From a virus, in the IMG/VR virus record IMGVR_UViG_3300009423_000016, positions 1 to 33,852 of that record: a stretch of 33,852 bases of DNA; one strand, 5' to 3'. This document shows positions 1 to 33,852 of this stretch, in pieces. The number at the start of each line of letters is the position of its first letter. Within the stretch, counting starts at the first letter, position 1. Position numbers and translations under genes: made by a program. The notes under the pieces were generated by a model. That model did no database searches. It was not told the origin of the DNA and worked only from the letters and a program-made list of their open reading frames with translations.

Positions 1-120
1 CTCACGGTCTTCCAATGCCTTGGGGTTAGTGATGTCGCCTGACCAGTAGAAGCGGTCATCGGCACGGGTTGGTTCAGTTTCCCATGTAATACCCAAGGCT
101 AGTCGTGCAATAGCTGTTGA
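1..120. repeat. Terminal direct repeat, left copy (assembly overlap)
   Basis: These 120 bases are identical to 33733-33852 at the other end of the window. A gene (XkdW-like) reads through the joint in one frame, which shows the molecule is circular or circularly permuted and the repeat is an assembly overlap rather than a functional terminal repeat. A true 120-bp terminal redundancy cannot be excluded without read mapping. Confidence 0.9.
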
Positions 121-207
121 CCTGCGTAGCCAGTTTGCAGGGTATTGAATGTCACCCAGCGTGAAGGCACGGTCGAGTGGGAGTGGTTTGTTGTTTACTT
201 TGTACAT
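1..207 (-). CDS. XkdW-like tail-associated protein, N-terminal part (gene spans the cut)
   Basis: This is the start of the gene whose remainder lies at 33400-33852. Reading leftward from ATG at 207 gives MYKVNNKPLPLDRAF and continues in frame across coordinate 1 into the other end. A ribosome site (AAGGAAA) sits just upstream of the ATG. The joined protein is about 180 residues and resembles the small XkdW-like/DUF4376-like proteins that follow tail-fibre genes in aquatic phages. That family assignment is from memory of sequence style. Its position 8 bases downstream of the tail-fibre stop suggests a role in fibre folding or attachment, but no catalytic motif is visible. Confidence 0.8.
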   Translation of the reverse strand, partial: MYKVNNKPLPLDRAFTLGDIQYPANWLRRSTAIARLALGITWETEPTRADDRFYWSGDITNPKALEDRE

Positions 208-215
208 ATGTTTCC

Positions 216-3200
216 TTATCGTGCGAGTGAGTTCTTGAATGGATTTTCGGCAAAGGCCATGTAGATGTATGTATAGCCACTACCGTTTGTGGCGGCTCCA
301 AGGTTTCGACATTTAAATCCGTTGGACAAAATATCATAGTAATACCCAGTGCCATTAGCTTCTTGGTTAGGTAAGTTAGGAAACAATACTGTGTCTGCTT
401 GGTTATATGTTGAGCGACTTGTATCTGTAATGTGCCAGTCAAAAGCGTTACTAGAACATTTCACTAAAATAAACTTTGGCTTAAATCCCAGATGCACAAA
501 AATCCCGTCAGTAAGCCCATTACCCGTGTAGCTACCGAACTTGCTATACCCTTCTACTTCGGCGAAACAGTAGGCTACATAGTCCTGCTCGCTGAAAACG
601 TTATATGTTCCAAGTGTAAATACACTACTTGATGGGTTTGTGTTATTCCAAAACCCTGCGTCAGTAGCTTCTTTATTCGGTACGTTTAAAATAATTCCTT
701 TAGTTCCACCCAATGCGCTGTGATAACAGTGCCAATTGTCTCCAGACCTTGACGTTACTTTTGGCAGAATCAAAGATGGAGCAACACTCAAGCCGTGGCT
801 AACAGTAGCACCAGAAGTCCCATTACCCGTATAAGTCACAATCGAGAAACCAGCGTCTTGATTCACCGACCCCACGCTTGCAATGGTTGCGCCGTTTGTT
901 CCTGCGTCATTGCTAAAGGCTGTACCAGCTTTCCAACCCCAACCAGCGTAAGTATTACCAGAAGTGTTAACAGCCGCGCTAGCCCCTAACAGGAATCCGT
1001 TCTTGTTGAACTGAAGCAAAGAGTTAACATCCGTTGCCTCAATCGCCGTATCGTCGGACTCTAAGTAATTATGTACACCACGCACACTATCAAACAGAGT
1101 ATGGCTTTGCGCCGCACTTCTTGACTTAATCCACACCAAGTCAGGCGTTTCCAAGTCATCAGTTACTTCAGGAATGTTGAAGCTGTTAAGTGTCTTGAAG
1201 TCCGTTGGCGGTGTATATGCAAATGGGCGTTGACCGAAGTTCATATTGCAGTTCCCCGCTCCTGCGGTAGTCGATAAGGCAGGCATCAAACCACCACTAA
1301 TCCCCGTAAAAGCTACCCCCATCGAAGTGCCATTTTTATAAAACTCAATAGACGATGTTGCGCCAGAGGCATCAATCGCTACACCAATAACATCACCAAC
1401 TGTGGCAGTAGTGCCGTAAGCCGAACTCCCGTTGTTAAACTTATATCCGTCATTCGCATACGAATAGCCGTTTGCATCTCCTGCGTACCCGACAATGTAA
1501 GGTGCGGCAAAAGGAGTACCTGCTTTTTGAACACCAACGGACATCGTTTGTGGGGCTGCTCCTACGGTACATTCAAAATAATATTTTCCAGATGCGGCTG
1601 GAATAAACATAGTTGAGCCTAGCATAGCCCAACCACCAGCACCGATGTTGGCTCCAGTTAAGTTACCATTTGTTGTCCCGTAAGCGCCACCAGCATCAGC
1701 CCTACCAAAAAGTGGGTCTAATGTGCAGTAATTTCCAGCATCCGCATAAGGCGTAGGCGAGTCCACCATGCTGTCATAGGTCGCACCAGCGGTTAGGCTA
1801 ATGTTGTTTGGAGTCCAATCATTACCCGCACCACTTTGGTCTGCAACCAAGGTAGCCGTACTTGTCGTGTCGCTGAAGTCCAAGTAAAAACCGTTGGTTC
1901 CGTAGGTGCCTGTGTAGGCTTTAGGAACCCAGTAGTTGTTACCATCGTAGTCGCCAAAGTCTGATGGGGTTAAGGCTTGACCGTCAATATTATTAAGTTC
2001 AGCTAAATACCCATCTAAGTAAAAAGTTAAATTACCCAACCGTCCAATATCATGCTCGACGCTAGACACATTATAATAAATATTAGTATTTTGACTTGGA
2101 TAAGTTGCTGTTGATAAAGATGTTACTTTTGTTCCATTTATAGATAAATACACGCTAGAAGCATTTGGCGTAGCTGGAGTGCTATCATAAGTAAATACAA
2201 CGTGATACCAAGCAGACGGGTCGCGGAAAACTTGTGATGTAATCAGGTTTGTGTTTACTGCGCCACTCGTTGTGCTTATTAGATTCAATGTGTCATTAGC
2301 TTGAAATTCTAAAATAAAATAATCTGAAGTTCCTTGGCGAACTGCCGTAATGCTTTGTCTAGTTCCTAATTGCCCCCGTTTAACCCAAGCAGAAAAAGTA
2401 AACTTGGTTCTTGTTCCAGCGGTTGCAGGAGTCCTATTCAAATAAGCAGACGCAGAACTTCTTAGGCGTAAACTGTTTGAAACTTCATAAGTTGTAAACG
2501 GTTTCTGAATCTCACCCACCTGCAAACCACCACCGTTGCCAATGTACAAATATGTCTTGAAGTAGTCATCTCCGCTAACAATCGTCGAGTCTGGCAAGTT
2601 ACCCGCGTGCAAAGGCAAGAAGCCTGTGGGTGGTGTGTAGGCGAATGGGCGTTGACCAAAGTTGAACTCCCATCCGACATCGTTTGCAGTATCCCTGTAA
2701 ACACTAGCAAGAACCGCCCTAAATGTTGTTGGTATCGTTTCGTCGGTTGCAACGGCGGTGCCATCTCTGTAAATGGTCATCAATCCATTGACTAAATCGT
2801 AAGCAAAACCAAGTACCGTCCCAGTAGTAAGACCACCACCAATTGAGGTATATACACCATTAACAATCTTGTTTAAACCGCCGTTGACACATTGAATACC
2901 GCTGTTTGTTCCAGCAAAGGATTGCGTTGTAGGTACTACTAAGCCCACTTCACAAACTACTATTGCACCAGTATTATTACCAGCCGTAACCTCAAAATAA
3001 ACTTTGTCTGTTGGTAATGTAATTGTTGCTATTGCAAAGTTGTTTTGTCCTGTGACGGCAGAACGAATCTTTAGATTTGCATCTGACACAGTTGCGTTAG
3101 CGGATTTATGCAACGGATTCAACACAGCATAATTTCCACCGTCCGCATAAGGCGTGGGTGTGTCTGTCATGCTGTCGTAAGTAACACCAGAGGTCAACGA

Positions 3201-3938
3201 AATGTTGTTAGGTGTCCAGTCGTTGCCGTTGCCACTTGCATCAGCCGCCAGCGTTGTCGTGTTAGTTGCATCGCTGAAGGGCAGGTAGAAGCCGTTAGTG
3301 CCGTATGTGCCTTCGTATTCGGTAGGTTGCCATACGCCTGTGTCTTCGTTGTACTCGCCAAAGGATGATGGGTCTAGTTGTTGACCGTCAATGAAGTTGA
3401 CTTCGGTTATGTATCCGTCAAAATTTAAAGTTGAATACCCGCCAAGTTGGTGAGCAACAGAATTGTTGACTTGTAAATCTGTATTTTGTGACGGATAGTT
3501 TGCCACTTGAATTGTCTGCAAAACCCCATTCACATAAATTCCAACCCTATTTGATGCCGTTGCTTGTGTCGTATCTACTTTAATGACAATGTGATACCAA
3601 GCAGAGGGGTCACGATATACTGCATTAGTTTTTAATTCACCTGCGGCACTGACACCAGCCGTAGTCGAGAAGTAAAAATTGTCACTAATAAATCCAAAGA
3701 AAAGCCAAGGAGTTGTTGCCCATCCACCTTCAAAAAGCGCTTGATTTCCACCAAGTGCCCCACGTTTTACCCAAGCACTCCACGTCCATGTCTTGCGGTT
3801 TCCAGCGGATGCAAAAGTCCTATTCAAATAAGCAGACGCACTTGACCGTAAGCGCAGGGAGTTCTCAATAGTGTAGCCAGCACCACCACCAACTTGACCC
3901 GATGCACCCGCTAGGATGTTTGAACCAATAATGCTCAT
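216..3938 (-). CDS. Modular tail fibre with two lectin-type modules and a DUF7483-like C-terminus
   Basis: Large fibre of about 1240 residues, probably the host-contact protein. I take ATG at 3938 (MSIIGSNILAG) because GGAGG lies 9 bases before it and it overlaps the upstream stop as ATGA; an upstream in-frame start at 3959 lacks this support. Two homologous modules, residues about 26-455 and 487-925, each begin with NSLRLRSSASAYLNRT, contain a LamG/concanavalin-like part (WSAWVKRG, DPSAWYH, YPSQNT), then a SPRY-like part ending NFGQRPFAYTPPT. The C-terminal third (about 930-1240) has the DUF7483 look and ends in MAFAENPFKNSLAR. GC content is mosaic: sampled lines in the lectin parts are about 30-33%, the connecting parts about 57%. 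No chaperone or endosialidase autocleavage motif was seen. Confidence 0.85.
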   Translation of the reverse strand: MSIIGSNILAGASGQVGGGAGYTIENSLRLRSSASAYLNRTFASAGNRKTWTWSAWVKRGALGGNQALFEGGWATTPWLFFGFISDNFYFSTTAGVSAAGELKTNAVYRDPSAWYHIVIKVDTTQATASNRVGIYVNGVLQTIQVANYPSQNTDLQVNNSVAHQLGGYSTLNFDGYITEVNFIDGQQLDPSSFGEYNEDTGVWQPTEYEGTYGTNGFYLPFSDATNTTTLAADASGNGNDWTPNNISLTSGVTYDSMTDTPTPYADGGNYAVLNPLHKSANATVSDANLKIRSAVTGQNNFAIATITLPTDKVYFEVTAGNNTGAIVVCEVGLVVPTTQSFAGTNSGIQCVNGGLNKIVNGVYTSIGGGLTTGTVLGFAYDLVNGLMTIYRDGTAVATDETIPTTFRAVLASVYRDTANDVGWEFNFGQRPFAYTPPTGFLPLHAGNLPDSTIVSGDDYFKTYLYIGNGGGLQVGEIQKPFTTYEVSNSLRLRSSASAYLNRTPATAGTRTKFTFSAWVKRGQLGTRQSITAVRQGTSDYFILEFQANDTLNLISTTSGAVNTNLITSQVFRDPSAWYHVVFTYDSTPATPNASSVYLSINGTKVTSLSTATYPSQNTNIYYNVSSVEHDIGRLGNLTFYLDGYLAELNNIDGQALTPSDFGDYDGNNYWVPKAYTGTYGTNGFYLDFSDTTSTATLVADQSGAGNDWTPNNISLTAGATYDSMVDSPTPYADAGNYCTLDPLFGRADAGGAYGTTNGNLTGANIGAGGWAMLGSTMFIPAASGKYYFECTVGAAPQTMSVGVQKAGTPFAAPYIVGYAGDANGYSYANDGYKFNNGSSAYGTTATVGDVIGVAIDASGATSSIEFYKNGTSMGVAFTGISGGLMPALSTTAGAGNCNMNFGQRPFAYTPPTDFKTLNSFNIPEVTDDLETPDLVWIKSRSAAQSHTLFDSVRGVHNYLESDDTAIEATDVNSLLQFNKNGFLLGASAAVNTSGNTYAGWGWKAGTAFSNDAGTNGATIASVGSVNQDAGFSIVTYTGNGTSGATVSHGLSVAPSLILPKVTSRSGDNWHCYHSALGGTKGIILNVPNKEATDAGFWNNTNPSSSVFTLGTYNVFSEQDYVAYCFAEVEGYSKFGSYTGNGLTDGIFVHLGFKPKFILVKCSSNAFDWHITDTSRSTYNQADTVLFPNLPNQEANGTGYYYDILSNGFKCRNLGAATNGSGYTYIYMAFAENPFKNSLAR
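2431..2454. repeat. 24-bp exact repeat in the tail-fibre gene, module 2 copy
   Basis: Identical to 3817-3840, 1386 bases (462 codons) away in the same frame. It encodes SASAYLNRT at the start of the second lectin module. It marks an internal duplication or recombination hotspot in the fibre gene. Confidence 0.95.
3817..3840. repeat. 24-bp exact repeat in the tail-fibre gene, module 1 copy
   Basis: Identical to 2431-2454 and in the same reading frame. Exact nucleotide identity here, where the flanking module DNA has diverged, suggests recent exchange or conversion between the two modules. Confidence 0.95.
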
Positions 3939-4558
3939 CCTGCGTAACCTCCAGTCCACACGGCTTGTATCTCGCTTGCACCTTTGACAATGTAGTCAAC
4001 ACGGTCAACAGCGTCACCAGCCGTGCTCAGGGTAGGCGCAGTACCACCAGCCCACTTCCACGCTGTATTCCAACTAAGAATATTGCCGCCACCCGCATCT
4101 TGCACGATAAAGATTGAGCCACTCTGACCAGCCACCGCATTAGTTGGTGCGCCTACGGCTGTCGCCGTGCCTGTAAGCGTAACCGTGAAGTTGTTACTCA
4201 ATGCCAAGTCAACCGCGATTGTGGCGGTCTCGGATAGCGTAGCAACAGCACCGCGTTGGGCGGCTGTAAACGTCTGCACGGCATCGCTTACGATGACCTT
4301 GGCTAACTCCACCCCATCGATGTATGTGACCGCGTTGGTTGTTTGGTCAAACGTGGCAAGGTTAATCCATGCGTCATCAGCCTCGTTGCGAACCTTTAGG
4401 ATGTTGTTCGCGGTGTCCATCCATAGCTGGTTGGCAAATATGGTGCTTGGCTCGGTGTCAGCAGCCGATGTACTAGCAAGGGCAGCGAGTGCGTTGTTTA
4501 GGTCTGCGCGAAAGGCTGGGAAACCTTGGTTCGCAATGTTCATATCGTGCTGGGACAT
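3935..4558 (-). CDS. Tail-fibre-associated structural protein (207 aa)
   Basis: Starts MSQHDMNIANQGFPAFRADLN with GGAG 8 bases upstream. The N-terminal 90 residues match the style of fibre N-terminal/base modules in aquatic phages (FRADLNNALAALAS, IFANQLWMDTANN). The C-terminal part is a beta-rich domain ending IVKGASEIQAVWTGGYAG. It lies between the J-like tail-tip gene and the large fibre and overlaps the latter by 4 bases (ATGA), so the two are probably translationally coupled. It may be the adaptor that joins the fibre to the tail tip. There is no recognisable enzyme motif. Confidence 0.7.
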   Translation of the reverse strand: MSQHDMNIANQGFPAFRADLNNALAALASTSAADTEPSTIFANQLWMDTANNILKVRNEADDAWINLATFDQTTNAVTYIDGVELAKVIVSDAVQTFTAAQRGAVATLSETATIAVDLALSNNFTVTLTGTATAVGAPTNAVAGQSGSIFIVQDAGGGNILSWNTAWKWAGGTAPTLSTAGDAVDRVDYIVKGASEIQAVWTGGYAG

Positions 4559-4560
4559 AC

Positions 4561-7350
4561 TTATAACTCCACTCCGTAGCCTTTGGCTACATAATCAAAA
4601 CTCCGGCTAATTGCCGTATCAGATGAATTTTTAAAGGTTATTGTAAACCCCGTGCGCGACTTTGAGGTGATTTCATAGTAGTCGCCCGTCTGCATATCCT
4701 GCGCCCCGATACCGATTGCCGGTGTAGCCCGAAACCCACGGGTAAACGTAATTACTTTAGCGCCAGCCCCAGATACTATATCGTCGCCTGACTCGGTTCG
4801 GTCTGCCATGTCAACCGTCACACTTAATTGCGTAACCTTTGGCGTGGCCTGGTCATCGGTTGTTGTTAGCTTGGCGCGAAACTCGATTGCGCGAGCCTTG
4901 AGGTCAGTAACTGAGAACGATTGCCACGCTGACCATGTAGGCGTACCAGCGGGGTCGTCCTCGGTAATGCGAGCCTCAATTTGCACGTCGGTATCGTCAA
5001 AGGCGTTTACGTCGCCATCAAAGTCACCGGCTCGGCTATCAAAGTTGCCAGCGGCGGCGTCAAACAAGGAAACGTAATCCACGCGGATGCTTGAGATATT
5101 CGCTGTGCATCGAGCGATATAAACTTGCCCAAGGTCAAGCGTATTGGCAAAGTAGTAAAACCCGCTTGCATCTACGTTGCCTGAGCCGCCATCGAATAAG
5201 CCCTGAGCATCGTCAAAATTACCCGTAAGCGCGTCAAACAACAGGCTGGTGTTTAGCACCAAGGCGTCGTCATCATCCAACTCTACCGTATCGTCAAACG
5301 TGCCGTTAAAGTCAGGCGCTTCGTTGATGGTTGTCACCACGTTTAACGCCTCGACCGCGCTGATGTTGCTATCGAGCACAATGGTCGTTGGGTTCAGCGA
5401 GGCCAGCCCCAGCTTATCCACGGCTTTTACAAAGTAGGTTCCGCTACGCGCGGCAACAAATACCGACGTAGCAGGGCGGGAAACCTTAGGCACAAGTGAA
5501 ACCGAGTTCTCATAGTTACCACCGCTATCTGGTGACGCATAGCGCACGCGGTAGTAAGACAAATCAAGGTCAGGCACAGCGTCCCATGTCAGCAGGTACT
5601 GATTGCCGATAAGGTTGCCGGTTAGGTTTGTAACGTCGGATGGCGGCGCTGTCTTGCCGACCACTTGATGGTCAACCGTATTCCAAGCCGAACGCACTCC
5701 AAGCGTGTTTAGCGTGCGCGCCCGTACCGAATAAGTGCGACCATCTTGCACGTTGGTTTGTTCAAAGAACCCGCCACCAGCTTGCCCCATGTTTATCCAG
5801 TCGGTCGTGCCTTCCAGCTTGGATTGCACCTCGAAATTGGTAACGAAACTATTGGTGGTGGATACCGTGGCGAATAAAACCGAGGTAACGTCTTCGTTGT
5901 AGGCGCGCAAATCGTCAGTAACAAATAGAACCGGCGCAACTATATCAAACGGGTCAGGCAAATTAGATTGCGCACTAACTGGTTGTACCTTGTCTTGCAC
6001 CCACGGGTAGACGGCGGCAATGTGTTCAATCAAAGCCACCGATACCGTGCCGTCGTAATTTAGCGCAAGCCCCGAGACCCTAAACTCTTTAGCGCTCCAT
6101 CCGGGCGTCGGATGTGTAACCGTGACAATATCGCCCACCACGCAATTAAGCGCCTCAGACGTAGCCGTAATATCCAAGCGAATACCAGCCAAGCGTGAGG
6201 CCAGCACAACCGTCTTGGCAATGTTGCGGGCTTGGTAGTAGTTTGTAACCGTGGTCAGGTTGACTTCGGTTGCTAACTCAATGTTGGAGTCTTCGGTTAG
6301 GTATTGAGTTGCGTCAGCACTTGCCGCATCAGGCCATATAACCGAGTCAGGTTGCCAGTTCGCATCAGGGTTGATGAACTTGGCAGTCACTTTATTAAAC
6401 TTCGATGACTTGCCCGAACCAGCCATTGAAAAGCCGCCAATCATGTTGTCTGTCGTGAAAGCAAAGGTAGATGCCTTATCCTTCTCTACGAACAAACGGT
6501 ATTGACCATTCTGAAACGGCATGATGCCTTGCATACCCGACAAAATCACCTTGACGTTATTGAATAGCGTCTTATCAGTCAGGATAACCGCATTGCAGGA
6601 AAACGCCTTAACGCTTGCGCCACCGTCGTATGAGTCAACATCTACGTCGCAGTCATTTGCCGCAGCGCTAAATGTAACGTCATCAATAACCGATGCTGGC
6701 AAGCCCTTGCCATAGCGCGTATTGGTCAAGTAGTCGCGCAAGCATAGTGCAGGGTTGCTTGAGTAAGCCGTCGTGCTTGTGCGCGGGTCATATACCTTAC
6801 GGCCTTGTACGTCAGCGGTAATTGTTGGGATGCCACTAAACACGTCGGCGTTATAGGTTAGGCGCACGCCAAGGTACGCAACGCCACTTAGCTTATCTGT
6901 GCTACCCCAACTCGGCGCAGCGGTTAATGTAGTGCTTGCGGCTTGGTCGTTTGTGCCTAGCTTTTTATCCACCACTACATAGTTGAAATGGCGGCTACCG
7001 GACACCAGCAGAACGTCATCGATGTAGATGTTGCCGATTGCTTGCACCTCGCCCTCGCCCAGAACCAAGCAAATATACAAATAAGTATTGCTGCCGCCAC
7101 TTGTTTCCACAAACACGGTAGTGCCACCGACGCGGCGCGTCCCGTAGATGACGGGTATTTGCTCAATGTTTGATTGCTTGTTTACTAACGCACCGCGAGC
7201 CTCGGCTTCTGTATTGGGTACGTCCGGCGCATCGATGTCAATTAGCCAAGATATTACGTCGCCGACAACCGATTTAACGACGTTAACAACGGCCTTGACA
7301 ACCTTCTTAGCCGCCCGGAATGGGTTTAAACTTTTTAAACTAAATCCCAC
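4561..7350 (-). CDS. J-like tail tip / host specificity protein
   Basis: 929-residue central tail-tip protein of the lambda gpJ type, expected to form the tip that contacts the receptor. The start is GTG at 7350, preceded by GAGG. The amphipathic N-terminus (AKKVVKAVVNVVKSVVGDVI) is followed by the hub region with IPVIYGTRRVGG and YLYICLVLGEGEV, typical of J proteins. A fibronectin type III-like domain lies near residues 565-650 (PPSDVTNLTG, LLTWDAVPDLDLSYYRVRY). Residues about 683-788 carry Asp-rich repeats of the form FDAxxGNFDxxxGxFDG. The C-terminus is a compact beta domain (RGFRATPAIGIG). It is preceded by two smaller tail-tip genes and followed by the fibre genes, as expected for a siphovirus. 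Confidence 0.85.
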   Translation of the reverse strand: MGFSLKSLNPFRAAKKVVKAVVNVVKSVVGDVISWLIDIDAPDVPNTEAEARGALVNKQSNIEQIPVIYGTRRVGGTTVFVETSGGSNTYLYICLVLGEGEVQAIGNIYIDDVLLVSGSRHFNYVVVDKKLGTNDQAASTTLTAAPSWGSTDKLSGVAYLGVRLTYNADVFSGIPTITADVQGRKVYDPRTSTTAYSSNPALCLRDYLTNTRYGKGLPASVIDDVTFSAAANDCDVDVDSYDGGASVKAFSCNAVILTDKTLFNNVKVILSGMQGIMPFQNGQYRLFVEKDKASTFAFTTDNMIGGFSMAGSGKSSKFNKVTAKFINPDANWQPDSVIWPDAASADATQYLTEDSNIELATEVNLTTVTNYYQARNIAKTVVLASRLAGIRLDITATSEALNCVVGDIVTVTHPTPGWSAKEFRVSGLALNYDGTVSVALIEHIAAVYPWVQDKVQPVSAQSNLPDPFDIVAPVLFVTDDLRAYNEDVTSVLFATVSTTNSFVTNFEVQSKLEGTTDWINMGQAGGGFFEQTNVQDGRTYSVRARTLNTLGVRSAWNTVDHQVVGKTAPPSDVTNLTGNLIGNQYLLTWDAVPDLDLSYYRVRYASPDSGGNYENSVSLVPKVSRPATSVFVAARSGTYFVKAVDKLGLASLNPTTIVLDSNISAVEALNVVTTINEAPDFNGTFDDTVELDDDDALVLNTSLLFDALTGNFDDAQGLFDGGSGNVDASGFYYFANTLDLGQVYIARCTANISSIRVDYVSLFDAAAGNFDSRAGDFDGDVNAFDDTDVQIEARITEDDPAGTPTWSAWQSFSVTDLKARAIEFRAKLTTTDDQATPKVTQLSVTVDMADRTESGDDIVSGAGAKVITFTRGFRATPAIGIGAQDMQTGDYYEITSKSRTGFTITFKNSSDTAISRSFDYVAKGYGVEL

Positions 7351-7378
7351 TATGCCACCTCTTTAGTAGTTGGCATGA

Positions 7379-7933
7379 CTATGCCTTGCCCCATTTTATA
7401 TCCTTGATGCTATTGGCGGCATATTGGAACCCCGTATCAGTCGGGAAAAAGTATTGCTGTGAGTTGGTGTTGGTTAACCGCCCAGCCTTGCGGCTAAAGT
7501 CAGCCCAATGCGATGCACAAGACAAGTTAATTTTTGATGAGTTATCGCTATCCTGTATGCCGTAGCCTGTTACTTGCCCGTCAAAAGTAATAATCGCGTC
7601 GCCAATAATAGCGCCCGCATCATCTAGCACGGCTTTCCAAATACGCACCCGACGGTTGATATACGTCTGGTTTAGGAATATCGATATATACGCTTGGTCA
7701 ACGCCAGACAACGTGATGCCCACCGTTCCGACGCGCAACTCTTGCGTTTCTTGAGGTTGCCCGATTTGTAGCAAATGCCCAACAGGTTCAAAGTCATCAC
7801 CGCCAAAATCAACCGCGTGAAAATTGTCCGTCACTTTGATGACCGTAGGAAAGTCAATCTGCACCAAGTGGCAAAGCCGCATGGCATCGGACTGTAATGC
7901 CGTAATCGTTGCCGCATTTATGGAGCGCGTCAT
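7379..7933 (-). CDS. Tail tip protein, baseplate-hub type (DUF2163/gpL-like)
   Basis: 184 residues starting MTRSINAATITAL. It has the pattern of small tail-tip proteins that sit between the distal tail protein and J: CHLVQIDFPT, ITFDGQVTGYGIQD and a cysteine in INLSCASHWADF. Lambda gpL and DUF2163-type proteins occupy this position, and a structural hub role is inferred from that. Its start abuts the stop of the upstream gene at 7933, implying coupled translation. No peptidase motif is seen, unlike gpK-type proteins. The exact family is uncertain. Confidence 0.6.
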   Translation of the reverse strand: MTRSINAATITALQSDAMRLCHLVQIDFPTVIKVTDNFHAVDFGGDDFEPVGHLLQIGQPQETQELRVGTVGITLSGVDQAYISIFLNQTYINRRVRIWKAVLDDAGAIIGDAIITFDGQVTGYGIQDSDNSSKINLSCASHWADFSRKAGRLTNTNSQQYFFPTDTGFQYAANSIKDIKWGKA

Positions 7934-8508
7934 TACAGCACCTCCTCCATGTCTACCTCGTAGGTGTAATATTCAAACCGACTGAGTCCGTACTGCTGTA
8001 CGTCGTTACGCAAGCGCATCGTGAACGCAACATCGTTGTAGGTCATCGCCTCGTCATCGCTAACGTCCACAATCAATGCAGGTTCGATGCTAAGGTTGCC
8101 AGCGCCATCGATGTCAGCCGTGACCATGTACACCTTGTTGTGCCCGAACTTCACAAAGTCGCCCGCCTTGATAGTGCCCGTAAAACCGTCCACAGGCACG
8201 CTTGTAGCGCCTGCGCTGGTTGCCCCATTGACTAACGCCGTACCAGTCGCTGTGCCGCTTGTAGAGCCTATTACGGGCGGTACGATAGTGAACGTGCCAA
8301 GCGAACCCTGCTGAGACGTTACAAACGCAAATACGGGTTGAAACTCAGCACGCGTCATCGGGTTGTACTTGGCGCTAAATTCCCACTTCTGCCCGCCAAT
8401 AGTCCGAACCTGAGTGCGCCCGCTAATCGTGGTGCTTTTTAGGTTGTTGTGCGTGCTCTTTAGGTTGATAGCCTGAAACTCAGGCGTTGATGGGTATGTG
8501 CCAGCCAT
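7933..8508 (-). CDS. Minor tail protein, distal-tail (gpM/Dit-like)
   Basis: 191 residues starting MAGTYPSTPEFQAINLKSTH. The N-terminus is typical of the protein immediately after the tape measure in many siphophages (QAINLKSTHNNLKSTTISGRTQVR), which forms the distal tail ring. A beta-domain insert (GATSVPVDGFTGTIKAGDFVKFG) resembles a short OB or Ig-like fold. The gene touches the tape-measure stop at 8508 and the next gene's start at 7933. Function is assigned by position plus pattern. Confidence 0.65.
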   Translation of the reverse strand: MAGTYPSTPEFQAINLKSTHNNLKSTTISGRTQVRTIGGQKWEFSAKYNPMTRAEFQPVFAFVTSQQGSLGTFTIVPPVIGSTSGTATGTALVNGATSAGATSVPVDGFTGTIKAGDFVKFGHNKVYMVTADIDGAGNLSIEPALIVDVSDDEAMTYNDVAFTMRLRNDVQQYGLSRFEYYTYEVDMEEVL

Positions 8509-10520
8509 TATGCGAGTGCTCCCTTGCCCGACTCATTCAAGGCGGTGTTAATCATGTTGATAATCTGCCCACGGCGCGAGTCCAGCAAATCGTCAAAACT
8601 CTCCGCATCAACCGTGCTGATTTGAAACGTGACGTTAGCTTGCTGGTTAATGGTCTTACCGCTGTCGCCACGCAATTTATCGTTAGGGATGATGCGACCG
8701 CCGCCACCGTTCATCGTTAGCACCTCTGGACCACGTTCGCCGACAACGTAAGACTCGCCATCACGCACCTGACCGCCTAGCGCACGGCCTGTTAGCGACT
8801 TAGCCGCGTAACTTACACCAGCGCCAAGAATCAAGGCCGCAGCGCCAGCACCCAAGGCTGGACCAATGATAGGGATGCCCGCCAACGCTTTATATGCGCC
8901 CATAGCCGCCGCGTATGAGTCAGACACAATCTTAGCCGCGTTCTGTCGCTTCTCGGCGCTGGCAAGGTTTACAGCAAGGCGGTAGGCCGTCTTTTGCTTT
9001 TCGCTCTTGCCCTTCATCAATACGTCTTCAAAGGCCAACAACTGAGTTGTAGTTTGCGCGGCACGCTCGCGGTCTTCGGCAGCGGACTTGTCTTTGATTG
9101 CCCGCAACTTGTCTTGACGCTCCAACTCCAGAGCCGCCATCGCTTCGTTTACTTGCTGACCGGTTAGCAGGGTGCTGTCCAGAATGGTTTGCGAGCGCCG
9201 TTCGTATGAGAGGCGAATCTGCTCCTCCTCGGACATTAGGCTTTCGGCAATCTGTACGGCACGCTGGTCAATGCTCGCTTGCTCGGCATCGGCTTTCTTT
9301 CCCTCGGCTTTATAAAAGTTAGCAAACCAGCGGTCTAAATTACTTTGGTCGGCTTCCCTTGCTTTGGTTCTGGCTTTGTCTTCGGCCTCATTCCGCTTTT
9401 TGGTTGCCGCTAAAAGTTTAGCCGCTTCTACTTCTTCTTGGTATTTTTTGATTGCCTCGGCTGATAGCATTATCGACTTTAACTGCTCTGCGTTAGCGCC
9501 CATCTGCACGGCCTTATAGCGTGCAAGTTCAATCGTATTTAGGCCAAGCGTTGCGGCTTGCTCTTTCAGGCGCTCAACGTACCGGGTAATGTCTTCAAGG
9601 CGGCGCTTAGCGTCCTTATCTTCCTCTTTTTTTACGCCGATGATTAGGTCGTACTTTTCTCTGAGGGCTTCTAGCGCGGCAGCTTGTTTTTCTTCTGCTA
9701 ATGCTAAATTTTGTTGTTTTATCCTAGCCTCGACAAGCATATCGACGTAGGGGTTCAGCATATTAGCCGCTTCAAGTGCGGCAGGGTCGCGTAGCGCTTT
9801 GTTTGCTTCTTCTAATGCGACCCTAGTCTTTTGTATTTTTTCCTCGGCCTTTTCTATGTCTTCGAAGGTCTCACGAATGGCGACAGTTCGGGCAGCATCA
9901 CCTAATTTATCAAAGCCCTCAGTAAGTTCGTCTATTTCTTTTTTGAAGTCTTTTGCCGCTTCTGTGCCATTGCTAAAATGCGCCACCAAAGCCGTTCCAA
10001 CCGCAGCGCCCACGGCGATAACCGCACCGACGATAGCACCGCCCGGACCAAACGCACCAGCGATTTGCGAACCCTGCTGACCAAACACAATCATGGCGTT
10101 TGTGCCCGACTGCAACTGAACCGCAATATCTTGTACTTGGAAACCTAACTGACCAGCCGTGCTGCGTAGCTTGCGAACAGAGTCCGATGTTTTTTTGCTA
10201 GAATTGCTAAAGTTTTCATTTTCATTCTTGGCGTTTTTCAATGACGCCGACAGCGAATCATTAGCCGCTTTTACCTGTTTAAATTCCTTCTCTAATGAGT
10301 TAAAACGGGCTTGTGATTCGCGGGCTTCTTTATTCAAAGCCTCAATTTGCTTTTTGGTCTCCCTTGCAGAAACCGATAAATCCCTGTTTTCTTTTGCTAG
10401 CTTTTCTATTGCGCTCGCGGTCTTTTTGCCAGACTGAGTAACGCCGTCTAGCGCTGTTTCAGCGCGAGTTAGGTCTGACGTATCGGCTTTAAGTGTGAGG
10501 GTTGCTACTTCGGTGGCCAT
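8508..10520 (-). CDS. Tail tape measure protein
   Basis: 670 residues. It sets tail length during assembly and threads the tail lumen. Residues about 35-115 are coiled coil. These are followed by the characteristic segment LGFQVQDIAVQLQSG (near 124) and a hydrophobic stretch GGAIVGAVIAVGAAVGTALV. A second helical zone and another hydrophobic stretch (IIGPALGAGAAALILGAG) come near 555-580. At about 1.5 angstrom per residue the tail would be near 100 nm (inference). The start at 10520 lies inside the end of the -1 frameshift product of the chaperone gene, a 16-base overlap. Confidence 0.95.
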   Translation of the reverse strand: MATEVATLTLKADTSDLTRAETALDGVTQSGKKTASAIEKLAKENRDLSVSARETKKQIEALNKEARESQARFNSLEKEFKQVKAANDSLSASLKNAKNENENFSNSSKKTSDSVRKLRSTAGQLGFQVQDIAVQLQSGTNAMIVFGQQGSQIAGAFGPGGAIVGAVIAVGAAVGTALVAHFSNGTEAAKDFKKEIDELTEGFDKLGDAARTVAIRETFEDIEKAEEKIQKTRVALEEANKALRDPAALEAANMLNPYVDMLVEARIKQQNLALAEEKQAAALEALREKYDLIIGVKKEEDKDAKRRLEDITRYVERLKEQAATLGLNTIELARYKAVQMGANAEQLKSIMLSAEAIKKYQEEVEAAKLLAATKKRNEAEDKARTKAREADQSNLDRWFANFYKAEGKKADAEQASIDQRAVQIAESLMSEEEQIRLSYERRSQTILDSTLLTGQQVNEAMAALELERQDKLRAIKDKSAAEDRERAAQTTTQLLAFEDVLMKGKSEKQKTAYRLAVNLASAEKRQNAAKIVSDSYAAAMGAYKALAGIPIIGPALGAGAAALILGAGVSYAAKSLTGRALGGQVRDGESYVVGERGPEVLTMNGGGGRIIPNDKLRGDSGKTINQQANVTFQISTVDAESFDDLLDSRRGQIINMINTALNESGKGALA

Positions 10521-11208
10521 GTTGGTTCTGCGTTCCTATATTTAGCCAAGCCCATCACGGCCTCGACTTCCCAAGCATCTAGACGGTTACCCGTTAGTTC
10601 CATGTATCGGTGCATCTCATTGTAAGTGTAATCAGTCAGGCTGGTGTACACATTCCAACAGTCGTTATGCTCAGACCTTAACTTGGGCGCATTAGCTAAC
10701 TCGGCTGGCGTAGACCCTCGGCTTTTGGCTACCTGTTGCAGGGCTTCGTATCGGCTAATCTTTGAGCCTTCGGCGCGGTCGTTTATCCAAAAACACCACC
10801 GCCCGTAGCTTATAAACTCATCAATTAGCCGGTCGTAAAATTTGCCCTGCGCGTCAGGAAGTCGATTAACTGGCTAACGATTGCCGGTGAATCTGCGTAC
10901 AGCTTGAGCGCGTTTTTCTTGTTGCACGGGTACGGCTCGCCGTTATCGACGATGCCGCTCCAGTCCATCGTGACAGCCACCAGCGCGTCAATGTCCATCT
11001 TGTCGTAATCAAGGTCAATATCTTTGCCGCCACTTTTTGCCGCAATGATTTGGCTTGTCTGGTTCTTCTTGGCGTTGCGCCACTCTTTCGAGTCAGAACC
11101 TTTGATTTTGATGAACACATCGGTAGGCGACCCATCCACGGGCGAGAGGATATTACACTCTGCGCCCGCTTCGTGGCTTTCTACTGTGCGTAGGCTGTTT
11201 AATTCCAT
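10505..11208 (-). CDS. Tail assembly chaperone, -1 frameshift fusion (G-T type)
   Basis: The upstream chaperone ORF (10825-11208) carries an A AAT TTT slippery heptamer at 10843-10837. Slipping back one base after codon 124 opens a frame that runs 110 codons (starting YDRLIDEFISYG) to TAG at 10507-10505, giving about 234 residues. The extension is protein-like (SRYEALQQVAKSRGSTPAEL, MELTGNRLDAWEVEAVMGLA) and resembles the T half of lambda-type G-T chaperones. The architecture, between tail tube and tape measure, is exactly that of the conserved frameshift pair. It would bind the tape measure and recruit tube subunits. Confidence 0.85.
10825..11208 (-). CDS. Tail assembly chaperone, unshifted product (G type)
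   Basis: 127 residues (MELNSLRTVESHEAGAECNI) ending FTTG at TAA 10827-10825. It begins 2 bases after the tail tube stop. Such G-type proteins coat the tape measure before tube polymerisation and are not part of the mature virion. The usual partner is produced by -1 slippage near the 3' end; see the fusion entry. Sequence identity to lambda gpG is not apparent, so the assignment relies on position, size and the frameshift signal. Confidence 0.8.
   Translation of the reverse strand: MELNSLRTVESHEAGAECNILSPVDGSPTDVFIKIKGSDSKEWRNAKKNQTSQIIAAKSGGKDIDLDYDKMDIDALVAVTMDWSGIVDNGEPYPCNKKNALKLYADSPAIVSQLIDFLTRRANFTTG
10837..10843 (-). other. Programmed -1 frameshift slippery site
   Basis: On the minus strand the heptamer reads A AAT TTT in the zero frame, an exact X XXY YYZ slippery pattern. 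It lies 9 bases before the zero-frame stop TAA, and the -1 frame is open for 110 more codons. No strong downstream pseudoknot was obvious by eye. Confidence 0.85.
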
Positions 11209-11210
11209 GT

Positions 11211-12128
11211 TTAGGCGTCCGTACGGGTGATAACAATTTGTGATGCGTCGCTGCTTGAGTACAGCGCAACAAACTCCATTGACACCGTGACCGCGCCCTC
11301 GCCTGATACGTCAGGCTGTCCGCTGTTGTACTTCACGTTTGGAATGTCAATCTGGTAGCTGTTACCCGCAACGTCTGTCAGGGTCAGCACGATTTCGCTT
11401 GCGGTCTCGTTGATGAACTTCTCGTACAGCGCTTTGCTGTCAAAGTAGCTGGTCAATGTGCCGGTAGCGCGTGACTTGCCGATGCTTGGGCGGTTAGTCG
11501 TAGATGAGCCGACGCTGAACAATGGCTCAATGCCGTTCTCAATGCTCAGTTCCAATGACGTGACCGTGGCGATAGTTGAGCCGCCCTCGGTGATTGCACC
11601 GGTGAACGAATCAAACGGGGTATTGCCGCCGTCAGCCGAGTAAGTGCTAGACGCAACTTGCGTAGTGTTTAGCGACAAGTCCTTGCCAATCACGCCCCAT
11701 GTAGCCGTCACCATTGAGTTAGGCGCAACCGCCAAGCCCAAGCTATTCATTTCGGAGCCGGTGTAGCGATGGTACTCAGGCACAGCCAAGTCGCCGAACT
11801 TGCGCTCAAACGTAAACGAACGGCGGGTAGTGCCAGCCTTCAATACATCGGTTGACCAAGTGCCACACATGACGGCCTCTAGCAAGTCGTCAAACGCTGC
11901 GTATTCCAACTCGGAGCCAATCTCGCCGCCGATGGACTTGTTGCCGTGGCGGAAGTCCTCAATCTGTCGGTCGCCGCGTAGCTTTTCGCTTTCGATGGCG
12001 TCCTTGGTCATCGCCAAGGATGTGCCTGTATGCGGCACGGGCGTCCACGTTGGGGTCGCTGGCGTTGTGCCGTAGGTTGATTCTGCAACGTAGTGCAGGG
12101 AGTGTTGTGCGCCGTTAGCAATAGCCAT
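11211..12128 (-). CDS. Major tail tube protein
   Basis: 305 residues, MAIANGAQHSLHYVAESTYGT. The N-terminal pattern (YVAESTYGTTPATPTW, IESEKLRGDRQIEDFRHGNK) is that of the phage tail tube family seen in many non-contractile tails. It would form stacked hexameric rings around the tape measure. A C-terminal part (EIVLTLTDVAGNSYQIDIPN, MEFVALYSSSDASQI) closes the beta-sandwich fold. It is followed directly by the chaperone pair, the normal siphovirus order. Confidence 0.85.
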   Translation of the reverse strand: MAIANGAQHSLHYVAESTYGTTPATPTWTPVPHTGTSLAMTKDAIESEKLRGDRQIEDFRHGNKSIGGEIGSELEYAAFDDLLEAVMCGTWSTDVLKAGTTRRSFTFERKFGDLAVPEYHRYTGSEMNSLGLAVAPNSMVTATWGVIGKDLSLNTTQVASSTYSADGGNTPFDSFTGAITEGGSTIATVTSLELSIENGIEPLFSVGSSTTNRPSIGKSRATGTLTSYFDSKALYEKFINETASEIVLTLTDVAGNSYQIDIPNVKYNSGQPDVSGEGAVTVSMEFVALYSSSDASQIVITRTDA

Positions 12129-12134
12129 GATAAA

Positions 12135-12542
12135 TTACCTCGCTTCAGTATATGTTTGGAATGATACAGACACCGGCACAAAGTGCCAAGCATCGTCAAA
12201 GATTGCGGGCGCAATAGATACAGACCGAATCCGCACGTTCACGCCATTATAGGTGGCAACAGTACCACGTTTGAAGTGGTCGGCAACGCTGTCCACCAGA
12301 CTGCTTCGACCTGAGCCAACTTTGTAAACAACATCTATTTGGTAGATGCCGTTTGTCTGGTCTAGACCCTCTGAGCCTAATCCGCTTTGCAATGTATCGG
12401 CTGGCAAAAACGCAGGCCGCAAATACGTCGTGCCACCCGTAGGCTCATACTCGATATTAGGCCAAGCAATAGGCTGGCTACCAGCAATGGATGCCAGTCG
12501 CGTGTCTAATGCGGCCTGTATGTCGTTGAAGTATGTGCTCAT
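12135..12542 (-). CDS. Tail terminator / minor tail protein (DUF4128-like)
   Basis: 135 residues (MSTYFNDIQAALDTRLASI). DUF4128-type proteins and lambda gpU-like terminators share this size and opening (short helix, then PNIEYEPTGGTTYLRP and YQIDVVYKVGSG). They cap the tail tube and link it to the head. The gene overlaps the upstream one by ATGA and precedes the tube gene. Assigned from pattern and position. Confidence 0.7.
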   Translation of the reverse strand: MSTYFNDIQAALDTRLASIAGSQPIAWPNIEYEPTGGTTYLRPAFLPADTLQSGLGSEGLDQTNGIYQIDVVYKVGSGRSSLVDSVADHFKRGTVATYNGVNVRIRSVSIAPAIFDDAWHFVPVSVSFQTYTEAR

Positions 12543-12937
12543 TTTTTACTCGCTTTCGCCAACATAGATTGTACAGCTATGAGGTTGATACGCAAGAATC
12601 CATTAGGGGCTTGTTTACTATGCGAACCATATTCTAAGCGTCGAGCGTAAGGCAAATTGTTCGTCAGGTAAAACGTCTGCCCCATTTCAAAATTGGCAAT
12701 AACCTTGTCCGCGCGGTCGGCGGTGCTTGACCCGTCTTTAGACTTGTCTTTGCGCTGTAATTTACTGCCCTTTGGCGAGCCGAATGACGCTTGCCAGTTA
12801 CCGCGAAACCTGCCGGTGTCCACCGGGCTTGCTTTAATTATCAAGCGCGTCAGGTCAAACAATATGCCGCGCACGGTTATTTCCGTATAGCCCTTGAGGT
12901 TTAGCGTGGCCTTGTCTAAGTCTTTGGCGAAACTCAT
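12539..12937 (-). CDS. HK97 gp10-like neck / tail completion protein
   Basis: About 132 residues starting at ATG 12937 (MSFAKDLDKA), which overlaps the upstream stop as ATGA. An in-frame ATG at 12958 is the alternative. The segment IIKASPVDTGRFRGNWQASFG is the hallmark of the HK97 gp10 family (PVDTGRFRxNW), whose members act at the head-tail joint. The C-terminal part LPYARRLEYGSHSKQAPNG is also family-typical. It lies between the stopper and the tail terminator. Confidence 0.8.
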   Translation of the reverse strand: MSFAKDLDKATLNLKGYTEITVRGILFDLTRLIIKASPVDTGRFRGNWQASFGSPKGSKLQRKDKSKDGSSTADRADKVIANFEMGQTFYLTNNLPYARRLEYGSHSKQAPNGFLRINLIAVQSMLAKASKK

Positions 12938-13281
12938 TTGCGTATTTGCAGGTTGCAAGCCACCACCACGTCGGATGGCTTAATCTCGGATACGCTTATC
13001 ACGCGGAATATCTCGCTTGCAATAGATACGGTGTCGCCCACCTCGTAGGCGTGACCCTCTGCTAACAGGCGGCGGTCGTTTTGCTCAATGCTTTGCGCTG
13101 CTCGCTCGTTTGTCGTGTAGTCAAAGACGCAAGCGTATTTGTCAAAGGTCGCCGTCGTTTGGCTTGTCGTGCCCGTAGATGGCGAGTAAGCGCCATTTGT
13201 CGTGCGGGTGAACGTATATTGCTTGCCAAACTTTTGAAGTAAGGCGGTTGCATTACCGGCTAACAGCGAGTAGTTATACAC
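12934..13281 (-). CDS. Head-tail stopper / head closure protein
   Basis: 115 residues with a GTG start at 13281 (M/V-YNYSLLAGNATALLQKFG), an 8-base overlap with the upstream gene and AGGA about 10 bases before. It is a small beta-barrel-like protein (EVGDTVSIASEIFRVISVSE). Size and order match head-closure proteins such as SPP1 gp16-like stoppers. There is no enzymatic motif. The role is inferred mainly from its place between the connector and the gp10-like gene. Confidence 0.6.
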   Translation of the reverse strand: MYNYSLLAGNATALLQKFGKQYTFTRTTNGAYSPSTGTTSQTTATFDKYACVFDYTTNERAAQSIEQNDRRLLAEGHAYEVGDTVSIASEIFRVISVSEIKPSDVVVACNLQIRK

Positions 13282-13750
13282 GGCTGACCATTCCTACTGG
13301 TTGAATAATCTTACTCAGCGCAAAGGTAAGCGCCGGTGTGATGGTGCGGTTTTCCGCGTTGTCAGCGTACACCACCGAAATATCGCCAATGCTCTCGGAC
13401 TTAGTCTTGCGGCTTTCTACCTCAAACTGGCTGTAACCGTCGGCCTGTACTTTCGTTGCTTCGTAGGTCGCCGTCTTAACCTCTTTAGGTATCTCGGTTG
13501 CGTCGGCGTAGTAGCCGTCAATCTGCGCCTCGGTGCGAGGCCATTGCAGGAACTGGTTTTCGTTGGCCTTGTTGCCAATGTATGCGATGCGCTCTAGGTA
13601 ATCCATCGCACGCAATATTTGTTGTTCGACTGTGGTGTCATCGGCTGAGTAAGTCAGGCCGCGTGCATCCGCCCATGCTTTGTATTCAGCAAGGGTTATA
13701 TAACTGTTTGCGTTGGCTACCAGCGAACCGTCTTCCACAATCAAAGCCAT
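13274..13750 (-). CDS. Head-tail connector (DnaT-like domain family)
   Basis: 158 residues, MALIVEDGSLVANANSYITL. The opening (VEDGSxxxNANSYITLAEYKAWADARG) is that of the family often labelled DnaT-like ssDNA-binding. Its position in phages, directly after the coat gene and before the neck genes, indicates a head-tail adaptor. The helical pattern (TTVEQQILRAMDYLERIAYIG, FLQWPRTEA) fits gp6-like connectors. I therefore prefer connector over replication protein. Confidence 0.75.
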   Translation of the reverse strand: MALIVEDGSLVANANSYITLAEYKAWADARGLTYSADDTTVEQQILRAMDYLERIAYIGNKANENQFLQWPRTEAQIDGYYADATEIPKEVKTATYEATKVQADGYSQFEVESRKTKSESIGDISVVYADNAENRTITPALTFALSKIIQPVGMVSRV

Positions 13751-13753
13751 GAT

Positions 13754-13942
13754 TTAAGCCTTCTTATAGCCACCAAGGGCGTAATTTGCTACTTCGTCAG
13801 GGTGTACGTCAGCGGTCTTGCCGTCATCGCGTACCATCTTTACCGTCTTTACTTTTTCGGCGGCTTTGGCATTGGCTTGGCTGGCTTGGCTGGTTTCTTC
13901 TTGTACTGCTTGAGTGCTTTCGGCATTTTTCTTTCCTCGCAT
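13754..13942 (-). CDS. Small head-region protein (62 aa), function unknown
   Basis: Start chosen at ATG 13942 (MRGKKNAEST), preceded by AGGA and a 6-base spacer; a longer in-frame start at 13987 would lie inside the coat terminator. The N-terminal half is Gln/Ala/Ser-rich and probably disordered. The C-terminal half (KTVKMVRDDGKTADVHPDEV, YALGGYKKA) looks like the short peptide-binding modules found after coat genes. Because a terminator sits between it and the coat gene, its expression should be lower than the coat's. Confidence 0.65.
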   Translation of the reverse strand: MRGKKNAESTQAVQEETSQASQANAKAAEKVKTVKMVRDDGKTADVHPDEVANYALGGYKKA

Positions 13943-13952
13943 AATCAATCCT

Positions 13953-13985
13953 AATAAAAGGGGAACCCCCCGAAAGAGGCTCCCC
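13953..13985 (-). terminator. Intrinsic terminator after the coat gene
   Basis: On the minus strand GGGGAGCC pairs with GGTTCCCC (8 pairs, one G-U) around a short loop, followed by TTTTATT. It begins 8 bases past the coat stop. It would partly stop late transcripts after the coat gene, raising coat output relative to neck and tail genes. Confidence 0.85.
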
Positions 13986-13993
13986 ATTTTGGT

Positions 13994-15139
13994 TTAGCCC
14001 AACAACACAGCGATGTGCTCTGGCTTCCATGCTTTGACGCCCCAAGATGCGGCGACTTCAATCATGGTCTTACGGTAGCCTTTGTAGACTCGGACTTCAA
14101 ACACCATGCCGGTGAATGGGTCTTGAATCAACATTGCGTCCGTAGCTGTGTCGCCACCATCGGGTACAGCAGGAGCGCGCATGGCGATTTCCAGCGCGGT
14201 GCGGTGGAAAGCCACGTTTGCGGCGTAGCTGTTGCCAACGGTGATTGCGGCGTCGTTAGCCAGCGCAATGCGTGAGCCTGGTGCGCCGATTGCGAAAGAA
14301 CCACCTGCAAGCGCCGTATTTACGACGTACTTGTTGGTGTCACCGTTAAAGGTTACAACGTCACCAGCGATGATGGTGCCTGTGCCGCCGTCAGCAGCGA
14401 TAACGGTGTCACCGATTGCGTGAGAGGCGTCGTTCACCAAGTAGCTTGCGCCCGTACCTTTGGTATGTGACTGCACTTGTGCAGACTCTTTAACCATCAG
14501 GCCTTGCAGGTCAAGCAAAACGCCTTGGCGCAACATATCAACACCACCAGCTTCGTTAGCCTTTTGCAACTGAGCCAATTGACGCAGGTTTGTGCCAGCC
14601 AACGTGCCAAGAATCATAGATGCTTGACCGTCGTTGCTAGGCATACCGTTGTCAACCAGAATCTGGCGCAACTCGGCGACTTCGCTGAAGTTAGAACCGA
14701 AAGGCGTAGTGCCAGCAGTACCGAAAGCGCGTGATGCGTTTGTGTATGCCTCAGCAGCCAAGTCAGCTTCCATCTCGTTAGCCAGCGTGCGCATAGCTTG
14801 CTTGATTTGGTCACCGTAGACGGTCTCAAAACCGATACCGTTGTTCAGGTGACGCACGTCCTCGCCGGTGTAAGGGATTTGCACAGCGCGAGCCTTGCTG
14901 ATAACCAATGTCTTGTTATCAACCGTCTGGTCTGTACCTTCGGGGATGGTCATTGACTCAGCCACGTTTACAGCGGTAGCTGCGCGTGTGAATGAGGCAC
15001 GAACATTGTCACCCTTAGCGGCACGCTCGGAGCCGTTGGCGTTAATGGTAGCTGATGGGATGAAGCCGACTAACTCGCGGCCTACTACGTCAGCGGCTTT
15101 ATAAATGTCCGCTGCAAGGTTGTCTAATACGTTTGCCAT
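13994..15139 (-). CDS. Major capsid protein (P22 coat-like, HK97 fold)
   Basis: 381 residues. It follows the scaffold gene with AAAGGAAC upstream of ATG 15139. The N-terminal part (DNLAADIYKAADVVGRELVGFI, INANGSERAAKGDNV) and the helix ALANEMEADLAAEAY-type segment (TLANEMEADLAAEAYTNASR) match P22/coat-protein-5 type shells. Residues about 225-305 form a beta-rich insertion (GDTVIAADGGTGTIIAGDVV), equivalent to the P22 insertion domain. The C-terminus ends in VAASWGVKAWKPEHIAVLLG, a typical P-domain strand. It is followed by an intrinsic terminator. Confidence 0.9.
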   Translation of the reverse strand: MANVLDNLAADIYKAADVVGRELVGFIPSATINANGSERAAKGDNVRASFTRAATAVNVAESMTIPEGTDQTVDNKTLVISKARAVQIPYTGEDVRHLNNGIGFETVYGDQIKQAMRTLANEMEADLAAEAYTNASRAFGTAGTTPFGSNFSEVAELRQILVDNGMPSNDGQASMILGTLAGTNLRQLAQLQKANEAGGVDMLRQGVLLDLQGLMVKESAQVQSHTKGTGASYLVNDASHAIGDTVIAADGGTGTIIAGDVVTFNGDTNKYVVNTALAGGSFAIGAPGSRIALANDAAITVGNSYAANVAFHRTALEIAMRAPAVPDGGDTATDAMLIQDPFTGMVFEVRVYKGYRKTMIEVAASWGVKAWKPEHIAVLLG

Positions 15140-15161
15140 TGTGAAGTTCCTTTGAAAATGG

Positions 15162-15824
15162 TCAATCTGAAATTACTTTACCGCCATCTTTAACGAATTT
15201 GGCGCGTTCTGATTGTGCCATAACGTCAAAGTCTGAGCGACTAACTTGTTTTCGACCACCATCGGCTCTGCCTTGTGACCGTGTAGCTCCGCTACCGTTT
15301 GCCTGTGACCCGTCCACTAGGAACGGGTACGCAGTTTTGATTGTAGCAGTCAAGTCATCCAAAGTGGAAACTGTTAATTGACCGCTATCATCTAAAACTT
15401 TAATACCATCGTCGGTTAATGTCAACCGAGCGCTGATTTGTTGCTCGAGCAAATTTGCCCGCGCTGTGTCTTTGGTAAGGCCAGCGGCAATCTTGGCGGC
15501 AGTCGTTTTAATCTGCCCGCGCTTGATGTTGGTGTTTAACTCCTCCATCTTTGCCTTTAGCTGGTCGGCCTCATTCTTTTGCGCCTCGAATAACTGTTTG
15601 TAGTCATTGCTTGCTTTGGCTTTTTCTTCGGCCTCGGCTTTGGCTAGGTTGGCGGCTTCGTCTCTCTCGCGTTGTACCCGCTTTTTCTCAGCAAGCAGTT
15701 CGTCGTTCTTCGACTTCAAGCCGGTGATGCTTGCCTCGATTTGCGCTTGCGTGTGTGCGGTTACGGCCTCGGCAATTTGCGCCTTTACCGTCTCGTCTAG
15801 TTCAATGTCTTTTAGGAAGTCCAT
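15162..15824 (-). CDS. Capsid scaffolding protein
   Basis: 220 residues. A strongly charged coiled coil spans about residues 25-105 (ELLAEKKRVQRERDEAANLA, FEAQKNEADQLKAKMEELNT). This is followed by a globular tail and a C-terminal basic stretch (RADGGRKQVSRSDFD) suited to contact the coat. It is immediately upstream of the coat gene, the classic scaffold place. There is no protease motif, so the scaffold may be released rather than cleaved. Confidence 0.85.
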   Translation of the reverse strand: MDFLKDIELDETVKAQIAEAVTAHTQAQIEASITGLKSKNDELLAEKKRVQRERDEAANLAKAEAEEKAKASNDYKQLFEAQKNEADQLKAKMEELNTNIKRGQIKTTAAKIAAGLTKDTARANLLEQQISARLTLTDDGIKVLDDSGQLTVSTLDDLTATIKTAYPFLVDGSQANGSGATRSQGRADGGRKQVSRSDFDVMAQSERAKFVKDGGKVISD

Positions 15825-15862
15825 TTATTTACCTCTGGTTTAAATGTTGTGGCTCTGCCACG

Positions 15863-16903
15863 TTAAATGCCCGCGTCATCAAATGCTTGCGGTTCCAATC
15901 GGCGCAGTTCGTCAAGGGTCAAGGTTCTACCTTGGCTATCAACAAACCGCCCAATGCTCAAATCACCATTGCGGAACAACTTGCCCCGCGATGGTCCTAA
16001 AACTGTGTCCTGAAAACTAGCTGGCTGCCTCTTTAGCCATTGCTCGTATGTCGTGGTCGCTGGGACTTGCTTTGCGCCCTGTGCGCCGACTGATGGTCGC
16101 TGACCTTTTAATCCGCTGATAGGGCTGATTTTAGGGTCAACAATTGGCACGATAGTGCTACGGCAACCAAAGTGCGCGGGAGGCTTCGGGCTTTCCGGTG
16201 CGAACGGGTAGATGAGGCCGTCACGGTTCATGCAAATCAAACTGGTGCGTGCGTCCAGCGTAGACACCCACTCGTAGCCGGTGAATAGGTCTTTGTTATC
16301 ACGCATCACTACGTCGCGGGCTTGCACCGATACATGGTTGGCTACCGTGCGGACAATCGTTGCCGCTTGTGATTTCTGTATAGGCGCAAGGTTCTTTACC
16401 GCCGTTTGTATCGTGCCGTTCGCATCACCTAGTGCTATCCCGTCGCGTATCGTTTGCACAATCTGCTCGGACTTCTTCTTGCCAAACGTCTTTAGCGCAT
16501 CGCGGATGGTGTAGCCCTGACTAGGCGCTAGGTTCATTATCGACGTGAATACGCTAGCCTCTAGTTGCGCCATCGCGGGTAGCACCGTGGTCGTGCGTAT
16601 CGTGTTGTCGAACATCCGTTTGCTGAACTCGGCTTCGTACTCGGCAAAGTCGATGGCCTCTTGGATTATCTTGTCGGCTAGGTCGTCGTTCAACTGGTCG
16701 GCAAGTAGACGCAAGTCCATTAGCAACTCTTGTTGCCTAGCGCGAGACAAGGCCGTAAGGTTGCCGCCGGATATGCGGTTTGCTACTTGTTCAATCAGCG
16801 AGTCGATGGCCTCGATAGCCTCTTTTTCTCTGCCCGCAGCGTATAGCTGGACAAATACTTGGTGTCGCGTTGCCGCGTCGATTAAAGCCGTGTTGGTTGA
16901 CAT
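15863..16903 (-). CDS. MuF-type head morphogenesis protein
   Basis: 346 residues. The first 150 are helical. Residues about 200-260 hold the MuF/SPP1 gp7 signature: YEWVSTLDARTSLICMNRDG, then PPAHFGCRSTIVPI, with conserved Asp/Arg and Cys positions. These minor capsid proteins associate with the portal and are packaged in few copies. The gene's start abuts the portal stop at 16903. There is no C-terminal toxin fusion, as the protein ends soon after GRTLTLDELRRLEP. Confidence 0.9.
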   Translation of the reverse strand: MSTNTALIDAATRHQVFVQLYAAGREKEAIEAIDSLIEQVANRISGGNLTALSRARQQELLMDLRLLADQLNDDLADKIIQEAIDFAEYEAEFSKRMFDNTIRTTTVLPAMAQLEASVFTSIMNLAPSQGYTIRDALKTFGKKKSEQIVQTIRDGIALGDANGTIQTAVKNLAPIQKSQAATIVRTVANHVSVQARDVVMRDNKDLFTGYEWVSTLDARTSLICMNRDGLIYPFAPESPKPPAHFGCRSTIVPIVDPKISPISGLKGQRPSVGAQGAKQVPATTTYEQWLKRQPASFQDTVLGPSRGKLFRNGDLSIGRFVDSQGRTLTLDELRRLEPQAFDDAGI

Positions 16904-18303
16904 TAAATCAGCGGGTTAGCGGTTCCACGTTCTTCGCGTACATCTTCAAGGGTGCGCTCAGGGTCTACAACTCCGGCGCTCTTTAGGCGGTCGAAAATGT
17001 CCTTCTCGCCAATAATGTCCCTGTCCATCAGCGTGACCATAGACATAATCAACTGCGGGTCAACCGACTTGTCGTAGAACTCGGTGTTGATGTGGAACTC
17101 AATATCCTCTGGCGGCAAGCCCATGAACTCGCCTACCCATTGCAAGCAAATCTCTATGCCCTCGGACAGGTTGTCTACCAAGTCACCTAGCACGCTATTC
17201 TCGGATGCAAAGCGAATACGCGCACCCTCGGCGGTCTCGTTGCCAGCGCGGTCGGTAATGATGCGTGCACCGATAGCAACCATCGCGCCCTCTTTGGCTC
17301 GCATGGCCTCCATTACCAACTGGTTGGGGTTAGCTTGCAATAGCGTAGCCGAACCTGAGTCGCCTAGAACGTGCCCAGAGCGCGAGCCTAGCTTGATGCC
17401 TTGCGGGTTGTATTGCTTCCATTGCTCCGCGCTCAGGCTGTGCGTAATGAACAGGCTAGGCTGACCCACCAAGAAACAGGACTCCTCGTAGTCGGCGCTG
17501 TTGCGGTAGTGCGCCATATTCACGTCGGCAATGTCTGCTAACGGCGCCTCGTCAATCGTGCTGTCGTTGTTCTTTGCGCCAACGAACTGAAACGGGATTT
17601 CTTCCCAACGGCTGCCGTCGGCTTTGGTCGGGTATGACTCCTCGGTGTAGGGTTCGTCATCGCGGTAAATCTGCGTCGTGTAGCCGTCCTCACGCAAGCG
17701 TAGCACGCGGTACTGCACGTCAGCCGTGTGGTCAAACTCGTCTTTCTGCACGCTGTAATTCTCGGCGAGCACCACCAACACCAACAGGCGGCGACCGTTT
17801 ACGTTATCGGTACGCCAGTTAACCACCTGCTCGGCGGTGTACGGGATGATGGTTGCTTGTAGACTCATGCGAGCCACTTGCTCGGCGCTTAGGTTTTCAT
17901 CCGTCGCAGGGTAGTCCACTAGGAACGACGTGCGACCCGTCTCCAACAGGTTCGACAATTCATCTTTGGCTAACTGAACCAATGACAGGCCGTCGCCCGT
18001 AGCGTCTTGCAACAGGTAGCCCAACTGGTCGGGCAGTACGAAGTCGGGTTGCTTGCGGAAAGCCGCGCCTACTAGCGCGTTCTTGGTGCGGCCTGTGAAG
18101 TTCGTATATACGGCACGCTTGATATATTGCCGGTATCGGATTGTCTCCGTACCCTTTGCTTCGTCGCCCGATGTGTTGTCAGGGACTGGTAAGTATTGAT
18201 GCTTTTTCTCTTTGACCGCCCGTGAACCTTTAACCGCGTCTCGCGTTCGCGCCCAGACGGGCAAATACTTTTGATATTCGGGGTGCGGATTACTTACAGC
18301 CAT
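16903..18303 (-). CDS. Portal protein (DUF4055 family)
   Basis: 466 residues, MAVSNPHPEYQKYLPVWART. The DUF4055 pattern is clear: YRQYIKRAVYTNFTGRTKNA, LLETGRTSFLVDYPA, the alpha/beta stem region, and a helical C-terminus (DNLSEGIEICLQWVGEFMGL). It forms the dodecameric DNA channel and docks the terminase during packaging. It is flanked by large terminase and MuF. Confidence 0.9.
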   Translation of the reverse strand: MAVSNPHPEYQKYLPVWARTRDAVKGSRAVKEKKHQYLPVPDNTSGDEAKGTETIRYRQYIKRAVYTNFTGRTKNALVGAAFRKQPDFVLPDQLGYLLQDATGDGLSLVQLAKDELSNLLETGRTSFLVDYPATDENLSAEQVARMSLQATIIPYTAEQVVNWRTDNVNGRRLLVLVVLAENYSVQKDEFDHTADVQYRVLRLREDGYTTQIYRDDEPYTEESYPTKADGSRWEEIPFQFVGAKNNDSTIDEAPLADIADVNMAHYRNSADYEESCFLVGQPSLFITHSLSAEQWKQYNPQGIKLGSRSGHVLGDSGSATLLQANPNQLVMEAMRAKEGAMVAIGARIITDRAGNETAEGARIRFASENSVLGDLVDNLSEGIEICLQWVGEFMGLPPEDIEFHINTEFYDKSVDPQLIMSMVTLMDRDIIGEKDIFDRLKSAGVVDPERTLEDVREERGTANPLI

Positions 18304-18333
18304 AGTCGGTTCCTTTGTGCTATTTTAGCCACA

Positions 18334-19587
18334 TTACAATGCAAAGCCAAAATTTACATTTGCCACAGGTCGCACGATTGGCATCTCAAACGCTATCGGA
18401 TACGTTGTCGCATCGTTTTGGTGGTCAACGCCGCTGCTCTTGTCTGGCTCGCCGTTCTTGTACACCTGTTGCTCAAGGCTTTGCGCCACCGTCGGGCAAG
18501 CCTTGGCATTAACAAATAAGCGACCCGCCTCAAACGCGGCATTGGTTGCCATAATTCTATCCCTAACGCCGGGGTTGCGGTTATTTACGCGTACATAAAA
18601 ACCAGCCGATTCTAGCAAAGATATATCCGAGAGGGAAGCATTGACCGTTTTACGCGCCTTGCCGCTTGCGTCAGGGTAGATGTAAATCTGGTGCTCGGCG
18701 TACCGGCCTTTGATAACGTCAATCATCTCAGGCGTGTCGTACATATTGGTCAGCTCCTCAACGGCGTGCCATTGGTTGCCACCGTCCCTGCGTACATATA
18801 CGGTCGCGGCCTGTTTGGTTACGTTGAAGTCGCACCCGATAAACAAAGGCTCTGCGCCCTTATCATCCTTGCGTATAACCTCATCGGTGTTGTGCGCCGT
18901 GCGGTTGTAGCTTGCGTACACCGAACCGCTGTTTAGGTTTACAAACTGCCCGTCAAGGTAAGCCGCCAGCAAGTGCTCAGGGTAGATGCCCTTTAGCCCT
19001 TCGATGTAATCAATCGGTAGATGCGGGTTCGACCGTGTTGGCGCTTGGATTATCTCGTAGCCGTCCTTTGGGTTCTTCTTCCATGTATCGTAGACGAACC
19101 TAAACCCCTCTGGCGTTGTCGTTACCCCGATGGTATTGCTTTGCCCGTTCGGTTTCTTTTGCCGGTTGCGCGCTAGGATTTGCCGCCAAACGTAAGCCGC
19201 GTCATCTTTCTTTAGCGTGTCCAGTTCGTCAACGTCAGCGTCGGCGTGCTCGTAGCCAACAATGCGGCTTGGATTGTCCATCGAGCGAAAGTAGATATGC
19301 CCGTACCCGTGAATATCGATGTAGTTGCTTGGCGACTTCACCAACGTGTAAGCCAGCCCCAAGTCGTTCAGAACGGCCTCAAAGCGCGGAAACGCAATCA
19401 TGCGTATAAGGTCATAGGTCGGCTCATAAAAGCCCCTGTTGCATCCGGGCGCTTCAAGCAAACCCATTACCGAGCGCAATACCGCTGCCTCAGTCTTACC
19501 CGCACCGAACCCAGCAACGAACGCGGGGAAACGCGCCTTTGTCTTGATGTATCTATGCTGTGGCTTAGTCGGCGCTATTGTGGTCAT
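18334..19587 (-). CDS. terL: Terminase large subunit
   Basis: About 417 residues from ATG 19587 (MTTIAPTKPQHRY); an upstream GTG at 19647 would add 20 unlike residues. The ATPase P-loop is in AGFGAGKTEA. A Walker B-like acidic site is seen in EHADADVDELDTLKKDDAAY. The nuclease domain shows the RNase H-like acidic residues in LFIGCDFNVTKQAATVYV and IYPDASGKARK. It translocates DNA into the prohead and cuts concatemers. It overlaps the small subunit gene by 23 bases. Confidence 0.93.
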   Translation of the reverse strand: MTTIAPTKPQHRYIKTKARFPAFVAGFGAGKTEAAVLRSVMGLLEAPGCNRGFYEPTYDLIRMIAFPRFEAVLNDLGLAYTLVKSPSNYIDIHGYGHIYFRSMDNPSRIVGYEHADADVDELDTLKKDDAAYVWRQILARNRQKKPNGQSNTIGVTTTPEGFRFVYDTWKKNPKDGYEIIQAPTRSNPHLPIDYIEGLKGIYPEHLLAAYLDGQFVNLNSGSVYASYNRTAHNTDEVIRKDDKGAEPLFIGCDFNVTKQAATVYVRRDGGNQWHAVEELTNMYDTPEMIDVIKGRYAEHQIYIYPDASGKARKTVNASLSDISLLESAGFYVRVNNRNPGVRDRIMATNAAFEAGRLFVNAKACPTVAQSLEQQVYKNGEPDKSSGVDHQNDATTYPIAFEMPIVRPVANVNFGFAL

Positions 19588-19948
19588 CAGGCGTAACGTA
19601 GTTGATATTGACCGTCGGGCGCGTATCAGTTTGCTCTTTGTCTTCACGCCAACCGGCTTGCGTCTTTAGGTAAAAGATAGCTGCCGAGATGTTGCCGTTT
19701 TGCGCTTGGCTGATAAGGTTCTTGGCTACATTACCAATGGCTTTGGCCTTGCCTCTTTTATACGCGTCAAAAACCTCGGGCTGGCGGCTTTCTACTTCAC
19801 GCAAGGTTGTCTCGCTAATGCTGAAATAGTCCGCCATCTGGCCTTTAGAAAGTACAGCGGCAAGCGCCTCGACTTGTGCGGTCTGCGCTGCGTCGAATAC
19901 TATAAGTGGTCGGCCTCCACCATCGCCTTGGTTGCCTACCTTAGCCAT
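19565..19948 (-). CDS. terS: Terminase small subunit
   Basis: About 127 residues from ATG 19948 (MAKVGNQGDGGGRP), with GAGG 6 bases upstream inside the mom gene; a TTG at 19954 is the alternative. A helix-turn-helix region (LSKGQMADYFSISETTLREV) recognises the packaging site. The C-terminus carries KTQAGWREDKEQTD, typical of small terminases (YLK-type motif before W). It lies directly before terL with overlap. Confidence 0.88.
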   Translation of the reverse strand: MAKVGNQGDGGGRPLIVFDAAQTAQVEALAAVLSKGQMADYFSISETTLREVESRQPEVFDAYKRGKAKAIGNVAKNLISQAQNGNISAAIFYLKTQAGWREDKEQTDTRPTVNINYVTPDDHNSAD

Positions 19949-20645
19949 TGGCAACCTCTAATGAATGGAGCGTGTCGGTCGGTACTGCCCCGCCCAGTTC
20001 CGAGGGGTGCTCAGAATCCTGCTTTTTGACACGCTTAGGGTAAGGCTTTGCTAATGATGCAATTTTAGCACGCATATTTTCATCTAACGGCATTAAGTAA
20101 CGATGCTTGCCAGCAGTTTTGATTATTTTGCACTCGCTAGGTTTTACTGTTTTTCTTTTTTGACCTTGTTGAATATTCCAACCTTTTTCACTTACCTGCC
20201 TTGAGTGCAACCTTTTGCCGTTGTGCCAATACTCAACTCCAGCAGCAGTATCGCCACAATAAAGCCAATTGCCCGCTTGATATATGCCGCCATGATGACC
20301 GTATTGCGGGTCAGCAAACGAAACAATCAGTCTTAAATTAGGGCTATTTTTCTTTAAGAACAATATTGCAAGTCTTACAATTCGACTAATGGGCGTGACA
20401 TGATTTGTCATAGCAATGCGTGTTAACTCGCACCCTTCATCTTGCCCAAGATTGTATGGAGACATTAAATTAGATGATGCACCTCTGCTAAAGATAACAA
20501 CACCAATAAATTTGTCATTCTCCCATGCTCCAATTTTTACTAATGGCGGAACAGGAGTTGATTTGCTGTAATGCCAATTTACGCAGGCGTATTTTGCCGC
20601 TTCATGGCTTGCCCAATTGATTTTTAATTCAGGCTTGTCTTGCAT
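19941..20645 (-). CDS. mom: Mom-type DNA adenine modification protein (GNAT-like fold)
   Basis: 234 residues from ATG 20645 (MQDKPELKINWAS), with GGGAG 8 bases upstream inside the preceding gene. It matches the Mu Mom family: NWHYSKS near 23-29, KIGAWENDKFIGVVIFSRGA, ELTRIAMTNHVTPISRIV, and VSFADPQYGHHGGIYQAGNW near 108-127. Mu Mom alters adenines in phage DNA to a modified acetamido-type base that blocks many restriction enzymes. A like role here is inferred. Three sampled 60-base lines total 36% GC against about 55-60% in adjoining genes, suggesting later acquisition. It lies between a ParB-like gene and terS, overlapping both. Confidence 0.88.
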   Translation of the reverse strand: MQDKPELKINWASHEAAKYACVNWHYSKSTPVPPLVKIGAWENDKFIGVVIFSRGASSNLMSPYNLGQDEGCELTRIAMTNHVTPISRIVRLAILFLKKNSPNLRLIVSFADPQYGHHGGIYQAGNWLYCGDTAAGVEYWHNGKRLHSRQVSEKGWNIQQGQKRKTVKPSECKIIKTAGKHRYLMPLDENMRAKIASLAKPYPKRVKKQDSEHPSELGGAVPTDTLHSLEVANG

Positions 20646-21144
20646 CAAACTCACTCCCGCACTTAGGGCAACAAATCCATTTTGGGTCAAGTTCGTCTAG
20701 TTTGCCTTGGTCATCTTCTGTCGCAGGTTCAAACGAAACGTCTTCGACAAGTTTTTGCAACTCATCGGCGTCAAAGCCAATCAGGGATAGGTCAAAGTCT
20801 AAGTCTTTTAACTCGCTTATCTCAACCTTGAGCATCTCATCGTCCCACCCTGCGTTTAGCGCCAACTTGTTGTCGGCAATGATGTAGGCTTTCTTTTGCG
20901 CTTCGGCAAGGTGCGCTAACCGTAAGCAAGGCACTTCGTCCAGCCCCAGCTTGCGTGCCGCCAATGTGCGACCGTGACCAGCAATAATGCCGCCGTCTTG
21001 GTCAATCAGTACGGGGTTGGTAAAGCCGAACTCTTTAATGCTTGCGGCTATCTGCGCGACTTGCGCGTCCGAGTGTGTGCGGCTGTTCCGAGCGTAGGGA
21101 ATCAGCGCCTCGATAGAGACTTGCTCAATTTGCTGTTTTGCCAT
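20629..21144 (-). CDS. ParB/Srx-like protein with C-terminal zinc-knuckle tail
   Basis: 171 residues from ATG 21144 (a TTG at 21156 is possible). The ParB/sulfiredoxin-fold domain spans about 6-100: VSIEALIPYARNSRTH, FTNPVLIDQDGG, then the nucleotide-binding loop IIAGHGR at 53-59 and LGLDEVPC. In phages this domain is often fused to or beside a DNA methyltransferase; here the neighbour is mom. The last 16 residues hold C158, C159-x2-C162 (WICCPKCGSEFDA), a knuckle-like motif. The gene's end overlaps the mom start by 17 bases, so mom translation is probably coupled. Enzymatic activity is unproven; it might be a nuclease, an ATPase/CTPase or a DNA-binding specificity factor. Confidence 0.85.
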   Translation of the reverse strand: MAKQQIEQVSIEALIPYARNSRTHSDAQVAQIAASIKEFGFTNPVLIDQDGGIIAGHGRTLAARKLGLDEVPCLRLAHLAEAQKKAYIIADNKLALNAGWDDEMLKVEISELKDLDFDLSLIGFDADELQKLVEDVSFEPATEDDQGKLDELDPKWICCPKCGSEFDARQA

Positions 21145-21148
21145 TTTG

Positions 21149-21192
21149 ACCCACAAGGTAAAAATTTGCGCTTTCTGGCTTAACCCACAAGG
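21149..21192. promoter_or_regulatory. Paired direct repeat upstream of the ParB-like gene
   Basis: The 10-base ACCCACAAGG occurs at 21149-21158 and 21183-21192, 34 bases apart, in the 72-base gap before the ParB-like/mom/terminase run. On the coding strand it reads CCTTGTGGGT twice. It could be a binding site for a late-gene regulator. No convincing -35/-10 pair was found here. Confidence 0.35.
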
Positions 21193-21216
21193 CCAAGCCC
21201 AAGCGAGGCTATCTTA

Positions 21217-21492
21217 TCACCATTTAACTTTGTCTGCCCAGTACGCTGCGCTCATCTTGCCCTTGGCGATATTCTCAGCGTGCCTAGCCTTGAACGACGC
21301 ACGTCTTGTCGCATCCGCTTTAGATTCGCCTTCACGCTTAGGCGAGCCACTTACGCCTTGCTGACCAAAACGAATCAGCTTTACATCGTCGCCAGACTTA
21401 GCCAGCACCGCGTGGCTTTTCTCTGGGTGGCTTGGCGTTCGCTTTGGCTTGTTGTAACCGGCGAATGTTTCTTTGCCGCGCTTAACTGGCAT
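21217..21492 (-). CDS. DUF6321-like protein, function unknown
   Basis: 91 residues, MPVKRGKETFAGYNKPKRTP. It is a small basic protein with a strongly conserved look in many phages: GYNKPKRTPSHPEKSHAV, LIRFGQQGVSG and a C-terminal FKARHAENIAKGKMSAAYWA. These match the DUF6321 family, of unknown function, often near terminase or structural genes. GAGG precedes ATG 21492. It is the first gene after the 21507-21532 terminator. Confidence 0.75.
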   Translation of the reverse strand: MPVKRGKETFAGYNKPKRTPSHPEKSHAVLAKSGDDVKLIRFGQQGVSGSPKREGESKADATRRASFKARHAENIAKGKMSAAYWADKVKW

Positions 21493-21506
21493 ATCTCACC
21501 TCATGT

Positions 21507-21532
21507 AAAAAAACGCCACCTCTAGGATGGCG
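21507..21532 (-). terminator. Intrinsic terminator after ruvC-like gene
   Basis: On the minus strand CGCCA-T-CC, loop TAGA, GG-TGGCG, then seven T residues. A GC-rich stem with one bulge and a T-run is a textbook Rho-independent terminator. It separates the leftward recombination genes from the DUF6321/ParB/mom/terminase run. Confidence 0.88.
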
Positions 21533-21535
21533 CAA

Positions 21536-21551
21536 GTTGGAGCAATCCAAC
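21536..21551. repeat. Perfect inverted repeat beside the terminator
   Basis: GTTGGA, loop GCAA, TCCAAC: a perfect 6-bp stem with a 4-base loop, 4 bases upstream of the terminator stem in the minus-strand transcript. It may be a second RNA hairpin that protects the 3' end or an antitermination element. Confidence 0.6.
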
Positions 21552-21562
21552 AGGAGAACGGT

Positions 21563-22015
21563 TCATTGTAGTTCCAAGCGCCACCAGTGTGCAAGTAGCA
21601 ATGCCTCGGCTCGCCCGTTGTCTTTTTTACGGGTCAGCGGTGCGTTAGGCCATAGCTTGCGGGCAAGGTCTAGCGAGTCGTTTTTATCGCTCGTCAGGCC
21701 AAGGTCGCGTTTCCACTTCTGAGGCGTGACCATGTGCGTCGGCGCGTTGATGCGCTGCGTTAGCGCCAAGGCCATGCCAAACGCTATGCCGAATTTAAAC
21801 GTGGAAGCTACACCTTGCGCGGGCATCGAGTGTACGGCTTCCACGCATATCTCAAGGTCGCACGCATCGCGGGCTTGGCTTATCTCGCTGTGTATGTCGT
21901 TGGTCAGTAGCTGTTTGCTGTCGTTTAGCATATCGCCGCAAGCCACAAAGTCGCCGTGCCAGTCAATCATCCCCCAAGCGCCGCTAAAGCCGGGGTCTAT
22001 GCCTAATATTTTCAT
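21563..22015 (-). CDS. RuvC-like Holliday junction resolvase
   Basis: 150 residues with an RNase H-like fold. ILGIDPGFSGAWG gives catalytic D7, ICVEAVHSMP gives E59, and KKDNGRAEALLLAHW supplies the C-terminal acidic pair D132/E137. These are the positions expected of phage RuvC-type resolvases. It would cut four-way junctions formed in replication and recombination so that concatemers can be packaged. It overlaps the Ref-like gene by 4 bases (22012-22015) and is followed by a terminator. Confidence 0.9.
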   Translation of the reverse strand: MKILGIDPGFSGAWGMIDWHGDFVACGDMLNDSKQLLTNDIHSEISQARDACDLEICVEAVHSMPAQGVASTFKFGIAFGMALALTQRINAPTHMVTPQKWKRDLGLTSDKNDSLDLARKLWPNAPLTRKKDNGRAEALLLAHWWRLELQ

Positions 22016-22314
22016 TGGTCGTCAATCATCCGCATAACCTCATCCAGTAAAGCGTACTGCCCGCCGTATCGTTGTTCAAACCGTTTCTTCCAAGGGTGAA
22101 CCGCTATAAGCCCTGCGTGACCCGTGCCGTCTTGGTGGTGACCGGCGCATAGCGGTAAAACCTTTGTGTGTGCGTCTGGCTTGGTTCGCCCGTCGATATG
22201 GTGAATGGATACCAAGTCATTGAAGACGCCATCCTTTAAACAAGCGATGCAACCTAATTGTGCGATTCGGTCTTGTAGTGCCTTTTCCGAGGCCGACCGT
22301 GTTTTACCCTTCAT
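22012..22314 (-). CDS. Ref-like RecA-dependent HNH nuclease
   Basis: About 100 residues from ATG 22314 (MKGKTRSASEKALQ); ATG 22329 is an alternative. The core GCIACLKDG, then IHHIDGRTKPDAHTKVLPLC and AGHHQDGTGHAG matches the phage P1 Ref family, an HNH-fold nuclease that cuts at RecA-made D-loops. Paired Cys and multiple His suggest zinc and metal binding. It is sandwiched between NinB and RuvC genes, consistent with recombination. Confidence 0.85.
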   Translation of the reverse strand: MKGKTRSASEKALQDRIAQLGCIACLKDGVFNDLVSIHHIDGRTKPDAHTKVLPLCAGHHQDGTGHAGLIAVHPWKKRFEQRYGGQYALLDEVMRMIDDQ

Positions 22315-22717
22315 CGAGCACCACCCCATTTTGCGCTGCCCAAGCCATCAGCCACTCGGTGAACTCGGACGCTTGTTGCTTAGTAAATTTACGGGTCTGT
22401 AAACCCAATTGCACAATGCCATCGCCCGTCAGATTGGGAATGACTTGCCCCGAACTTCCAGACCATTGCTCTTTAGTGTAGGCATCCACCAAAAGTCGCT
22501 TCCAAGATTCAGCGTCCCAAGTTGAGCCTAAATGTTGAGCCTGTTTAGCGATTTGGTGGATGATGGAATGATACATCGCGTTCTGGTCAAGCGTTCGGTT
22601 TTCGCGTTCAACCTGCACGGTCAACGCTACGCCCGTATCCAGCGACTCCTTCATCTTCACCCATAGCTGGCGCATCTGCTTGACGCCTTCATTGCTATTA
22701 CGCAAGGTCATTTTCAT
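22304..22717 (-). CDS. ninB: NinB/Orf-type recombination mediator
   Basis: 137 residues, MKMTLRNSNEGVKQMRQLWV. The NinB (lambda Orf) pattern is clear: RTLDQNAMYHSIIHQIAKQA, WDAESWKRLLVDAYTKE and a C-terminal FTKQQASEFTEWLMAWAAQN. Lambda Orf helps load recombinase onto SSB-coated DNA in place of RecFOR. AGGA stands 9 bases before ATG 22717. It overlaps the upstream and downstream genes. Confidence 0.88.
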   Translation of the reverse strand: MKMTLRNSNEGVKQMRQLWVKMKESLDTGVALTVQVERENRTLDQNAMYHSIIHQIAKQAQHLGSTWDAESWKRLLVDAYTKEQWSGSSGQVIPNLTGDGIVQLGLQTRKFTKQQASEFTEWLMAWAAQNGVVLDEG

Positions 22718-23009
22718 ATTCGTTCGTCCTGACTGCTGTCATGCAAGTGCGGATGTTGTGAGCGTGCCCGCTGCCCTGCTTACTGGCGATGCGGTTAAGC
22801 GCCTCCCGTAGCCAAGTGTTGCGGATGCCTTTGTCTTTGGCATAGAACATCTGCACCAGTTCACGCGCCGTTGCCATGTTGTCGATTTGCTTTTGCTCGG
22901 CGGCAACCTTGGCAAAGTGCGTGCGCTGCTCATCAGTAAATGGGGATTTCCAAGTCGCCCGTTGCTTTGAGTGCTTCGTCAACGACGTGGGGAGGGTAGA
23001 TTGCACCAT
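22698..23009 (-). CDS. Hypothetical protein (103 aa) in the recombination block
   Basis: Starts at ATG 23009 (MVQSTLPTSL), with AGGA about 7 bases before, and overlaps ninB by 20 bases. The predicted all-helical part MATARELVQMFYAKDKGIRN, WLREALNRIASKQGSG is protein-like. I recall similar short proteins before NinB in other phages, with no function. Its first 77 bases overlap the 39-aa gene in another frame, so the true start may be the internal ATG 22877. Confidence 0.6.
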   Translation of the reverse strand: MVQSTLPTSLTKHSKQRATWKSPFTDEQRTHFAKVAAEQKQIDNMATARELVQMFYAKDKGIRNTWLREALNRIASKQGSGHAHNIRTCMTAVRTNEYENDLA

Positions 23010-23052
23010 CTCGAATCCTGTCTAATATTTTGTTGGCTAGTGTTTTGCTCAT
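22933..23052 (-). CDS. 39-aa small phage protein
   Basis: Short ORF MSKTLANKILDRIRDGAIYP, then PHVVDEALKATGDLEIPIY. It starts with an ATGA overlap on the upstream gene's stop at 23049, and ends at TGA 22933-22935. Small helical proteins of this pattern (LANKILDxIRDG, ALKATGDL) recur in siphophages next to recombination genes. No function is known. I believe it is real because of its overlap and composition. Confidence 0.65.
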   Translation of the reverse strand: MSKTLANKILDRIRDGAIYPPHVVDEALKATGDLEIPIY

Positions 23053-23324
23053 GTGTTCTTCGCTTTCAGCTTGGCTTCAATGGCTCTGAAATACTTGTAT
23101 ATATCTGTCGTATCACACGAGTTCAATGCTTCATCCATCTCCTCATCCGTCAGACCAACCCATTCACGTTTTTGCGGTTCGGCGTACAAAGGGGAATTTG
23201 ACTTACGACTTGGTGCTTTGTGAACTGGTACAGTACCTTTTCCGTTGCCACCCCTTTGCAAACTTCGCAGAGATTCGGAAGTTACCCAAGCCACTGGGTT
23301 TTGTGGTTTGTTTATTGTGCTCAT
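23049..23324 (-). CDS. Hypothetical protein (91 aa)
   Basis: MSTINKPQNPVAWVTSESLR. The segment SPLYAEPQKREWVGLTDEEM followed by a helical ALNSCDTTDIYKYFRAIEAK is a common phage pattern (address-like LYxxPxxREWVGLTDEE) without assigned function. It is part of the leftward early block, overlapping the 39-aa gene by 4 bases. No metal or catalytic motif was seen. Confidence 0.65.
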   Translation of the reverse strand: MSTINKPQNPVAWVTSESLRSLQRGGNGKGTVPVHKAPSRKSNSPLYAEPQKREWVGLTDEEMDEALNSCDTTDIYKYFRAIEAKLKAKNT

Positions 23325-23330
23325 TCGTAG

Positions 23331-23435
23331 TCACCCAAACGTGAGTTGATAAACAATGCCAGCGCAAAAAGACACAGCACCGACAGCAGATACGAAAACC
23401 AAAATTCGAGGGTAATCAACATTGCTCGGCTCCAT
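23331..23435 (-). CDS. Possible small single-span membrane protein (34 aa)
   Basis: From ATG 23435: MEPSNVDYPRILVFVSAVGA and then VSFCAGIVYQLTFG, one predicted membrane segment covering nearly the whole C-terminal half. A longer reading frame to 23582 exists, but it overlaps the upstream gene heavily and looks like a shadow. There is no clear ribosome site, so this is a tentative call. Coupling to the 20-base overlapping upstream gene could explain translation. Confidence 0.4.
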   Translation of the reverse strand: MEPSNVDYPRILVFVSAVGAVSFCAGIVYQLTFG

Positions 23436-23862
23436 TAAAAAGTCTATTAGTGGTGTCTTCAACTGACGCACTTGCGAAAAGTGAGTCTTTATGTTCGTCA
23501 TTGTGATTTGATATTGAATCATTTTTTGCCTTTTTTTCTGCCCTTGCTTGCTTTCGTAATTCTTTCCTGCGCTCGTACTCAAGCCGACGGTCTAAGTTGG
23601 TCTTGCGCGGCTTAGGCTTGTCCAGCTTATCGCCGTAGGCGTACACCGGAGTCTGATAACGGCCTAATGTGTCCTGTCGCCAATCGCATATATGGATAAG
23701 CCCTTGCGCGTGTAAAGCGCGACACCACTTCCAAGACGTCAGGATGGCTATCTGCAAAGCGTCCGCTAGGTCATGGGCACTCATTTGCTTTTCGTAGTAG
23801 TCGAACAGGCGCCATGTCTTACAAAACATGATGTGGTCAATTTGGATTAGCTTTCTAGGCAT
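23416..23862 (-). CDS. Winged-helix-like DNA-binding protein (148 aa)
   Basis: The N-terminal 75 residues read as a winged helix: FDYYEKQMSAHDLADALQIA, WKWCRALHAQGLIHICDWRQ, YQTPVYAYG, with a wing-like turn. They are followed by a strongly basic stretch (KPKPRKTNLDRRLEYERRKE, LRKQARAEKKAK). It could be a regulator or a replication accessory factor. It overlaps its neighbour 23855-24322 by 8 bases. Family unknown. Confidence 0.6.
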   Translation of the reverse strand: MPRKLIQIDHIMFCKTWRLFDYYEKQMSAHDLADALQIAILTSWKWCRALHAQGLIHICDWRQDTLGRYQTPVYAYGDKLDKPKPRKTNLDRRLEYERRKELRKQARAEKKAKNDSISNHNDEHKDSLFASASVEDTTNRLFNGAEQC

Positions 23863-24322
23863 CGATGACCTTCGCTTTCTTTGCTTTCAATACGGCTTCA
23901 ATAATGTCTAACGCTTTGTCCAAGTCGGCGATGGTGCACGTCTCCATCTGCGCGTCGTGCACCTCGTAGCCATCTTTTATCGCTGCCAACTCTTGGCCTC
24001 GGCATACGAATCTATCGCCCATACTCAAAGACCGTTTGCAAACGTCGTACAGGGCGCTAGACGCGCTTAAAACCAACTGGTGATACTCTTTACCGAACCC
24101 AAGTTCACAAAGCGCCTCAGCGACGTTAATTACACCAATCACTACGTCCACTTCACTTCGCGTTGCCGTGCCTTTTGTCAGCGAGTCAAGCGCACTCATG
24201 TTTTTCAAGTGCATCGTGACGTACTCGGACTCTTTAGCTGATACTTTTGTCATGCCAGTCAAAACCCAACTGACTGCATCGAGCTTGACCCCACGCGGTT
24301 TATATTTTGACTTCTTACGCAT
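23855..24322 (-). CDS. Conserved phage hypothetical protein (155 aa)
   Basis: MRKKSKYKPRGVKLDAVSWV. The pattern (basic start, then HLKNMSALDSLTKGTATRSE, VIGVINVAEALCELGFGKEY) is a family I recognise from betaproteobacterial phages beside replication genes, without function. It is mostly helical. It lies between the replication gene, which it overlaps by 8 bases, and the winged-helix gene. No catalytic residues could be assigned. Confidence 0.7.
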   Translation of the reverse strand: MRKKSKYKPRGVKLDAVSWVLTGMTKVSAKESEYVTMHLKNMSALDSLTKGTATRSEVDVVIGVINVAEALCELGFGKEYHQLVLSASSALYDVCKRSLSMGDRFVCRGQELAAIKDGYEVHDAQMETCTIADLDKALDIIEAVLKAKKAKVIDA

Positions 24323-25109
24323 TTTTCACCCCCAGAATACCTTTCATCATTGCGCGGATGTGCTCGGGCGGTGGCGAACAGTTCTCGCGGTCGGCCATTA
24401 TTTGCTTGAGCGCTGCGTCTTGATTCGCTGGTGCTGGCGTTGTTGTTCGCGCTACGTCGGCGGCAACTTGTGCGTAGGTTTGCTTGGCGGCGGTTTGCTT
24501 GCGTACCCAGTTACGCCAAGTCGCATCCCAATCAAGGCGGACGCCTTTGCTACCGGGGATTGATGACCAGTAGTCTTTGAACTCAGCAAATACTTTTCGC
24601 AGGTCAAGGTCGGGGCGTTCCGCCTTTGACCATTCAGCTAAATCAGCATTAGGTTTCCAGTCGGTTGGCAACCGCGTCCCGCGCGTTGCATTACTACTTG
24701 GTTTATTAGTTAATGGTTTCTTAGTTAGTGGTTTATGGTTAGGGTTATTTTCGCTTTCGTCTGGGTTCCCAGAAATAACCGACTGGGTTTTCTTTGGCCT
24801 CCCACCTATCTTGCCGTTGGTTCGGTTTTTGTCAGCTTGGCTATGGTATTCGTTAATTTCCAAATCTATGCGACCCTGCTTGTAGCCATCCTTGCCTTTA
24901 ATAAAGAAATCAGCAAGGACATTTTGCAGAGCAGCCTCATGTTCAGAACCGAGTCTTAACCGACGCATAACCACTTGGGTTTCTATCGGTATCGGCTTTT
25001 CGTCGAGGTAATACCAGTCAATCAGTTGGCGGTAAATGCCGTGTTCTACCGTAGACAAGTGCCCCGTGTCTTTCCGATAGTCGGCAATGTTGAACTTGTA
25101 ATAGTGCAT
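24315..25109 (-). CDS. DUF1376-type replication initiator / replisome organiser
   Basis: 264 residues from ATG 25109 (MHYYKFNIADYRKDTGHLST), chosen because AAGG lies 8 bases before; an upstream GTG at 25118 would overlap that site. The N-terminal DUF1376 domain (LSTVEHGIYRQLIDWYYLDE) is a winged-helix type found in phage replication proteins. The linker KPLTKKPLTNKPSSN is encoded by short tandem repeats. The C-terminal helical part has TRLPTDWKPNADLAEWSKAE and VRLDWDATWRNWVRKQ. It probably binds an origin and recruits host helicase, like lambda O; no polymerase or helicase gene was recognised. Confidence 0.85.
   Translation of the reverse strand: MHYYKFNIADYRKDTGHLSTVEHGIYRQLIDWYYLDEKPIPIETQVVMRRLRLGSEHEAALQNVLADFFIKGKDGYKQGRIDLEINEYHSQADKNRTNGKIGGRPKKTQSVISGNPDESENNPNHKPLTKKPLTNKPSSNATRGTRLPTDWKPNADLAEWSKAERPDLDLRKVFAEFKDYWSSIPGSKGVRLDWDATWRNWVRKQTAAKQTYAQVAADVARTTTPAPANQDAALKQIMADRENCSPPPEHIRAMMKGILGVKNA
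24700..24744. repeat. Iteron-like AT-rich repeats inside the replication gene
   Basis: Two 15-base units on the plus strand, GGTTTATTAGTTAAT (24700-24714) and GGTTTCTTAGTTAGT (24715-24729), plus a decayed third copy at 24730-24744. They encode the KPLT linker. As in lambda O, repeats within the initiator gene next to AT-rich DNA could be the replication origin. Confidence 0.5.
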
Positions 25110-25118
25110 ATTGCTCAC

Positions 25119-25214
25119 CTTTTAAACGCTCCCAAAGAAAAGAAACAACGGCAGAAGAGGGAGGAACTTCTTTCGGTCGGGGAGCAAATCCCAACCTAGC
25201 CGCGTTTCAAACAA
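25119..25214 (-). other. Untranslated gap between DUF3310 and replication genes
   Basis: This 96-base gap holds the ribosome site of the replication gene and a possible minus-strand hairpin (GGTTGGG paired with CCCGACC, at 25175-25196) lacking a T-run. The plus strand is purine-rich, GAAGAGGGAGGAAC in part. The hairpin may be an mRNA processing or attenuation site, but I see no proof. Confidence 0.35.
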
Positions 25215-25427
25215 TTATACCCGTTTTTGGCGCAGTTCAATTTCGCGGTTGATATACCAGACAGCTTTTTTTAGGTCTTGTATCGCATCGGGGTGCTTTA
25301 AATCTGCGCGCCACAGATACTTAATCGCATTGCCAACGCAGAACGAAAGGTGCTCAGTCACTTGAATACACTCGATTCCAGACGGGTGCTCGGTGTAGTG
25401 CGGCGGGTGGTTTACTGGGTCGCTCAT
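25215..25427 (-). CDS. DUF3310 family protein
   Basis: 70 residues. MSDPVNHPPHYTEHPSGIEC, QVTEHLSFCVGNAIKYLWRA, DLKKAVWYINREIEL: the whole DUF3310 pattern (NHPxHY, GxxxKYLWR, DLxKAxWYL) is present. It is a frequent small phage protein sometimes linked to nucleotide metabolism; no confirmed function. It overlaps the upstream 58-aa gene by one base (TGATG). Confidence 0.88.
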   Translation of the reverse strand: MSDPVNHPPHYTEHPSGIECIQVTEHLSFCVGNAIKYLWRADLKHPDAIQDLKKAVWYINREIELRQKRV

Positions 25428-25603
25428 CAGTCTGTGCCTCCGAAATTCTCTTTGTTTAGGTCGTTGCGTTGGATAGTCTCAATAGCCATGACGCAGTTGA
25501 ATTGCAAGCTAGACAACCAGATGATGGCCTCGATTTCGGTATCAGGCTGCTGACGCACAAGGGCGTTCAGGTCTGCCATAAAGTCTTGAAATGTTGGGTT
25601 CAT
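25427..25603 (-). CDS. 58-aa protein, first gene of the leftward block
   Basis: MNPTFQDFMADLNALVRQQP, then DTEIEAIIWLSSLQFNCVMA. It ends at TGA 25427-25429, overlapping the DUF3310 ATG by one base. It has no ribosome site, and a promoter-like TTTACA-18-CATAAT ends 5 bases before the ATG, so the mRNA may be leaderless. It is a small acidic helical protein of unknown function. Being promoter-proximal, it would be made first. Confidence 0.7.
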   Translation of the reverse strand: MNPTFQDFMADLNALVRQQPDTEIEAIIWLSSLQFNCVMAIETIQRNDLNKENFGGTD

Positions 25604-25608
25604 GGCGG

Positions 25609-25638
25609 ATTATGAGGGTAGAAATTTATTTTTGTAAA
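25609..25638 (-). promoter_or_regulatory. Predicted leftward sigma-70 promoter
   Basis: On the minus strand TTTACA (25638-25633), an 18-base spacer, and CATAAT (25614-25609). The start site would fall on or beside the ATG at 25603, predicting a leaderless first gene. Match is 5 of 6 to each consensus hexamer (TTGACA and TATAAT). Confidence 0.6.
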
Positions 25639-25676
25639 TAGGGTTATCCCCTACTCTAAACGTAAATTTTTTCACT

Positions 25677-25682
25677 TATAAT
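25677..25682 (+). promoter_or_regulatory. Predicted rightward -10 element
   Basis: A perfect TATAAT about 47 bases before the first rightward gene. No good -35 is seen at 16-18 bases upstream, so the promoter may need an activator. The run TTTTTT lies just before it, as it does at the second rightward promoter near 27924. Confidence 0.55.
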
Positions 25683-25688
25683 TACACC

Positions 25689-25703
25689 GTAGCAAGTCGC
25701 TAC
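25689..25703. promoter_or_regulatory. Inverted repeat (possible operator) at the rightward start
   Basis: GTAGC, spacer AAGTC, GCTAC: perfect 5-base arms placed 6 bases after the TATAAT, where a transcript should begin. This position suits a repressor operator or a 5'-end RNA hairpin. The divergent gap otherwise contains only the two promoters and the AAGGGGAAC ribosome site. Confidence 0.45.
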
Positions 25704-25723
25704 ACACACAAAAGGGGAACAAT

Positions 25724-25921
25724 ATGGCACACAGAGTTTACTCAATCAATCCGGAGGGCTTGGCGTTGCTCAAGACCTTGGTTGACCCACTCAGCCCGTT
25801 TTATATCGACGCGGTTATGTCGCTGGAGCAAGCGATGGAGGCCGAGGATATGCCGCATTTTGAGGGCACGATATTTGGCGCAGAGCACTTTGATGAAGTA
25901 GTAGTAGGAGGATGGAAATGA
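25724..25921 (+). CDS. 65-aa acidic protein, first gene of the rightward block
   Basis: MAHRVYSINPEGLALLKTLV, ending FDEVVVGGWK, preceded by AAGGGGAACAAT. It is acidic, with helical middle SLEQAMEAEDMPHFEG. It overlaps the ERF gene by 4 bases (ATGA). I do not recognise the family. As the promoter-proximal early gene it may act on the host or on a defence, but nothing in the sequence shows this. Confidence 0.7.
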   Translation: MAHRVYSINPEGLALLKTLVDPLSPFYIDAVMSLEQAMEAEDMPHFEGTIFGAEHFDEVVVGGWK

Positions 25922-26469
25922 ACCACATAGCAAAGGCTTTTGTAGCCGCCAAGCGCGAGTTTGCGCCAGCATTGAAGACTAGCACGAACCCGCATTTCAA
26001 AAGCAAGTACGCAGACCTTGCCGGTTGCTTGGAGGCCGTCAACGACGCGCTGTTAAACCACGGCATCGCGCTGTTGCAAGAGACGTCAGAGGATGCGACA
26101 GGCGTAACCGTCGAGACCGTGTTTATGCACGAATCAGGCGAGACCATACGCGGTGGCAAGCTGCACGTCCCTGCAAGCAAGCAAGACCCACAGGGCTACG
26201 GCTCGGCGCTTACATACGCACGTCGTTACTCGGTGATGGCGGCTTGTGGTATCGCTGCGGAAGATGACGATGGCAACGCGGCAACGCGCAAGTACAAATA
26301 CGTCATGGATGCAGACGTGTTTAACAACTACTTGGTCGCAGTTGAAACCGCAGACAGTTTAGACAACTTAAAAACACACTACACCATCGCGTTAAAAGCG
26401 TGCGGCACAGACCCAGAGTTGAAGTCGCAAATCATCGCTGCTAAAAACGCACGAAAGGCAGAACTGTAA
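25918..26469 (+). CDS. erf: ERF-family single-strand annealing protein
   Basis: 183 residues from ATG 25918 (MNHIAKAFVAAKREFAPALK), chosen for AGGAGG 6 bases before and the ATGA overlap; ATG 25912 is not supported. The ERF pattern is clear: TNPHFKSKYADLAGCLEAVN, LNHGIALLQET, QDPQGYGSALTYARRYSVMA with a glycine-rich turn. ERF proteins anneal complementary single strands and work with a 5'-3' exonuclease, encoded just downstream. The C-terminus is a variable helical region. Confidence 0.92.
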   Translation: MNHIAKAFVAAKREFAPALKTSTNPHFKSKYADLAGCLEAVNDALLNHGIALLQETSEDATGVTVETVFMHESGETIRGGKLHVPASKQDPQGYGSALTYARRYSVMAACGIAAEDDDGNAATRKYKYVMDADVFNNYLVAVETADSLDNLKTHYTIALKACGTDPELKSQIIAAKNARKAEL

Positions 26470-27083
26470 TGGAGCAAGGCACAGAAGAATGGTTTGCGGC
26501 TCGCGCTGGCAAGGTGACCGCAAGCCGTATAGCTGATTTAATGGCGCGTACTAAATCTGGCTACTCAGCGAGCCGCGACAACTACATGGCGCAACTGATT
26601 GTTGAGAAATTCACAGGCAAGGTCGCCGAGTCGTTTAATAGCGCCGCGATGCAATGGGGTTCAGACCAAGAAACTTTTGCGCGAGCCGCGTATGAGGCTC
26701 GTAAAAATGTTTTGGTCGATGAGATTGGCTTTGTGCCGCACCCGACGATTGAGGGCGTTGGAGCCTCTCCAGACGGCTTGGTGGGCAATGATGGCTTGGT
26801 CGAGATTAAGTGCCCCAACACTGCGACGATGATTGATACGCTTATTAACGAAACCGTGCCGCATAAATACTTCGCTCAAATGCAAATGCAAATGTCTTGC
26901 ACGCAGCGGAAGTGGTGTGACTACGCGGTCTTCGACCCAAGGATGCCCGAAAACGGACAACTATTCATAAAACGCGTAGAGCGTGATGAAAAGTTCGTTG
27001 AGGACATGGAAAGCGAAATCATTAAGTTCTTGGATGAGATGAACGCTAAATTTAAAACCCTGCAAGCAAAACTAGGAGAGTAA
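26469..27083 (+). CDS. YqaJ/lambda-Exo type exonuclease
   Basis: 204 residues, MEQGTEEWFAARAGKVTASR. The restriction-like nuclease core is visible: GTEEWFAARAGKVTASRIA, GxDQE-type helix (MQWGSDQETFARAAYEARK), then SPDGLVG with D102 and LVEIKCPN with E112/K114, and a downstream QMQMQMSC helix. It would chew 5' ends of double-stranded DNA to expose tails for ERF. It starts as TAATG on the ERF stop. Confidence 0.92.
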   Translation: MEQGTEEWFAARAGKVTASRIADLMARTKSGYSASRDNYMAQLIVEKFTGKVAESFNSAAMQWGSDQETFARAAYEARKNVLVDEIGFVPHPTIEGVGASPDGLVGNDGLVEIKCPNTATMIDTLINETVPHKYFAQMQMQMSCTQRKWCDYAVFDPRMPENGQLFIKRVERDEKFVEDMESEIIKFLDEMNAKFKTLQAKLGE

Positions 27084-27086
27084 ACA

Positions 27087-27284
27087 ATGAAATCGCAAAT
27101 TGAATCTATCTTGACCCACCTTAACCGCAAGTCAATCACCCCGTTGGAGGCGTTGGAGCACTACGGATGCTTCCGCTTGGCGGCGGTTATTCACGTCTTA
27201 CGCGGTCGCGGGTACGAAATCAAGACGGTGGACAAAAAGCAAAACGGCAAGACATTCGCACAGTATTTTTTAACCAAAGGATAA
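27087..27284 (+). CDS. Helix-turn-helix protein (HTH_39-like)
   Basis: 65 residues, MKSQIESILTHLNRKSITPL. The HTH pattern is ITPLEALEHYGCFRLAAVIH, followed by LRGRGYEIKTVDKK, typical of the PF14090-type small HTH proteins beside phage recombination genes. It probably binds DNA; its target is unknown. AGGAGAG lies upstream of the ATG. Confidence 0.8.
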   Translation: MKSQIESILTHLNRKSITPLEALEHYGCFRLAAVIHVLRGRGYEIKTVDKKQNGKTFAQYFLTKG

Positions 27285-27289
27285 ACGAC

Positions 27290-27538
27290 ATGGCATACGA
27301 ACAAAAAGACAACAGCGGCTCGTTGTTTAAGAACGACAAGAAAGAGACCGACAACCACCCCGACTACACCGGCTCCGCTTTGGTGGGCGGGCAAGAGGTT
27401 TGGATGAGCGCATGGCTCAAGACCGCCAGCAACGGCAAAAAGTTCATGTCATTCAGCTTCAAGCCCAAAGACCAACAGGCCGCCAAGCCAGTTGCTAAGG
27501 CAGCCGTTGCTGACCTTGATGACGATATGCCGTTCTAG
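27290..27538 (+). CDS. DUF736-like protein with SSB-type acidic C-terminus
   Basis: 82 residues from ATG 27290, MAYEQKDNSGSLFKNDKKET. The body resembles DUF736 (GSLFKNDKKETDNHPDYTGS, WMSAWLKTASNGKKFMSFSF). The last residues DLDDDMPF copy the acidic tip of bacterial SSB (DDDxPF), which recruits replication and repair proteins. It may therefore bind single strands or host SSB partners. It lies in the ERF/exonuclease block, which fits recombination. A longer in-frame start is not used, as it would overlap the HTH gene. Confidence 0.8.
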   Translation: MAYEQKDNSGSLFKNDKKETDNHPDYTGSALVGGQEVWMSAWLKTASNGKKFMSFSFKPKDQQAAKPVAKAAVADLDDDMPF

Positions 27539-27547
27539 GCACAAGCG

Positions 27548-27715
27548 ATGCAGGAACCACTTGGCATCGCGTTGCTGGCTATCCTAGCGGGTAGCTGGCT
27601 CACGCACATCATTGTCTGCATAGCACAGGACGCATGGGGCTTCCTGATTGCGGGCGCATTATTCTTCCCAGTCGCATGGATACACGGCATCGGCGTGTGG
27701 TTCGGCGCTTGGTAA
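27548..27715 (+). CDS. 55-aa membrane protein, conserved in phages
   Basis: MQEPLGIALLAILAGSWLTH then IIVCIAQDAWGFLIAGALFF, with PVAWIHGIGVWFGAW at the end. Two membrane segments span residues about 5-25 and 30-54. I recall similar short proteins ending HGIGVWFGxW in other phages, without function. They could act in superinfection exclusion or host membrane effects, but this is not shown. Confidence 0.75.
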   Translation: MQEPLGIALLAILAGSWLTHIIVCIAQDAWGFLIAGALFFPVAWIHGIGVWFGAW

Positions 27716-27729
27716 ACCAAAGGTAAATT

Positions 27730-27870
27730 ATGGAAAAAGACACAACAAGCAAATTCGTCACTATGCGGCTACCTATCGAAGTCTACGAAAAGGTCAAGGC
27801 GCAAGCCAAGGCCGAGTCTCGTTCGGTGTCGGGTCATATCGCTTATTTGCTGAAAAAACAACTAGGCTGA
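27730..27870 (+). CDS. Ribbon-helix-helix DNA-binding protein (46 aa)
   Basis: MEKDTTSKFVTMRLPIEVYE, KVKAQAKAESRSVSGHIAYL, LKKQLG. This is an Arc/MetJ-type RHH: a beta strand (SKFVTMRLP), then helix A (IEVYEKVKAQAKAES), turn RSVSG, helix B (HIAYLLKKQ). Dimers bind short direct subsites. A pair of TTTGTGG boxes 10 bases apart lies 36 bases beyond its stop, next to a -10 element, so it may regulate the following gene. Confidence 0.85.
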   Translation: MEKDTTSKFVTMRLPIEVYEKVKAQAKAESRSVSGHIAYLLKKQLG

Positions 27871-27905
27871 CCCGTACTAAAAATATTTTTACTATCTCTT
27901 GCTTG

Positions 27906-27922
27906 TTTGTGGTTTTTTGTGG
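27906..27922 (+). promoter_or_regulatory. Tandem TTTGTGG boxes upstream of a -10 element
   Basis: TTTGTGG at 27906-27912 and 27916-27922, exactly 10 bases apart, one helical turn. They abut the -10 at 27924. Such spacing suits a dimeric or tetrameric small DNA-binding protein, for instance the RHH protein just upstream. Confidence 0.45.
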
Positions 27923-27923
27923 T

Positions 27924-27929
27924 TATAAT
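27924..27929 (+). promoter_or_regulatory. Predicted -10 for the gene at 27961
   Basis: A perfect TATAAT, 31 bases before the ATG at 27961. No canonical -35; the best is TTGCTT at 19-base spacing. The gap from 27871 to 27960 holds nothing else but this promoter region and a weak palindromic AT-run (AAAATATTTT). Confidence 0.55.
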
Positions 27930-27960
27930 GAATCATCGCAACCAAACGGGAGATTTTAAA

Positions 27961-28416
27961 ATGACAACAGCACAACAATACCGCGACTCAGCTTCTAAGC
28001 ATATTGACGCTAGCTACGAATCGTTCGAGCGTTGTGACACCGATGGCTTTATGAGCCAATGGGCGCACGACATTATGGCGCAAGTTGACCGAGAAAAAGC
28101 CGCAATTATTGAGAACGGCAACATGGCTGTTTTTGGCGGCTTGTATGATGGCGACCGTCGCGTTATGGCAAAAGTCATTGATACAAAATTTGGCGCATCT
28201 TGGCTTTTATCTGATGATGAGGCGGCAAAATACGGTCGCAAGTTTGTTCCCATCGGGACTAACAGTCGCGTTCAAAAGCAACTTGGTTTGTCTGAGCGTG
28301 ATGAGATGGCTCCTGCATGGGTGACCACTGGCGGCGCTTCAATCACCAGCGTTCGTGCCATTGTTTTCCGCACTGGCGACAAGTGGGGTTCAGACGCGGT
28401 TTTGTGCCAAGAATAA
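27961..28416 (+). CDS. Conserved phage protein (151 aa), function unknown
   Basis: Start at ATG 27961 (MTTAQQYRDSASKHIDASYE), with GGGAG upstream; an earlier ATG at 27907 lies in the promoter and is rejected. The segment ASYESFERCDTDGFMSQWAH is a phage-wide pattern I recognise without known role, as is FGGLYDGDRRVMAKVIDTKF. It has its own promoter, so it may be strongly expressed. No enzyme motif could be assigned. Confidence 0.75.
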   Translation: MTTAQQYRDSASKHIDASYESFERCDTDGFMSQWAHDIMAQVDREKAAIIENGNMAVFGGLYDGDRRVMAKVIDTKFGASWLLSDDEAAKYGRKFVPIGTNSRVQKQLGLSERDEMAPAWVTTGGASITSVRAIVFRTGDKWGSDAVLCQE

Positions 28417-28432
28417 TCAAAAGGGGAACACC

Positions 28433-28555
28433 ATGCAAGACTACAACTACGAACCAGCAGAAACCGAGCCATACGACATTGAGGCAGCGGAGGCCTACGA
28501 TGACTACATGGCAGACCAGTATGATGTTGAGCGCGACCGCGCATTGGAGGATTGA
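28433..28555 (+). CDS. 40-aa very acidic protein
   Basis: MQDYNYEPAETEPYDIEAAE, AYDDYMADQYDVERDRALED, preceded by AAGGGGAACACC. I count 15 Asp/Glu and 2 Arg in 40 residues, with 6 Tyr at fairly regular spacing. This charge is typical of DNA-mimic inhibitors, though intrinsically disordered structure is equally possible. It leads a chain of tiny overlapping genes. Confidence 0.7.
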   Translation: MQDYNYEPAETEPYDIEAAEAYDDYMADQYDVERDRALED

Positions 28556-28556
28556 A

Positions 28557-28634
28557 ATGAAAGACGTATTATCAGCAGTTATCGTCGCGGCAATAATGAC
28601 CGTGCCCGCAATCATCGTGGTGGCCTTATCGTGA
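28557..28634 (+). CDS. 25-aa single-span membrane peptide
   Basis: MKDVLSAVIVAAIMTVPAII then VVALS: almost entirely one membrane helix. It starts 1 base after the previous stop, with GGAGG upstream (GGAGGATTGAAATG region). It overlaps the next gene as GTGA. Tiny membrane peptides of this type occur in many phages. Function unknown. Confidence 0.6.
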   Translation: MKDVLSAVIVAAIMTVPAIIVVALS

Positions 28635-28795
28635 ACGGCTACAACACAGGCCGCGTTATCATCGGATGCCGCTATGAGCCGCCTACACGGTCGCACATGA
28701 ACGCAAACGATATATGGTGGCAGACAATACTGCTAAGACGCCGTCAGACGCTCCTAGAGCGCTTTAAATTGTTTTTTGATAGGGACGTAGCATGA
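28631..28795 (+). CDS. 54-aa basic protein (GTG start)
   Basis: GTG start at 28631, within GTGA shared with the upstream stop. The protein begins M/V-NGYNTGRVIIGCRYEPPTRS and has a basic helix (LLRRRQTLLERFKLFFDRD). The overlap chain and stop at TGA 28793-28795, which again overlaps the next ATG (ATGA), support it. Function unknown. Confidence 0.6.
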   Translation: MNGYNTGRVIIGCRYEPPTRSHMNANDIWWQTILLRRRQTLLERFKLFFDRDVA

Positions 28796-28941
28796 CAGTA
28801 GAACAGGCAGCGCAAGACCTCCTAGACACGCTGGAGGCAATGTATATGAATGACTTTGGTGGATACCAATGCAACCGACTCGAGGCGCTTGATATTGACG
28901 GCGCTCGCAACCAACTAGAAAAGGCGTTAGAGAACAAATGA
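28792..28941 (+). CDS. 49-aa acidic helical protein
   Basis: MTVEQAAQDLLDTLEAMYMN, then DFGGYQCNRLEALDIDGARN and QLEKALENK. It appears to be two helices. It overlaps both neighbours by 4 bases (ATGA). No family recognised. Confidence 0.65.
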   Translation: MTVEQAAQDLLDTLEAMYMNDFGGYQCNRLEALDIDGARNQLEKALENK

Positions 28942-29120
28942 ACTTAAAAGAGCAAATCGAGGTTGCACAATCGCAATCGTTCAGCAAGATGCAAGGCGTT
29001 TACACTTGCCCCGAATTGACCATGCCAGCCGTGCGACCGGGCGCTGATGACCACCAAGAGCACCCCAGCCGTAGGAACAACAAGTTAATTTACAAAGATG
29101 GTCGTGAGGTGAAAGTATGA
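28938..29120 (+). CDS. 60-aa hypothetical protein
   Basis: MNLKEQIEVAQSQSFSKMQG, then VYTCPELTMPAVRPGADDHQ. The piece VYTxPEL...RPGADD...PSR is a short signature I recall from other phage proteins of unknown role. It overlaps neighbours as ATGA. No motif could be assigned. Confidence 0.68.
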   Translation: MNLKEQIEVAQSQSFSKMQGVYTCPELTMPAVRPGADDHQEHPSRRNNKLIYKDGREVKV

Positions 29121-29419
29121 GTTACGCGAATGTAGAGATGAAGATAGTGCAATGGTCTACCGCCCGGCGCATCATCCAGAACAGCACAGCCGAGGCTCAG
29201 TTGCTTAAGGCCGTATCCGAAATGGGTGAACTGGCTGACGCCACCATCAAGAACGACAAGGATGAAATCGTAGACGCCGTGGGTGACGTGATGGTCTGCC
29301 TTGTGAACTACTGCGCCATCCAAGACATTGATTTGGTGTCGTGCATGGATTCGGCATACAGCCAGATTAAAGACCGCAAAGGCACGCTTCTGTCAAATGG
29401 GGTATTCGTCAAAGAATGA
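29117..29419 (+). CDS. MazG-like nucleotide pyrophosphohydrolase
   Basis: 100 residues. The MazG helix pattern is visible: AQLLKAVSEMGELADATIKN gives the first acidic set (E-x-x-E-x2-D), and DKDEIVDAVGDVMVCLVNYC gives the second (DEIVDAVGDV). It would hydrolyse NTPs or a nucleotide signal such as ppGpp, as in other phage MazG enzymes. It overlaps neighbours by 4 bases on both sides. The substrate is not determinable here. Confidence 0.85.
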   Translation: MSYANVEMKIVQWSTARRIIQNSTAEAQLLKAVSEMGELADATIKNDKDEIVDAVGDVMVCLVNYCAIQDIDLVSCMDSAYSQIKDRKGTLLSNGVFVKE

Positions 29420-29607
29420 AGTGCCCAACCCCATGCGGGGCTTGGTGCGACGTAAAAGAAACTAGGCAGCGCGGCGACGGTTCAACATACCGCCGTTACG
29501 AATGTGCTAATGGTCATCGGTTCACCACGAATGAATCGGTGGTCAAAACTCGCTCACGTCAATCAATTCCCCCCGCCACTCCACACAATCATCCGCAAGG
29601 TCGCTAA
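29416..29607 (+). CDS. NrdR-like zinc-ribbon protein
   Basis: 63 residues, MKCPTPCGAWCDVKETRQRG, then YRRYECANGHRFTTNESVVK. The four-cysteine style (CPxPCG...YECANGHRFTT) resembles the zinc ribbon of NrdR and related phage proteins, without the ATP-cone. It probably binds DNA or RNA. It is the last rightward gene, and its final 65 bases overlap the end of the metallophosphoesterase gene antisense. Confidence 0.75.
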   Translation: MKCPTPCGAWCDVKETRQRGDGSTYRRYECANGHRFTTNESVVKTRSRQSIPPATPHNHPQGR

Positions 29608-30496
29608 CCATACATAACTCGGGCATCAAGAGGTGCCCGTTTACAATGTTTAGCACCGCGAAAGCCGACCGCCAATTGCGCGGGTTGTTCTCGGCATACA
29701 TGAACTGTTCACCAAACGCCTCGGCGAGCGTGCCACAGTCAACCCCATACCTAGTGCCCGTGTAATCCGTCACAGGCGTGACCTTGGCGCTGTGCAGGTG
29801 CCCAGTACAGACGCTCACACCACTTCCGACGGCATTGTTATGCGTGGCGTGTATTCCACCTTTCCATCGGTGTTTAACCATTATTGAATCGTTGACCATG
29901 CAGCTAACAACGTGTTGCCAATCAGGGAAGTGGTCTTCTAGCCGAAAGCCCTCAACGCCTTGGAACTCTGGCGCTACGGTTGCCAGCCGAGTAGAAAATC
30001 TAGCGTCGTGGTTGCCCAGCGTCCAGATAAATTTAGCGTCGCCAGCGGCCTCTTGAATCTCACCAAGAAACATTTTGCAAGCGTTTAACTCTTGAATAAT
30101 CGTCGGCGTTACATCCCACCCGTTAGCTGGATGCCTGCTCGCCTGTGCGCCATCAAAGGCGTCGCCATTATTTATCACTACCTTGGGCTTGAGTTCACCA
30201 ATGAGCCAAAGCAACGCTTTAAAGGCCGTGGTGCGCCGACCTAGCTGGAAGTGGGCATCACTAAACACAATGACCGTGCCGTTCTCCATGCCCAAATTGA
30301 TGTGCCCATACGCTTGCGCTACGCTGTTTTTATTGCTTGCCGCAACCAGTACGGTATCGTGTTTGGCTTCAATATCGCGGCGGCGGTGGTGGACGTTGCG
30401 CTCGGAAATACCAGTTAGCTTGGCTATCTTTGCCGCTGACTGATGCACCCGCCAAAGTTCGATAAATTCTTCGTTGGTAATGATTCGCTTGTTCAT
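29543..30496 (-). CDS. Metallophosphoesterase with N-terminal HTH
   Basis: 317 residues. The calcineurin-like motifs are present in order: VIVFSDAHFQL (D80, H82), INNGDAFDG (G111-D112), TLGNHDAR (G161-D164), VKHRW (H209) and CTGHLHS (GHLH 232-235). Residues about 18-40 (QSAAKIAKLTGISERNVHHR) form a helix-turn-helix, as in phage enzymes thought to act on nucleic acids. Its stop is 65 bases inside the convergent NrdR-like gene. It is the last gene of the leftward unit. Substrate unknown. Confidence 0.88.
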   Translation of the reverse strand: MNKRIITNEEFIELWRVHQSAAKIAKLTGISERNVHHRRRDIEAKHDTVLVAASNKNSVAQAYGHINLGMENGTVIVFSDAHFQLGRRTTAFKALLWLIGELKPKVVINNGDAFDGAQASRHPANGWDVTPTIIQELNACKMFLGEIQEAAGDAKFIWTLGNHDARFSTRLATVAPEFQGVEGFRLEDHFPDWQHVVSCMVNDSIMVKHRWKGGIHATHNNAVGSGVSVCTGHLHSAKVTPVTDYTGTRYGVDCGTLAEAFGEQFMYAENNPRNWRSAFAVLNIVNGHLLMPELCMVSDLADDCVEWRGELIDVSEF

Positions 30497-30843
30497 CAGA
30501 AATTTTCCTTGTCAAAGCCGAGGCCAACGCACACCAATCGCGCTTGCTCCATAAAGTAAGCATCATGCGGTGTCGTGTCATCTAATTGTTTTAGCCGGTA
30601 TTGCCGCAGATGAATCATCTCGTGGGCAACCGTGGCGACTAGCTGGCTGACGTCCCAGACGCGAGCCGTGCTGATTGTGATTATGTCGGGGTCTTCAAAG
30701 CAGCCGTACATCGATATGTCGTTAACCACTTTGGTCTGTATGGTGGCGGGCAGCTTCCAACCGCAAAACGGCTCCATGCCTCTTAGCATCTGGTACGCCA
30801 AGAGAATTGACTTCCTAGTGACTACTTTATATTCGGCTTGCAT
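30496..30843 (-). CDS. SprT-like metalloprotein
   Basis: 115 residues. Zinc motif HEMIH at 74-78 in LVATVAHEMIHLRQYRL, with H93 (TTPHDAY) as candidate third ligand, as in the SprT-like fold. Phage SprT-like proteins are poorly defined: they could be peptidases or zinc-binding DNA-repair factors. It touches the metallophosphoesterase start (TGATG at 30496) and overlaps the endolysin by 17 bases. Confidence 0.8.
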   Translation of the reverse strand: MQAEYKVVTRKSILLAYQMLRGMEPFCGWKLPATIQTKVVNDISMYGCFEDPDIITISTARVWDVSQLVATVAHEMIHLRQYRLKQLDDTTPHDAYFMEQARLVCVGLGFDKENF

Positions 30844-31336
30844 CTAGCGCGGCCTGACGCACGCCATCAACGCGCCTAGTCCACCCTTTGCCGAATATCT
30901 CAAAGGTTGATAAGCCCTTTAGAAAATTCATCCGTATATCGCAGTAAGCATTGACCAAAGCATCTGGTGAGTGTTCTGCGACCTTTGCCAATGTATTCGG
31001 TCCAATAGCGCCGTCAGCAACCGCGCCTACGGCCTCCTGCAACCACTTAGCCGCCCTGCCCGTGCCCGAATTAACTGCAGCGTCAAACACACAGTAGTTA
31101 AGGCCGTCTGGCAGTTCATCGCCTTTAACCCTGTCCCAGTATTTGCGTTTATACAATGTAGATACATCGGTTGGCGTTAGCGCACGCATCTCGGATTCGC
31201 TTGACTCGCGCCCCACCCAATCTTCCCAAACTGCGCGGGTGACGCCGAGGTTGGTCATACCACCGGGGTCTTTAGGATGGTCAACAAAGCCGCCCTCATG
31301 CTTTAAAACGTGGTCGAGTGCTTCGGCAAATTTCAT
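30827..31336 (-). CDS. Endolysin, GH108-type N-acetylmuramidase
   Basis: 169 residues from ATG 31336 (MKFAEALDHVLKHEGGFVDH), which overlaps the upstream stop as ATGA; an in-frame start at 31372 would run into that gene. The GH108 signature is LKHEGGFVDHPKDPGGMTNL with catalytic E14, then YWDRVKGDELPDGLNYCVFD and AKWLQEAVGAVADGAIGPNT, the C-terminal wall-binding pattern. It cuts peptidoglycan at the end of infection. There is no signal peptide, so the holin must release it. Confidence 0.93.
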   Translation of the reverse strand: MKFAEALDHVLKHEGGFVDHPKDPGGMTNLGVTRAVWEDWVGRESSESEMRALTPTDVSTLYKRKYWDRVKGDELPDGLNYCVFDAAVNSGTGRAAKWLQEAVGAVADGAIGPNTLAKVAEHSPDALVNAYCDIRMNFLKGLSTFEIFGKGWTRRVDGVRQAALDASRI

Positions 31337-31536
31337 AGTGAGTCGTTCGCTTTCGGTTTGATTTCTATGCACGCCATTCGGTATGCCTGTGCCTTGCCGC
31401 TTCGCTTTATTAGCGCCTCGGCCTTATCGTTTTGGGCAGCGCATTGTTCAACAGAGACTGATATGTCGCCCGAATAAAACTCGCAGTTGTTGTTAGCGGA
31501 CAAACAAATAAACAACACGGGCAACCATACGGACAT
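31333..31536 (-). CDS. Small secreted protein upstream of the endolysin (67 aa)
   Basis: MSVWLPVLFICLSANNNCEF: a hydrophobic start like a signal peptide or membrane anchor, then a small domain with further Cys (SVEQCAAQNDK, RMACIEIKPKAND). It overlaps the endolysin start as ATGA. Its location suggests a lysis role, perhaps an outer-spanin-like function. No lipobox of the usual form is seen, so this is an inference. Confidence 0.65.
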   Translation of the reverse strand: MSVWLPVLFICLSANNNCEFYSGDISVSVEQCAAQNDKAEALIKRSGKAQAYRMACIEIKPKANDSL

Positions 31537-31544
31537 ATCAACCC

Positions 31545-32042
31545 CTATTTAATGGCGTTACGCAGTTTCTCATCCTTGTCTTTGCTACCCATGCTACTAC
31601 CGAAATAATACGATAGCACTTGCGTTACCGCAGCGGACAGGACACCTAAGATGTAAATCAATATGTCCTTGGCTTCGGGCTTCACTTCAACAAAGATGAG
31701 CACCGCGAATAGCAAGAACGATAAGCCTGTGACCCCAAGCGCAAGAGTTGGCGTGACAATTTTACTAATGAGAGGCGCGTTTGCGCTCGCAGCCACAGTA
31801 GCCTCGCGCTCGCGAGCGTTAGCCTTATCTTCAAGGATAGCTTTAAATTTGTCATGTTCAAGTTGCTTTAGTTTTAAGGCGGCCTCTGGGTCTGCTTGAA
31901 TTGCCTTTGTGACCGCCGCTACTTCATCCGCGACACCAAATTGTTTAGCAAGCGCACTAACTGCCATACCGCCCAAAGGACCACCCAGCGCAGTCCCGAT
32001 AGCCGGAGCAAACTTCGACACCATTGATATAAGTTCATTCAT
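31545..32042 (-). CDS. Holin, 3TM/GTA-type
   Basis: 165 residues from ATG 32042 (MNELISMVSKFAP), sharing TGATG with the upstream stop; a GTG at 32045 is an alternative. The hydrophobic N-terminus (FAPAIGTALGGPLGGMAVSA), then charged helix, then two strong membrane spans near 91-118 (LALGVTGLSFLLFAVLIFV) and 125-149 (ILIYILGVLSAAVTQVLSYY) match the GTA_holin_3TM pattern. It would permeabilise the inner membrane so the endolysin can escape. It is adjacent to the endolysin cluster. Confidence 0.82.
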   Translation of the reverse strand: MNELISMVSKFAPAIGTALGGPLGGMAVSALAKQFGVADEVAAVTKAIQADPEAALKLKQLEHDKFKAILEDKANAREREATVAASANAPLISKIVTPTLALGVTGLSFLLFAVLIFVEVKPEAKDILIYILGVLSAAVTQVLSYYFGSSMGSKDKDEKLRNAIK

Positions 32043-32746
32043 CACCCTATCAATCCCTCTACGAATATAGACACCTCGTTTGAGCCGCTTGAAGACTTAG
32101 CCTCGAATTGAAAGTCTGTTTTCTCAGGTATCTTAAAAGGTATCTGCCGGTCAAACGATTGTTGGTCTGTTTGCCACGTTGACTCCGCTACTCGTAAAAT
32201 GCGCCCGTTGCTGGAGCGCAGCGTTTGCCGGTAGGTGATGTATTTGTTTGGGTTGACCGTGCCTGACGTTAGGTCGATGCGTAGCAAGTACAGCGACTTG
32301 CCAGCCGGTACGGTATATACGCACGCTTGCGTCGCGCCTTGACCAGCCTCGATGTAGCCGTGTAAGGTCGCGCCAATTTTGATGGTGATATTGCCGACGT
32401 TGGAGCCAGTCAATATAACGGCGCTGTTGATGCGGAAAAATTGCTGTGCGGTCGTGACTGCGCTTGTGCCAGTTAGCGTAACAACTTCTTGGCGCTGAAT
32501 GTAGTTTTCATCAAGGCCGTTAATCAGCAACGTCATAGTGTCGCTTGCCGATGTAGATACAACGGTTAAAACAGACTGTGCCGACGGAAACGTATAAGAG
32601 CCGGTGTCGTTCCATAGCGTCTCAAAGTCCGTAGCCACGTCACGGTTAAAGCCAAAGATGTTGACGGCCTCGCAACCGCTAAAGTTGTCATTTAATAAGC
32701 CGTAGTAAGCGTTAGGCAGCCGAACCATGTCCAATAAAGCAGTCAT
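32042..32746 (-). CDS. Putative virion structural protein (234 aa)
   Basis: MTALLDMVRLPNAYYGLLND. Mostly beta (FGFNRDVATDFETLWNDTGS, TLLINGLDENYIQRQEVVTL, TGTSAVTTAQQFFRINSAVI, IEAGQGATQACVYTVPAGKS). This is a family I recognise from aquatic podo- and siphophages as a head or tail accessory protein. It has AAGGA before ATG 32746. Its neighbours (membrane proteins and holin) do not narrow the role. Confidence 0.65.
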   Translation of the reverse strand: MTALLDMVRLPNAYYGLLNDNFSGCEAVNIFGFNRDVATDFETLWNDTGSYTFPSAQSVLTVVSTSASDTMTLLINGLDENYIQRQEVVTLTGTSAVTTAQQFFRINSAVILTGSNVGNITIKIGATLHGYIEAGQGATQACVYTVPAGKSLYLLRIDLTSGTVNPNKYITYRQTLRSSNGRILRVAESTWQTDQQSFDRQIPFKIPEKTDFQFEAKSSSGSNEVSIFVEGLIG

Positions 32747-32764
32747 ATATATCCTTGGTTGCGG

Positions 32765-33208
32765 TTAAAAAGTACCGCGCTTAACTATCACCCAGACCAC
32801 GCCAGCAATAAAGATAAGCCCAGTCACAACCGATATAACAATCAATACGCCGTTTATCCAAGCCCACATCAATTGTTTACGTTTTAGCTTTTCTAGTGCA
32901 ATCGCCTTGGCCTCTGCCTCACGTTTGCGTTTGGCGTCACTCTGGAACTTCAGCCAGTCATCCCATAGACCAGCCCGACCCTGATAGATAAACATCTCTT
33001 GCAGGTCTTTTTCGTTTTGCTTAATCTGCTCTAGCGCAAAAAAAGCCTCTGAATCCGAGCCTGATGCGTTGGCCTTCTTCGCAATCTCCGACTTGGAGTC
33101 AAAGAACTTGAAGATGTGCTGACCCGCCGCCATTATGTCGCCGCCGTTAGCCACCGTCTGCTTGATGACTGCGAACGCGGCGTTAGCCGCAGCCAACTCA
33201 AGTAGCAT
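32765..33208 (-). CDS. Coiled-coil membrane protein with C-terminal anchor (147 aa)
   Basis: Starts as TAATG on the upstream stop, MLLELAAANAAFAVIKQTVA. A long helical charged region (LEQIKQNEKDLQEMFIYQGR, SDAKRKREAEAKAIALEKLK) is followed by one strong membrane segment near the end (NGVLIVISVVTGLIFIAGVV). This layout resembles inner-spanin or tail-tip related membrane proteins. It is near the holin and endolysin, so a lysis link is possible, but I do not recognise the family with certainty. Confidence 0.6.
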   Translation of the reverse strand: MLLELAAANAAFAVIKQTVANGGDIMAAGQHIFKFFDSKSEIAKKANASGSDSEAFFALEQIKQNEKDLQEMFIYQGRAGLWDDWLKFQSDAKRKREAEAKAIALEKLKRKQLMWAWINGVLIVISVVTGLIFIAGVVWVIVKRGTF

Positions 33209-33396
33209 TATTTAGGCAGCGAGCCGTTGTTGCCAAGCCACATGAATAAGCCAACGACAGCCGCGCCCACCATCCACGTCAACTTGGTGAGTACCGATTT
33301 GCCAACATTCTGATAAATCTTCTGGAACGCACGTTCAGCCGCCTTCTCAGCGATTTCGTCAATCTGCGCGTCAGTTAGTTGGACTTCGTTGGACAT
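33208..33396 (-). CDS. Small holin-like or lysis-associated membrane protein (62 aa)
   Basis: MSNEVQLTDAQIDEIAEKAA, ERAFQKIYQNVGKSVLTKLT, then one span WMVGAAVVGLFMWLG. The form (helix, basic linker KSVLTKL, C-terminal span) is seen in many phages before tail and lysis genes. It begins after GGGA; its stop is shared with the next ATG. Function unconfirmed. Confidence 0.65.
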   Translation of the reverse strand: MSNEVQLTDAQIDEIAEKAAERAFQKIYQNVGKSVLTKLTWMVGAAVVGLFMWLGNNGSLPK

Positions 33397-33399
33397 GGT

Positions 33400-33852
33400 T
33401 TAATTTTCCCAGTTCTGAGCGCTCACAACGGCAATCAGTTGCTCAACATTTTCGCACAACTTAATCGCCGCTTCAAGTCGGTCGGCTTCTGCCACAATCG
33501 CCGCACGGCTTGTAACCACGGCCTCTGGGATAGCCACGTCACGCTCTGCCTTGCGAATAACCATCCAGTCAGTACTAGCCAGCATTGTTCCAGCGGTAGC
33601 CTTGACCTGAGCAATCCAGTTGGACTTCAAGCCCTTAGCGACCAGACGCTCATCGCTGTCCACCATTGCAGGCTCACCGTCAACTTCACCCAGCACTTTG
33701 ACGTACATGGGGTTGCCGTCTTCGTCGACCTCCTCACGGTCTTCCAATGCCTTGGGGTTAGTGATGTCGCCTGACCAGTAGAAGCGGTCATCGGCACGGG
33801 TTGGTTCAGTTTCCCATGTAATACCCAAGGCTAGTCGTGCAATAGCTGTTGA
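33400..33852 (-). CDS. XkdW-like tail-associated protein, C-terminal part (gene spans the cut)
   Basis: Continues the gene that starts at 207. Here it reads GITWETEPTRADDRFYWSGD, then an acidic linker (EEVDEDGNPMYVKVLGEVDG), then helical MVIRKAERDVAIPEAVV and RAAIVAEADRLEAAI. This last part is the XkdW-like signature seen beside fibre genes. Only the joined 180-residue protein is meaningful; an internal ATG at 33828 is an artefact of the cut. It ends 4 bases before the next gene. Confidence 0.8.
   Translation of the reverse strand, partial: STAIARLALGITWETEPTRADDRFYWSGDITNPKALEDREEVDEDGNPMYVKVLGEVDGEPAMVDSDERLVAKGLKSNWIAQVKATAGTMLASTDWMVIRKAERDVAIPEAVVTSRAAIVAEADRLEAAIKLCENVEQLIAVVSAQNWEN
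33733..33852. repeat. Terminal direct repeat, right copy (assembly overlap)
   Basis: Exact copy of 1-120. Removing one copy leaves a 33,732-bp circle. Confidence 0.9.

Follow-up and report, generated by a model that had tools for sequence, protein, structure and literature searches.

Does the short gene between the tail tube and tape-measure genes of this phage encode only the first half of a longer protein, the second half of which would be reached by ribosomes that slip back one base close to the stop codon, and which features of the mRNA would such a slip need? The locus lies on the minus strand of the window (the whole stretch of DNA analysed, a virus record of 33.9 kb obtained from environmental DNA), and its features are collected in Table 1. 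A sequence-only reading had proposed a programmed −1 frameshift in a tail assembly chaperone; the conservation of the −1 frame in related phages and the match of the extension to the family PF23812 support this proposal. With little doubt, we are dealing with a −1 ribosomal frameshift of the type known from the G and GT proteins of phage lambda. Frameshifting in tail chaperones is widespread and well documented (PMC5009743; PMC10885494). The present case is of this known kind, and what is new lies in its details, namely a stem specific to the family and a slip site that departs from the textbook heptamer in related phages.

The zero-frame gene and its −1 extension

The zero-frame gene, termed G here, matches PHROG 313, "Tail assembly chaperone" (E = 9.6e-18), and its closest relative among phage records is found in MW091528 (31% identity). 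The location claimed for the chaperone, with the tube gene on one side and the tape-measure gene on the other, holds: PF18906 is encoded upstream and tape-measure families, including PHROG 1538, downstream, as in a G/GT-type arrangement. The −1 frame, described as open over 110 codons, is indeed open down to 10505. This extension, termed T, reads YDRLIDEF...TWPPK from its first codons UAC GAC CGG, and its end, TAG included, shares 16 nt with the tape-measure gene, which begins with the ATG at 10520.

Table 1. Coordinates of the probable frameshift locus and its neighbours, in the order of transcription.
Feature	Positions	Strand	Remarks
Tail tube protein, upstream neighbour of G	12128-11211	−	PF18906 Phage_tube_2, 2e-56
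G, zero-frame tail assembly chaperone	11208-10825	−	127 aa, from the list of open reading frames and its translation; start ATG at 11208, stop TAA at 10827-10825
Slippery heptamer A AAT TTT	10843-10837	−	in phase; invariant core T_TTY consists of the TTT codon and the T that ends AAT
T, −1 frame extension	10837-10505	−	110 codons plus TAG stop at 10507-10505; base 10837 is re-read
Stem, 5' arm, CGGCUAAUU	10831-10823	−	begins 5 nt past the slip codon in this phage
Zero-frame stop TAA	10827-10825	−	9 nt (ACG ACC GGC) after the slip codon; contained in the 5' arm of the stem
Stem, 3' arm, GAUUAGCCG	10760-10752	−	pairs with 10831-10823
Tape measure protein, downstream neighbour	10520-8508	−	PHROG 1538, 3e-43; PF06791 TMP_2, 1.6e-08

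An alignment of the extension with chaperone families had been suggested as a check, and T does match Pfam PF23812 (Phage_TAC_18) above its cut-off, with 35.6 bits against a gathering threshold of 27 (1.1e-08) over T residues 36-96. T is thus above the Pfam cut-off and G has a strong E-value in PHROG 313, yet the similarity to the chaperones of cultured phages is weak; T is about 30% identical to its counterparts in Bradleyvirinae-type and other phages. In the studied phage, ATG, GTG and TTG are absent from the T frame before T codon 62, and invariant positions occur within T residues 1-14, the conserved N-terminal half including Y1, L4, F8 and GRW. Since conservation begins at codon 1 and no start precedes codon 62, the N-terminal half of T cannot come from a start of its own. 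T is therefore a conserved −1 reading frame that lacks its own start codon, as in G/GT systems.

AlphaFold models, in which each half was modelled from its own relatives, were confident, with a pLDDT of 91.6 (G) and 92.6 (T). When compared with a library of modelled viral proteins, both matched the same single chains, namely A0A7L8ZK78 (232 aa), the tape measure chaperone of Escherichia phage Seurat (268 aa) and, with a weaker fold match (E 0.064 and 0.0023), the tail assembly chaperone of Salmonella phage 9NA (231 aa). Single-chain proteins that combine the two halves are thus already on record in other phages. A search of the PDB with the G fold found nothing, and that of PDB sequences with the G profile nothing credible.

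Relatives were collected by scans of IMG/VR (20, then 80, then 80 loci, in overlapping sets). The second scan together with the studied phage gave the main comparison set of 66 distinct loci, and a separate scan gave a held-out set of 17 further distinct loci, or 83 in total. No relatives were found in bacterial genome contigs with the search patterns used, and NCBIfam gave no match. In all 66 loci, the −1 frame is open and in register; a loss of frame conservation in related phages, which the sequence-only reading had named as an observation that would refute it, did not appear. The zero-frame stop follows the slip site by 9 nt in 64 of the 66 loci, and all three stop codons occur at this place. 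A tree built from the fused genes gives 4.1, 3.35 and 10.9 changes at positions 1, 2 and 3, respectively, of the T codons in the −1 frame, which is the substitution pattern of a translated gene. In one lineage (L077 and L093; also L015, L016 and L019), TGG replaces the nearby zero-frame stop and G is 36 codons longer; the stem described below and the −1 frame are still kept there.

The probable slip site and its conserved core

The end of G reads GCA AAT TTT ACG ACC GGC TAA, so that A AAT TTT is found, as had been reported, in the correct phase at 10843-10837 of the minus strand and 9 nt before the zero-frame stop. It is located near the end of G and inside the −1 overlap, and it has the X_XXY_YYZ form, in which the P- and A-site tRNAs are both able to re-pair (with XXX and YYY). 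By itself, the heptamer is weak evidence for frameshifting: when G ends were simulated with the same C-terminal residues and the codon usage of the phage, 16.6% had an XXXYYYZ in phase within the last 15 codons, and this strand contains 22 in-phase heptamers in 6274 codons. Because the motif alone is weak, what carries the case for frameshifting is that the −1 frame is long, has homologues and is conserved, and that the slip codons are conserved as well. A second in-phase AAATTTT is present at 18355-18349 of the minus strand, where 12 nt separate it from the stop codon of the terminase large gene and the −1 extension comprises just 9 codons; given so short an extension, it looks like a chance occurrence.

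The third bases of the codons bear directly on the slip site. On the tree of the fused genes, G codons have a mean of 12.75 third-base changes, and an invariant Phe codon located seven codons upstream of the slip site has 14; no such change is seen in the 66-locus set at the slip codons, which are AAT (or GTT) and TTT. The only other G codons with zero third-base change are those for Met and Trp, which have no synonym.

The heptamer itself varies. Among the 66 loci, AAATTTT occurs in 45, CAATTTT in 7, GAATTTT in 6, GGTTTTT in 5 and TAATTTT in 3, so T_TTT is in place in every one of them; 21 of these loci lack the XXX half, which is thus no family-wide feature. The 17 held-out loci add AAATTTC (twice) and GGGTTTT (once) to variants already met, and each of the 83 distinct loci has TTT or TTC as its A-site codon, with a T directly before it. 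The "perfect" AAATTTT of the sequence-only reading is, therefore, present in the studied phage but is not the unit conserved in the family, about one-third of the related loci breaking the P-site half while keeping T_TTY and the stem. This unit is T_TTY in the A site rather than the full X_XXY_YYZ. In the three TAATTTT loci, a TAA stop in the −1 frame directly precedes TTT, which means that the slip must occur at TTT or within the next three codons.

Studies of bacterial −1 motifs in E. coli found that cognate re-pairing in the A site is the main rule, that the tetramers U_UU.U and U_UU.C shift when given a stimulator and that R_RR.U_UU.Y motifs are particularly prone to shift (PMC4066793). 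The variation of the slip site across the loci is just as this A-site rule predicts. A Shine-Dalgarno-like stimulator upstream of the slip site is absent in 64 of the 66 loci. In the freely readable literature that was searched, AAATTTT was not found as the slip site of a phage tail chaperone, an absence that is not proof; the sole match concerned a hydrolase of a Wolbachia phage.

The stem downstream of the slip site

The 5' arm of an RNA stem begins 5 nt after the slip codon in the studied phage, and 6 nt after it where the outermost C-G pair is missing; such a distance falls within the 5-9 nt expected of a 3' stimulatory structure. In the alignment, this outer stem pairs columns 13/14-21 with columns 84-91/92 and closes about 60 nt after its 5' arm. 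Of 51 distinct sequences, 28 have GC and 23 have AU at the pair 18-87, and none departs from pairing; corrected mutual information places this pair at the top of 3091 column pairs, and four joint changes are seen on the tree. It is not forced by the protein, because both of its bases are third positions of −1 frame codons (for Leu and for Ile or Val). The pair 15-90 occurs as GC, AU and GU. RNAalifold, unaided, independently proposes the outer stem, and the six core pairs are all standard in each of the 17 held-out sequences.

Folding energies point the same way. Compared with synonymous-codon shuffles, the minimum free energy gives z = −3.97 for the studied phage and a mean of −2.61 over 52 sequences, while the region from +6 to +111 gives a mean z of −2.94 against dinucleotide shuffles. 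The first 50 nt downstream, when folded alone, give no signal (mean z −0.26), the signal requiring the 3' arm. In several loci, another structure has the minimum free energy when the region is folded in isolation. Within the stem, helix 2 of an inner hairpin is paired in 63% of cells and its apical part differs between lineages; given such weak pairing, the detailed inner hairpin was rejected as a conserved element. Rfam has no match at E ≤ 1 within 10500-11210. The outer stem would stimulate slippage or pause the ribosome at the slip site.

Alternatives, mechanism and comparison with known systems

One alternative explanation is that the shift occurs during transcription: RNA polymerase would insert an extra U within the T run, and some mRNAs would then encode G-T in a single frame. 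One added base does give an identical frame, and Bradleyvirinae-type relatives have seven consecutive T at the equivalent place, enough for a polymerase to slip on. However, the run has only four T here, four or five in the family and three in two loci (AAATTTC), and slippage by the polymerase on four T is unlikely. Moreover, a conserved stem 5-6 nt downstream and a strict codon phase fit a ribosome, not a polymerase, which makes the transcriptional explanation very improbable for the studied phage, though it may hold in the relatives with seven T. It could also be argued that T is a separate gene, translated from an internal start or by re-initiation without any fusion, since annotators have called short internal T genes in related phages and T is closely spaced with the tape-measure gene. 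This has hardly any probability, given that the conserved region begins long before the first possible start in the T frame, that two-domain chaperones of fusion length are annotated in other phages and that there would be no reason for the slip codons to be frozen.

A last possibility is that a heptamer happens to lie by the stop codon, with a degraded gene, or one mis-sequenced through an assembly indel, behind it. The motif alone does not exclude this, as around 17% of codon-shuffled G ends contain some in-phase heptamer. What refutes it is conservation across loci: a stop 9 nt after the site goes with the same −1 frame in 64 of 66 loci, in which all three stop codons are used, and T evolves as a gene. 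A chance origin is thus extremely improbable.

The programmed −1 ribosomal frameshift would then work as follows. Most ribosomes would translate G and terminate at the TAA at 10827-10825, whereas a minority would pause at AAT TTT, where the stem would meet the mRNA entry of the ribosome, and then slip back by one base. The Phe-tRNA in the A site would re-pair from UUU to UUU, and the Asn-tRNA in the P site from AAU to AAA in this phage and to CAA, GAA or UAA in relatives. Reading in the −1 frame would continue with UAC GAC CGG past the stop and add the T domain of 110 aa, yielding a G-T fusion of 234 aa. In lambda, G binds the tape measure and T binds the tube protein (PMC5009743); by analogy, many copies of G and a few of G-T may coat the tape measure protein, with T recruiting tube subunits. 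The sequences themselves establish the frames and their conservation, the relationships by family and by fold, the invariant T_TTY and the covariation of the stem; the occurrence and rate of slippage and the roles of G and G-T in assembly are inferred from lambda, and the stem is presumed to make the ribosome pause.

As to what the slip requires, it might be only re-pairing in the A site on U_UUY plus the covarying stem that holds the zero-frame stop, the P-site half (AAA, CAA, GAA, UAA or GGU) being free to drift, a proposal for and against which the balance seems to us even. If it is true, many chaperones said to have "no canonical slippery sequence" may obey the same rule with other A-site codons. 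The family offers a natural matched set, in which the same protein and the same stem are combined with several P-site variants, for gauging the share of the P-site tRNA in bacterial −1 slippage. The stem provides a second, independent mark for annotation where the heptamer is degenerate, and the analysis brings to light a gene overlooked by ordinary gene calling in the studied phage and in scores of its relatives.

The likeness to lambda G/GT lies in the position between the tube and tape-measure genes, the −1 shift near the end of G and the location of T in the −1 frame (PMC5009743). The differences are that lambda uses G GGA AAG and the studied phage A AAT TTT, whose T_TTY core is invariant, and that the protein families are others, here PF23812 and PHROG 313. 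The Z_ZZN motifs of bacterial IS elements (U_UU.U and U_UU.C) resemble the present site in that only the A-site tRNA re-pairs fully and in having a downstream stimulatory structure (PMC4066793), but they belong to transposase genes, and in the studied phage, the P site also re-pairs well (AAU to AAA). Bradleyvirinae-type phages (Epa19, PAKlein3, AXL_1, Donnerlittchen and others) share the gene order, a homologous T and a −1 frame overlapping G, but the run at which they would slip is C TTT TTT TC.

A G-T fusion is annotated in none of the seven cultured-phage records examined (PP931173, PP992516, MW176032, MT118296, PP954861, ON529854 and NC_073034), all of which list T as a truncated hypothetical gene. 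The fold predicted after C TTT TTT TC is stable in six of them (−32.7 to −52.4 kcal/mol) and weak in MW176032 (phage L025, −15.4). At the equivalent place in MW091528, A AAT TTC occurs at 3387-3393 with an unannotated −1 overlap, T being called as a separate hypothetical protein. For Escherichia phage Shashou (MK931440), no canonical slippery sequence was reported (PMC6776780); its only possible G/T overlap, of about 25 nt at 14783-14810, ends with G GAA AAG TAG, in which A_AAG is a candidate tetramer.
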